From an uncultured Puniceicoccaceae bacterium (GTDB lineage Bacteria; Verrucomicrobiota; Verrucomicrobiia; Opitutales; Coraliomargaritaceae): a DNA stretch of 64,000 bases. The notes under the pieces are model-generated. The model was not told the DNA's origin. It did no database searches and was given only the letters and a program-made list of their open reading frames with translations. The DNA lies in the NCBI GenBank assembly GCA_905479975.1, contig CAJQOS010000053.1:1-64000 (forward strand), written 5' to 3'. Made by a program: the position numbers and the translations under genes. Of the stretch, positions 1-64,000 are shown piece by piece; the stretch's first letter is position 1, and the number at the start of each line of letters is the position of its first letter.

Positions 1-334
1 CGGTGCGCACCAACTGATCGGCATCGAAATCGACCGGATTAAATTGCTTGTAGAGGGCGTCATACTCGGCATCCGGCATCAACTCGAGCTTGCCCTGATG
101 ATCAAAGGGATGCGACGCACGCGCCCAGCCGATTTCGACGCCGGCAACACTCGAAGGGCCCCAGTGAATGAAGAGCCCAAACTTATCATCCAACCACCAA
201 TCCATCTTCGCGGGGTGCGTCTTGGACGCCGGTTCCTTGAGGCCCCTGGCAGCGCGTTCTCCCGCATCACAAGGGCTCAGCCCCAGAGAGGACAGCAATA
301 CGATCATGACAACGGGAAAATAGCTTAATTTCAT
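1..334 (-). CDS. Alpha-L-fucosidase (GH29 family), N-terminal fragment truncated by window edge
   Basis: Not in ORF track because no stop lies in the window. Reverse-complement translation from ATG at 334: MKLSYFPVVMIVLLSSLGLSPCDAGERAARGLKEPASKTHPAKMDWWLDDKFGLFIHWGPSSVAGVEIGWARASHPFDHQGKLELMPDAEYDALYKQFNPVDFDADQLVRT. Signal peptide plus GH29-type 'W..DKFGLFIHWG.SSV' motif. Confidence 0.85.
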   Translation of the reverse strand, partial: MKLSYFPVVMIVLLSSLGLSPCDAGERAARGLKEPASKTHPAKMDWWLDDKFGLFIHWGPSSVAGVEIGWARASHPFDHQGKLELMPDAEYDALYKQFNPVDFDADQLVRT

Positions 335-466
335 AGGGTGCATCATAACAAAACACAATCCAGCCACTACCCTCTATTTAGAGGGTAGGGATCGAAGGGA
401 TCAAACGCAAATCCTGTCAAATTGAAGGAGCGTCGCGAATTTGTGGTATGCCTCGCACGGACGACT

Positions 467-1522
467 CTAACTCGCCCTCACCGCCCAACGCAGTTTTGCT
501 GAGGTTGCCCGGGGATTGTCGTGTTGCTCGCTGAAGGATGCGCGGATGATGTCCTCGCTGATTGCACTGTAAAGCCCATCTTGCAGCCCCGCTTTGAACG
601 CCTTTTTCACGCGTCGATCCTCACCACTATGAAAGGTCAGCACAGCGACGCGACCGCTAGGGCGGAGGCAGTCAGGGAGGCCGCGCAGCCAGTTATCCAA
701 GACTTTGAATTCATCGTTTACCGCAATACGCAATGCCTGAAAAACGCGACGCTGGGTGCCTTTGACCCGGTCTTCGTCAAAGGACTTTGGTAAGACTTGA
801 ACGATGGCGCGAGCGAGTGCTCCGGTGGTCTCAAAACCCTGTCCAGCCAAGGCGTCGGCTAAGCGTGCAGCGTTGGGCTCATCGGCGTTTTCGCGCAACA
901 GGATCGCAATTTCTTCTTCATCCAGTTTTTCGATCAAAGCACTGGCTGACATGCCCTTTTTCGGATTCATGCGCATATCGAGCGGCCCTTCGTGTTTAAA
1001 GCTGAACCCGCGTGCCGGGTTGTCGATCTGCATCGAAGACACGCCAAGGTCGGCGAGAATCGCATCGGCACCATCGTGCCATCCGATTTGCCCCAACACT
1101 CCGTGCAGAGCGACAAAGTTGGTGCGTTCACAATGCAAGGACTCTGCTGGAAATCCAGCCGAGCGCAGACGCGTCTCCGTCTTCGGCAACTCAATCGGAT
1201 CTTGATCCACTCCGATCAAGCAGCCGCCGGGCTGCACGGCTTTCAACAGTTCTGCGGCATGACCTCCATAACCGAGCGTGCAATCGACGGCACGCTCACC
1301 GGGTTGAACTGCAAGTGCCTGCATGATCTCGCCCACCATGATCGGCACATGCTGTCCTGCAGGCGTTTTACCACCAGCTAGCACATGAGCGACGGTATCC
1401 GCGTAGCGCTCAGGGTCGAGTTCCTTGTATTTATCTTCAAAGCGCCGCGGGTTCTTGCCCTTGTAACGCACCCGGCGTTTGTGTGGCTCTGGAGTCTCTT
1501 CGGTTGTCATGCCCCAAAACAC
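467..1522 (-). CDS. rsmH: 16S rRNA (cytosine(1402)-N(4))-methyltransferase RsmH/MraW
   Basis: HVPIMVGEIMQAL, DCTLGYGGHAAELL, GVDQDP, LGVSSMQIDNPARGFSFKHEGPLDMRM, SGRVAVLTFHSGEDR motifs. Confidence 0.95.
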   Translation of the reverse strand: MFWGMTTEETPEPHKRRVRYKGKNPRRFEDKYKELDPERYADTVAHVLAGGKTPAGQHVPIMVGEIMQALAVQPGERAVDCTLGYGGHAAELLKAVQPGGCLIGVDQDPIELPKTETRLRSAGFPAESLHCERTNFVALHGVLGQIGWHDGADAILADLGVSSMQIDNPARGFSFKHEGPLDMRMNPKKGMSASALIEKLDEEEIAILLRENADEPNAARLADALAGQGFETTGALARAIVQVLPKSFDEDRVKGTQRRVFQALRIAVNDEFKVLDNWLRGLPDCLRPSGRVAVLTFHSGEDRRVKKAFKAGLQDGLYSAISEDIIRASFSEQHDNPRATSAKLRWAVRAS

Positions 1523-1538
1523 ACCAGAAGCGGTATTA

Positions 1539-1622
1539 GTAGTCGAGTTCCTTTAGGGGCTCGACCGACACGGCGATTGATATCGTTTCCTCCAAGCGGG
1601 TGGCCACCTAAAGGAAGCCACC
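1539..1622 (+). repeat. Double-hairpin interspersed repeat, copy 1
   Basis: GTAGTCGAGTTCCTTTAGGGGCTCGACCGACACGGCGATTGATATCGTTTCCTCCAAGCGGGTGGCCACCTAAAGGAAGCCACC; near-identical to 16569..16652 and 62154..62238. Confidence 0.9.
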
Positions 1623-1858
1623 AACGAATTCAGGCTCAAGATCCAGAAGAGTATGCATTCTAGGGAACCAGATGCCCCATTGAAAATCACAATACTGAAT
1701 ACGCGGCAATATAGCAGGTAAAAGAACCATTGTATCGTCTTCGATTCTTGTGCCTTTTCGCGACTAAATCCACTCGGAGTCGCTCCGTGCCCTTTTGTGG
1801 CCAGACAAATTGTGATTGGTGTGCGCGGTCCGGTAGGCTCGGTGCTTAGGCTCGGTGG

Positions 1859-1876
1859 ACAGACAGAAATGTCTGT
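1859..1876. repeat. Short palindromic repeat ACAGACA-GAAA-TGTCTGT (REP-like)
   Basis: Perfect 7-bp stem with 4-nt loop; family members at 35763..35780 and 35795..35812. Confidence 0.7.
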
Positions 1877-1924
1877 ATCACGGCTGAATCATTCCCAGAA
1901 CTTGAGACTGGTGACACTCCAGCG

Positions 1925-1962
1925 CAAAAAAAGCCTCGCGGGAATGAATCCATGCGAGGCTT
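1925..1962 (-). terminator. Rho-independent terminator for act/cco operon
   Basis: AAAAAAAGCCTCGC...GCGAGGCTT; on the minus strand a 9-bp GC-rich stem followed by a T run, just after the ccoP stop. Confidence 0.8.
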
Positions 1963-1983
1963 GATGATTAAAGAATGAACTGC

Positions 1984-2691
1984 TTAGTGAGCTGCGGCTT
2001 CGGCTGGTGCAGCCTCTGCGGGTGCTTCTTCAGCTGCTGCGGGTGCTTCGGCGACTGGCTCTTCGCCTAGATCGACGACGACTTCTTCTGCGGTCCATGG
2101 TGTGCCGCGTGAGCCGTATTGATCCATGTAGCCGTTGACCGTTGCTTCGGTGACTTCAGAGGCTCCGTTATCCCACTCTTGGCGGATGTAGGTCAAGACG
2201 CCTGCAATCTCTTGTGGCTTCAAGTTGAGACCACTTGGGCCAAAGGCTGGCATATTGCCGTTGAACTTCTTTCCCGCGACTTCGATCGGACCGTTAAGAC
2301 CATTGATCAAGATACGTGCGAGGCTCTCTTGGTGACCAGTCACCCACTCTGAACCTGCAAGCGGTGGATAGACACCTGGCACGCCGAGACCTGTGGCTTG
2401 GTGACAGGCCACACACTGCGCCTTAAATACTTTCGCACCGCGGTCGTAGAGTGATACCTGAACGACTGCAACTTCGGCATTCGGGTCGAAATCCAGTGTA
2501 TACGCGTCTTTATGAAAGTGTCCGCCAAACTGAATCAAATACACCCCGCCCCAAAAGCAGAGTGCGGCAAAGAGGAAGAGGATGAAGATCGGAATCGGCG
2601 ATGAGCCATCACGCGGCTCTTCCTTCTCGCGCATGAGCGAGTCATGCTGATCCTGCTCGCCCGTATCGTTGGTGTGTTGCTCGTCGCTCAT
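1984..2691 (-). CDS. Membrane-anchored monoheme cytochrome c, CcoP-like subunit
   Basis: One N-terminal TM, single CVACH heme c motif, '[20 protein letters not shown]' c-type fold, Ala/Glu-rich C-tail; follows ccoO-like gene. Confidence 0.8.
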
Positions 2692-3344
2692 TATTCGGAA
2701 ATCTGAGCCTCTGGTAGGCTGTAGTTAAGTTTCAGGCTGAGCAAATACTCAACCAATGCTTCGGCGCGCTGAGTCGGCACGACCTCGTATCCAGCTGCGG
2801 GTGCATAATCGGAGTCAGCATCAAACTGCAGTGCGTTGGCAGATACAGCGCCCTCGACCGCACGTGTTTGGTAAAGGAACGAATACTGCGGCATGGTGGA
2901 CTTACCTTCGGATGTAATCTTCGGATTGTAGAGGTGAAGGTGATGTCGGTTGGCATCGTCCTCACGCTCACCGATGGTCATCAGGTCTGGCCCGAGACGT
3001 TGGCTACCGAGTAATACATTACCTTGTGTGACATAATCACGAGCAACGGTGCCGCGCTTGCCCCACTCACGCTCGACATCGGAACCGTAACCGGCACGAC
3101 GCACTTGTTGCGTGTGGCAAGTGACGCAACCGAGATCGGTGTAAACGGCCTTCCCCTGCTGCGCTGCGCCAGGCATCATCGCAGGATACAAAGTTTCACC
3201 GGCAATCGGGTTGCCTAGTTCGTCTAAGGTCTCGGTGGTTTGCGTCAAACTGCCGAGTTGAATATAACTGCTGAGAACCAAGCCCATCAGCGAGAACGCT
3301 AAGGCGGTTAAGATCCCACAAAAAAGAAGCGGTAGATTTTTCAT
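2691..3344 (-). CDS. cbb3-type oxidase subunit II-like (CcoO family) monoheme cytochrome c
   Basis: [26 protein letters not shown]...[17 protein letters not shown]...STMPQYSFL, characteristic CcoO layout with N-terminal TM. Confidence 0.88.
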
Positions 3345-4813
3345 TACGCTGCACCCTCCTGGTTGGCAGACTCAAGCAATGTAGGCCCTTGCTTCGCACG
3401 GATCGTGCCGGTCGCAAAGAGCATCCAAAGGAAATTTAGTGCAAAGGCGATGTGTCCGATAGCGAGGCAAAGCACGCCAATCGAACGAATCTCCAACCAA
3501 GGCACCATCGATTGAACTACATCGAGGAATGGCACCTCTGCGTTGTTCATTTGATTACCAGCGAGCCAGCCGCCAATGAGCAGTGATACGACGATTGTAG
3601 TAATACCAAGCGCACTGCCCCAGAAGTGGAAGAAGATCAATGTCGAGGACGGCCACTCGCGCCTCGTCAGGCGAGGTAGCATATAGTAAAGACCACCAAA
3701 CATCACCATGGTGAAGAAGCCGTAGACCAAGTGTTGTGTTTGGCCAGTGGCGAAGGTCGTAAAGTGTGTGATCTCGTTGACTGAGCGGAACGCCATGACT
3801 GAGCCAATCAGGCTAGCAAAGAAATAAGACATGATACCGAACATGACGAAGCGAAGTGCGGGGCTGCGCCAGACGTCGGAACGTGCGCCTTTTACGGTCA
3901 TGTAAAGATTGAGACCGACTGCGATAACCGGAATCACCATCATCACCGAAGCGACGATGCTCACCGAGCTCATCCAGACAGGAACTGGACCGCCAATCAG
4001 ATTGACCATCCCAGTCCAACTGCCAAGTGCTGCGAGCGAAACAAATCCAAGCAGCGCCAAAGTGTAGGAGTGAATCGGACGACCGAGCACCTTAGGAATC
4101 ACATAATACGCAACTGCCAAAGCCATCGGTGTGAGCCACAGGTTTTGAATGCTAGCGGAAAACCAGTTTGCGGTGACTGCCTGAACCACGCCACGCGCAG
4201 GGAACCAGACAACCATGAACTCAGAGATCATGTAGACCCATGGGAACCAGAAAAGTGCACCAAGGATATACCATTGGGAGACGTAAACGCCCTGCCCTTG
4301 ACGAGCGCGAAATGCCAGAATGCCCCATGCGCCGATGAGTGCATACGCAATCAACAACAACGGAGTCGCATAACCAGGGAGCTCAAGAAACTCTGCCGAG
4401 TTAAGATCGCCTGCTAGAATACCGAGCAGCCCAACTTTTAAGCCAAGGTTCCAAAAGATGCCTGCGACGATGAGTAGACCAGCATTACGGAACGGCGCCT
4501 GCGATAAACGAGCAATGATCCAGAGGCCGATCGCAAAGATGACATTGCAGGCCCAGCCGAACAGCATCGCGTTGGTCGCAACTGGATAGAGACGCCCGTA
4601 AGTGACGAACTCGCAACCAGCCATGAAGCTCGGCTCATACGATTGGTAGGCCGTGATCAGCGTGAAAGCCGAGCCGATGATGAGCCATGCAAGTGCGGAG
4701 ACGACAAAGAACAATGCCGGAAACCGAATGGATGCATCGATCTCACTCAACACGGTGCGCACGCATGCGGTCGTGGGAGTGGACTGAGAGTTGGACTGTA
4801 GATTAGAATTCAA
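3344..4813 (-). CDS. Heme-copper oxidase subunit I (CcoN-like) homologue lacking canonical histidine ligands
   Basis: CcoN-like landmarks ([84 protein letters not shown]) and many TMs; no His before residue 248. Confidence 0.85.
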
Positions 4814-4920
4814 AATTGAGAATTAGGAATTAGGAGTTATGAATTAGGTCTGCTGTAAATGACGAAGCAATTGAGAATTAGGCGTGATCGAGAACCATTC
4901 CTAATTCGTCATTCCTAATT
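4814..4920. repeat. Heptanucleotide (AATTAGG-type) repeats in two opposed arrays
   Basis: AATTGAG-AATTAGG-AATTAGG-AGTTATG-AATTAGG at 4814-4848, AATTGAG-AATTAGG at 4869-4882, CCTAATT-CGTCATT-CCTAATT at 4900-4920. Confidence 0.8.
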
Positions 4921-5202
4921 GTTTTGATAGGCCGCTACGGTCAACTCCATCGCATCTTGAATCGGTATGCGAACAGTGCCGGCTGCTTCGTCGATAACTT
5001 CGAAGCTAGTGAGCTTTGCGACACCCGCAGCGCGTGCTTCGTCAGCAGTTGCTTGGCGTGCTTCGTTGACCGCTTGATCGACCGGATCCGGACGACTAGG
5101 CAAATAAGCGACGAATAGAATCACAGCGAACACGAGGATTGCGCCGATGATACCGGTAAGAGAGAGCAGACGACTGCCTGGTGATAATTCTGATTGAGAC
5201 AT
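4915..5202 (-). CDS. Small single-TM protein of the ACIII/cco cluster, function unknown
   Basis: MSQSELSPGSRLLSLTGIIGAILVFAVILFVAYLPSR... one TM, then Ala/Glu-rich soluble segment ending RIPIQDAMELTVAAYQNN; between actF and ccoN-like. Confidence 0.7.
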   Translation of the reverse strand: MSQSELSPGSRLLSLTGIIGAILVFAVILFVAYLPSRPDPVDQAVNEARQATADEARAAGVAKLTSFEVIDEAAGTVRIPIQDAMELTVAAYQNN

Positions 5203-5208
5203 CTTAAA

Positions 5209-6480
5209 TTACTCCGCGTAGTTGATGGAAACATTGATATTCGGGTCACGAATAGGAATCGGCTCAGCCTTTTTAGTGCTGCGGCAGAATGCCCAGATGC
5301 AGACACCACCGATACCGATGATGGATGCGATATCGACCCAGTTGACTGAGAACTGACGAACGAGGTACCCCGCTGCGTGTGAGTCAGGATTAACCAACTT
5401 ACCAGGAACGATGTTCCAGTAGAGGTCGAGCAAGTGAAAAGACAAGATCCAGATCGAAATGCCGACGGTGCGCCACACGACGACCTTTGTCTTATACCAA
5501 AGCAGGCAGAGGAACGGAGTGAGGAAGTGACCGAAGATCAAGCCCATGCTCACGAACCACCAAGAGTTGGTCGTGCCGTCGAAGTTCATTTCACGCAGGT
5601 TATACCAGAAGGTTTCTTCCGGAATATTCGCGCTATAGATCAAGAAATACTGAGAGAAACTAATGTATGCCCAGAAGATGGTGAATGCCAGCATCATGCA
5701 GCTGATATCGTAACGGTGCGCTTGCTTGAGGATCCCCTTGAGGTAGCCCTTGGCGGCGAGGATGACTGTTACGATGATGAGTGTTGCGAGTGCAGCACGG
5801 ATACAAGCCGCGAAGAACCACACACCATACATGGTCGAGAACCAGTGGTATTCGAGCGATTTGAACCAGTCAATCGCACCGAGTGTCATGGCAATTGCGC
5901 AGAGGAAGAGTCCAACCGCAGAGAGCGCATGCGCTTTAGTCGTATTTTTGATATCTCCCGTCTTGTCGGTATCGAAGGACCACTTACGTAGTAGACCTGT
6001 GACAATAATGAAGACACCAAAGATGGCGACCACGCGGGCGACGAAGAATTCCTTATTCAGATAAGGCTGCTTCCAAGTGTAGATCGCGTCCTCACCGACA
6101 GTGCCGTGTCCTGGCAATTCGTTGAGTCCACTCATCCATTTCCATAGCAGACCCGGATTCTCGTGAAAGAGCGTAGCCAAGAGTGGTAGGAAGAGCAGCA
6201 GCAACCATGGGAATGCTGCCATACCGTGCTCACATTGACGGCGAATGATGACTGGCCAGCGTGCGTAGAAGACATACCAGATCAAAGTCAGGAATGTCAT
6301 ACCAATGGCGATGGACATCCAGAAACCGAGACCGATGAGCCAACCCATAAATGGGCGTGCGTCAGCTGCGTTCCAACCTTGGAATAAACCGAAGGCTGCG
6401 GCTAAGATGCCGATGATACCAACAACGAGAGCGATGCCCCCTACTTTGTTAGCTTGAGCGTGATGTGCGTCCGAACTCAT
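5209..6480 (-). CDS. actF: Alternative Complex III subunit ActF (NrfD-like integral membrane protein)
   Basis: Multi-TM protein in canonical actABCDEF order; 'TLIWYVFYARWPVIIRRQCEHGMAAFPWLLLLFLPLL', 'FWYNLREMNFDGTTNSWWFVSMGLIFGHFLTPF'. Confidence 0.85.
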   Translation of the reverse strand: MSSDAHHAQANKVGGIALVVGIIGILAAAFGLFQGWNAADARPFMGWLIGLGFWMSIAIGMTFLTLIWYVFYARWPVIIRRQCEHGMAAFPWLLLLFLPLLATLFHENPGLLWKWMSGLNELPGHGTVGEDAIYTWKQPYLNKEFFVARVVAIFGVFIIVTGLLRKWSFDTDKTGDIKNTTKAHALSAVGLFLCAIAMTLGAIDWFKSLEYHWFSTMYGVWFFAACIRAALATLIIVTVILAAKGYLKGILKQAHRYDISCMMLAFTIFWAYISFSQYFLIYSANIPEETFWYNLREMNFDGTTNSWWFVSMGLIFGHFLTPFLCLLWYKTKVVVWRTVGISIWILSFHLLDLYWNIVPGKLVNPDSHAAGYLVRQFSVNWVDIASIIGIGGVCIWAFCRSTKKAEPIPIRDPNINVSINYAE

Positions 6481-6481
6481 A

Positions 6482-7138
6482 TTATTTAATTCCTAACTCT
6501 GTGCGTTGTGCTTCGGAAAGATCCTTGGCGTCAGCGTTTTGAGAGCGTTGTAGCGCTCGAACATAAAGGACGATCGCCCAGCGTTCTTCAGGTGAAATGC
6601 GATCATTGAATGGTAGCATCAAGCCCTTGCCGTTGGTGATCACATCAAAGAGATAACCATCTTCGACACCGCGAAGACGTTCATCGTGGTAGTTGGCGGC
6701 GAGCACGCCGTATGGCTTGGTCACACCGTTACCGTCGCCGGCTGCACCGTGGCAGACTGCGCAGAAGATATCGAACTTCGCCTTACCTTCAGCCATGAGC
6801 GCGTGGCTCACTTCGAGCGGCAGGGTCTTAACGAACTGACCGTCAGCATTCTTGCCTTGATTCAGAACAGTGTCGCCGAGGGTCTGATCATCAAACTCAG
6901 CGGAGAAGACCTCTGCTTGGTTGAAGTAATCACCACGAGCAACCGTCTTGGCTGGCACGGGACGGTCATTACGACCATCGGCGAAAAACTCGTTTTCTGC
7001 CTGCGGCTTGTAGCGCGCTTGGCGGTCCATGTCTGGGAAGACTTCGAGAGGTGGCTTTGTGCTGTGTGAACCACGGAAGCCGAGAATCGACACCGTTGCT
7101 ACAATAGCAAAAACATATATGGCTAAAAAGATACGCAT
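6482..7138 (-). CDS. actE: Alternative Complex III subunit ActE (monoheme cytochrome c)
   Basis: CAVCHGAAGDGNG heme c motif and MLPFNDRISPEERWAIVLYVRALQ; position in act operon. Confidence 0.88.
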   Translation of the reverse strand: MRIFLAIYVFAIVATVSILGFRGSHSTKPPLEVFPDMDRQARYKPQAENEFFADGRNDRPVPAKTVARGDYFNQAEVFSAEFDDQTLGDTVLNQGKNADGQFVKTLPLEVSHALMAEGKAKFDIFCAVCHGAAGDGNGVTKPYGVLAANYHDERLRGVEDGYLFDVITNGKGLMLPFNDRISPEERWAIVLYVRALQRSQNADAKDLSEAQRTELGIK

Positions 7139-7147
7139 GATGATGTC

Positions 7148-7677
7148 CTACGCTGAGACCTCCTCGATGTCGGTTCCGCCAATTTCCGCTAGGAATTGGC
7201 GCGTGGCGACCGAATCAAACTGTGCATCGCGCGACTCAATGGCGATGACCAGACGATCTCCGGAGACCTCTAGGAATTTTTCGTTGTTGAAAAGTGGGTT
7301 ATAGTGCTGAGGCAGCAAATTGGTGATGAACATACCACCGAGCGTGCCGAATGCGGACAACAGGATGGTCAACTCATACATGATCGGGAATGGGAAGACT
7401 GGGCTGAAGAATGGCTGTCCGCCGATGATCAGTGGATAGTTATACGCATTCATGAACCAGACGATAAACATCCCGAGGCAAAATCCGGTGATACCACCGC
7501 AGAAGGTAAAGACCGGCACTTTGGAGCGCGGTTGACCTTGAGCTGCAGGCATTCCGTGAACAGGGAACGACGAATACGTGTCCCACTTTTTGTAACCTGC
7601 ATCCCTCACCTTTTCCGCCGCATGGAAGAAAGAAGGTGTATCTGCGAAGGTCGCGATAATTCCGTGTGTTTCAGACA

Positions 7678-7678
<1 letters not shown>
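7148..7678 (-). CDS. actD: Alternative Complex III subunit ActD (DUF3341 type)
   Basis: [35 protein letters not shown]...[23 protein letters not shown]. Confidence 0.9.
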
Positions 7679-9189
<1,511 letters not shown>

Positions 9190-9213
9190 TTTAATAAGTT
9201 CGCAAGTTAGAAA

Positions 9214-12200
9214 TTAGTGAGCGGCAGGCGCTTCTTCAGAGTGTGAGGAATGGTCGGCACCGTGGTCATCATGAGCAGGTGCGCCGTGGTCGTCGCCGTG
9301 ATCACCACCGTGGTCGTCGCCATGGCTACCATGTCCATAACGCTCGTCGTATTGAGCGTAGGCGTATGGTTTTTCATAAGCATCCGGCATCTTAGGATTC
9401 GGATTACGCAGACGTGCGAGGTAAGTGGTGCGAGGACGCGCATTGAGATAACCAAGCACCGAGTAGTTACGGTCGCTAGCTTTCATCTGCGAGACTTCAG
9501 AGTTGGCATCAGAGATATCACCGAAAGTGATGGCATCGGTTGGGCAGGCCTGTTGGCAAGCGACTTTGATGTTACCATCCGCTATACGAATATCATCGGA
9601 TGCACCAGCGAGACGCTTTTGCTCGATCTTAGCAGATTCGATACGCTGCGTGCAGAATGTGCACTTCTCCATCACACCGCGCATACGCACAGTGACATTT
9701 GGATTTGCGTTCATCTTCTCAAGCTCCGGCTCGTCGACAGGACCGAGTGGACCCTTGTAAACTTCACCGATTTGACGCTTGTTCCAATCGAAGAAATTGA
9801 AGCGGCGCACCTTATACGGGCAATTATTCGCGCAGTAGCGAGTGCCGACGCAACGGTTATAAGCCATGGTGTTGAGGCCTTGTGTGTCGTGCACGGTCGC
9901 ATTCACAGGGCAAACCTGCTCACACGGTGCATTCTCACAGTGCTGACACATCATGCCCATGAAGGACACTTGCACGTCGTCTGGCACCTCAGTCTGATCG
10001 TATTTCTCAGCAGAGAAATAACGGTCAATACGCATCCAGTGCATCTCACGTCCACGAAGGACCTGATCTTTACCAACGATTGGCACATTATTTTCGCTTT
10101 GGCAGGCAACGACACAAGCCGTGCAACCGATGCAGCTATTCAAATCAATTGCCATGCCCCACTGCTGTGGCACTGGGAATGATTCAAGTGGTTCACCTTT
10201 ATCGTCATGCCAAACTTTAACGTTCGGCGCTGGCTTGGAGAATGCGACGTGGTCGTAAGCAGAGTTACCGCGATACTGGTTCACCGACTTCTCTTGAAGT
10301 GATTTGCCGGTATCCTTCGCGTAGTTCGATGGAGCGTGCGACTCGACGCCGATCTTGTTAACGAAATCAGGGGTTTCGGTGTAAGCAGCTGCGGTGTTCT
10401 CGCGAACCAGTGCGCGGCCTTCCATCGACCAGTGCTCCTGTGTATTCGCGAGGTGATAAGTCTTTTCGGTCAGCGTGATGGTGGCACCGAGTGCGCAACC
10501 AAGGCTACCAGAGGTGCGAACCGCATAGGCATCGAACCCAACACCATTACCAACGCGACCAACAACCTTACGGCCCAGACCCAGTGGCAATACCACAGTG
10601 TAGTTTGCAAGACCTGGAACAACGTGGATCGGTGCTTCGATCGTGACACCATTGACAGTCAATTCGACCACAACGGCTTCTTCCTTACCGCGGCGAAAAT
10701 TCGCTTTGTTCGTTTGAAGTGTGCCTTTCGCAGCCTTGAAGAACTCGCTGTCCTTATTCATCGGCTTCTTGCTTGGGAAGATCTGAATGCCTTGAGCGGC
10801 TTCAAGTTCCTTAGCAAGTGATGGGCTGATCTGGATCGCATTATCCCAAGTCAACTTGGTGATCGGATCCGGACACTCCATCATCCAACCATTGTTGGCG
10901 TAGCGGCCGTCGTAAGCGTGTGAGCTCGGTGCGAAACGCACTTCAAGCGCATCCGCGCTCAATTCAAGCGCAGTCAACTCGTCCGCTTTCAGCGCTTTGA
11001 CGACCTTCGCATCATCGACCTTCTCAGACGCGACCTTGAAAGCAGAACCTTCGAGTAAACCATCGCTGAGGAATTTGTTGTAATCGCTGCCACCTTCTGC
11101 GGTGAATGTCGCTTGCGCGATGGAGTAACCATCGGTCGCAGATGCACCCGCAAGGCGAGCCAAGATTTCAAGATCATTGAATGTATCGAACAACGGCTCA
11201 ATCATTGGCTGCACTGGAACCAGTGTGCCGTCGAATGTGCGTCCATCGCCCCAAGACTCCAAGTAATGCGAGCGTGCGATGAAGAGATCTGCAGTCGCAG
11301 ACGTTTCGTTGATCGCACCACCAATGTAGATGCTCTGTGTCGCTTTGGCTTGTGCAGCGGACCAATCAAGATCGATCGGCGCATCGTAAACCGGGTTACC
11401 ACCAAGGATCACGAGCGTTTCCACACCGCCCTGGTTCAAACGAGCTGCGGCCGTTGCGATACCCTGCTCTGCAGTTGGCACTTCGACGTAGTTGATCGGA
11501 GCAGAAAGTGCGTCGTTGATCGCGATCACGATGGCATGCACCGATTTCGGCAAATGCTCACCTGCAACGATGATCGAGTGGCCAGCGTGATCGACCAAGT
11601 CAGTCGCACATGCGTCGACCCATTGAGCATCGACCTTAAGTGATGCACCAATCTTAGCGAGTTCAGCTGCCAACGGACCGCCTACATGCTTCTTATTGAG
11701 CACGGCAGCACCGACTTGAGCGATGAATGCGCCCATTTGGCTGGAGCTAAGACGGAGACGGTGATCGGCCATGGAGCCAGTCGATGTCAGTGTGCTCTCT
11801 ACTGAATAGAGGCGGCTCATCTTGTTCGCATCCTTCGCATCCTTGACCTTACGAGTCTTGGTGAAGTCGCGCGCTTGGCTCAGGGAACCGTCTGCGTTGA
11901 TGAGGAACTCAGCGTCGAGTGCGAGCACACGTTGCGCTTTAGTAAATTCTGGAAGTGCGCGGAGCGACTTGCCGAAGACAGCCTGTGCGGCTTGCTCGGA
12001 AGTGCTTTGATCGATCGCAGTGTTTTCAGTCCAAGTCGCTTTAGGGAAAGCCTTCTGGATCTGCTTCACTAGAGCAGCACGACTCGGAGAGGTGCTTGGC
12101 TCAGCGAGGAATACGAGGCCCTTGCCCTGATCAGCACCATGCGCCTGACGAATCGCTTCGAGACGATCACGAACGACAGCAGGAGAAAGGACGGTAGCGC

Positions 12201-12657
12201 CCTCTTTGCTCTTCGTTGCACGATCCGGATCATACAGATCCAAAATGCTCGCCTGTGTATAAACAGTCGTGGCACCGCCGTAAGGCGTAAAGCTTGGGTT
12301 ACCCTCGATCTTAGTCGGACGACCAGTGTGGGTCTCGACGATCACTGGCACATTATCACGCGCACTCGGCATCGAGGACGTATAATAGACCGGCACACCT
12401 GGAATCACGTTCTCAGGCTGCTTGGAGTAAGGGAGAATCGTTTGTTCCGGACGACGGCAACCAGTCATACCAAGGCCAGCAAGACCAAAGGATGCGGCCA
12501 TGACCTTCATGAAATGGCGACGGTTTACGCCTTCCATATCGGAAGCGCCGGCAGGGAATTCGCGCTCGACCCAATCTTTAAAAGCGGGAGTTTCCGCTAG
12601 ATCGTCGAGGCTCTTCCAGTAACGTGGGCCTGAAAATTCAGAGTTCTTCATTATCAA
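9214..12657 (-). CDS. actB: Alternative Complex III subunit ActB (molybdopterin-oxidoreductase-like plus ferredoxin-like domains)
   Basis: 1147 aa; Tat/lipoprotein-like N-terminus [44 protein letters not shown]-terminal Fe-S motifs [51 protein letters not shown]; His/Asp-rich tail. Confidence 0.93.
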
Positions 12658-12668
12658 AAAGGTGGCGA

Positions 12669-13322
12669 TTAACGGTGGCAGCCTGAGCAGCTCTGTGGTG
12701 GGTTGACCTTCCAGTCATGAACGAAGCCTTCAAATTCAGCTTCAGCTTCAGGACCTGTTGGGCGTTCCCAATCAAGGTTATAAACTTCTTCGATCGGACG
12801 GATGCTGTCCTCCGGATTGCGGTGACAGTCCAAGCAGAACGTCATGCTGAATGGCTTCGCATGCTCGACGACTTCCATCTCATCCACACGACCGTGACAC
12901 TCCACACAGCTGATGCCGCGATTCACGTGCACAGAGTGGTTAAAGTAAACGTAGTCCGGAGTCTTGTGAACGCGCACCCAAGGGATCGGCTCGCCCGAGT
13001 TATAGCTCTCTACGACAGGAGCCAACATCGGATCGTCCTTACGCACCATACTGTGGCATGTCATGCAGACATTGGAGCCCGGCACGTTGGAGTGCTCGGA
13101 ACGATCCACGAATGTGTGACAGTAACGGCAGTCCAGCTCGAGTTGCCCCGCGTGCAGCGCATGGCTAAATGCCACTGGCTGCGTCGGCGCATAGCCTACC
13201 CGCGTATACTTGGGCGTGAAATAGTAAGTAACCCCAAGAGTGACAGCACCCCCGATTAGCATTAATGCTACGATTACTTTAATAGGGATCGTGTTGACCC
13301 ACCTCGGAAATACATTCGCCAT
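12669..13322 (-). CDS. actA: Alternative Complex III subunit ActA (pentaheme cytochrome c)
   Basis: Five CXXCH motifs (CRYCH, CMTCH, CVECH, CLDCH, CSGCH), N-terminal TM. Confidence 0.93.
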
Positions 13323-13354
13323 CGCTTATATATAAAAGATTTAACCGTCTAAAA

Positions 13355-13555
13355 TCAGACGGCTTTACGCTCTACCGCTCCCTTAGCAGGTCGAATGCGA
13401 GACATCGCACGCGGCGTTCCGGCAGAGGCAACATTAGTGGATTCAGATTTTGATTCAGAGCTGGCTGCGCGCGTCAGTGCAAACGCCCCGGCAAATGCCA
13501 GGCCAGCCCGTTTCAAAAATCCTTTGCGAGTAGTAGTTTTTTCGCTGTTCATCAA
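13355..13555 (-). CDS. Small Tat-signal-like protein upstream of actA
   Basis: MMNSEKTTTRKGFLKRAGLAFAGAFALTRAASS...: RKGFLKRAG followed by a hydrophobic stretch; same strand, just upstream of actA. Confidence 0.55.
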   Translation of the reverse strand: MMNSEKTTTRKGFLKRAGLAFAGAFALTRAASSESKSESTNVASAGTPRAMSRIRPAKGAVERKAV

Positions 13556-13998
13556 AGTTAAAGCGGCCTGTTAAAAGTGCGTCTTATAAACATGGCAACC
13601 GTTTATTATAGGTAGATTCGACACGTAAAGGACGAATCCGAGGTAAAATGAAAAATTGTAGGGTTATAAAAGCACGTGAAAGCAGCACAAATACGACTGC
13701 CCACGGACTCTTAGATAAGTATTAAACGCAAAGAACTAGGGTGATTAAATTTACGAAGCAATGACTAGTTCCATTTCGAATGCATCCATTAGAAAATCAT
13801 ATACAGAGAATACACGTCATTCCTAAGACTAATAGCTAAGCCCCAAAACCAACAGGCGAACTAATAGCGATAATCAGCCGAACTAATGATAACTAGAAGA
13901 GGGATCCACATCTAGCTGCCCTCCCCCATTCGATGCCGATAACATTAAATCCGAACTTCAGGCTTCTCACTCTCGGAGACTCCTCCATAACAGCCGAC

Positions 13999-14481
13999 AT
14001 GACCGGCATAGAAACAGCGAACCATACAACAGGCACTCAAGGCAAATACGTCGTGATCGGCCTGATCCTATTCACCGCCATCGTCGGAGGGCTCTTCATC
14101 TACCTCGGCCCAAAGGCGACCGAAAAGACCCCGGGCATGCTCCACGTTGGCATCCGCTACGCCAACGAGCACACCATTGAATTTACTCAATATAGTAAAA
14201 CAGGCCCAGGCGCTCGGATCGAGTTCATCGCCGCAGACGGCAGTATCCCGCACACGGTGGAACGCCTCGCGATGGGGCGCAACCTCGTGCCGATCAGCAA
14301 TTTAACCGACGGCCCCTATACCGTGCGCCTCAGCTCCGACGACTTCGAAACCGTCGAATTACCGATGATTGCCGAAGGTCGCATGCTCAACCCGCCTGAA
14401 GATGCTACCTTTGCCGAGGGCACCTACGCCGACTATAATATGATCGGTGTGCGCTTCGAGCCGCGAGTTGAGCAGCCCTAA
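13999..14481 (+). CDS. Hypothetical membrane-anchored protein
   Basis: ORF 13933..14481; likely start MTGIETANHTTGTQGKYVVIGLILFTAIVGGLFIYLG with one TM. Confidence 0.55.
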   Translation: MTGIETANHTTGTQGKYVVIGLILFTAIVGGLFIYLGPKATEKTPGMLHVGIRYANEHTIEFTQYSKTGPGARIEFIAADGSIPHTVERLAMGRNLVPISNLTDGPYTVRLSSDDFETVELPMIAEGRMLNPPEDATFAEGTYADYNMIGVRFEPRVEQP

Positions 14482-14482
14482 G

Positions 14483-14944
14483 CTACAACCGCGGTGCCTT
14501 ACGCGTCGGCTTCTTTTGCAGCGTAAAATCCGTCACACTGCGACCATCGGAGTAAAAATACAGTCGATCATACTGCTTCTCCTCCAGTGTCGCTTGAAAA
14601 TGCTGAAACAAGTCAAAGTCCTCGAAGCTGAGCTTCTTTTGAAAGTTCCCTTTAGAGGATTTTCCAGTGATAAGGATAAAATAAGAATCCACCGTGCTGC
14701 CGTAATACACGGCCTCGACAAAAACCGAGACATTCGTGGCTCCGTCGTCGCCCAAATAAATATCAGCGTAATCGGGGTTAAAGGGATATTGCTTAACGAC
14801 CTTCGGCTTCGGAGCCTTCTTGGGGGCCGATCTCTCAACCGGCGGCGCTAAGATGCCACGAACGAGATCGCGAAATGCGTCGTCATCCGCAAACAGAGAA
14901 AAAGGAAGCGCAAGGCAGAGTGAGAACAGTATCCAATGTTTCAT
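14483..14944 (-). CDS. Hypothetical secreted protein
   Basis: Signal peptide MKHWILFSLCLALPFSLFAD; 153 aa. Confidence 0.6.
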   Translation of the reverse strand: MKHWILFSLCLALPFSLFADDDAFRDLVRGILAPPVERSAPKKAPKPKVVKQYPFNPDYADIYLGDDGATNVSVFVEAVYYGSTVDSYFILITGKSSKGNFQKKLSFEDFDLFQHFQATLEEKQYDRLYFYSDGRSVTDFTLQKKPTRKAPRL

Positions 14945-15086
14945 AATAGTATGTGGGGTTAAATGGTGACCTGAACAACGCTACCAAAGACCGCCTCAAA
15001 GACAAGACCTCTAGCAAACTACATGCTGTTTCGATTAAGATTAAGAATAGGATTACGATTAGGAGCCTGAATCGCACCGATCAAAA

Positions 15087-15806
15087 CTACCCCCGTCCTA
15101 CCCTCATGATCTCGGCCGTCATCGCATCCAACGCGGCTTCATGCGCCACCCGATTCGGATCATACGTATCCAGCAGCGCCCAGAAATGGCATGAATGATT
15201 CATTTCCGTCAAATGTGCCAGCTCATGCAAGATCACATAATCCTGCAGCTCCGGTGCGACCAGCGCCAGGCGCCAATTCAGAGAAATCCCCCCGCTGGAA
15301 GAACACGACCCCCAGCGACTCGCCTGATCCCGCACGCTCAGCTTGGTGAATTTCAAATTAAGCCGCTTAGCGTGTAATGCCACGCGGCAAACCATCGCGT
15401 CTTTTGCGAAGCGCTTCACCAACTGTAACAAGGCTGTATCGTGATCGCCGCTGGTCTGCGGCAAGCGCAGCACGATCTCGGCTCCACCAGCAGCAAAAAT
15501 ATAATCCGCCCGCAGCCGGTCAGTCGCTTCCACGCGCACCGTAAAGCGATCCCCGCTCCCTGAGAGCTGCGGGTATTCCACCAGCCAATCGCCCAACGTG
15601 CGCGCCCGCGGCACACGCGCCAACTGCGCCTCCAACCAGTCCCGCTGCTTCTCTAAAAACCGCAAAGCCTCCCGATCCGAGCAACGCCACGGCACCGAGA
15701 CCACCGCCTCATTGCTGTGATTCAGACTCAGCCGCATATGCCGCGCACCCTTGCGCCGCTTGATATGGACTGGGACCGATTCGCCGTTACTGAGAAGAAA
15801 TTCCAT
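15087..15806 (-). CDS. YgjP/SprT-like zinc metalloprotease family protein (DUF45)
   Basis: HVILHELAHL-type motif 'VILHELAHLTEMNHSCHFWALLD' and 'DQASRWGSCSSSGGISLNWRL'; start placed at MEFLLSNGESVPVHIKRRKGARHMRL. Confidence 0.85.
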   Translation of the reverse strand: MEFLLSNGESVPVHIKRRKGARHMRLSLNHSNEAVVSVPWRCSDREALRFLEKQRDWLEAQLARVPRARTLGDWLVEYPQLSGSGDRFTVRVEATDRLRADYIFAAGGAEIVLRLPQTSGDHDTALLQLVKRFAKDAMVCRVALHAKRLNLKFTKLSVRDQASRWGSCSSSGGISLNWRLALVAPELQDYVILHELAHLTEMNHSCHFWALLDTYDPNRVAHEAALDAMTAEIMRVGRG

Positions 15807-16470
15807 TCGATTCCTGATCCAACTGATCCACCACCCTTTGCGCATAGCGGCGCAGCGCTGTCTCTGGCTCAAGTTTCTTAATACGGCAAGCTGCTGCGAT
15901 TTCGAACAACTGCTTACCCAGCGCCAACTCATCGTCGGCCAGCGCCTGCGCGGTCATCGCAATGCCTCCCTCGTCAATCGCTTCGGAGGCATCCATCTGC
16001 TGTTTTTGGATCTGCTTATAAACATCTTGTGCAAACATCAAAGCAGGCAACTGCTTCGGTAAGTCCTTGAAACGACCGACTTGTTGCGGCCCGCGTTTCT
16101 TCTCGGCTGCCTTGATCTCGTCCCACTGCTTCAAAACCGCCTCTGAGTCGCCCAGGTTGGCGTTATCGCCAAACACATGTGGATGACGTGTCACGAGCTT
16201 CTCATTTACGACTCGGCAGACTGCTTCGAAATCAAAATGGCCCGACTCCTTGGCGATCTGCGCGTGCATGACCACTTGCAGCAGCACATCGCCGAGCTCC
16301 TCCTCCATGTGATCCATGTCTAGGCGATCAATCGTCTGCAGCAGTTCGCAACATTCATCGACCAAACACTCAGCCAACGACTGGTGGTCTTGTTCAATAT
16401 CCCAAGGGCATCCAGTCTCCGGCTCACGCAGGGCAGCCACAGTTTGAAGTAAATCATCAATAGAACTCAT
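15787..16470 (-). CDS. mazG: Nucleoside triphosphate pyrophosphohydrolase MazG
   Basis: ALREPETGCPWDIEQDHQSLAECLVDECCELLQTID...EELGDVLLQVVMHAQIA...VNEKLVTRHPHVFGD. Confidence 0.93.
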   Translation of the reverse strand: MSSIDDLLQTVAALREPETGCPWDIEQDHQSLAECLVDECCELLQTIDRLDMDHMEEELGDVLLQVVMHAQIAKESGHFDFEAVCRVVNEKLVTRHPHVFGDNANLGDSEAVLKQWDEIKAAEKKRGPQQVGRFKDLPKQLPALMFAQDVYKQIQKQQMDASEAIDEGGIAMTAQALADDELALGKQLFEIAAACRIKKLEPETALRRYAQRVVDQLDQESNGISSQ

Positions 16471-16568
16471 GCTCTAATTCGCTAGATGGCAGTCGCAGTC
16501 TTGGCGAACGAAAAGCGAAAAAGATGAGTTGAAGCGCTATACTGGCGCGCATCATAATTTGTGAATGC

Positions 16569-16652
16569 GTAGTCGAGTTCCTTTAGGTGCTTGACCGACA
16601 CGGCCATCGATATCGCTTCCTCCAAGCAGGTGGCCACCTAAAGGAAGCCACC
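16569..16652 (+). repeat. Double-hairpin interspersed repeat, copy 2
   Basis: GTAGTCGAGTTCCTTTAGGTGCTTGACCGACACGGCCATCGATATCGCTTCCTCCAAGCAGGTGGCCACCTAAAGGAAGCCACC. Confidence 0.9.
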
Positions 16653-16660
16653 TACCCATA

Positions 16661-16690
16661 AAAAAGGCGGACCATACTGGTCCGCCTTTT
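16661..16690 (-). terminator. Terminator of DEAD-box helicase gene
   Basis: AAAAAGGCGGACCA-tac-TGGTCCGCCTTTT, perfect stem with T tract on minus strand. Confidence 0.85.
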
Positions 16691-16697
16691 AGAAAAA

Positions 16698-18143
16698 CTA
16701 TCGGTTACGTCCGCGTGAGCGACTCGGAGCTGCACCGCTCGGTGCGGATGAGCGTGACGAACCGCCACCACTGGAACCCCCTTGTGGACGACCACCTCCG
16801 CCACCGCCTGAGCGGCCGCCACCCTGTGGACGAGCTCCGCCAGAACGACCTCCGCCAGAACGACCTCCGCCTTGTGGGCGACCTTTGCCACCGCCGGAAC
16901 GACCACCTCCGCCGCCACCTTGGCGACCACGACCACCGCCTCCGCCGCGGTTTTGCCCAGGAGCGGGACGTGAAAGCTTCGAGCGTGTTGCTGGGCGTGG
17001 CATTGCAATCTTTTCACCACGGTCATCGATTTTGAAGAGCGGAATCTCCTTCTTCATCGTCTTCTCGATATCCCAGAGGTAGCCTTCTTCGACATCGCTG
17101 ACGAGTGAGACGGCATTGCCCGCTTTACCGGCACGAGCGGTGCGGCCGATGCGGTGCACATAATCTTCAGGAATGTTCGGCAGTTCGTAATTCACCACAT
17201 GCGGCAGGTCGGCGATGTCGATACCACGTGCAGCGATATCGGTCGCGACGAGCACGCGAATCTTGTTCGCCTTGAAGGCAGACAGCGCCCGTTCACGAGC
17301 GGACTGGCTCTTATTGCCATGAATGGCCATCGCGCCGATGCCTTGCTTGTCCAAATCGGTCGCGAGTCGATTCGCGCCATGCTTGGTGCGGGTAAAAACG
17401 AGCACCTGAGTCCAATCGCCTTGATGGATCAACTCAGCGAGAAACTTCGGTTTCGCCTTTTGGCCGACGACATAGGCTTCTTGATCGACTCGATCTGCAG
17501 TGGCATTACGCGCTGCGACTTCGACTTCGACGGGGTTATGTAGCATCGAGTCCGCCAACTTCTTCACTTCCTTGGTATAGGTCGCGGAGAAAAAGAGGTT
17601 CTGACGCTTGGCAGGCATCAACTGAAGAATCTTTTTGATATCGTTGATGAAGCCCATGTCCAACATACGGTCGGCTTCGTCGAGGATGAGCACTTCAATC
17701 CCCGAAAGCTGCAAATCGCCACGCTGGCACAAATCGAGCAAACGCCCTGGGGTCGCGACGATGATATCCAAACCACGGCGAATCGCATTGATCTGCGGTT
17801 GGAATCCGACACCACCAAAGATAACAAAGGAGCGCATATTCAAGCCCTTGCCGTAATCGACAATGCTCTGGTGCACCTGAGCGGCGAGCTCACGTGTCGG
17901 CGTCAAAACCAGCACGCGAGCGCGCTTGTTCTGGCCATTGAATTCGGCAGCCGCGAGGCGCTGTAGCACCGGTAAGCTGAAGGCCGCAGTCTTACCTGTG
18001 CCGGTTTGAGCGCCGCCGAGGACGTCGCGTCCTTCAAGAATAGCTGGGATGGCGCGTGCCTGGATAGGCGAAGGAGTCGTGTAGCCTTTGGCTTCAACGG
18101 CTGCAACAAGTTCGGGACGGAGTCCCAGTTCAGAAAATAACAT
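16698..18143 (-). CDS. DEAD-box ATP-dependent RNA helicase (RhlE-like) with Gly/Arg-rich C-terminus
   Basis: AQTGTGKTAAF, PTRELA, DEADRMLDMGF, SAT, HRIGRTARAG motifs; RGGGGGRGRQGGGGGG... tail. Confidence 0.95.
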   Translation of the reverse strand: MLFSELGLRPELVAAVEAKGYTTPSPIQARAIPAILEGRDVLGGAQTGTGKTAAFSLPVLQRLAAAEFNGQNKRARVLVLTPTRELAAQVHQSIVDYGKGLNMRSFVIFGGVGFQPQINAIRRGLDIIVATPGRLLDLCQRGDLQLSGIEVLILDEADRMLDMGFINDIKKILQLMPAKRQNLFFSATYTKEVKKLADSMLHNPVEVEVAARNATADRVDQEAYVVGQKAKPKFLAELIHQGDWTQVLVFTRTKHGANRLATDLDKQGIGAMAIHGNKSQSARERALSAFKANKIRVLVATDIAARGIDIADLPHVVNYELPNIPEDYVHRIGRTARAGKAGNAVSLVSDVEEGYLWDIEKTMKKEIPLFKIDDRGEKIAMPRPATRSKLSRPAPGQNRGGGGGRGRQGGGGGGRSGGGKGRPQGGGRSGGGRSGGARPQGGGRSGGGGGGRPQGGSSGGGSSRSSAPSGAAPSRSRGRNR

Positions 18144-18356
18144 AACGATGTGCTTTGAGTAGTGAGGCGCTCTGGCCGTCTTAAATAGACGATTCTCCGA
18201 TCATGCGACTCTTGATGGCCGGGTCTGTTTGACCTCGGCTTTGATAATAGGTGCATGCTCAAAAAGTCGGAACTCTCCCGAAGCATGCCACCGCCCTTTC
18301 AGGGTGCGGCGAAGATAGAGCGGCAGGTGTATCGGAAAGAATGCCATTCGCCTAGC

Positions 18357-18392
18357 AAAAAAAACCGAACTCATCACGAGTTCGGCTTTTTT
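18357..18392 (-). terminator. Terminator at end of nuo operon
   Basis: AAAAAACCGAACTC-atcac-GAGTTCGGCTTTTTT. Confidence 0.85.
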
Positions 18393-18413
18393 GATTAAAA
18401 GAATGAACGCTGC

Positions 18414-19916
18414 TTACGGAATGATCGGCAGCACGCCCGGGAAGATACCGACGAGCACCGTGGCCACAACCAAAGTGCCGAGCACAATACGATGGCACAG
18501 GCAAAGAGGCTGAGCGGCTTCCACGTCGCCCTCCGTTGGACTCGAGAAGTATGCAACACGCACCCAACCGAAATAGTAGTAAATCGAGATCACGACACCG
18601 AGAACGGAAATCCCTAATAGGCCATAAAGCCCTGCCTGGTAAGCCGCGATAAAGATAAAGAGCTTACCAATGAAGCCACCTAACGGCGGGATACCAGCCA
18701 GCGAACCCAAGCCCGCGGTCAGCACACCACTTAGGAATGGGCGCTTACGTGCGAGATTCTCGTAATGCTCCAACTCTTGATTCGCATCATCAGGCCCGGC
18801 CACGTGCGCCATCACCCCGAAGACTGCAAATGACGCCAACAGGTAAGTCACCAGATAAAAGATCACTGCATACTGTGCCCATGGGATGGTGAGCGCGGCA
18901 ACGACACCAACGAGCAAGTAGCCCGCATGTGCGATACCAGATAGCCCCATCAGTCGTTTGACATTGCGCTGCCCGACTGCCGTGAAATTACCAAACAGGA
19001 TCGTCGCTGCTGCGATAAAAGACAGCACAGGAATCATGAACGAGGCCAAGCCGATGAATGGCCCTCTCAACAACTGTAGCAATACGATGAAGCCCGCTGC
19101 CTTGGACGCGATCGCGAGATACGCAGTCACAGGAGTCGGCGCACCTTGATAGACATCTGGCACCCAGATTTGAAACGGCACCGCACCGATTTTAAAGCAA
19201 ACACCGGCAACCACCAGAATCGCTCCGACACGGACCAACAAATTATCATGATGCATGACGATGAACGCACTCAACTGATCGAAATCCAACGAATTACCGC
19301 TGGAGAGTGCCATCTCAGGATTCCCTGCGATACCGTAGAGCAGCACGATGCCGAACAACAAAATCGACGAGCTCAGCGCGCCGAGAATCAAATACTTCAA
19401 GCCCGCTTCGAGTGAGAACGAACTAGTGCGGCAATATGCGACCAGCACATAGAATGCGATCGTCACTGCTTCGAGCGCAACGAACAGCATCACGAAATTC
19501 GCGCTCTGCACGAGTAACATCATCGACGCTGCGATGATAATTACCAAGTGGAAGAACTCGGTGCGTGGCAGCTGCTGCTTAGAGAGATAAATCTTACCAA
19601 GATAGCAGACGAGAATGGAGCTCACCAAAAAGAAGCCACGCATGATCTGCGACACATCCGTTTGTTCAATCATGCCACTGAAGAAGGTAGTTGCACCTTC
19701 TGTGCGAATACCAGTGCAGCATAGCACGAGCACGAGGACAACCACTTGCCCCCAAATCGCGAGGCGTGCGATCAGCCCCTGCTTGGCAGGCGGCAACACC
19801 ATCTCAGCCCCCAACAGGCCAAGAGCCAGCATGGCCAATAGGATCTCGGGCATAATTGCTGCCCAGTCGTTTGTCGCAGTGAAACTGCGAAGGAATTCTG
19901 CGAGAAGCTCGTTCAT
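18414..19916 (-). CDS. nuoN: NADH-quinone oxidoreductase subunit N
   Basis: Antiporter-like 500 aa; GLKYLILGALSSSILLFGIVLLYG, KIGAVPFQIWVPDVYQGAPTPVTAYLAIASKAAGF. Confidence 0.95.
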   Translation of the reverse strand: MNELLAEFLRSFTATNDWAAIMPEILLAMLALGLLGAEMVLPPAKQGLIARLAIWGQVVVLVLVLCCTGIRTEGATTFFSGMIEQTDVSQIMRGFFLVSSILVCYLGKIYLSKQQLPRTEFFHLVIIIAASMMLLVQSANFVMLFVALEAVTIAFYVLVAYCRTSSFSLEAGLKYLILGALSSSILLFGIVLLYGIAGNPEMALSSGNSLDFDQLSAFIVMHHDNLLVRVGAILVVAGVCFKIGAVPFQIWVPDVYQGAPTPVTAYLAIASKAAGFIVLLQLLRGPFIGLASFMIPVLSFIAAATILFGNFTAVGQRNVKRLMGLSGIAHAGYLLVGVVAALTIPWAQYAVIFYLVTYLLASFAVFGVMAHVAGPDDANQELEHYENLARKRPFLSGVLTAGLGSLAGIPPLGGFIGKLFIFIAAYQAGLYGLLGISVLGVVISIYYYFGWVRVAYFSSPTEGDVEAAQPLCLCHRIVLGTLVVATVLVGIFPGVLPIIP

Positions 19917-21505
19917 TAGTGTGTAACCTCCTTATGTGCTTCAACTGCTTGAGGAAGCGCCGCGTTGATTTCAATAACCGGCAAAGTGCTCTTGGATGTA
20001 TAAAGTTCCTGTAATTCGCGATCAGCTGCATCCGAGAACAGGCGCGGGAAAAGTCCAATGACGACTAAGGCAATGATGAGGACTAAAGCGGGAACGCGCT
20101 CGAAGCGCTTAAGATCTACGATTTCGTCCCCATTCAAACGACCGGCAAAGGCCTCCGTCGGCTTGCCATAGAAAATGTTAGCGACCGCACGCAGACCGTA
20201 GATCGCTGAAATGATGATACCGAGCGCAGCGGGTGCCACGATCCACTTGGTCATCGGAGTTTCGGCCAGCGCAGCAAAAATGGTGAACTCACCCCAGAAA
20301 TTACCAAACCCCGGAAGGCCGATACTCGCCATCGAACCAGCCACAAAGAACGCACATAACACTGGCGCTTTGGTTGCCAAGCCCCCCATCGACGACATAT
20401 CAAAGGTCTGACTGCGGTGATAGATGCAAGTCGAGAGCATGAACAACAGCGCGACGGATAGACCGTGCGCAATCATCATCAGCAACGCACCACCGACACC
20501 GACGACGGAGAACGTCGCGATACCGAGGAAAGCATAGCCCATGTGCATGACCGAGCTGTAACCGAGCATCATCTTCAGATCCTTCTGAGCCATGGTGATC
20601 AGACCGATAATAATGATATTACCAAGTGCCAACCATACGATCCAAGGGAACCAATGAGCCGCACCTGCTGGCAGCAAGGGCGCAGCAATTTGCAACAGAC
20701 CATACAGGCCGAACTTCTTCAGCACACCCGCGTGGAGCATCGCCGCACCCGTTGGCGCAGTGGCATACCCCTTGGGTGCCCAAGAGTGAAAAGGAAACAG
20801 CGAAACCAGAATCCCGAAGCCGAACAGCATCAGTGCGAAAATGTTATTCTGCACAGTGTCCGCAATTGGTTGAGCAGCGAGATAGTCACGCAGCGCTAAC
20901 AAGGAGAACGAATCCGCCCCACTCTGCACATACAGCGCGATCAATCCGAGCAACGAGAGCAACGCACCCAGTGTCAGGTAGATCGTCATTTCAATCGCCG
21001 CACCACGCTTACCGGCACCACCCCACACACCGATCATGATAAAGGTCGGAATGAGTGCGAACTCGTGGAAGAAGTAGAAGAAGAAAATATCAACCGAAGC
21101 AAAGGTGCCCATCAGACCGCCGAGCATGAACAGCAACATCGCGAGATAGAGATGCGGACGCTCTGCTTTAGAGAACATCGCATAGATGCCCGCCGCAAAG
21201 CCAACGACACCCGCGAGCATGAAGAGCGGCATCGAGATACCGTTCAGACCGAGGTGCAGGTAAATGCCAACCGCTTGCAGTCCGGTCGCCAAGCGCACTT
21301 CGAAATTGTAGCCACCGACCAGCGATGGCTCGAATTGACTGTAGAGGAACAACGCAGCGAGCAGCGGAGTGGCGAAGCCAATCACGCTAACCGCGCGAAT
21401 ACTGTTGGTGTTGAAGCGAGCTCCGAACAGCAAGAACAACCCCGCAGACAGCGGAGTCAGAATTGCAGCCAAGAGGCAAAGTGAGGATGTATCGACGGAT
21501 GTCAT
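19916..21505 (-). CDS. nuoM: NADH-quinone oxidoreductase subunit M
   Basis: FFYFFHEFALIPTFIMIGVWGG, FPFHSWAPKGYATAPTGAAMLHAGVLKKFGLYG. Confidence 0.95.
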   Translation of the reverse strand: MTSVDTSSLCLLAAILTPLSAGLFLLFGARFNTNSIRAVSVIGFATPLLAALFLYSQFEPSLVGGYNFEVRLATGLQAVGIYLHLGLNGISMPLFMLAGVVGFAAGIYAMFSKAERPHLYLAMLLFMLGGLMGTFASVDIFFFYFFHEFALIPTFIMIGVWGGAGKRGAAIEMTIYLTLGALLSLLGLIALYVQSGADSFSLLALRDYLAAQPIADTVQNNIFALMLFGFGILVSLFPFHSWAPKGYATAPTGAAMLHAGVLKKFGLYGLLQIAAPLLPAGAAHWFPWIVWLALGNIIIIGLITMAQKDLKMMLGYSSVMHMGYAFLGIATFSVVGVGGALLMMIAHGLSVALLFMLSTCIYHRSQTFDMSSMGGLATKAPVLCAFFVAGSMASIGLPGFGNFWGEFTIFAALAETPMTKWIVAPAALGIIISAIYGLRAVANIFYGKPTEAFAGRLNGDEIVDLKRFERVPALVLIIALVVIGLFPRLFSDAADRELQELYTSKSTLPVIEINAALPQAVEAHKEVTH

Positions 21506-21534
21506 TGCTATCTAAATTGTATCGTTCGCCTATT

Positions 21535-23388
<1,854 letters not shown>

Positions 23389-23392
23389 TAAT

Positions 23393-23698
23393 CTAGCGAC
23401 TCAGAGCGTTAAGTTGGTCCACCATGACAGACTGACGACGTCGGAACAGTGCGACGATGATTGCCAGGCCGACGGCGACTTCGGCAGCCGCCACGGTGAT
23501 GATGAAAAAGACGAAGAGGTTGCCGTCCATTGTCCCGTTGTAACGAGAGAATGCCACGAGCGCCAAATTCACCGCATTGAGCATCAGCTCAAGCGACATA
23601 TAAATGACGAGCGTGTTTTGACGAAGGGTCACCCCGAGTAGCCCCACTGCAAACAGCAGTCCAGCTAGGAGAATAAAAGCATTAAGTCCGACAGTCAT
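23393..23698 (-). CDS. nuoK: NADH-quinone oxidoreductase subunit K
   Basis: [25 protein letters not shown]...[26 protein letters not shown]. Confidence 0.95.
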
Positions 23699-23738
23699 TT
23701 TTTAGAATTTAAATTTAAGAAAGAAGAAATTAGAAATA

Positions 23739-24107
23739 CTAGTTTCTCTCATCATTATCCTTATTAAGAGTAATTAAAGTGGAGCCGATGATCTTAAGCA
23801 GTTCATCGCAATCATTGAGCAGAGACTCAGCAGAGTCTTCATTGATAAAATCTGAGTCACGAAGCAGGCGTAACCAATAGTGAGTCTCGCGCGCTTCTTT
23901 ATAAGAGATCGATAATTTGTGTTTAAAATCTTTCCGAGAATGTCCGCCTAGGGCTTCTTCAACGTTCGCACCAATTGAAGTCCCACTGCGTAATATTTGC
24001 TTCGAAATATCATACTCTGACTTCTCTTCGCGCAGATAGCGACGCAACTGAACGATGCGCAAAGCAAAAGCATAAGACTTTTCTGCAGCTGGATTAGATT
24101 TAGTCAT
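23739..24107 (-). CDS. Four-helix-bundle protein (S23/23S-rRNA-IVP-type family) inside nuo operon
   Basis: SYAFALRIVQLRRYLREEKSEYDISKQILRSGTSIGANVEEALGGHSRKDFKHKLSISYKEARETHYWLRLLRDSDFI matches the typical pattern of this family. Confidence 0.85.
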   Translation of the reverse strand: MTKSNPAAEKSYAFALRIVQLRRYLREEKSEYDISKQILRSGTSIGANVEEALGGHSRKDFKHKLSISYKEARETHYWLRLLRDSDFINEDSAESLLNDCDELLKIIGSTLITLNKDNDERN

Positions 24108-24133
24108 CGTATCGTATTTCGACTCTCTTCTTT

Positions 24134-24147
24134 CCTAATTCTTAATT
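24134..24147. repeat. Heptad repeats CCTAATT-CTTAATT overlapping nuoJ stop
   Basis: On minus strand AATTAAG-AATTAGG; nuoJ stop TAA is inside the first unit. Confidence 0.7.
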
Positions 24148-24678
24148 CGCGCTATGGCGCTTGGACACGACAATCACGCCGATCATAGCGGCAAGGAGAA
24201 GGAAGCCAGCCACTTGGAACGGCAGCATGTATTTAGTAAAGAGGCTGTAACCAAAAGACTTGGAGGACGTGGTAAACGGCACACCCGCATCGAAGACTTC
24301 AGGATTCTCTGTCACTGCGGTCAACGTAGGCTCTGGGAGATGTCCTCCGGAAAAGGCCGAGAAGAGAAGCACGGCAAAAAGCAAGAAACCGATCCCCGAA
24401 GCAGCAAGTGTCAGCTTGCTCTTAAACTCGGCGCCCTGCTCTTTCTCCACATCCAGTAGCATGATGATAAAGAGGAACAGCACCATGACTGCCCCCGCAT
24501 AGACCACGACTTGAACGATCGCGAGGAAGTAAGCCTCCAACAATACGAAGAGTGCCGCAGTGCCAAGGAACGCGACGATCATGCAGAAAGCGCTATTCAC
24601 CGCATTCGGCATCAGCACCATCAGCACGGCCGAAATGAGCGTGACCGCTGAGAAAATATAAAAGAGTAGATCAATCAT
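24142..24678 (-). CDS. nuoJ: NADH-quinone oxidoreductase subunit J
   Basis: VNSAFCMIVAFLGTAALFVLLEAYFLAIVQVVVYAGAVMVLFLFIIMLL. Confidence 0.95.
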   Translation of the reverse strand: MIDLLFYIFSAVTLISAVLMVLMPNAVNSAFCMIVAFLGTAALFVLLEAYFLAIVQVVVYAGAVMVLFLFIIMLLDVEKEQGAEFKSKLTLAASGIGFLLFAVLLFSAFSGGHLPEPTLTAVTENPEVFDAGVPFTTSSKSFGYSLFTKYMLPFQVAGFLLLAAMIGVIVVSKRHSAN

Positions 24679-24679
24679 T

Positions 24680-24707
24680 CGTAATTCCTAATTCGTAATT
24701 CCTAATT
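24680..24707. repeat. Heptad repeat array (AATTAGG-AATTACG)x2 directly upstream of nuoJ
   Basis: CGTAATT-CCTAATT-CGTAATT-CCTAATT on plus strand. Confidence 0.85.
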
Positions 24708-24712
24708 GATGT

Positions 24713-25261
24713 TTAGTGCGCGTTGCCGGCTTCTTCAGCGGCCTTCTTCTTGTCCCACTTGTGGTGTTTGTCCGGTAAGGTGCCGCCCAATTCGTAGAGC
24801 TTGTCCTTCTTGTTAATCATCTCTTCGCGGCTGTAGCCCGACATAGAGAAAATATCCTGCAAGACGATCGCCTCTTCCGGGCAAACTTCCTGGCACAGGC
24901 CACAGTAAATGCAGCGCAGCATATTGATATCAAATTCCTTCGGTGCTTTCTCGATGTGTGCGCGTTCTGGATCTGCCTCAGCATCAATCTCGCCTGGTGT
25001 GATGCGGATCGCCTTAGGTGGGCAAACAAACTCGCACAACTGGCAAGACACACACTTCTCGCGACCATTCGGGTCACGCACAAGTGTCGGCACTCCGCGA
25101 TAGTTCTCAGCGATGACGGGACGATGCTCTGGATATTCCAGTGTGATCGTCTTATCAAACATCGCTCCCAGGGTTGTTTTCAACCCAGTGACGATTTGCG
25201 GAATAAATGTTTTTTCCGCGAATGAGAGCGGCTTGCGCTCCATAACTTTAGTCTTAGCCAT
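24713..25261 (-). CDS. nuoI: NADH-quinone oxidoreductase subunit I
   Basis: Two 4Fe-4S motifs CVSCQLCEFVCPPKAI and CIYCGLCQEVCPEEAI. Confidence 0.95.
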   Translation of the reverse strand: MAKTKVMERKPLSFAEKTFIPQIVTGLKTTLGAMFDKTITLEYPEHRPVIAENYRGVPTLVRDPNGREKCVSCQLCEFVCPPKAIRITPGEIDAEADPERAHIEKAPKEFDINMLRCIYCGLCQEVCPEEAIVLQDIFSMSGYSREEMINKKDKLYELGGTLPDKHHKWDKKKAAEEAGNAH

Positions 25262-25273
25262 AGTATTTGCGGT

Positions 25274-26389
25274 TTAAAGTGTGTCGTAGAGAGCGATGAG
25301 GATCGTGTTAAAGATCAAGTTACCGATAGCGAGCGGAAGCAGAATCTTCCAGCCCAGTGCCATCACTTGGTCATAACGGAAGCGCGGAAGCGTCCAGCGC
25401 ACCCAGATGAAGAAGAAGATCATGAAGAAGACCTTCGCCATGAACCAGAGCACGGACAGCACCGCGCCGAATTCACTCGTGCCCCAAGGATCTGCCATCC
25501 CAGGAAGGAAATTCCAACCACCGAGGAACAGGCAGACGAACAACGCCGAGCCCATGATGACGTGTGCATACTCGGCCACGAAGAACAGACCGAATTTGAA
25601 GCAACCATACTCAGTATGGAAACCACCGACGAGGTCGGTTTCGGATTCCGCCATATCAAATGGCAGACGGTTCGTTTCAGCAAAGACCGAAACGAGAAAA
25701 ATCAACGCAGAGAGCGGCTGCCAAATGACGAGCCATAGACCCGATTGCGACTCCACCACACCGAAAAGCGAAAGACCGTAGTCAGAACCCGGAGCGGATG
25801 CCCACATAAATACAGGGAGAATGGAAAGTCCCATCGCCAACTCGTAAGACACCATTTGCGCGGATGCTCGAATCGCACCGAGGAATGGATACTTACTGTT
25901 CGAAGACCAACCAGCCAGCACGATACCATACACACCGAGCGAAGAAACGCCCAAGATGAAGAGCATGCCGACATCGATATTCGCAAGCACGAGTGGCTGC
26001 ACCACTCCCGTCGGATCCACGTAGCGACCGAACGGCAACACGACCATGGTGGTCAATGCTGGAGCGAGCGCTAAGATCGGCGCGAGGTAGTAATAGCCCT
26101 TCTTCACGTGACCTGGTGTGATCTCCTCCTTGAAGAGGAACTTCAGACCATCGGCTACGGGCTGAAAGACCCCCAAGCGTGTAAGGATGTTACCGAGAAT
26201 CGGAATATGTCCGAGCAATGGCAAGCGTGTGCGATTCGGGCCAGTGCGGCCTTGAATCCAACTGGACACCTTGCGCTCCGCGAGAACGGAGTAGCTGCAA
26301 AGCCCCATAAAGACGGAGATCATCGCGACTGAGAAAACAATCGGTAAGACGAACGGAAGCGAGTTTGTTAGGTATTCCATGGCCGGCAA
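25274..26389 (-). CDS. nuoH: NADH-quinone oxidoreductase subunit H
   Basis: ERKVSSWIQGRTGPNR, FAETNRLPFDMAESETDLVGGFHTEY. Confidence 0.96.
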   Translation of the reverse strand: MPAMEYLTNSLPFVLPIVFSVAMISVFMGLCSYSVLAERKVSSWIQGRTGPNRTRLPLLGHIPILGNILTRLGVFQPVADGLKFLFKEEITPGHVKKGYYYLAPILALAPALTTMVVLPFGRYVDPTGVVQPLVLANIDVGMLFILGVSSLGVYGIVLAGWSSNSKYPFLGAIRASAQMVSYELAMGLSILPVFMWASAPGSDYGLSLFGVVESQSGLWLVIWQPLSALIFLVSVFAETNRLPFDMAESETDLVGGFHTEYGCFKFGLFFVAEYAHVIMGSALFVCLFLGGWNFLPGMADPWGTSEFGAVLSVLWFMAKVFFMIFFFIWVRWTLPRFRYDQVMALGWKILLPLAIGNLIFNTILIALYDTL

Positions 26390-26395
26390 TTTGCT

Positions 26396-28117
<1,722 letters not shown>

Positions 28118-28121
28118 GGTC

Positions 28122-29486
28122 TTAGATCAGCGTGGTCTCCTTAGCTGGCTCTTGCCCTTCTTTGCGGCGGGCAGCTTGTTCGCGGGCTTTCTCCACGAAC
28201 TCGTCTTTAAATTTAGCGATGAAACTTTGAACCGGCCAAGCGGCGGCTTCACCGAACGCACAAATCGTGCGACCTGCGATTTGGTCAGCAATTGATTTCA
28301 ATAAATCTGCATCTTCTTCACGTGCTTCGCCGTCACACATGCGCTGTGTGACCTTACGCATCCATGGCACACCTTCGCGACATGGAGTGCACTGACCGCA
28401 ACTTTCGTGGGCGTAGAAATAGTTCAAATTCGCAAGGGCTTCGACCATATCAGTCGAATCATCCATCACGATCACACCACCGGAACCAGACATCGAACCG
28501 ACTGCACCGAGGCTGTCGAAGTCCATGGGGATGTCTTCAATGCCCCAGTCGTATTCAGTGCCGTCTTTGAGTTTACCAGTGAAACGCTCGTCGGCGCGGA
28601 GAATCTTCGAAGACGAACCGCCTGGGATGACTGCCTTGAGCTTACGTCCAGGCTTGAGGCCACCGCAAACATCATTGATCAACTGTCCAAGCGTCAGCGC
28701 GGAACATGGAAACTCATAGTAACCAGGCTTTTGCACGTGACCAGACACACACCAAATACGTGTGCCAGTGTTGCCCGGAGTGCCGATTTCAGAGAAGGCT
28801 TTGCCGCCCATGTCGATGATGTGCTTCACATCGCACAATGTCTCGACGTTGTTTACAATCGTCGGGCACTGATACAGGCCGAGCGCTGCTGGGAAATATG
28901 GAGGCTTAATACGTGGATTCGCACGGTTGCCTTCGATCGATTCGATCAGGCCCGTCTCTTCACCACAAATGTATGCACCCGCGCCACGGTGGACGATGAT
29001 GTCGCAGGAATAACCGGAGCCGAGAATGTTGTCGCCGAGTAGATTCTTCGCACGTGCTTCTTCGATCGCACGTTCGAGAATCTTGTAACCTTGGAAGAAT
29101 TCGCCGCGGATATAAATGAAGGCGAGCTTTGCTTGAATCGCAAATGCGGTGCACATCATGCCTTCGATCAACTGATGCGGATCTTGATGGATGATTTGAC
29201 GATCCTTGAAAGTGCCTGGCTCAGATTCGTCCGCATTACAGACGAGGTAGATCGGCTTTCCTGACTTACGGTCGAGGAATTCCCACTTCATGCCGGCAGG
29301 GAAACCCGCGCCGCCACGTCCGCGCACACCAGAAGTCAGCACGTCCGCGCAGATATCTTCAGGCTTCAGCGTGACCGCATGCTTGAGTTGCTCGTAGCCA
29401 CCGTGCTTGATGTAGCAATCGATATCGTTGGTGTAGCCGGGCTCATCAACGTGCTTAAAAATCAGCCTTTTTTGCTCTAGCGCCAT
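28122..29486 (-). CDS. nuoF: NADH-quinone oxidoreductase subunit F
   Basis: SGVRGRGGAGFPAGMKWEF, CNADESEPGTFKDR, GAGAYICGEETGLIESIEG, ESCGQCTPCREG. Confidence 0.96.
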   Translation of the reverse strand: MALEQKRLIFKHVDEPGYTNDIDCYIKHGGYEQLKHAVTLKPEDICADVLTSGVRGRGGAGFPAGMKWEFLDRKSGKPIYLVCNADESEPGTFKDRQIIHQDPHQLIEGMMCTAFAIQAKLAFIYIRGEFFQGYKILERAIEEARAKNLLGDNILGSGYSCDIIVHRGAGAYICGEETGLIESIEGNRANPRIKPPYFPAALGLYQCPTIVNNVETLCDVKHIIDMGGKAFSEIGTPGNTGTRIWCVSGHVQKPGYYEFPCSALTLGQLINDVCGGLKPGRKLKAVIPGGSSSKILRADERFTGKLKDGTEYDWGIEDIPMDFDSLGAVGSMSGSGGVIVMDDSTDMVEALANLNYFYAHESCGQCTPCREGVPWMRKVTQRMCDGEAREEDADLLKSIADQIAGRTICAFGEAAAWPVQSFIAKFKDEFVEKAREQAARRKEGQEPAKETTLI

Positions 29487-29510
29487 GGGATGATGTATTA
29501 GGATTTAAAA

Positions 29511-29524
29511 AATTAAGAATTAGG
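29511..29524. repeat. Heptad repeats AATTAAG-AATTAGG at nuoF/nuoE junction
   Basis: Same heptanucleotide family. Confidence 0.6.
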
Positions 29525-29535
29525 AATGGTTAGCC

Positions 29536-30015
29536 TTACAGCGTTCCATTTTTGATTTTAGCAGCGAGCTCGGACGCCTTGTCCGGATCGATATCAGTAT
29601 ATTCGTCTTCGCCGACCATAACGACTGGGCCTTTACCGCAGTCTGCGTGACATTCGACAAACTCAAGTGTCACCGAACCGTCTTCACTGGTGTGGCCGAC
29701 CTTGCAGTTGAACTCTTTCTCTAGGCGCTCACAGGTCTGATACGCTCCAGCGAGTGCACAAGGCAGCGTGCGGCAAACGCGCACGTGGTGCTTACCGGTC
29801 GGCTCCGTGCGGAGCATCGGGTAGAATGTAACCAACTCAAGAATGTTGATCGGCTGCAGTTCCAAGCGTGCTGCAATCCACTCCATCGCCTCGTTCGAAA
29901 GATAGCCCTGATCCTCTTGCACCAAGTGGCACAAGGGCAGCGCGGCGCTCTTCATCGTCGGGTAACGCGGCACCAGCTTATCAATTTTTTCGATTGTTTC
30001 GGATCTTAAGTTCAT
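29536..30015 (-). CDS. nuoE: NADH-quinone oxidoreductase subunit E
   Basis: VRVCRTLPCALAGA, EFVECHADCGKGPVVMV 2Fe-2S thioredoxin-like fold. Confidence 0.93.
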   Translation of the reverse strand: MNLRSETIEKIDKLVPRYPTMKSAALPLCHLVQEDQGYLSNEAMEWIAARLELQPINILELVTFYPMLRTEPTGKHHVRVCRTLPCALAGAYQTCERLEKEFNCKVGHTSEDGSVTLEFVECHADCGKGPVVMVGEDEYTDIDPDKASELAAKIKNGTL

Positions 30016-30095
30016 CGTTTAGAGGGAGTGGAAAGTGAGGAGTGAAAAGTGGAGAGTGTTTCCAGTGTTTTCCAAATTTCAATGTTTCCAGTTTT

Positions 30096-30123
30096 CGTAA
30101 TTCCTAATTTGTAATTCCTAATT
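30096..30123. repeat. Heptad repeat array immediately downstream of nuoD stop
   Basis: CGTAATT-CCTAATT-TGTAATT-CCTAATT. Confidence 0.85.
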
Positions 30124-31362
30124 CTACCTATCGCATTCACCCATCACAAAGTCGAGCGATCCAAGGATCACAGTGATGTCGGTCAAATAGTGGCCAGGAA
30201 TCAGTTTATCGAGGATACTGAGGTTACAGAAAGACGGCCCACGAACCTTCAAACGATATGGCACACCCCCACCCTTCGAAGCGATAAAGAAGCCGAGCGC
30301 ACCCTTCGGGTTTTCAGCTTCGAAATACGCCTCACCGGCAGGAATCTGCGGACCTTCGGTCGTAATCATGAAGTTCTGAATCAATTCTTCCATGCTGGTC
30401 AGCACTTTCGACTTTTGCGGAGCGAAGATCTTCTTCGCATCCTCGGCATAGTAAGAACCTTCAGGAAATTTATCGATACACTGGCGAATGATTCCAACAC
30501 TCTGGCGAATCTCCTCCGCACGCATCAAATAGCGGTCGTAGCAGTCACCGTTGGTGCCGATCGGCACGTCAAAATCGTAATTCTCATAGCCGAGATACGG
30601 TTTGTCCTTACGAAGGTCTAAATCAATACCACAAGCGCGGAGATTTGGCCCAGTCAGACCGTAAGATAACGCGTCCTCCTTAGAGATTGCACCGATACCG
30701 ACGGTGCGATCCATGAAAATGCGGTTACGAGTCAGAAGCTTATCCACCTGATCGAGCACTGGCAGCACGCCCTTACAGAAATCAAGCACACGGCCAAGCC
30801 AGCCTTCAGGAATGTCGCGAGCGACACCGCCGATACGTGTGTAACTGGTAGTGAAACGTGCGCCGGTCAATTCTTCGAACAAAGTGTAGAGCTTTTCACG
30901 TTCCGTGAAAGTATACATGAACACCGTCCATGCGCCCGCATCCATGCCGTAAACTCCAACCCCCAATAGGTGCGAAGAGACACGCGCCAACTCGCAGCAA
31001 AGCAAACGAATCGCTTGGCAACGCTCAGGCACTTCGAGGTTCGCCAACTTCTCAACTGTCATCGCATAAGCGACGTTATTGGAAAGCGGTGCAATGTAGT
31101 CCAACCGGTCTGTATACGGCACGAACTGGTTATAAGTCATGTTCTCGGCAATTTTCTCGGTGCCGCGGTGCAGGTAGCCGATCACTGGCTCACACTTTTT
31201 AACGACATCGCCGTCGAGCTCCATCTTCAGGCGCAACACGCCGTGAGTGGTCGGGTGCGAAGGCCCGACGTTGAGCATCATGGTCTCGCCAGAGAGTTCG
31301 CCTTCGGCATCGCTTGCGCGCGCCCCGGCATCTCCGATTGAAATTTCTTTGGTAGTGGCCAT
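30124..31362 (-). CDS. nuoD: NADH-quinone oxidoreductase subunit D
   Basis: NVGPSHPTTHGVLRLKMELDG, IGYLHRGTEKIAE, DIVLGSLDFVMGECDR-type C-terminus. Confidence 0.96.
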   Translation of the reverse strand: MATTKEISIGDAGARASDAEGELSGETMMLNVGPSHPTTHGVLRLKMELDGDVVKKCEPVIGYLHRGTEKIAENMTYNQFVPYTDRLDYIAPLSNNVAYAMTVEKLANLEVPERCQAIRLLCCELARVSSHLLGVGVYGMDAGAWTVFMYTFTEREKLYTLFEELTGARFTTSYTRIGGVARDIPEGWLGRVLDFCKGVLPVLDQVDKLLTRNRIFMDRTVGIGAISKEDALSYGLTGPNLRACGIDLDLRKDKPYLGYENYDFDVPIGTNGDCYDRYLMRAEEIRQSVGIIRQCIDKFPEGSYYAEDAKKIFAPQKSKVLTSMEELIQNFMITTEGPQIPAGEAYFEAENPKGALGFFIASKGGGVPYRLKVRGPSFCNLSILDKLIPGHYLTDITVILGSLDFVMGECDR

Positions 31363-31375
31363 TTAAAAAATCCTC

Positions 31376-31993
31376 TTATTTCCCGCAGGGTTTTACCTTC
31401 TTCTCGTTCCAGCTCTGATCCTTCGCGCTTGGCTCGGTCTGGCTCATCGGCCCATCAGCGGACGAGACGAACGGACCGCCCATCATCGGCGCAGGCAATA
31501 CAGACGCACCAGTGGTTTCGGCGACATCAGCAGCCGGAAGCGGCACTTCAATACCCGCCAATGGGAAATCTTTACGCAGTGGATGATACGGATACTCATC
31601 CCACATCAAAATACGTGTCAGATCAGGGTGTGCTTCGTAGCGAATACCCATCAAATCGTATGTCTCACGCTCGTGCCAATTCGCCGAAGCAAAAAGACCA
31701 CACAGCGAAGGCAGCGATGGATTGATGTCATCCGCGCAATCGGCAGCCACACGAAGATACTCGTGCTTCGTCGTCGAAAGAAAATGGTAGATTCCGGTAA
31801 ACCTTGGACTCTGCGCATCCCAATCGATCGCAGTGACATCAACCAACATATCGTAGCCAAAGTCATCGCGTAGCGCCGTGCACAGCTCGATCAGCTGATC
31901 CGCAGGGCAGTTCAAAGCGGTATGGTCCGAAGACTCGCGCTCTGTGAGAGTTTCAAAACGCTCCTTTAGTAGAGCCAAATCACTGGTAATCAT
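31376..31993 (-). CDS. nuoC: NADH-quinone oxidoreductase subunit C
   Basis: FASANWHERETYDLMGIRYEAHPDLTRILMWDEYPYHPLRKDFP. Confidence 0.95.
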   Translation of the reverse strand: MITSDLALLKERFETLTERESSDHTALNCPADQLIELCTALRDDFGYDMLVDVTAIDWDAQSPRFTGIYHFLSTTKHEYLRVAADCADDINPSLPSLCGLFASANWHERETYDLMGIRYEAHPDLTRILMWDEYPYHPLRKDFPLAGIEVPLPAADVAETTGASVLPAPMMGGPFVSSADGPMSQTEPSAKDQSWNEKKVKPCGK

Positions 31994-31996
31994 AGC

Positions 31997-32560
31997 TTAA
32001 CTTTCCTTCGCAGCTCCGGCCAATTCCGCAGAATCCGCCTTTTTAGGGATCAAGTTCTTTACCGAACGCTCGGTGCCGATCTTGTCTTGCAATTTAATCA
32101 TCGCATCCAGCAATGCCTCCGGACGCGGAGGACAACCACTGATATAAACATCTACTGGGATAATGTTATCCACGCCTTGCAGCGTCGCATACGAGCGATA
32201 CATACCGCCTGTGCTCGCACAAGCGCCCATCGCCACGACCCATTTCGGCTCGGCCATCTGGTCGTAAATACGACGCACCACTTCTGCCATCTTGTAAGTC
32301 ACCGTGCCCGCAACGATCATGCAATCTGCCTGACGCGGCGAGAATCGCATGACTTCCATCCCGAATCGGGAGATGTCGAAGCGCGCACCACCGGCACCCA
32401 TGAGTTCGATCGCGCAACAAGCGAGGCCCATCGGCATCGGCCAGACCGAGTGCTTGCGAATCCAGTTAATTACAGCATCCGCCTGAGTGACAATGACTTC
32501 ACCCTCGACCTTACTATCATAAGCTATGGTTGTATTTTGCATGCTAATTGTGAGACCCAT
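31997..32560 (-). CDS. nuoB: NADH-quinone oxidoreductase subunit B
   Basis: [60 protein letters not shown]. Confidence 0.96.
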
Positions 32561-32757
32561 AAGTGGACTCCCTCAAAACGCTGAGACCCTAATTTTAAGC
32601 CTATCTCATGCAAGCTACAATTTGACTTAATCGTCACAAGAAGCGCCGCTACACACAAAAAAAACACCTCAAAGTCGTCAAAGGCCGTACAGATGCGGAC
32701 ATCTAAAGACAAATATATCCATCAAGCAGACTTGTCAGAACTTCCCAACGAGCTACC

Positions 32758-34092
32758 ATGATCCCCATGGAATCCTGCAATACCCAAGCCTGCCAATCCG
32801 CCCGTGAAATCTTCCACGAACTCGAAGAATACTACGACGACCACAATCTCTACTTCCAGACCATTGGCTCCGTGCTCGAAGCGGCAACTGCGCTGAATGT
32901 GCCCCATCGGCTGAAACTCATCCTCACTCAGCCGAAGAACGAAATCATGGTGCACTTCCCTGTCCAAATGGACGATGGCACTTGGCAACTATTCAAAGGC
33001 TACCGCGTGCAACACAACAACGTGCTCGGCCCCTACAAGGGCGGCATTCGCTATCACCCCGAGGTCAAGCTCGACGAGGTCAAGACGCTCTCCCTATTAA
33101 TGACCATGAAGTGCGCCCTCGCCCGCCTCCCCTTTGGTGGAGCCAAAGGCGCGCTCAAAATCGACCCGCGTGGCGTCAGCCAACACGAGCTCATGCGCGT
33201 CACCCGCCGACTCACCGCAGCACTCGGCGAAAACATCGGCCCCGACTACGACATCCCTGCACCCGACGTCGGCACCAACTCTCAAGTCATGGCTTGGATG
33301 GCCGACACGTATATCAACTTCTCCGGCTCATCCCATAAAGTGACCGCTCGCAGCGTCGTCACTGGCAAGCCGCTGGAATTCGGCGGATCTGCAGGTCGCG
33401 ACAAAGCCACTGGGCAAGGCCTCGTCTATGTGCTCGACGCTCTACTCCCCGACATGGGCATCAAACTCAACGAATCCACTTGCAGCCTGATCGGTTATGG
33501 GAACGTCGGCTCCTGGACCGCACGCCTCCTCCAGCAACGCGGCACCACACTCAAAGCAGTCATGGATCATACCGGTGCGATTTTCAACGAAGCAGGCATC
33601 GACGCCGAAGCCCTCGCCCAGCACGTGCAAACCACCGGCGGGGTCAAAGACTACGCCGAGGCTCAAGCCATCAGCAACGAAACCTTCTACGCCACCCCCG
33701 TCGATCTCTTCATCCCCGCCGCGCTCGAACAAATGGTCGACCTCGAACACGCCAAGCACATTCAGTGCAAAGTGCTGGTCGAAGGCGCGAATGCCCCCAC
33801 CACGCCACACGCCGAGCGCTACCTACTCGACAAAGGCGTCGAAGTGCTACCCGCCATCCTGTGCAACGCCGGTGGCGTCACCGTCAGTTATTTTGAGTGG
33901 AAACAAAACCGCCAATCCGAGACATGGGACGAAGAACTCGTCGATGAACGCCTCAAAAAGACCATGACCCGCTCCGCCGAGCGCGTGCTAGCGATGGCCA
34001 AGCAGCTCGACTGCAACATGCGCATCGCGTCCTACGCCTCCGCGATTGAACACATTAATAAAGTCTACGACCTCCGCGGCGTCTTCCCATAA
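32758..34092 (+). CDS. gdhA: Glutamate dehydrogenase (Glu/Leu/Phe/Val dehydrogenase family)
   Basis: VQHNNVLGPYKGGIRYHPEV, LPFGGAKGALKIDP, VSYFEWKQNRQSETWDEELVDERL. Confidence 0.95.
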   Translation: MIPMESCNTQACQSAREIFHELEEYYDDHNLYFQTIGSVLEAATALNVPHRLKLILTQPKNEIMVHFPVQMDDGTWQLFKGYRVQHNNVLGPYKGGIRYHPEVKLDEVKTLSLLMTMKCALARLPFGGAKGALKIDPRGVSQHELMRVTRRLTAALGENIGPDYDIPAPDVGTNSQVMAWMADTYINFSGSSHKVTARSVVTGKPLEFGGSAGRDKATGQGLVYVLDALLPDMGIKLNESTCSLIGYGNVGSWTARLLQQRGTTLKAVMDHTGAIFNEAGIDAEALAQHVQTTGGVKDYAEAQAISNETFYATPVDLFIPAALEQMVDLEHAKHIQCKVLVEGANAPTTPHAERYLLDKGVEVLPAILCNAGGVTVSYFEWKQNRQSETWDEELVDERLKKTMTRSAERVLAMAKQLDCNMRIASYASAIEHINKVYDLRGVFP

Positions 34093-34121
34093 TTCTGCAG
34101 AGCCGAATGATGGGAGTGATC

Positions 34122-34210
34122 CGACCTGCGGTCGAGTGATGCCTTCGGCAAATGAGAGTGATGAGTGACAGGAGGATGGACACTCTGGTCCATCTACAGT
34201 GCCCGGCGTT
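34122..34210 (+). repeat. Modular three-hairpin REP-like element downstream of gdhA
   Basis: CGACC-TGC-GGTCG, AGTGAT, GCC-TTC-GGC, AATGAGAGTGATGAGTGACAGGAG, GATGGAC-ACTCTG-GTCCATC, CAGTGCCCGGC. Confidence 0.75.
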
Positions 34211-34562
34211 GAACCTTTCATGTTGAGCGTTCATTCAATCGGTCACGGCATCCTCTGGAACGTCACAAAAATTTGATCCAACTACGGTAATGACAACGAA
34301 TGAGCCGGAAGTTTGCATACGTGCGGCTTCGCCGCGCTAAGGCATTGACAGCGCCGAATTTGTCCTTCAAATCCTTACACATCGTTTACATAGCACGCGT
34401 AGCCCAGAGCTCGCAACGAAGCGGACCCGGCGTCCACCTGAGAGCTTAAACAGCGATACACTCTCTTAATCTTCGGATATCTATCTGTAGATTTACGCGA
34501 AGTAGAACACCACGTGTTCGACACTTTCAAAGACTAATACTAGCCATCCGTGGCCGCTCAAC

Positions 34563-35708
34563 ATGAGTAACGAAGAAACAACCAAGGAAGCACCTAAGGA
34601 CAATCTAATCGCAGTATCCGGCATTCTGGAAATCCTGCCGAACAAGACTGGCCAACTGCTCGACCCTGCCCGCAACGGCAAGACACGCCCGACTGATCCC
34701 TTCGTACCGACAGAGCTGATCAAGCGCTTCCGCCTGAAAAAAGGTCACTTCATCGAAGGCAACGCCATCAGTAACCCGCGCTTCCCAAACCCCAAGGTTC
34801 GCTTCATCGACACCGTCGATGGTGCCACCATGGAAGAGCGCAAAGGCCGCTACACTTTCCAACAGATGGTCTCCATCGCGCCCGACGAGCAAATCAAGCT
34901 TGCCGCCAAGGACGGCCGACTCACCACCCGCATCATGGATCTCTTCTGCCCGATCGGCAAAGGCACCCGCGGACTGATCGTCGCTCCACCTCGCACCGGT
35001 AAGACCACGATTCTGCACGACATCGCTCACGGTGTTAAAGAAAATCACCCCGAGTGCCACCTCGTCGTGCTCCTCGTCGATGAGCGCCCTGAAGAAGTCA
35101 CCGACTTCAAGCGCAGCGTCGATGCCGAGATCTACGCATCCTCCAACGACGAAGAGATTACCAATCACACACGCCTCGCCGAAATCGCAATCGAGCGCGC
35201 CAAACATCTCGTCGAAGCGGGCAAGGACGTCGTCCTACTGCTCGACTCCATCACACGCCTCTCCCGTGCCTACAACGCCGCGACCGGCAAAGGTGGCCGC
35301 ACGATGAGCGGTGGCCTCGACAGCCGCGCCCTCGAAAAACCGCGTCAATTTTTCTCCGCCGCCCGTAATTGCGAAGAAGGCGGCAGTCTCACAATTATTG
35401 CTACTGCCCTCGTGCAGACCGGCAGTAAGATGGACGACCTTATTTTCCAGGAATTCAAAGGCACCGGTAATATGGAAATGGTGCTCGACCGCAAAGCCGC
35501 CGAGCTACGTCTCTGGCCTGCGATCAACCTCAACGCCTCCGGCACCCGTAAGGAAGAACTGATCCTCTCGGGTAAATATCTCGAAGGCGCTCAATTCCTG
35601 CGCCGCGCACTCGCCGGCCAAAAGATCGAAGATGCCGCCGAGATCATGATCGAACGCTTCAGCCTGACCAAGAACAACGACGAGTTCATCAAACTACTTG
35701 ACCGCTAA
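34563..35708 (+). CDS. rho: Transcription termination factor Rho
   Basis: [18 protein letters not shown] Walker [67 protein letters not shown]. Confidence 0.96.
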
Positions 35709-35820
35709 GGGCGGCAACGCCGCCCAGTGATTCGCCTTCGGCGAGTGATAGTGAGCAGTGACACAGACATTTCTGTCTGTTCCAGCGTATAGTGACAGGC
35801 AGAAATGCCTGTATCACGTC
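35709..35820 (+). repeat. Modular four-hairpin REP-like element directly abutting rho stop codon
   Basis: GGGCGGC-AAC-GCCGCCC, AGTGAT, TCGCC-TTC-GGCGA, GTGATAGTGAGCAGTGAC, ACAGACA-TTTC-TGTCTGT, ACAGGCA-GAAA-TGCCTGT. Confidence 0.8.
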
Positions 35821-35838
35821 GATCCGCCCTCACCCGAC

Positions 35839-36783
35839 CTAAGGTTGGCTGGTGTGCACCTGCCCCATCCGCTCAACCAACGCATCGCCTTGCGGCAAGC
35901 TCGGCGTCAACGCTTCCAACCTGTTCCACGCATAGACAGTGGCGCGGCGCGCGCAGTCTTCCGACGACTCCCCGAGCGACTGCCCCTGTAAGTAGCCCGC
36001 AAGCAACGAATCGCCCGCACCCACCGTGCTGACGACCTTGACCTCCGGCGCGCACGCCAGCAGCTCCGAGTCCTCAGAAAGGAACAACGCGCCCTCGCCG
36101 CCCATTGATACGATCAAATTCGGAATACGCTCGCGCCGCAGCTTCCGCGCCGCAGGCAAAATTGCAGCCGAATCTTTCAATTCGACGCCAAGCAGCTCCG
36201 CCAGCTCGTGCTCGTTCGGCTTCGCCAAATCCACACCGGCCTCCACCGCAGCGGCCAAGGCCGCACCACTCGAATCCACCGCAATCTTCGCACCCGCGCC
36301 GCGTAACGCTCGAATCAAATCGGCCACAAACACAGGCTCCACGCCCACAGGCAAACTCCCCGCGATCACGAACCAGCTCCCCGGCTCAGCCAGCGCAACC
36401 AACTGTGCCAGCAGCGCATCACACTGCCCCGCCGTCGGCACGGCTCCGGGCAGATTCAAATCCGTCGTATCATTGGCCTGCGTATCCAATATCTTAATAC
36501 CCGTGCGCGTCTCACCCGCCACACGCACAAACGCATCCCGCAAACCATACGCCTGAAAGTGCTCCTCGAAAATCACCGCGTTACTCTCTCCAAGAAACCC
36601 GGAGACCGTCACCGACGCACCGCCAAGTGCCAGCATCGTGCCGACGTTCACGCCCTTGCCGGCCGCTTGGCGATGCGAGCGCTGCACCCGATGCACCGCA
36701 CCCGGAATTAGCCGATCAACAAACACCGTCTGATCGATCGCAGGATTTAAAGTAACAGTAATGATAGTAGGTTGCTCAGCCAT
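35839..36783 (-). CDS. 1-phosphofructokinase / hexose kinase, PfkB family
   Basis: ITVTLNPAIDQTVFVDRLIPGAVHRV, AAGKGVNVG, VSTVGAGDSLLAGYLQG; start placed at MAEQPTIITVTLNPAIDQ. Confidence 0.9.
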   Translation of the reverse strand: MAEQPTIITVTLNPAIDQTVFVDRLIPGAVHRVQRSHRQAAGKGVNVGTMLALGGASVTVSGFLGESNAVIFEEHFQAYGLRDAFVRVAGETRTGIKILDTQANDTTDLNLPGAVPTAGQCDALLAQLVALAEPGSWFVIAGSLPVGVEPVFVADLIRALRGAGAKIAVDSSGAALAAAVEAGVDLAKPNEHELAELLGVELKDSAAILPAARKLRRERIPNLIVSMGGEGALFLSEDSELLACAPEVKVVSTVGAGDSLLAGYLQGQSLGESSEDCARRATVYAWNRLEALTPSLPQGDALVERMGQVHTSQP

Positions 36784-36878
36784 AATAGCCACAAAAGCTA
36801 AGCACCCTCCCGCATCTCGCAACCCATCTTTATGAAACGCTCGACCTACGGCAAAGTTCATGATCTAACAGACGAATT

Positions 36879-38297
36879 ATGGCCGCCACATCTAAAATCC
36901 TCGAACGCACTTGGGACCGCCTCAAAGCGCACTATTCCCAACTCACTCCCTGCGGCGCATGGAGCCGCGCCTATCGTCGCATCTTGGGCCGCACCTATCG
37001 CTTTCTCATTCCCGTCGGCAGCCGCGTGCTGGAAGTCGGCTGTGGCTCGGGCGAACTGCTCCAACACCTGCCCGACCGTACGCTCTCGGGACTCGACCTC
37101 GTCGAAGAACAAGTCGACGCCGCGAAACAACGTCTCCCCGAAGCACAATTCTCCTGTGCTGCCGGCGAAACCGCCACCTTCAGCCAAACTTACGACACTC
37201 TGCTCCTCTCCGACACGCTCAATGAAGCAGCCGATGCCCAACAACTCCTGCAAAACCTCCACCACGCGGCGACACCGGAAACCCGCCTGGTGCTGAATAT
37301 CCATAACACCCTCTGGCGCCCAATTCTCGGACTCAGCGCTGCCCTAGGCCTCAAACCGAAACGCCCGCAGCAAAATTGGCTCTCGACCGACGACCTGCAT
37401 AACTTACTCGACCTCTCCGGCTGGGAAATGGTGCGCTCCGACGCACGCATCCTCATCCCGCACGAGCTCTGCGGCCTCGGCAGCCTGATCAATAAATTCA
37501 TCGCCCCCCTCATTCCCTTCGCCTGCCTAAGCCTCTTCTTTGTCGCTCGCCCGAAGCCGACACCCAAACCGGCCGACAGCCTCACCGTCACCGTCATCAT
37601 ACCGGCTCGTAACGAACAAGGTAATATTGAAGCAGCCATCCAGCGCACCCCCGACATGGGGAAAGCCACCGAAATCATTTTCGTCGAAGGCAACTCCCAG
37701 GACGACACGTGGGACACCATTCAAGCCGCCATCAAGAATCACCCCGAGCGCAGCATCAAAGCCTACCAGCAACCCGGCAAAGGCAAAGGCGACGCCATGC
37801 GACTCGGCTATGAAAAAGCCACTGGCGATATCATCATGATCCTCGATGCCGACCTCACCGTGCCACCTGAAGATCTCCCTAAATTCTTCGAAGCGATTCA
37901 GCTCGGGCACTGCGAATTCGTCAACGGCGTGCGCCTCGTTTACCCGATGGAAGACGAGGCCATGCGCTTCCTCAACATGTGTGGCAATAAATTCTTCAGC
38001 ATGCTCTTCTCATGGCTGCTAAGCATGCCGATCAAAGACACGCTCTGCGGCACCAAAGTCTTCAGCAAGACACACTACGAACTGATCGAAGCCAACCGCA
38101 GCTACTTCGGCAACTTCGACCCCTTCGGCGATTTCGACCTAATCTTCGGTGCAGCCAAGCTGAATCTAAAGATTCGCGACCTGCCGATCCGCTACCAAAG
38201 CCGCACCTACGGCGAGCCACAAATCGACCGCTGGCGCGACGGCATGCTCCTCATCCGCATGGGCATCTTTGCCGCCCGCAAAATAAAATTCCTATAA
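36879..38297 (+). CDS. SAM-dependent methyltransferase fused to family 2 glycosyltransferase
   Basis: N-terminal [17 protein letters not shown]-terminal [53 protein letters not shown]. Confidence 0.88.
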
Positions 38298-40322
38298 TCC
38301 TGAAACTGGATTCAGCACCTCAGACAGCTCGTTCGTCGGCGGGAGGCATTGCGTCCCGATGCACACCTGATAGTCTGCAGCTTGCGTGTGGGTAGTCGTC
38401 TGAATGAACACTCGACGCCACGGTGTGGCTGCGAGTGCAGTCTGTAGTGGCTCCAGCGAAACTCCCGAGCGCACCTTGATCACAGCGATGCCGATGGCGT
38501 GCGAGGTGGCAGCTTCGAGCGCGTGAGCGACGCCAGCGGCGACCTTTTGCGCGTAGTCGGTAAAGGCTGGCAAGGTTGACCGCAGGGCTGCGTCGTAGCG
38601 CCCGTCGCCTGTAAGTGCGTAGAGTCCAGACAATGCGTGCAACAATGCAGCATTGCCCGAAGGTGTGGCATTGTCGAACCACTCCTTACGGCGCGCTACA
38701 GGCGTCTCGGTATCTTCTGCGGTAAAGAAAAAGCCTGCCGCATGCGGATCTTCGAAATAGCGTAGGGCACTATCAACGCAGCTTTGAGCACGCGCCTGAT
38801 ACGTCGCCGATGCGCCTGGTTCGATCACATCGATCTTCGACGCAATCGCCAAGAATGCCTCAGCGGCCAGCGCATAGTCGTGCAAGAAGCCATCCACCTG
38901 TGCACCGGAGCCTTCGTAGAAGACCGCTTTCAAGCGGAGTGCGCCGTCTTGCTCTTCGGTGAGTTCATCCCAAATAAAGTCCGCGGCCTTACGTGCGCGC
39001 TGCAACCACTCGGGACGGTTTAAATAAAATCCGGCGTCCGCCATCGAGCGGATCAACATACAATTCCACGCAGTGCTGACCTTGGTATCCTTGCCTGGGC
39101 GCACACGGTTGGCTTCGCGATACGCCAGTAATTTCTGACGTGCCGCTTTGAGTTGTTCGCGCACCGCAAAGTCGGCATCCACCAGCGCGGGATTGGAACT
39201 GCCATGCTCAAAATTGCCCTCGGCAGTAATATTATAGGCGAGACGAATCGCGCGGGCATCTTCAGTCGGCCCGAGCACGGAATCGATTTCTTCAGGTGTC
39301 CACACAGTGTAGCGCCCTTCTTCGTCCTCGCTGTCAGCATCCAGTGCGGCGTAGAAACCGCCAGACTCAGCGCTCATCTCACGCTCCAACCAGCCAATCG
39401 TTTCTTCGACGACTGCGGCGTAAAGCGGATCTTGATTATCCAACCAGCCGCGCGTGTAGGCATCGATCAGCAGTGCATTATCATAGAGCATCTTTTCGAA
39501 ATGCGGAATCAACCAATGCGGATCGACACTGTAACGAGCAAACCCACCACCAAACTGATCAAACAGCCCGCCATGCGCCATGGCGCGCAGCGTAGTGTGG
39601 CAAACGCTATCAATGCGCTCGCCGAGTTCCGGATCCGCATCGACCGCTGCGCTGCACCGAAGCGCGCGCAAGAAATTCAACGTCATCGAAGGCGGAAATT
39701 TCGGAGCACCGCCGAACCCGCCGTATTGATCGTCGTGCGTGCCGCAGATGCCATTGGCCGCAGCAATCAGCACTGTATTATCCCACGAATCCTGCGCGCC
39801 GCCAGTGCTGGCGGCCATGGTCGAAGCCATGATGTTTTTCTGAATCGCGTCAGCATTACCCTCCAACTCTTCGCGCGAGCGCTTGTAGTGATCGGAGATC
39901 CGCATCAACACCTGCGGCCATGGAATCAAGCCCTGCCCCCGATCTTCGGGCGGAAAATACGTGCCGCCAAAGAACGGGCGACCGTCAGGCAAGCAAAAGA
40001 CATTCAGCGGCCAGCCACCGGATTGCTGGATCATCTGCACCGCTTCCATATAAACCTGGTCGACATCAGGCCGCTCTTCGCGATCCACCTTCACGCAAAT
40101 GAAGTGCTGGTTCATCAGCTTGGCGATGTAGTCGCTCTCGAAACTTTCATGTGCCATCACATGACACCAATGACAGGCAGAGTAACCGATCGAAACGAGC
40201 AGTGGCTTGCCCGAGGCCTCGGCGGCAGCAAAAGCCTCGTCGCCCCAAGGATACCAATCCACAGGATTTTCGGCGTGTTGTTTTAGATAGAGACTATTCT
40301 CCTTAGAGAGACGATTTTGCAC
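38292..40322 (-). CDS. Thioredoxin-domain protein of YyaL/SSP411 (DUF255) family
   Basis: [76 protein letters not shown]. Confidence 0.94.
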
Positions 40323-40479
40323 TGGTTTGGTATGGTAGGTTAAAAGGTATCAAACAGGTCACCCTGCTCTTGATTTTCCCGAAATTATGCGAGATGCCTT
40401 CTAAGTAAACTTGTTAATGGATAAATTGTTTTGCAGCGTAGCTGTCCTGCTTCACAGAATGCAGGCTTTTCCACTTAAC

Positions 40480-42330
40480 ATGTCATCGATCCGCATACTA
40501 TCCGACCGAGTCGCCAACCAAATCGCCGCTGGCGAGGTCATTGAGCGCCCTGTCGCTGTCGTCAAGGAGCTCGTCGAAAACAGTATCGACGCTGGCGCAA
40601 CACGCGTGGAGGTCGAGTTCCGCAACGGCGGCAAGTCCTACATCCGTATCGAAGACAACGGCAAAGGCATGTCACCGGACGAAGCACTGCTCTCTCTAGA
40701 GCGCCACGCCACCAGTAAGATCCGCGAAGCCAGCGACCTCAATGAAGTGTGCAGCTTCGGCTTTCGCGGCGAGGCACTGCCCTCGATTGCATCCGTCTCA
40801 AAATTTAGCCTGCGCACCCGCGCCAAAGAATGGGATCACGGCACCGAGATCCTGATCAATGGTGGCAAAATGCTTGATAAAAAGGACTGCGGTATGCCAG
40901 TCGGCACCGTGATCGAAGTCGCGCACCTGTTTAACTCCGTCCCTGCCCGGCGTAAGTTCCTCAAAACCGATCCCACCGAGACCGCGCATATTACTTACAA
41001 CTGCCGCCTGTTCGCGGTGGCGCATCCGAACGTCGCGTTTCGCGTGCTCGAAAATGGTCGCACCGTCTTTCAATCACCCGCCTGCGAAAATTTGCGCGAC
41101 CGTATCGCCGAGATCTGGGGACGCAGTTTAGCCGATGATTTGATCCCCGTCGATGTGAGCGACCCGAAGACCGGCTTCCGCCTAACCGGACTGACCGCAA
41201 AGCCTGGCGTAGGACGCTCGACTCGACGTGAACTAGTCACACTGGTGAACCGCCGCCCGGTTGACAGCCGCACCCTGAGCTTAGCCGTGCTCGATGCTTA
41301 TCATGGCCGCATTCAAAAAGGCCGCTTCCCGCCCGCTTTCTTATTTCTCGAGATCCAGCCGCAGGAAGTGGATGTCAATGTGCATCCAGCCAAACGCGAA
41401 GTGCGCTTCCGCGATGATGGTGCGATCCGCCGCTTTGTGCTCAATGCCGTGACAGAGACCTTGGCCGCAAGCCGTGCGGACGACATCGCTCAAACCAGCG
41501 CTCCGCTGCCTGTCGCGACTCCAGCAAAGTCCGCAGCAGAGACCCGCTCGCCGAAATCAGAGCCGAGTTTACCCAAAACGACACCTGCGGTAAAAGTCGC
41601 AATGCTCCCGACTCCAAGTAAGCAAGTTCGCCCCGCCGCAACTCCAGTGACTCCTGCCCCTGCAACACGCGTAGCGGCACAGCCAGTCGTCAGCCAACCA
41701 GCAATCAGCCCGATCCCTGCACCCGCAACGACGCCTGCCCCGAAGAAAGCCGCCCCAGGCTGGCGCTTAATCACCTTACTCAAAAAGCGCTACGCACTAT
41801 TCGACACCTCACGCGGGCTCGTCATGCTCCACCTACGACACGCCGATCAGCGCGTGCGCTTTGAGCGTATCAGCAAAGAGTTTAAGGACGAAACACCACC
41901 GAGCCAGCGACTACTGATTCCACACCCACTCGAATTTGAGCCGCTGGCATCTGAAGCGCTTAAATCCCAACTTAAGCAGTTGAACGCACAAGGCTTTCAG
42001 GTCGAAGAATTCGGACGTAATTTTTACCGCATCGAAGCGGTGCCCACATGGCTCTCCCCCGAGCAGGCAGAGTCCTTTATTCGCGACCTCGTGGATCTAA
42101 TCCGTCAACGCGGCGGCATGCGCAAACAAACTGCACTGGGCTGGGAAGCCGTGGCTCGACTCGCCGTCGAAGGCAGCTACCGACGCAGCGACTCTCTAAC
42201 CGAACCGGCTGTCGAGCAACTCGCTAAAGACCTACTCGCCTGCAACACGCCACACACCTCGCCCTTTGGTAAACCGACCTTCAGCGAAGTGAGTTGGGGG
42301 GAATGGGAACGCCGTTTCGGCAGCGATTAA
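40480..42330 (+). CDS. mutL: DNA mismatch repair endonuclease MutL
   Basis: [90 protein letters not shown]. Confidence 0.96.
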
Positions 42331-42338
42331 TAGCAGCT

Positions 42339-43637
42339 ATGTCCGCAATACGCCTCAATTTTGAACAATGGCGCACACTCGTGCAGAAATCACCCGATCG
42401 TGTGGTGAATCAATTCCTCGCTCGCCTGCAGATGCTCTCGAAAGACGAACGCCAAGCATGGTTCGCAGCCACACCCCCCAAGCACCAGCTCTTGGAATCG
42501 CTCAACATCGCCGCTTCAGACGAGACACTGCCACTGGCCTGCGTGCCCTATGTGTTGCAGGATATGTTCGATGTAAAAGGCATGCCGACTCGCTGCGGAG
42601 CCCCATTCTCGACTCCGTTTGAAGCCCCCCTCGAAGACTCCAGCTTATTGTATCAAAAGCTGAACACACTCGGTGCCTGCTTTTTCAGTAAAACCCAACC
42701 AGCCGAATTCGGTGTAAACTCACAAGGGCGCAACCCGACCGATGGCGACTGCAATCACCACGCGGGCGAGCAATACGCCTGTGGCGGTGGTGCCGGCGCA
42801 GTGGCTCGCACCGTCAGTTCAGGCCTCGTGCCTCTCGGGTTCGGGCTTGATACCGCAGGTGGCATTCGCATACCCGCAGCCTTCCACGGCTTATTCGGGT
42901 TCCGCATGGGCAACAATGCTTATGCGCGCGACGGCGTCTTTCCCATCGCCCCATCCCTCGAATCAGTCGGCTGGGTGAACCACTGCATCGCAGATTTAAG
43001 CACGACCTTCCACGCCTTTCATCGCGTCTCAACATGCCATACTGCTGAAGCACCGCGTGGCTACTTAATCAGTGAGCTCACCAGCTACATTTCGACTGAG
43101 ATTAAATCAGGGCTCCTCGGGCTCACCCGCGAGTTAGACATCGACGATGATCCGGCAACTGGCACACGTCTGCGGCAATTACTCTCACAGGGCGGCACCG
43201 CGTATCAAACATTGGCAGCCAGGGAATTGTATTCAATCCACCAATACTGGATCGAAGAATATAGCGATCAATACGACGATGCCCTGATGCAACACATCAA
43301 AGAAGGGATTATTTGCCCACCCGCAAAATCCGATGAATGCACACAGATTCAAGAAGCCATACGCTTCTCGTTAACCAAATTCTTTGAGAAATACGATTAT
43401 CTAGTGCTCCCGATCAGCCCCGTCGCCACGCCCGAAAAATCAGCTTGGAGCAATCAACTGGAGCAAGACATCCAACAACTCATCGCACCCGCCAGCCTAG
43501 CCTTCCTGCCAGCACTCATCCTACCGTTCACCTGCGCAAGTGGCCGCCATAGCGCCGCCCAAGTAATCATCAACCCGCGCAAGCCACACATCGTCCCGGA
43601 ACTACTCGCGCAGTTGACCGGCTATTACGAGGATTGA
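42339..43637 (+). CDS. Amidase-signature-family protein lacking catalytic Lys-Ser-Ser (pseudo-amidase)
   Basis: Amidase-fold landmarks MFDVKGMPTRCGAPF, SKTQPAEFGVNSQGRNPTDGDCN, GLVPLGFGLDTAGGIRIPAAFHGLFGFR, ARDGVFPIAPSLESVGWV, but catalytic motif residues substituted. Confidence 0.85.
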   Translation: MSAIRLNFEQWRTLVQKSPDRVVNQFLARLQMLSKDERQAWFAATPPKHQLLESLNIAASDETLPLACVPYVLQDMFDVKGMPTRCGAPFSTPFEAPLEDSSLLYQKLNTLGACFFSKTQPAEFGVNSQGRNPTDGDCNHHAGEQYACGGGAGAVARTVSSGLVPLGFGLDTAGGIRIPAAFHGLFGFRMGNNAYARDGVFPIAPSLESVGWVNHCIADLSTTFHAFHRVSTCHTAEAPRGYLISELTSYISTEIKSGLLGLTRELDIDDDPATGTRLRQLLSQGGTAYQTLAARELYSIHQYWIEEYSDQYDDALMQHIKEGIICPPAKSDECTQIQEAIRFSLTKFFEKYDYLVLPISPVATPEKSAWSNQLEQDIQQLIAPASLAFLPALILPFTCASGRHSAAQVIINPRKPHIVPELLAQLTGYYED

Positions 43638-43649
43638 CCCACGAAAAGT

Positions 43650-44456
43650 CTAGGAAAGTGCAATCGCCCCAGCGAGCAAATCCGCGAATTGATGACGCAC
43701 GCGATCCGCCGTCTCAGCGACTTCCTCATGTGTCAATGGCCCGGATGAGATCCCGGCCGCAGCGTTGGTAATACAAGAAATACCGATCACTCGCATCCCC
43801 AACTGACGTGCAACGATTGCCTCCGGAACGGTGGACATGCCCACCGCATCGGCCCCCAAAGTCGCAAACGCACGAATCTCTGCGGGCGTCTCAAAACTCG
43901 GCCCAGTTGTGGCGAGATAGATCCCTTCTTGCAAAGCAATGCCCTGACTGCGCGCCCATTCACGGATCTGATGACGCAAGTCTTTATCATACACCTCCGA
44001 CATATCAGGAAAGCGCACCCCTTCGTCGACGACCGCGCCAATCAGCGGGTTCGTGCCGAGAAAATTGATATGATCATGAAGCAACATGAAATCACCCGGC
44101 ACGTAGCCGGGATTAATTCCACCCGCCGCATTCGTCACAAACAGGCTCTGCACACCGAGCTTGTGCATCATACGAATCGGCAGCGTCAACTGCTCCATCC
44201 GGTAACCTTCGTAAAAATGAAAGCGCCCCTGCATACAAATCACACGACGTCCATCGAGATGCCCAAAAACGAATTGCCCCGCATGTCCAGGGACGGTTGA
44301 GACCGGAAAGCCCTCGATCTCACCATACGGAAGACGTCCGACCACTTCGATTCGGTCATCCGCAAAGAAACCGAGCCCCGAGCCCAGAATCAGTCCGACC
44401 TCCGGTTTAAAATCTGTTAGTTCGGCAGGTAGTTTTGGCAACTTCATAGTTCTCAA
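43650..44456 (-). CDS. punA: Purine-nucleoside phosphorylase (trimeric PunA type)
   Basis: VGLILGSGLGFFAD, VPGHAGQFVFGHLDGRRVICMQGRFHFYEGY, TNAAGGINPGYVPGDFMLLHDHINFLGTNPL, GADAVGMSTVPEAIVARQLGMRVIGISCITNAAAG. Confidence 0.95.
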   Translation of the reverse strand: MRTMKLPKLPAELTDFKPEVGLILGSGLGFFADDRIEVVGRLPYGEIEGFPVSTVPGHAGQFVFGHLDGRRVICMQGRFHFYEGYRMEQLTLPIRMMHKLGVQSLFVTNAAGGINPGYVPGDFMLLHDHINFLGTNPLIGAVVDEGVRFPDMSEVYDKDLRHQIREWARSQGIALQEGIYLATTGPSFETPAEIRAFATLGADAVGMSTVPEAIVARQLGMRVIGISCITNAAAGISSGPLTHEEVAETADRVRHQFADLLAGAIALS

Positions 44457-44459
44457 TAG

Positions 44460-45797
44460 TTAGGATTCGGAAATTCGATCAATAATAATATCGGCGATCA
44501 CAACAGCTTTGGACGAATAGAAAATCGCCTTCCGCAAACGCTCCAGCGCGGGGGATAATAAATCCTCGGCATTGTAATGCACCTGGCAAAGCACATCGCC
44601 TGGCTCGACTCGGTCGCCCGCCTGCTTCACAAAGACCAGACCGACCGCGAGATCGATCACCGCGTCCGCATGCGAACGGCCAGCCCCCAACAAGCGTGCC
44701 GACTCCCCGACGAGTAGCGCATCGATCCTCGTAATATACGTTGCTTCCGCGCCCTCATAGCACAGATCGAATACCTGCTCTGACTTCGGCAGCAGACCAT
44801 AATCATCCACGACAAGCGGATCACCGCCCTGCGCCGCAACCAGATCGCGAAACGCTGCCAACGCGGCACCACTCTCAATTGCAGCTTCCATGCGTTGCTG
44901 CGCTTCTGCACGACCCTCACACAGACCGCCGAGACACAGCATTTCTGCTACCAGTTCAAAAGTCACCGCCATCAAATCCTCCGGGCCTTCGCCCTTCAAA
45001 CTGTCGATCGATTCGATCACCTCCAGTGCATTCCCCACGGCATTGCCCAGTGGTTGATCCATACGTGTGAGCACCGCAGTGGTCGGTTTACCTACGCCTG
45101 CACTGATTCTAACCAACGACTCCGCCAAGGCACGCGCCTCGGTTTCGGTCTTCATAAACGCGCCACGCCCGCATTTCACATCCAACACCAGCGCATCAAT
45201 CCCCTCGGCCAGTTTCTTACTTAAAATACTCGCACAAATCAGTGGGATGCTTTCGACCGTCGCGGTCACATCGCGCAAGGCATACAATTTTCGATCTGCC
45301 GGCACCATATCTGCGGACTGCCCAATCATCGCCTGATGAATCGAAGCGAGCTGAGCGCGATAGGCCGCATCGCTCAAATCGACTTGAAAGCCCGGAATCG
45401 CCTCCAACTTATCCAACGTCCCACCCGTATGACCGAGTCCGCGCCCACTCATCATCGGCACACAAAGACCGACCGACGCTGCCAGCGGAGCGAGTATCAA
45501 GGAGACCTTATCACCCACGCCACCAGTCGAATGCTTATCCACTTTAGGCCGTGTAATCTCAGGAAGCTCCACAATACGACCGGAGCGCATCATCGCATCC
45601 GTCAACCAAGCAGTCTCCTCAGGCGTCATGCCCTTCAGCACGATCGCCATAAGCAGCGCGCTGGCTTGGTAATCCTTAAAGTCGCCAGACACCACACCTG
45701 CGACGAATTGCTCAATTTGAGCACGGCTCAAACAACCACCATCTCGTTTGATTGCTATGATTTCTTGGGGGATCTCCATACGAACAAGCAAAAGCAT
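44460..45797 (-). CDS. deoA: Thymidine/pyrimidine-nucleoside phosphorylase
   Basis: DKHSTGGVGDKVSLILAPLAASVGLCVPMMSGRGLGHTGGTLDKLEAIPGF; start may be ATG at about 45779 (MEIPQEIIAIKRDGG). Confidence 0.94.
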   Translation of the reverse strand: MLLLVRMEIPQEIIAIKRDGGCLSRAQIEQFVAGVVSGDFKDYQASALLMAIVLKGMTPEETAWLTDAMMRSGRIVELPEITRPKVDKHSTGGVGDKVSLILAPLAASVGLCVPMMSGRGLGHTGGTLDKLEAIPGFQVDLSDAAYRAQLASIHQAMIGQSADMVPADRKLYALRDVTATVESIPLICASILSKKLAEGIDALVLDVKCGRGAFMKTETEARALAESLVRISAGVGKPTTAVLTRMDQPLGNAVGNALEVIESIDSLKGEGPEDLMAVTFELVAEMLCLGGLCEGRAEAQQRMEAAIESGAALAAFRDLVAAQGGDPLVVDDYGLLPKSEQVFDLCYEGAEATYITRIDALLVGESARLLGAGRSHADAVIDLAVGLVFVKQAGDRVEPGDVLCQVHYNAEDLLSPALERLRKAIFYSSKAVVIADIIIDRISES

Positions 45798-45845
45798 GCA
45801 TCCTAATGTCTCAAGTTCAACGCAGATATAACTTGGAATTTACAA

Positions 45846-46589
45846 ATGTATCCAAATGATTTCAGCGAACCTCCAGATCCCATACGACTTATGAATGCTT
45901 CAGACTTTGCGGCCACACTTGATGCCACCAATTTAAAACTCGATGCGAGCGATGGAGAAATCTGCGCTCTTTGCGACGAAGCCGCCCACGCTGGATATGC
46001 GTCGGTCTGCGTGTATCCGACCAGCGTCTCGATTGGCTCTGACATCTTATATAACTCAAGCGCAGGCGTTTGCACCGTAATCGGTTTCCCTCATGGTCGC
46101 TCCAGTTCGGAATCCAAGCGCGAGGAAATCCTGCGCGCCAAAGCACATGGTGCCAACGAGGTGGACATCGTGATGAACTACGCCGCACTGCGTGCCGGCG
46201 ATAAAACCATCGTCACCGAAGAAATCGTCCGCCTCTGCGAAGTCGCCCGCGCGAACGAACTCCTAACCAAAATCATCGTAGAGACCTGCTATCTCAACGA
46301 AGCTCAAAAATTGACCGCGCTGGCAATCTGCGAAAAAGCAGGTGCCGACTTTATCAAGACCTCGACTGGCTTCGGTTCGGGCGGAGCGACAGTGGCCGAC
46401 ATCCAACTCTTCGCCCAGAACCGCAAAGGCCCAATCAAGATCAAGGCCAGCGGCGGCATCCGCACACTCAGCAATGCACTGGCACTGATCGAAGCTGGAG
46501 CCGAACGCCTCGGCGTATCGGCCGCAGGTGCACTACTCGCGGAGCTAAAAGGTGAAAGCGTCGAAGCACAGTCGAAAGACAGCTACTAA
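45846..46589 (+). CDS. deoC: Deoxyribose-phosphate aldolase
   Basis: LDATNLKLDASDGEICALCDEAAHAGYASVCVYPTSV, EVDIVMNYAALRAGD, KIIVETCYLN, GADFIKTSTGFG, IKASGGIRT. Confidence 0.94.
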   Translation: MYPNDFSEPPDPIRLMNASDFAATLDATNLKLDASDGEICALCDEAAHAGYASVCVYPTSVSIGSDILYNSSAGVCTVIGFPHGRSSSESKREEILRAKAHGANEVDIVMNYAALRAGDKTIVTEEIVRLCEVARANELLTKIIVETCYLNEAQKLTALAICEKAGADFIKTSTGFGSGGATVADIQLFAQNRKGPIKIKASGGIRTLSNALALIEAGAERLGVSAAGALLAELKGESVEAQSKDSY

Positions 46590-46616
46590 GATCGCTTCAC
46601 AGTCAGAAGTAGAGAT

Positions 46617-46702
46617 GCCCGCAAAAAGGCGCAGAAGGCTCAAACAATCTGGTTCAAGCGATACTGCAGCGTATTTTTTCGATTCTTTGTGCCTTTTGGC
46701 TT
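46617..46702. repeat. MITE-like element with GCCGCAAAAAGGC-type inverted ends
   Basis: GCCCGCAAAAAGGCGCAGAAGGCTC ... TCTTTGTGCCTTTTGGC, similar to ends of the cusA-internal element. Confidence 0.45.
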
Positions 46703-46784
46703 CGCGCTGCGGTTGCGTGTCGCTTCGCTCGGAAGTGGCTAAAGCTCCGCGGAGGTCGCGGAGGTCGTCCCTCCCGCATGTCCA

Positions 46785-46817
46785 CAAAAAAAGAGGAGGC
46801 ATCACGGCCTCCTCTTT
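46785..46817 (-). terminator. Terminator of nitronate monooxygenase-like gene
   Basis: AAAAAAAGAGGAGG-catcacgg-CCTCCTCTTT. Confidence 0.75.
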
Positions 46818-46841
46818 CAAATATTGTTGATGGCCTACGCC

Positions 46842-48290
46842 TTACTGGTCTGGTGCGATCTGACTGAGCAAATTCTCGATCACATCATGTGATGAGTAGC
46901 TCACGGTGTCCCAATTGACGAAACGCCCCAACTTAGTGACATCGTCACCGCTCGTTACGATCGCTGGCTCAACACCACCATCTTTAAATTTTTGTGGCAT
47001 ACCGATCGCGGCCATCAAGCCATTGCAAAGACATTTACGACCGACCGTATCCTCTTCTTTACCACCCTTCTTCAGATAATCCTTCACAGGCTCTGATGGA
47101 CAACGGTAACCAATCGTGGCATCCGCCTTTTTATAAGGGTGACGCAAGTAACAAAGGTCGCAGATACGTTTGCGAGATTCATAGACCTCCTCCTCAAAGA
47201 TAGTGCCTTCGAGATTGACGACCTTGAAGGGAAAGCCAGTCGGTGAGCCACGTGAATCGGTAAAGATCTTAGCTTCGCCAGTTTTAACTTTTTCCAGCAC
47301 GCGCGTCTTAATCGAAGGGTCGAACCCCGACTCATTGCTGTAGGCAAATGCTGTGCCCACTTGCACACCAGCAGCACCAGCTGCCAACGCATCTTTGAGG
47401 CCAGTCTCCGAAGAGCCGCCACCAGCGAGCCAGAAAGGAATACCCAGCTTCGCGAGCTGAGCCAGATTTGCTTCGTCTTTCACGCCGTAGATCGGCTCAT
47501 CATTCTCGTCCAGCTTCATTCCTCCACGAGGTGGTGCATTATGACCACCAGCGACGTGACGCTCGACGATGAATCCATTGACTTTACCGGTCGATTTTTT
47601 CGCAAGCGTAAGTGCCAACACATTCGAGGAAATGATAGGGAAAAAGTCAGGGCGCTTCAACTTCGGCAATTCGATATCCGGCAAATGTGAACGAATCCAC
47701 TCAAGCGGATCAAAACGGCTAAAATAGGCATCCTCCTTATCCGCATCTTCGACATTAATACGATACTCAACCGGCTTCCAGTCAGCCAAAGCATCCAAAA
47801 TCCCAGGAACAGTGCGTGGGATACCCGCGCCCATGAGCACATTGTCCACACCAGCAAGCATTGCGCCGAACATGGAGGTCAAATTCGGCATTTGGATCTT
47901 CTCGAGGAAGTTCACACCGACGTGGCCTTGATGCCCTTCCTTCGCAAGAAAGACTTCGACGAAATTAGCTGCAATCGTGAGGTCGACGACGTTTGCACTC
48001 GGGTCGACACGGAAGCCTGCGGTCAGCTTCGATGGCTTATCATTCTGCTCCGCTTCGGACTTGAAATAACGTGCGATAATACGCTCTGCCACTGCTGGCA
48101 CTGGAAACGCTGCCAAACCGCGGCGCATGTGACCACCGATGTCCCCATGCTGCAAACGTCGAATAAGCACGGAATCCAACGCCGTTCCGGAGATCACTCC
48201 GAGCTGTCCGACTGAGGACACTGAATTCGCAAGTCTCCAATCGGAAACACCAGCGCCCATACCACCTTGAATGATTTTTGGAAGAAACAT
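46842..48290 (-). CDS. Nitronate monooxygenase / 2-nitropropane dioxygenase-like TIM-barrel flavoprotein with Cys-rich C-terminal segment
   Basis: IIQGGMGAGVSDWRLANSVSSVGQLGVISGTAL, GIPFWLAGGGSSETGLKDALAAGAAGVQVGTAFAYSNESG; CDLCYLRHPYKKADATIGYRCPSEP...GRKCLCNG. Confidence 0.85.
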   Translation of the reverse strand: MFLPKIIQGGMGAGVSDWRLANSVSSVGQLGVISGTALDSVLIRRLQHGDIGGHMRRGLAAFPVPAVAERIIARYFKSEAEQNDKPSKLTAGFRVDPSANVVDLTIAANFVEVFLAKEGHQGHVGVNFLEKIQMPNLTSMFGAMLAGVDNVLMGAGIPRTVPGILDALADWKPVEYRINVEDADKEDAYFSRFDPLEWIRSHLPDIELPKLKRPDFFPIISSNVLALTLAKKSTGKVNGFIVERHVAGGHNAPPRGGMKLDENDEPIYGVKDEANLAQLAKLGIPFWLAGGGSSETGLKDALAAGAAGVQVGTAFAYSNESGFDPSIKTRVLEKVKTGEAKIFTDSRGSPTGFPFKVVNLEGTIFEEEVYESRKRICDLCYLRHPYKKADATIGYRCPSEPVKDYLKKGGKEEDTVGRKCLCNGLMAAIGMPQKFKDGGVEPAIVTSGDDVTKLGRFVNWDTVSYSSHDVIENLLSQIAPDQ

Positions 48291-48465
48291 ATATACTAAA
48301 TTTTTAGATTTTTAAGCAGGCCACATCACCGTGGACATCAAAACTAGTCAGGCAAGCTGACAGTTCAGAGCCCATCGTGCGAACATTATTACACAAAAAA
48401 CCAATAAAGCGTCTTTTATACCGAAAGCATGGATGCTCCCCACGCCTCAAGCACGCGCCACCCTT

Positions 48466-49179
48466 TTAAACAAGCGGCCTCGAAGCCAAACCCGACAGAT
48501 CAAAGATCACGTCATTCTCATAAAGACTCAGACTTCTTTTGACATCAACCACTGCCCAAACCATGGCACGAGCCACCGCAGCAGGGGCAACGCGACGATA
48601 CTGCCTCAATCGACCGTGTAAAACCAGCGGCCCAAGCACTGCAAGCAGCCCATTTGCCAACACCTCTTTCAGCCGGAAATCTGCACGATTCAAACTCCCA
48701 GCAAGTAATGAAGGTCGAAAGATATGTAAAACTGGCAGTTTCAATGCGATCAGCGCCCCCTCCATCGCCCCTTTCGTTTGTAAATACAACGATCCAGCCG
48801 ACACATCCGCACCAAGCGAACTGACCACCGACAGCGTCCGTGCATTCAATCGCTTCGCCAGTGCCCCGACCTGCAACACAATATCGCAGTCGACTCGCCG
48901 AAATGCCTCGGCAGAACCCGCAGCCTGCAGGGTTGTGCCAATTGCACAAAACACATCATCCACGGACTCCTCTAGCGACCAACCCGCCAAACGCTCAAAA
49001 TCAACAACGTGCTCCACTATTTGATCGCAGTTCAACTTCAGCAACCGACGCCCCACACTGTGAATTCGATCGTAGCGACCAGAAGCCAACAGCTCTTTCA
49101 ACAATTCGGAGCCAATCGCACCCGATCCGCCGACCACAAGTGCCGTGCGGCCCCGATCATGCACTAACCTCGATTCCAT
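48466..49179 (-). CDS. NAD(P)-binding Rossmann-fold protein (atypical SDR / HTATIP2-like)
   Basis: RTALVVGGSGAIGSELLKELLASGRYDRIHSVGRR, DDVFCAIGTTLQAAGSAEAFRRVD. Confidence 0.8.
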   Translation of the reverse strand: MESRLVHDRGRTALVVGGSGAIGSELLKELLASGRYDRIHSVGRRLLKLNCDQIVEHVVDFERLAGWSLEESVDDVFCAIGTTLQAAGSAEAFRRVDCDIVLQVGALAKRLNARTLSVVSSLGADVSAGSLYLQTKGAMEGALIALKLPVLHIFRPSLLAGSLNRADFRLKEVLANGLLAVLGPLVLHGRLRQYRRVAPAAVARAMVWAVVDVKRSLSLYENDVIFDLSGLASRPLV

Positions 49180-49210
49180 ACTATCAAACGCCCACTTAGG
49201 ATCGAAACTG

Positions 49211-50293
49211 CTAATCCAACGTCACTTGTTTTTTAGCAGCAGTAGCGCCACGGCGCGGGCCAACACTCAACTCCCCGGTGCCCGATAGCAACACAGCCGC
49301 AGGCCGCGTCTCAGGAAAATAGGAAAAGATAATCACCATAATCACAGTGATCGGCACACAAAGGAACATGCCCGGAATCCCCCAGATCGAGCCCCACAGT
49401 CCCAACGACAGCAGAATCACGATCGGGCTCAAATTCAACCGATTGCCCATTAATTTCGGTTCCAGCAAACTGCCGATACAGAATTGCAACCCCGTCAACA
49501 CCGACGCGGTAATCACAAACGGCCCGAGCGTATCAAACTGCACCAAGGCCAACATCGACGGAAATGCAGTCGCGATAATCGAACCAATCGTCGGAATGAA
49601 ATTCAGGAAAAAAATGAGCACCGCCCAGAAACTCGCAAAATCCACACCGACGAGAGACAGCACAGCATAACTGAGGATCGCGGTCGCCGCACTCGTCAGC
49701 ACTTTAATCCCAATATAAGAGCGAATATCTGAACGAATCTTCTCCATCAAGCCAGTCACATCTTTCAGACGATCTGGATGTGTGACTAGGCAACGCATTT
49801 TTGCCGCGAAGGTGCGTTGTTCCAGCAACAAGAAGATCAGATACAAAATGATAATACCCGCACTGCTCACCAACGAACGCACCGTCCCACCGAGGTTCTG
49901 CAAGTAACTACGAAAATTAATTTGAGCAAAAATGTCCTTTAGGTTCGGCGCATTTTCGACTCCAAACAAGGCATAGCCCTTATAAATTAAATTCTCGAGA
50001 TTCTGCTGATACAACGGCGCCACATTGATCACATTCGTAATATTCACCGTAATCAACTGAACGACCAAGCTCAAGGACGCCAGAATCACCGCAATCGCGA
50101 AAATCATCGCAATCGGCCGCGGCAGCGCAATGCCTCCGATACGCAGCATGCAAATCGTATGCGCCAAGATATTGATCAAATAAGCCACCGCTCCGGCGAT
50201 CACGAGGGGCAACAACAGAGTCTGCCCAAGGTAGAGCAAATAAAAGGTAAAAAAGACGATCAACATCGTCATCGCTACGCGCTGCAATTTCAT
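49211..50293 (-). CDS. AI-2E family transporter (PerM/YdiK-like)
   Basis: LLPLVIAGAVAYLINIL, SFWAVLIFFLNFIPTIGSIIATAFPSMLALVQF, LEPKLMGNRLNLSPIVILLSLGLWGSIWGIPGMFLCVPITVIMVII. Confidence 0.92.
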   Translation of the reverse strand: MKLQRVAMTMLIVFFTFYLLYLGQTLLLPLVIAGAVAYLINILAHTICMLRIGGIALPRPIAMIFAIAVILASLSLVVQLITVNITNVINVAPLYQQNLENLIYKGYALFGVENAPNLKDIFAQINFRSYLQNLGGTVRSLVSSAGIIILYLIFLLLEQRTFAAKMRCLVTHPDRLKDVTGLMEKIRSDIRSYIGIKVLTSAATAILSYAVLSLVGVDFASFWAVLIFFLNFIPTIGSIIATAFPSMLALVQFDTLGPFVITASVLTGLQFCIGSLLEPKLMGNRLNLSPIVILLSLGLWGSIWGIPGMFLCVPITVIMVIIFSYFPETRPAAVLLSGTGELSVGPRRGATAAKKQVTLD

Positions 50294-50402
50294 ACCTACA
50301 AACTAATAAGAAGCATTCGGGCGTTGTCCACCACGGAGCACCGAGAATATCCGCGAAACCTACCACTTGATGTTTTTCATAAACGCGATAACGTATCTCC
50401 CC

Positions 50403-50858
50403 ATGAAACATATAATCCTCATCGCACTCAGCCTTTTCATCTTCGCCTTCAGCCTAAACGCTGCAAAGCCCGATAACGCAGGAAAGCCCAGCAAACAAAA
50501 GACTGTCCAAAATCAACCCGAAGCGCAGGACTCCGATTCTGACGCAGTCAAATCGAAGAAAAAGAAGGAGAAAAAAGAAAAGAAGGAAAAAGAAGCGAAG
50601 CATTCAGACGATGATGACGACGACGACGCGGAAGAAGCTAAGAACAAGAAAGAGAGAAAAGCGAAGCAGGAGAAAGAAGCGAAGCATTCAGACGATGATG
50701 ATGATGACGACGACGCGGAGGAAGCAAAGGACAAGTCCAACAACAGCGACAAGACGGATGCCGAACGCAAAGAAGCCGGCAAAGGTTCAGCAACCGGCCA
50801 ACAAAAACGCGAAGAACACAGTCGCAAATGGTGGAAATTCTGGGGCGAAGAGGAATAG
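50403..50858 (+). CDS. Secreted low-complexity Lys/Glu/Asp-rich protein with internal tandem duplication
   Basis: Signal peptide MKHIILIALSLFIFAFSLNAA; KSKKKKEKKEKKEKEAKHSDDDDDDDAEEAKNKK...EKEAKHSDDDDDDDDAEEAKDK. Confidence 0.6.
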   Translation: MKHIILIALSLFIFAFSLNAAKPDNAGKPSKQKTVQNQPEAQDSDSDAVKSKKKKEKKEKKEKEAKHSDDDDDDDAEEAKNKKERKAKQEKEAKHSDDDDDDDDAEEAKDKSNNSDKTDAERKEAGKGSATGQQKREEHSRKWWKFWGEEE

Positions 50859-50904
50859 AAGAGCCTGCCCCCCCCCCCGTCTCAACGCCGATCAACTCTG
50901 CTGA

Positions 50905-53900
50905 TCATACGCAGGAGTTAAGTTTAACCTCCTCCAACCAACAGTAAAGCACCGGAACCACGAAGATGGCCAGCAGCGCAAGGCACATCCCACCAAACGA
51001 TGGGATCGCCATCGGCACCATGATGTCAGCACCACGCCCCGTTGATGTCAGCACTGGCAACAACGCCAAGATCGTAGTCACACTGGTCATCATCGCAGGC
51101 CGCACGCGCCGCTCGCCGGCCTCGACGGTCGCCGCGCGGATGGCCTCGATGGTCTGCGGATTCGTCTCCTTGAATCGCTGTTGAAGATAGGTGCAAACGA
51201 TCACGCCATTATCCGTCGCAATGCCGAACAGTGCCAAAAATCCGACCCAGACCGCGACGCTTAGGTTAATCGTCCCCATTTGAAACAAGTCCCGCAGGTT
51301 CGTGCCAAACAGATCAACGTTCAAAAACCAGGACTGCCCATAGAGCCACAACATGATGAAGCCGCCCGACCAAGCAAAAGCGATGCCTGAGAAAACCAGC
51401 AACGTCGTCGAGGTGCGCTTGAATTGAAAATACAGGATCAACCAAATCGCGAACAATGCGATCGGCAGCACCACCATCAGCGTCTTTTCCGCCCGCACCT
51501 GATTCTCGTAGCTACCGGTAAACTGATAGCTCACACCATCTGGAATGCGCAGCTCACCACTGGCAATTTTCTGCTCTAGAAATGCCTGCGCTTGCTCCAC
51601 CACTTCCACCTCCGCAAATCCCTCTTGCTTATCAAAAATCACGTAACCGACCAGAAAGGTATCCTCACTCTTGATGACCTGCGGCCCACGCACGTAGTTG
51701 ATCGTGGCCAACTCCCGCAGCGGAATCTGCGTGCCATTCGGTGAAGCCACCAGAATACCTTCAATCGAATCAATCGAATCCCGCAACTCACGCATATAGC
51801 GCACGCGCACCGGATAACGCTCACGACCTTCCACAGTTTGCGTGACAGGCTTGCCGCCAATCGCCACCTCGATCACATCCTGCACCATTGCAATCTTGAT
51901 ACCGTAGCGGGCAATCGCCTCACGGTTGATATCAATCTCCAGATACGGCTTCCCAACGATTCGATCCGCCAATACCGCCTCTGATTTTATCGATGGCACC
52001 TGCTTGAGCATCCGCTCGAAATTCAGCGCCACGGCGTCCAACGTTTCAAGGTCTGGCCCATATACTTTCAATCCCATCGGCGCACGCATCCCGCTTTGTA
52101 GCATCACAAGGCGCGTCGCAATCGGTTGCAACTTGGGAGCCGACGTCGTGCCGGGGATCGCAGCGGCAGCGATAATTGCATCCCAAATATCATCGGGAGT
52201 TTTAATCTCATCGCGCCATTGACGATACGGTCGTCCATCGTCATCCGCAGTCAATTCACCAGCATCGTCGCGTTCAAACGCCTCCGCGGATCGATCATAC
52301 GCAAAGGTCAACACATGCCCCTGCTCGTCGCTAATGTATTCCGATTTATAACTGATGACTGTCTCAATCATCGAAATCGGAGCAGGGTCAAGCGGACTCT
52401 CCACACGCCCCAACTTCCCCACGGCACTCTCAACCTCGGGAATCGAATGAATCGCCAGATCTTGCTTGCGCATCACATCCATCACCTCGCCGATCGAGGC
52501 ATGCGACATCGTGCTAGGCATAAACAAATAAGAGCCCTCATCCAGTGACGGCATGAATTCCTTCCCCAAGCCAGGCACCGCATGCGCCATGGCCATGTAG
52601 GGCTTTGAATGTTTCACGAACTGCGGCATCCAAATCGTAAGCGAGCCGAATCCCAACCACACCATCAAACCAAACAGCACAAACAAACTACACAGCCCAA
52701 GAAACAGCAGCTTCACCCGTAACAAATAAGCCAGCATCCGTGCATAGTGTCGAATAAACAAATACACGCTCCCCAACAGACTACCGATCAAACCGACGAC
52801 AAATACCACATTCGCAATCGAACGATTCGGCCCGAGCGGCTGCCAATCTCCCGCTAAGAATACTGCTGTCATTAAGGCCACAAAAAGGCACAAAAAGACA
52901 CGAAAAAATTGACTAAAGGAGGATGGACACTCCTGTCCATTGACCGTGTCACCTCGCCATGAAAAAAGACCACAGGACCAGCGGGACAAGAGTGCCCGGC
53001 CTGCTTTTGGTGTCTTTGTGTGCCTCTTCGAGGCTAAGAACCAATGCGCCAAAGGAGGGATAACCGTCAGCGCGACGACAATCGAGCCAATCAACGCAAA
53101 GGTCTTGGTATACGCCAGCGGTTGAAAGAGCTTCCCCTCTGCCGCTCCCATCGTAACGACGGGCAAGAAACTAATGACTGTCGTCAGCACCGCTGTCACC
53201 ACCGCACCACCAACCTCGGTGCAGGCACGATAGACCACTTCCAACCGATCTTCCTCGACCGACGCTTCATCCAAATGCCTCAAGATATTTTCGACCAGCA
53301 CCACGCCCATGTCCACGATCGTCCCAATCGCGATCGCGATGCCCGACATCGCCACCACGTTGGCATCCACCCCAAACACCTTCATCCCGATAAAGGCAAA
53401 CAGCACCGCCAACGGCAACACGCCGGAGATCAGCGACGTACTGCGCAAATGCAGCAGCATCACCAACACCACGATGATCGTCACCAAGATCTGCTGCCGC
53501 ACCGCATCCTCCAAAGTGCCGAGCGTTTCTTGGATCAATCCCGTGCGATCATAAAATGGCACCAACTGCACCTGACTGACCGTGCCATCTGCCAATGCCT
53601 TCTGTGGCATACCCGCCGAAATCTCAGCGATCTTCGTCTTCAGTCGCTTAATAACCGCCAACGGATTTTCACCGTAGCGAGTCACCACCACGCCGCCCAC
53701 GGCCTCCGCTCCGGATTTATCCAATGCACCACGACGCAGTGCCGGCCCGAACTGAATCTCCGCGACTTGGTCTAAAGTAACCGGCACATTATCACGCTGC
53801 GTAATCACGGTCTGCCGCAGGTCATCCAGGTTCTCAATAAAGCCCAAGCCACGAATCACATACTCGACACGGTTGATCTCTATCGTGCGTGCACCCACAT

Positions 53901-54600
53901 CGAGATTACTACCGCGCACCGCATCAAACACTTGATGCAGCGCGATGCCATACGCACGCAACGCATCCGGATCGACATCAACCTGATACTCTTTCACATA
54001 GCCGCCAATCGACGCGACCTCGGCCACGCCATCAACCCCCTGCAATGCGTAGCGCACATACCAATCCTGTGCAGAGCGTAGTTCTTGCAGATCCCAACCG
54101 CCCGTCGGATTTCCATCCGCATCCATACCCTCCAGGGTATACCAAAACACTTGGCCAAGCGCCGTCGCATCCGGACCGATCTGCGGCTGCACTCCCAGCG
54201 GTAAGGTGCCACTCGGCAAGCTATTCAGCTTTTCCAAAATCCGACTACGCGTCCAATAAAACTCCGCCTCTTCCTTGAAGATAATATAGATCGAAGAGAA
54301 GCCGAACATCGAATAACTGCGCACGGTTTTCACCTCAGGCAATCCCAGCAACGCGGTCGTCAACGGATACGTAATCTGGTCTTCAATGTCCTGCGGCGAA
54401 CGTCCGGCCCATTCGGTAAAAACGATCTGCTGATTTTCACCGATATCCGGAATCGCATCCACTGGCACCGGATCACGCGGCAGGTGTTTAAACTCCCAAT
54501 CAAACGGAGCCACCATTGCGCCCCAAAGAATCAGAACCGCAGTGAAGAGAACGACCACGAGCTTATTCTCGAGGCAAAATCGTATCAGTTTATTGATCAT
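50905..54600 (-). CDS. cusA: CusA-type heavy-metal efflux RND transporter permease with ~55-residue in-frame insertion
   Basis: QIVFTEWAGRSPQDIEDQITYPLTTALLGLPEVKTVRSYSMFGFSSIYIIF, TRLVMLQSGMRAPMGLKVYGP, AVWVGFLALFGIATDNGVIVCTYL; insertion KRHTKTPKAGRALL...FRVFLCLFVALMTAV. Confidence 0.93.
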   Translation of the reverse strand: MINKLIRFCLENKLVVVLFTAVLILWGAMVAPFDWEFKHLPRDPVPVDAIPDIGENQQIVFTEWAGRSPQDIEDQITYPLTTALLGLPEVKTVRSYSMFGFSSIYIIFKEEAEFYWTRSRILEKLNSLPSGTLPLGVQPQIGPDATALGQVFWYTLEGMDADGNPTGGWDLQELRSAQDWYVRYALQGVDGVAEVASIGGYVKEYQVDVDPDALRAYGIALHQVFDAVRGSNLDVGARTIEINRVEYVIRGLGFIENLDDLRQTVITQRDNVPVTLDQVAEIQFGPALRRGALDKSGAEAVGGVVVTRYGENPLAVIKRLKTKIAEISAGMPQKALADGTVSQVQLVPFYDRTGLIQETLGTLEDAVRQQILVTIIVVLVMLLHLRSTSLISGVLPLAVLFAFIGMKVFGVDANVVAMSGIAIAIGTIVDMGVVLVENILRHLDEASVEEDRLEVVYRACTEVGGAVVTAVLTTVISFLPVVTMGAAEGKLFQPLAYTKTFALIGSIVVALTVIPPLAHWFLASKRHTKTPKAGRALLSRWSCGLFSWRGDTVNGQECPSSFSQFFRVFLCLFVALMTAVFLAGDWQPLGPNRSIANVVFVVGLIGSLLGSVYLFIRHYARMLAYLLRVKLLFLGLCSLFVLFGLMVWLGFGSLTIWMPQFVKHSKPYMAMAHAVPGLGKEFMPSLDEGSYLFMPSTMSHASIGEVMDVMRKQDLAIHSIPEVESAVGKLGRVESPLDPAPISMIETVISYKSEYISDEQGHVLTFAYDRSAEAFERDDAGELTADDDGRPYRQWRDEIKTPDDIWDAIIAAAAIPGTTSAPKLQPIATRLVMLQSGMRAPMGLKVYGPDLETLDAVALNFERMLKQVPSIKSEAVLADRIVGKPYLEIDINREAIARYGIKIAMVQDVIEVAIGGKPVTQTVEGRERYPVRVRYMRELRDSIDSIEGILVASPNGTQIPLRELATINYVRGPQVIKSEDTFLVGYVIFDKQEGFAEVEVVEQAQAFLEQKIASGELRIPDGVSYQFTGSYENQVRAEKTLMVVLPIALFAIWLILYFQFKRTSTTLLVFSGIAFAWSGGFIMLWLYGQSWFLNVDLFGTNLRDLFQMGTINLSVAVWVGFLALFGIATDNGVIVCTYLQQRFKETNPQTIEAIRAATVEAGERRVRPAMMTSVTTILALLPVLTSTGRGADIMVPMAIPSFGGMCLALLAIFVVPVLYCWLEEVKLNSCV
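52874..53036. mobile_element. MITE-like palindromic element inserted in frame in cusA
   Basis: Left end GGCCACAAAAAGGCACAAAAAGACACGAAAA, right end TTTTGGTGTCTTTGTGTGCCTCTTCGAGGC (imperfect inverted), internal ATGGAC-ACTCCT-GTCCAT palindrome. Confidence 0.65.
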
Positions 54601-56381
54601 AATGGGGTAATCGCCTCCTTAAGTTCGCCGCAGTGCAACATCATCGAACCATAATACGGGTTCATTAACTCTCGGTCACTTTGCAGCCAGTCGGCACCAC
54701 GGTCTTCATACACCATAGGGCAGTGCATCAAATACAACTCACCTGAAAAGGCATCGGGGTTTGCTTTGACGGCTGCAATCATCGCATTCGACAGTGCCTC
54801 GAAATGCGGCCGTCGTATGCCGTCCAACGAATCCGCGGCCATCATGACATGGATCAAATCAGCCATCGCCCCAACATGCCCGGTGATCGCCATCATGGCT
54901 TTGAGCGCTTCCTTCGAAGCGGGCAAATCATCCGCAGCCAGAGCGACTTGTAGTTCCAAATACGGTGCCATCAACTCGATTGCCACCTCGACAGATTGCA
55001 CCATGGTATCACCCGAGCCTGCCTGCATCGACATCATACTCGACTTCGCCTGAATCTGTAGCGCACTATCGATTTTGAATGCGCCGCGTGTGACCACCCG
55101 CTCCCCTGCTTTCAAGCCGGAGACCACGATAAACACATCGCCCGCCTTCGGGCCTAAGACCACCTCGCGCCCCTCGTAGGTGGGACGCTCCGTATCCGGC
55201 ACGGCTACATAGACCACCGCACGCTTGCCGGTCTGCAACACGGCGGAAGCCGGAACGACGAGCGGCGCCTCTTGCTCTGATAGATCGACATAACCGAGCT
55301 TCTCCGCAGTTACCAAATCCATACCACACAGGTCACAAGAGCCCTCGTCGACTTTGACGACTTCGGGATGCATCGGGCAGATCCATTTATCCGAAAAGTC
55401 AGGCGCAAAGACATGCCCATTGGCACCGATACGCGAGCGCACGATACCGCGCACAAACATCCCCGGCTTGAGCCGACCATCCGCATTCGCAACATTCACG
55501 CGCACCCGCACCGTGTGCGTCTGGCGATTCAGTTCCGGCTCGATAAAGGCGATCTGCCCCGTGAACGTTTCGCCCGGATACGCTTCGACCGAAAACTCCA
55601 CCGACTGCCCGTAGCGCAACCATGACAAATCGGATTCGTATGCATCTAGGAACAGCCACAACTGACTCAGATCGACGATACGAAACAGCGGCTCACCGGT
55701 CTTCACATAATCCCCCTCTTTCACCTCCTTAGCGACCACCACACCTTCGATCGGCGCGCGCAGCTCGAAATGATCCAGGACCTTACCAGATGCCAGCAAC
55801 GCATCGATTTGCTCCGGCAATAAACCCCACAGCCGCAATTTCTCGCGCGCGGCCATCGTGATCGAGCTGTCCGGGGCGCGTTGATACGAGGTCTGCAACT
55901 CACGCTGCGCGGAGAGTAAATCCGGACTATAGACTTCCGCCAAATGCTCTCCGCGTTTCACTGGCACGCCCGTGTAATTCACATAGAGCGTGTCGATCCG
56001 CGCCGGAAAACGCGCCGTTAGCGACTGCTCTCTAGTTTCATCGTATTCCAACTTCCCCACCAGTCGGATCAACGCCTCGGGAAAATCCGCCTTCACTTCG
56101 GTGGTCGCAATCTCGGCCAGCGCACGCGAGCTTTCACTCATGCTCATCGCGCGCGGCCCGACATCGTTCGAGTCGTCTGCAACCAACGGAATCAAATCCA
56201 TACCACAGATCGGGCAATCGCCCGACTCGGGTAGAATGATTTGCGGATGCATCGAGCAAGTCCATGTCGTCGTAACTGCCGCGTTGTCGGCATCGGGAGA
56301 TTCCGACGTGGAGGCATCACAGCCAACCAGTAAGGCTGCGTAACATGTAAGGATTCCTGCGAATATTGATTTCGTTTTCAT
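54597..56381 (-). CDS. cusB: CusB-type RND periplasmic adaptor with two heavy-metal-binding (CSMHP..CPICGM) motifs
   Basis: WTCSMHPQIILPESGDCPICGMDLIPL and WICPMHPEVVKVDEGSCDLCGMDLV; KEVKEGDYVKTGEPLFRIVDLSQLWLFLDAYESDLSWLRYGQ; C-terminal DUF3347-like region. Confidence 0.93.
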   Translation of the reverse strand: MKTKSIFAGILTCYAALLVGCDASTSESPDADNAAVTTTWTCSMHPQIILPESGDCPICGMDLIPLVADDSNDVGPRAMSMSESSRALAEIATTEVKADFPEALIRLVGKLEYDETREQSLTARFPARIDTLYVNYTGVPVKRGEHLAEVYSPDLLSAQRELQTSYQRAPDSSITMAAREKLRLWGLLPEQIDALLASGKVLDHFELRAPIEGVVVAKEVKEGDYVKTGEPLFRIVDLSQLWLFLDAYESDLSWLRYGQSVEFSVEAYPGETFTGQIAFIEPELNRQTHTVRVRVNVANADGRLKPGMFVRGIVRSRIGANGHVFAPDFSDKWICPMHPEVVKVDEGSCDLCGMDLVTAEKLGYVDLSEQEAPLVVPASAVLQTGKRAVVYVAVPDTERPTYEGREVVLGPKAGDVFIVVSGLKAGERVVTRGAFKIDSALQIQAKSSMMSMQAGSGDTMVQSVEVAIELMAPYLELQVALAADDLPASKEALKAMMAITGHVGAMADLIHVMMAADSLDGIRRPHFEALSNAMIAAVKANPDAFSGELYLMHCPMVYEDRGADWLQSDRELMNPYYGSMMLHCGELKEAITPL

Positions 56382-56389
56382 GTCTGTGG

Positions 56390-57655
56390 TTAATTGATTG
56401 CTCCAGTCAGAGCGTTGAGTGCAGCGTCGGCTTGGGTAACTTTGGCCATGGCGCGTGCGTAGTTTAAATGCATCTCCAGCAGCGCCCGTTCGCTATCGAT
56501 CAGTTCCAGCACCGAGAGCTGTCCGCTTTCGTAAGCAGTGCGTGAATTCTCAAGGGCTTGTTCCGCAATCGGAATCAGCCGCTCTTGATAACGCTGCACG
56601 CGTTGCGAACGATCTGCACGCGCGGCCAGCGTTGCGCTGAGCTCTGCTTTGAGTTGCAATACGCGATCTCGATACAGCTGCTCAGCAGAGCGCTTATCGG
56701 CATTCGCCGCTAAAATCGCCGCGCTCTTTTTACTACCCCAGATCGGCACATTCACCGCCATCGAAACACTCCATGGATCAGTGCCGGCGTCGGAGGCCAG
56801 ACTATCATCGCCGACTTGGATGTAGTTCACTCCGACAGTAAAATCGGGGTATTTATCCAGCCGACTTAATTCCGCCCGTTGACTCGCACTGTCAGTGCGT
56901 TGTTTTAATGCCAGCAACTCGGGGTTTCGCATCTCCAGCGTCGCCAACATCGAGCGCAACGATGGCAGCTCTCGATCCACAGGCGGATCCATCGTCATCT
57001 CGCCGAGTTCAGACTCTTCGATCGACAGCAAGGCAGCGAGTTCGGTGCGCTTCGCATAGCGCGCTTGCTCGTAGCGATCCAACTGATCTCGCGTGCGCTC
57101 CAACTCGACCTCAAGTCGCAGCAAGGCATTCAATGATCCCCCGCCCCGCACACGCTCTTCTACAATCGTTCGCATATCATCGATCAATTGCAGATTCGCC
57201 TCAGTCGATTGCACGGCCTGATCTTGATAGACTACTTCCGAATAGACGCTCGTCACATCGCGGCGCAAGGCCAGCACCCCCTGTTGATGTAGGTAAGACC
57301 ACGTGTCGGCATTGCTTACGGCAAGTGCTTTACGCGTCTCCAACTTCTTCAACCACGGGATCGTCTGACTCATCGAGTAGATCGCCTCCTGCGGCCCCGT
57401 GCGCGTCTCCACCGACTCACCAAAATAGGTGTATTGAATTTTTGGGTCTGGCAGCGCAGCCGCGCCAGCGATCCGCTCACGCGCACCTACCTGTTGTTGA
57501 TGCAAAGCATTCAGCCCGAAATTGGCTGACTCCGCGCGTTGAATTGCCTGCCCCAACGACAATGGTGCCGCCTGTGCAGTTGATAGGATCAGCCCCAATA
57601 AGGCGCTGAGAAGAACGCCACCGTGGGCGTATGGTATACATTTATAAGAAGTCAT
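56390..57655 (-). CDS. cusC: TolC-family outer membrane efflux protein (CusC-like)
   Basis: SLGQAIQRAESANFGLNALHQQ, ALPDPKIQYTYFGESVETRTGPQ, AYESGQLSVLELIDSERALLEMHLNYARA. Confidence 0.88.
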   Translation of the reverse strand: MTSYKCIPYAHGGVLLSALLGLILSTAQAAPLSLGQAIQRAESANFGLNALHQQQVGARERIAGAAALPDPKIQYTYFGESVETRTGPQEAIYSMSQTIPWLKKLETRKALAVSNADTWSYLHQQGVLALRRDVTSVYSEVVYQDQAVQSTEANLQLIDDMRTIVEERVRGGGSLNALLRLEVELERTRDQLDRYEQARYAKRTELAALLSIEESELGEMTMDPPVDRELPSLRSMLATLEMRNPELLALKQRTDSASQRAELSRLDKYPDFTVGVNYIQVGDDSLASDAGTDPWSVSMAVNVPIWGSKKSAAILAANADKRSAEQLYRDRVLQLKAELSATLAARADRSQRVQRYQERLIPIAEQALENSRTAYESGQLSVLELIDSERALLEMHLNYARAMAKVTQADAALNALTGAIN

Positions 57656-57759
57656 GAATCATGATTGGTGTTCAGTTATTTCACAGCCATCCGGGCACGA
57701 AAAAGCCGGATCAAGCGTCTGAGCTACGCACACATGCGTAGATTGAAACAACGGACCAA

Positions 57760-58152
57760 TCAGATCCTATAGACACAATACACCTGTGCCAGCGACGGCG
57801 GCGGTGCTTGCGAAAGTGTGGACATCTCCACAGCAACCAACTCAACAGGCTCAAAGACCAAATGGTCAATCAGAGCCAATAAAACAGGTAACGTGAGCAC
57901 GACATCGTGCATCGCAGCGACCTCCTTATGACTCGTCGCCTCATAATCCTTCAATGCCCGGTGTGGACATTCCGAAACATCATGTTCCTGCTGCTGCGTA
58001 TCAGCAGTCATCGGCACATCCGACGACTGCGAACAGCAATGATGCACGGCAACTGCCGCCTCAGAATCGTCCACAGTCAACACCTCTGCCGTGCAACAGC
58101 AGAACGGGTTGAAGATGGCACAGGCCATCAAAAGTTGGACGATTTTGGTCAT
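57760..58152 (-). CDS. Small Cys/His-rich protein upstream of cusCBA
   Basis: MTKIVQLLMACAIFNPFCCCTAEVLTVDDSEAAVAVHHCCSQSSDVPMTADTQQQEHDVSECPHRAL...; ATG at 58152 within ORF 57760..58239; same strand as cus genes. Confidence 0.6.
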   Translation of the reverse strand: MTKIVQLLMACAIFNPFCCCTAEVLTVDDSEAAVAVHHCCSQSSDVPMTADTQQQEHDVSECPHRALKDYEATSHKEVAAMHDVVLTLPVLLALIDHLVFEPVELVAVEMSTLSQAPPPSLAQVYCVYRI

Positions 58153-58238
58153 CACAGCGACGAAGGTATCTGGAAATAAGAGAAAATCAACTTCGGTTCT
58201 ATTCCAGAAAAACAGACGCTGCCCCCGCCCGACAATCA

Positions 58239-58730
58239 CTACTTCTTCGGATTGACTTCGCGGAATGTCGTGACGAAGTCGGCCATCATATCGCGCAGTT
58301 CTTTTTTGATGACCTCCACTTGCTTCGAACCGGAGCTGGAGCTGCCGCGGCGGCGCATTTCAAAAACAGTGGCAACGGTTTTTTCGCCATTGCGATCAAT
58401 CGTCACGAAATCACGCACTCTCACGATCAGTTCAAATTCGCCTGAAGCAATGCGACTCGAAGTATCGACCGAAAGCTCGACTAGTGGAATATTCACCTCT
58501 GGTTGATTCAACACATAGGTATTGAGATCAATATCCCCACGTCGAAGCTGGAGCTCCAGAATATCATTCAGATCGAGGCGTTCACTTAATTGAATATCAG
58601 TGGCCATCGATGTATCCACCGTCATGTAGAGCGAGTAAATACCCTTCAAGTGCGCGCTATTGGCCTCATTGGCAGCCGCAGCAAATTGAACAGAAAGCAG
58701 AAACGAGAGGAACAGGCAAATACGGCGCAT
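58239..58730 (-). CDS. Hypothetical secreted protein
   Basis: Signal peptide MRRICLFLSFLLSVQFAAAA; 163 aa. Confidence 0.65.
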   Translation of the reverse strand: MRRICLFLSFLLSVQFAAAANEANSAHLKGIYSLYMTVDTSMATDIQLSERLDLNDILELQLRRGDIDLNTYVLNQPEVNIPLVELSVDTSSRIASGEFELIVRVRDFVTIDRNGEKTVATVFEMRRRGSSSSGSKQVEVIKKELRDMMADFVTTFREVNPKK

Positions 58731-58910
58731 AATAATTCGATGGGGTTGAGTTAACTAAAAACAGAGTTCGATCTCACAGAAGATCGAGTGACACCTAACT
58801 TAGTTTCAAGAATGGCTAAAACAATCACAAAAATTGCCGACACGACGAAATACGCAACCAGTCGCACGCGACTATTGACAAGCCTCCACCCCTCACGAAT
58901 CTACTCAACC

Positions 58911-59393
58911 ATGCGTCTTCTCTTTCTCGCCCTGCTCAGCCTCCTATGCATTTCTTGCGCTTCCACCAAGAAGCCTGCAATCACCAGCGTAACCATTCTG
59001 GATATTAAGCCTCGTTACATCGAAACCGAGGACTTTAAGCGCGTCTCTGAATACATGACGGGCAAGGAAAACCTCGGTAATCGAGTCATGATTCGCAGCG
59101 ATAAGAGCGACCGCGCAGGCTACTATTTCGTGCTGATGCTCGACGAGAAGGTGCGCGATCTGCCCGCTGGCACCTACATCGAGGGCGAGTTCTACACCCC
59201 GAAGACACTCGACAAACAAGACTACACCTTTCAGCTGCCCTCAAAACTGCCGAACAGCAAAGAGATCTTCATCGGTCTAACTGGTGAGGACTGGCCAAAG
59301 AAGAGCGCCGTGCCTGCAGCTTGGCGCTTCACCATCAAAAATTCCAATGGCGACGTGCTCGCCAGAGAAAAGAGCTATCTCTGGAGCCTGTAG
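58911..59393 (+). CDS. Hypothetical lipoprotein
   Basis: MRLLFLALLSLLCISCASTKKPAITSVTILDIKP: lipobox-like LCISC. Confidence 0.65.
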   Translation: MRLLFLALLSLLCISCASTKKPAITSVTILDIKPRYIETEDFKRVSEYMTGKENLGNRVMIRSDKSDRAGYYFVLMLDEKVRDLPAGTYIEGEFYTPKTLDKQDYTFQLPSKLPNSKEIFIGLTGEDWPKKSAVPAAWRFTIKNSNGDVLAREKSYLWSL

Positions 59394-59403
59394 ACGCAGC
59401 GCG

Positions 59404-60321
59404 TCAAACAACGACGCCACACTGCTCGCCCATTTTCGCGTAGACTTCGCGGCCTGCAGCAGCTTGCTCTAGTAAGTCGTCGTCAAAGCGGATCGCGCCT
59501 TTCTTATAGACCGTGGTCACGCACGAACCACCGAAAGAGAAATAGCCTTTATCCGCGCCCTTTTCGACATGGTTCCCAGCCTCAAAGGTCGGATGCATCC
59601 CGCCCACACAGGTCGCACCCACTTCCATCACGATCATCTTGCCAAAGGCATCGGACTGAACCTCTGTCATCATGCGGCGATTCTCCCAAAGAATCGACAG
59701 CTTACGACGCAGCGCTAACGGACTGACTGAGCGTAGACTGCCATCTAAAATACGTGCCGCCCCCGCCTTACCAGAGACCGGGAAGTGATAGCGGTGATAA
59801 TCCACTGGGCACAGTCGGGAAATTAACATCGAGCCGCCTTCGAACTCCGCAGCCAGCTCATCACTCCCCAGAAACTTCGCTAAATCGAAGCGCTGTCCCT
59901 TAATATAAAAGCTGTCCGCCGCACTGACATTCTCAATCGCGAGGTGCCGCCCATCCGCAGGAAACGCAGCCACAGTCTCGCCAACCGCGATCGGACGCGC
60001 ACTCGGCTTTAATTTACGATAGAAAAACTCGTTGAACGAACCATAGCTATCGGCGGAATCGAGAAAGTCGTCCACATTCACGCCATAGTCCCGAATGAAC
60101 GGGGCCACCTTTTCGCTGCTTGCCGGCTGATCCATGCGCCAGCCATACCAACGCGAGAACCACAGCCGCTTCACCGCCAACTCGACCGTCAGCCGCCCCA
60201 GCGGGTTCCCATACGCCCAGCGCAAGAACGCTTCGCCATAGACCGACTCCGTTTCAACTTCACCACTGTGACGGTTAAAAAATTCAATCGGCGCTTCAAA
60301 TAATTTGTTCTGACTCATCAC
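59404..60321 (-). CDS. psd: Phosphatidylserine decarboxylase
   Basis: [90 protein letters not shown]. Confidence 0.92.
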
Positions 60322-60322
60322 T

Positions 60323-61687
60323 TTAATCCACGGTCGGTTTACCGCCGTATTGCTTCTTATTGGTTTTAATGTCCTTCAACGTCGATTCCTGCCTCTCCGT
60401 GGTATGAAATTTCGACACCGCCACGCGCTGCGACGTGTAAATCCCGGTATGCCCACTGAAATAGTAAGCTGTAAAACAAGCCACCCCATAGTAAATCGCA
60501 TTCTCGGCTCCGAACAACTCGATGCCCATCATCGTGCAGGCCAGTGGCGTATTGGTCGCGCCAGCGAACACCGCAATGAATCCGAGCCCTGCAAATAGAT
60601 CGACCGGCGCACCCATAACCATCGCCAAGGTATTGCCCAAAGTCGCTCCGATAAAAAACAACGGCGTCACTTCCCCGCCCTTAAAACCGAGACTCAACGT
60701 GATCGCAGTCAGCAGCAGCTTCCAAAACCAACTAAAGGACTCCGCACCGCCCTCCGAGAATGCCGACATGATGCTCACACCGCCCTCATGCGGTGAAGTC
60801 ACACCGAGGCCGAGATAATCCGTCGTGCCGAGCAGATAACTAATCCCCAGCACCAGCACCGCGCCGACGACAGGGATCAGCCACTTACGCGTCATCCATT
60901 GCTGGCTCTTCGCCTTGAGCCGATGCGAGAGCTCCGCAAATCCATAACTCGCCAGCCCGAAACAAGCCCCTGCCATCAACACCTTCAACAGCAACACCAG
61001 ATCAAACGAAATAAAGGGCAAGGCGCCCACCGCTTCCTTCGCCGAATATCCGATATGATAGTGCGTGTGAGAAATGGGAAACGAGGTGCAAACGATGTCC
61101 GCCACCAAACTCGCGATCAAGCAAGGCATCAGCGCATCATATTTAATCCGACCGACAGCCAGCACCTCCAAGGCAAATATCGCCCCTGTGACAGGCGTGC
61201 CAAACACCGCACCAAATCCAGCCGCCATCCCTGCCATCAGCAAAATGCGCTTATCTTCATGCTTGAGACCGAATTTCTTGGCACAATAGTCCGCCACACT
61301 GCCGCCCATTTGCACAGCCGTGCCCTCACGCCCAGCCGAGCCACCAAATAAATGCGTGATCACCGTCGTAATCAGCACCAGCGGTGCCATACGAAATGGA
61401 ATCCCTCCGCCCGGCTCATGGATCTCATCCATAATCAAATTATTGCCCGCCTCGGTATTTTTACCGTAACGGCTGTAGAGCCAATAAATACCGATCCCCG
61501 CGAGCGGCAGCAAGCCGATCAGCCACAAATTTGCCTGCCGAATATGAGTCGCAGCCTCCAGCAACCACAAAAATAGCGCCACCATCGCCCCGACCGCGAT
61601 CGAGACTGGCAACACCAGCAGCGACCACCGCACCAAATGGCGGGCGATGCGTAATTGCTCAAATGCTAGTTTTGGAGTTTCAGACAT
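60323..61687 (-). CDS. CLC-type channel/antiporter of the fluoride (CLC-F) clade
   Basis: [96 protein letters not shown] and GREGT replace GSGIP and GK/REGP of Cl- CLCs. Confidence 0.85.
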
Positions 61688-61877
61688 AATCGGATAAACT
61701 TGCTTGGCTTGAAACCTCGCAGCTGTAAAGCCTCCCCTTACATTTGCCGGAGGATGACACGCGAAATCAACGGCCTGCTCCCCCTAAAAATACCTAAAAT
61801 AAAGTGGTATTAGGCCTTGATCTTTCGCTGGCAGCCCCGTTTATTCCTCCGCTTTCACTTTCAACCAAGAGCACACC

Positions 61878-62039
61878 ATGTCACAACACAACAGTTTCAG
61901 AGCAACCACCGGCGGCGGTGGTAAGAAAAACAGAACAGTCCTCAAGCGTTTCGAACGCGTGGACCTACTTCGCCAACGTGGCGAGTGGAAAGAAGGCGAT
62001 CGCGTGGTCGGCATCAAAAAGACCAAGCCAGCTGAATAA
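61878..62039 (+). CDS. Small basic protein (Chlamydia/Verrucomicrobia small basic protein family, TIGR04137-like)
   Basis: 53 aa, below ORF-track cut-off: MSQHNSFRATTGGGGKKNRTVLKRFERVDLLRQRGEWKEGDRVVGIKKTKPAE; followed by a terminator. Confidence 0.8.
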   Translation: MSQHNSFRATTGGGGKKNRTVLKRFERVDLLRQRGEWKEGDRVVGIKKTKPAE

Positions 62040-62063
62040 GCCCTGTGGTTTAATATTTTTAAG

Positions 62064-62093
62064 AAGCCCTTCCTTTACCGGAAGGGCTTTTTT
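62064..62093 (+). terminator. Terminator of small basic protein gene
   Basis: AAGCCCTTCC-TTTACC-GGAAGGGCTTTTTT. Confidence 0.85.
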
Positions 62094-62153
62094 GTGAATG
62101 AGGGGGACGGCGCGCCGTGTCGAATGAATGGTCTGGCCATGAAGACATTTCTC

Positions 62154-62238
62154 GTAGTCGAGTTCCTTTAGGTGCTCGACCGACACGACGATTGATACCA
62201 TTTCCTCCCAAATGGGCGGCCACCTAAAAGAAGCCACC
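62154..62238 (+). repeat. Double-hairpin interspersed repeat, copy 3
   Basis: GTAGTCGAGTTCCTTTAGGTGCTCGACCGACACGACGATTGATACCATTTCCTCCCAAATGGGCGGCCACCTAAAAGAAGCCACC. Confidence 0.9.
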
Positions 62239-62290
62239 CGCTGATACCGTTTCACATTCGTAATCGCGCAAAGTGCCAACTAAACCGCAC

Positions 62291-62328
62291 AAAAAAAGCC
62301 CGGCCTCCACACTGTGGAGCCGGGCTTT
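62291..62328 (-). terminator. Terminator of gpmI
   Basis: AAAAAAAGCCCGGCCTCCACACTGTGGAGCCGGGCTTT. Confidence 0.85.
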
Positions 62329-62350
62329 GAATTTGAAAAAATGCCGCGTG

Positions 62351-63955
62351 CTACTTGCCGCCAGGCTCTGAGCTTGCCGAAGAGAGCAGGCAGTTGCCGG
62401 TCATTGCTGCAGGCTGTTCGAGCCCCATCAACTCAAGGATCGTCGGTGCGATGTCCCCAAGCGCGCCACCTTCGAGCGTTGCGCGTCCCTTGCAGCCTGC
62501 GCCATACATGACGACTTCAACTGGGTTGAGTGTGTGCGCGGTGTGCGGGCCGTCATTCTCAGGGTTCCAGAGCTGATCGGAGTTACCGTGGTCAGCTGTG
62601 ATGACTGCATGCCCACCGACACTGTCGATGGCATCCAATAGATCCTGCACGCATCCGTCGACGATCTCACAAGCTTTGATGCAGGCTTCGATCACACCCG
62701 TGTGCCCGACCATGTCGGGATTCGCGAAGTTGACAACGACTAGACCATACTTGCCGGACTTGATCGCTTCGGCTGCCGCGTCGCGGATACCATAGGCCGA
62801 CATCTCCGGCTTCTCGTCGTAAGTCGCGCAATCTTTGCGACTCGGGATGAGCGCACGGTCTTCACCGGGGAATGGCTCTTCGCGGTAATCGTTGAAGAAG
62901 AAGGTGACGTGTGGAAATTTCTCAGTCTCCGCGCAACGGAATTGCGGGATGCCCTTGTCAGAAATGTAGCTGGCGAGGATGTCCTTCATTTTCTCCGGCT
63001 TGAAGAAGATGATGTTATCGCAGAGCCCCTTTTGATACTCGCTCAATGTCGCGAAGTAAATGTCGAGCTTCGCACCGCGATCAAATCCATCGAAATCGTC
63101 TTGGATGAACGCACGAGTCAACTCACGTGGACGGTCGCCGCGGAAGTTGCAGAAGATCACGGAGTCGCCATCAGCGATCGTTGCCACTGGCTTGCCATCA
63201 ACATCGAGCACAGCGGTCGGCGGGCAGAACTCGTCGCCCTTGGTGCCGTCAGTCTCGGGGTTGTCGTATTGATACTGAATGCCTGCTTCTGCGGATGTGG
63301 CAGTCGTCTCGATATTGCGACCAGTGAGGCAATCGTATGCGCGTTGCACACGATCCCAGCGGTTGTCGCGATCCATCGCCCAGTAGCGACCACAGAGCGA
63401 CGCGATTTTTCCAAGGCCGATCTTAGCCATTTCAGCTTCGGCTTCTTTAATGAACTGCTTGCCACTGAACGGGCCAGTGTCGCGGCCATCAGTGAAGGCA
63501 TGCAGATAAAGCTCTTGAACGCCCTCTTCCTTCGCGATGCGGATCAAGCCGTAGATGTGCTCCAACATCGCGTGGACACCAGCATCGGATACGAGACCCA
63601 TCAAATGCAGCGCAGTGCCCTGTTCCTTCACATTGGCGATCGCCGCCTTGAATGACACACTGTCCTTCACCGAGCCAGTTTCGATCCCCTTGTTAATACG
63701 GACGAGTTCTTGATCAACCACACGACCGGCACCGATATTTTGGTGGCCGACTTCGGAGTTCCCCATAATACCGACAGGCAAGCCGACATCGAGGCCGCAC
63801 GCCATGATCTCTGTGCGAGGCCACTCAGCTGTGAGTCGATCCGCGCAAGGTGTCTTGGCGAGCTTGACCGCGTTATAGGAGTCTTGCTCCGAATTATGAT
63901 TCTCCCCCCACCCGTCGCGGATGATAAGGACTACTGGTTTATAGGAATCAGACAT
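62351..63955 (-). CDS. gpmI: 2,3-bisphosphoglycerate-independent phosphoglycerate mutase
   Basis: [77 protein letters not shown]. Confidence 0.96.
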
Positions 63956-64000
63956 AAGTTGTATGTTGGAATGAAAATTCTAGTGATGGATTAAAAAAGA

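Follow-up and report, generated by a model that had tools for sequence, protein, structure and literature searches.

A CcoN-like protein without metal ligands in the alternative complex III operon of Verrucomicrobiota, and its probable role as a non-catalytic module

In this study, we analysed the window, a stretch of 64,000 nucleotides from an uncultured Puniceicoccaceae bacterium, in which a cbb3-like gene set (N, O and P) follows the genes of alternative complex III (ACIII). The CcoN-like subunit I, N, was confirmed to be a full-length 12-helix protein with the CcoN fold and without metal sites. Judging from its sequence and predicted structure, loss of catalysis in ligand-less N is close to certain. 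We consider it likely that a cbb3-type oxidase has repeatedly been made into a non-catalytic ACIII module, in which two cytochromes c are anchored and ACIII is connected with another oxidase.

The act operon and the N protein of the window

All genes of the locus lie on the minus strand, in the order actABCDEF (5209..13322), then x95, N, O and P (Table 1). The actA-F order, an ActD and an NrfD-like ActC, by which an alternative complex III operon is recognised, were all found. No Pfam match was obtained for actF. The small protein x95 matched no Pfam or NCBIfam family in profile searches, and most act-N-O-P operons of the order contain it. The whole arrangement, actABCDEF-x-N-O-P, is maintained in same-genus relatives. 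Complex I genes (nuoF, G, H, L, M and N) were seen a few kb from the act operon (18414-29486, minus strand).

Table 1. Features of the window locus. Codon coordinates of the N sites were computed from protein positions.
Feature	Position	Strand	Details and basis
CcoP-like monoheme membrane cytochrome c (P)	1984..2691	-	CVACH; canonical CcoP is diheme
CcoO-like monoheme cytochrome c (O)	2691..3344	-	CVTCH
CcoN-like subunit I (N), ligand-less	3344..4813	-	489 aa, TTG start; profile, PDB, alignment, AlphaFold
Gln360 codon	3734..3736	-	heme b ligand H349 position, helix X; L002 alignment
Gln358 codon	3740..3742	-	heme b3 ligand H347 position, helix X; L002 alignment
Val270-Asn271 codons	4001..4006	-	CuB ligands H257-H258 position; L002 alignment
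Gly264 codon	4022..4024	-	cross-linked Tyr251 position, helix VII; L002 alignment
Ala220 codon	4154..4156	-	CuB ligand H207 position, helix VI; L002 alignment
Ala79 codon	4577..4579	-	heme b ligand H60 position, helix II; L002 alignment
x95, small one-TM protein between actF and N	4915..5202	-	C-terminal IPIxxAMEL motif
actF	5209..6480	-	423 aa; position and conserved operon order
actE, monoheme cytochrome c	6482..7138	-	Pfam search
actD	7148..7678	-	PF11821
actC, NrfD-like quinol-oxidising subunit	7678..9189	-	PF03916
actB, molybdopterin-type and Fe-S protein	9214..12657	-	ORF and operon comparison
actA, multiheme cytochrome c	12669..13322	-	ORF and Pfam

The relationship of N to CcoN was examined with profiles and structures. 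Pfam COX1 matched at 195.5 bits (cut-off 34.8). NCBIfam ccoN gave 165.8 bits for the window N, under its equivalog cut-off of 583. Residues 33-474 aligned with cbb3 CcoN chains of the PDB at E values of 1e-36 to 1e-31. The AlphaFold model, built on a 50-row alignment, had a pLDDT of 89.7 and a pTM of 0.91, and it superposed on P. stutzeri CcoN (3mk7_A) with TM scores of 0.87/0.91. The top seven matches of a PDB structure search with the model were all cbb3 CcoN.

The active site was read by alignment with L002, the canonical CcoN of the same genome. The sites are H60, H207, Y251, H257, H258, H347 and H349 in P. stutzeri CcoN numbering, and N replaces all seven, in this order, by A, A, G, V, N, Q and Q. 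The two low-spin heme b His are thus A79 and Q360, the heme b3 His is Q358, the three CuB His are A220, V270 and N271, and the cross-linked Tyr of helix VII is G264. The sequence-only reading had claimed that the ligand His of a 489-aa CcoN-like protein were replaced, and this was borne out. Scoring of the six His ligands by alignment and AlphaFold, which it had proposed, found none of them present and the cbb3 CcoN fold kept. N has five His, at 248, 350, 361, 396 and 454, so that the claimed absence of His from the first 247 residues was exact. The N frame is also intact, and the heme c motifs are present in both O and P, again as claimed.

With the C-family cbb3 oxidase of P. stutzeri (3mk7), the window set has in common the fold and sequence relationship of CcoN, the N-O-P gene order, and CcoO- and CcoP-like cytochromes c, O being monoheme in both. 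However, the window N lacks the ligands for heme b, heme b3 and CuB as well as the cross-linked Tyr, the window P has one CxxCH instead of two, and N lies in an act operon. From its sequence, N would be unable to reduce O2 by any known heme-copper mechanism. Although it descended from the C-family, N is not a cbb3 oxidase, because the defining ligands are absent.

Retention and repeated change of the ligand state

We found uninterrupted ligand-less N in eight other genomes of the same genus, at 68-90% identity. Their seven positions mostly read AYGVQQQ; one copy reads AAGVNQQ, as in the window, and two read AGGAQQL and SYGAHLQ. Between the window and the relative L091, dN/dS was 0.10 for N, 0.14 for O, 0.07 for P and 0.14 for actE. 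Pairwise dN/dS of N was 0.06-0.25 in ligand-less pairs and 0.01-0.09 in ligand-keeping pairs. The constraint on ligand-less N is relaxed yet clearly purifying. The marks of a pseudogene (stops, frameshifts, dN/dS near 1) are absent from N, and the same-genus intact copies together with the dN/dS reject a sequence error or pseudogene. The earlier statement that gene decay is unlikely therefore holds. At the ligand-less loci, CxxCH was present in 72 of 72 O and in 69 of 69 readable P proteins. Loss of a c heme from O or P as well was rejected: no such case was seen, and L092, which had looked like one, has a masked stretch that reads as X.

A survey of act operons for His-less CcoN had also been proposed. 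In a phylum sample of 390 genomes, 94 Verrucomicrobiota genomes carried an act-linked N, of which 66 have lost the ligands and 28 retain all seven residues. The ligand count was bimodal, with 79 rows keeping all seven and the other complete copies keeping 0-3. The sole row with four ligands, L040, is truncated and keeps 4/4 visible positions. The ligand-keeping act-linked N-O-P of other Verrucomicrobiota have the same operon and subunits, and their N has 60% identity to the window N; unlike the latter, they keep the six His and the Tyr.

Trees of ActB+ActC were built by two methods, FastTree and site-mixture IQ-TREE, which agreed. They require at least 14 changes of ligand state, and at least 10 of these are forced by well-supported branches. 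Most changes should be losses, because regain of seven specific residues is implausible. The window clade is nested inside ligand-keeping relatives: the window N is 60% identical to the ligand-keeping L097 and 45% identical to the nearest ligand-less copy outside its own clade. Most ligand-less clades likewise have ligand-keeping copies, and not another ligand-less clade, as their nearest relatives. A single ancient loss was rejected by the forced changes on the act trees and by these nearest-relative identities. Replacement sets are specific to clades (QQGRHQQ, AHSSRRW, FEAADVQ, HSAQKFI, LNATYHW), as would be expected of independent losses.

The sequence-only reading had held that close relatives keeping the ligands would point to sequence error or recent decay. 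Same-family copies with all seven residues do exist at about 60% identity. They do not mean error or recent decay, because the ligand-less state has become fixed in entire genera and families, and loss of the ligands recurs throughout the phylum.

Some copies differ from both common states. In L174 and L292, the low-spin heme b pair (H60 and H349) remains and the b3 and CuB ligands are gone; by their sequence, they may represent a half-way state with the electron-transfer heme only. Nearly all members of a large class-level clade (L181-L208) retain H60 alone, and almost every other ligand is lost. Relatives of N in named genomes were found in Verrucomicrobia, Planctomycetes, Acidobacteria and Burkholderiales. 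Every copy found outside Verrucomicrobia retains all ligands, and act genes were seen upstream only in L013. The Burkholderiales copies (L019-L041) belong to the same CcoN clade and form N-O-P sets with all ligands; no act genes were seen in their fetched flanks.

Methylacidiphilum and the other oxidases of the genomes

Genes next to ACIII in Methylacidiphilum have been described as a cbb3-type cytochrome c oxidase (PMC8498564, PMC6688271), and the Kam1 genome paper ties high oxygen affinity to this set (PMC6688271). Two sampled genomes, G095 and G200, were putatively assigned to M. fumariolicum SolV and Kam1; their pMMO gene numbers, 3 and 4, match. The Methylacidiphilum set has the same genes in the same order as found here (act, N, O, P, then aa3). 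It was published as a working high-affinity oxidase, whereas the act-linked N of the putative SolV and Kam1 reads SESSHFV at the seven positions. This is the only CcoN-like gene in both genomes. A second CcoN was rejected, since the other C-family-like gene of SolV (G095) is NorB, and the remaining COX1 matches in Methylacidiphilum are A-type and ba3-like. The model of the Kam1 (G200) N has the cbb3 CcoN fold (pLDDT 84.0, TM up to 0.87). On this evidence from sequence and model, the ACIII-adjacent set of Methylacidiphilum cannot be an O2 reductase.

We next considered the other oxidases. The search of the window genome for further oxidase genes that the sequence-only reading had suggested found a caa3 whose subunit II has a fused cytochrome c, a bd oxidase, and a canonical CcoNO in fused form. 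Among relatives, 23 of 24 ligand-less genomes have another heme-copper oxidase match, which in G005 is a fragment only; in one ligand-less genome, 79% complete, no other oxidase was seen. Three genomes (G014, G021 and G025; 97-99% complete) have no heme-copper oxidase other than the ligand-keeping act-linked N, and no bd oxidase was found in them. A fourth such genome, G041, is 80% complete. The sole-oxidase genomes fit the ligand-keeping form being a real working oxidase. The association of ligand loss with owning another oxidase went in the expected direction and was not significant (Fisher p 0.22-0.35, kinship ignored), so that a significant tie was rejected.

At about 28 ligand-less loci, an aa3 oxidase directly follows P (cox1, cox3, cox2 at many class-level loci). 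Its subunit II has CuA and no fused cytochrome c; therefore, O and P could be the missing cytochrome bridge. Two ligand-keeping loci (L012 and L275) likewise carry aa3 genes downstream, so that this layout is not confined to ligand-less loci. Other oxidases of the window's genus are unlinked to the act operon. At L270 (G124:C1:952000-971900), a nos operon with Sec-type NosZ lies between actF and a ligand-less N-O-P-aa3; this placement has been published for M. caldifontis IT6 (PMC11102522). Table 3 of PMC13274419 gives the three genes that immediately follow ActF in Verruconatronum as a caa3 oxidase; from their number and place, they may be N-O-P.

Proposed role, rival explanations and significance

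The ancestor of act-linked N-O-P would have been a working C-family (cbb3-type) oxidase beside ACIII. N would have lost its hemes, the CuB site and the active-site Tyr in the window lineage and, by separate events, in many further lineages of Verrucomicrobiota, and the 12-helix protein would have been retained together with O and P, its two cytochrome c partners. N would then be a cofactor-free membrane scaffold that keeps the hemes of O and P close to ACIII. These hemes would take electrons from those of ActA/ActE and hand them to another oxidase, namely a caa3 encoded elsewhere in the window genome, or the aa3 directly downstream in other families.

The sequence-only reading had proposed a non-catalytic scaffold for two cytochromes c. 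Its non-catalytic part is strongly supported by the absent ligands, the kept fold, purifying selection and the hemes of O and P. The scaffold and electron-relay part is consistent with operon order, kept c hemes, a further heme-copper oxidase in almost all ligand-less genomes, the loci with an aa3 right after P and, by analogy, known ACIII-oxidase supercomplexes. That N-O-P associates physically with ACIII is an assumption based on operon order, and we infer the electron route from ACIII via O and P to the oxidase. Direct transfer from ACIII to an oxidase through cytochrome c domains was reported in R. marinus (ACIII-caa3) and F. johnsoniae (ACIII-aa3), which resembles the hand-over proposed here (PMC5928083, PMC8361435). 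However, those supercomplexes have no CcoN-like subunit, whereas in the present case the bridge would consist of O and P carried by a ligand-less N. No literature on ligand-less CcoN proteins was found among open-licence papers.

Ligand-less N might instead have unconventional ligands for a heme or some other cofactor and retain an electron-transfer or catalytic role. The copies that keep H60 with H349, and the class-level clade that keeps H60, favour such a residual cofactor. However, the window N has none of the six metal ligands, the Tyr and surrounding pocket residues are gone along with them, and the replacements vary by clade and include small or hydrophobic residues (A, F, L, I, W and G), with no common substitute ligand; we regard this explanation as unlikely. 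A slightly lower probability is given to N being dead weight, a slowly decaying oxidase remnant kept only because it lies between needed genes. Ligand-less N does evolve about 2-3 times faster than ligand-keeping N, and its alignment scores are very low in Methylacidiphilum. Against decay stand the full-length, stop-free frames across genera and families with dN/dS far below 1, the fold kept in both high-confidence models (pLDDT 89.7 and 84.0), the residues fixed clade-wide at former ligand sites, such as QQGRHQQ, and the c-heme motif of O and P, which is never lost.

The cofactor-free membrane subunits of ACIII, ActC and ActF, have proposed proton paths (PMC5928083), and by this precedent N could have acquired a new active non-redox role, such as ACIII-coupled proton or ion movement, or regulation. 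However, ligand-less N lacks several polar residues that are conserved in the ligand-keeping form, and we think this role improbable, a little more so than dead weight. An artefact of assembly, sequencing or motif alignment has a negligible probability: it is already refuted by the same-genus copies, which share the ligand-less state and come from independent genomes. Several comparisons by profile and structure also agree, and the Methylacidiphilum case rests on published closed genomes.

Taking the widely cited Methylacidiphilum cbb3 as included, we lean towards the broader reading that Verrucomicrobiota repeatedly made a catalytically dead ACIII subunit, an anchor for two cytochromes c, from an ACIII-linked cbb3, with a ligand-less heme-copper protein as the bridge of a new kind of quinol-to-oxidase supercomplex. 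The heme-copper superfamily is usually defined by its metal ligands, and it is surprising that a retained protein has repeatedly lost the whole site. Many genomes whose annotation places a high-affinity cbb3 next to ACIII would have none, and the inference of oxygen affinity from the ACIII-adjacent set of Kam1 (PMC6688271) would lose its basis. The natural 'before and after' pairs within one family, at 60% identity, may allow the scaffold function of a terminal oxidase to be considered apart from its catalysis, together with the hand-over of electrons from ACIII.
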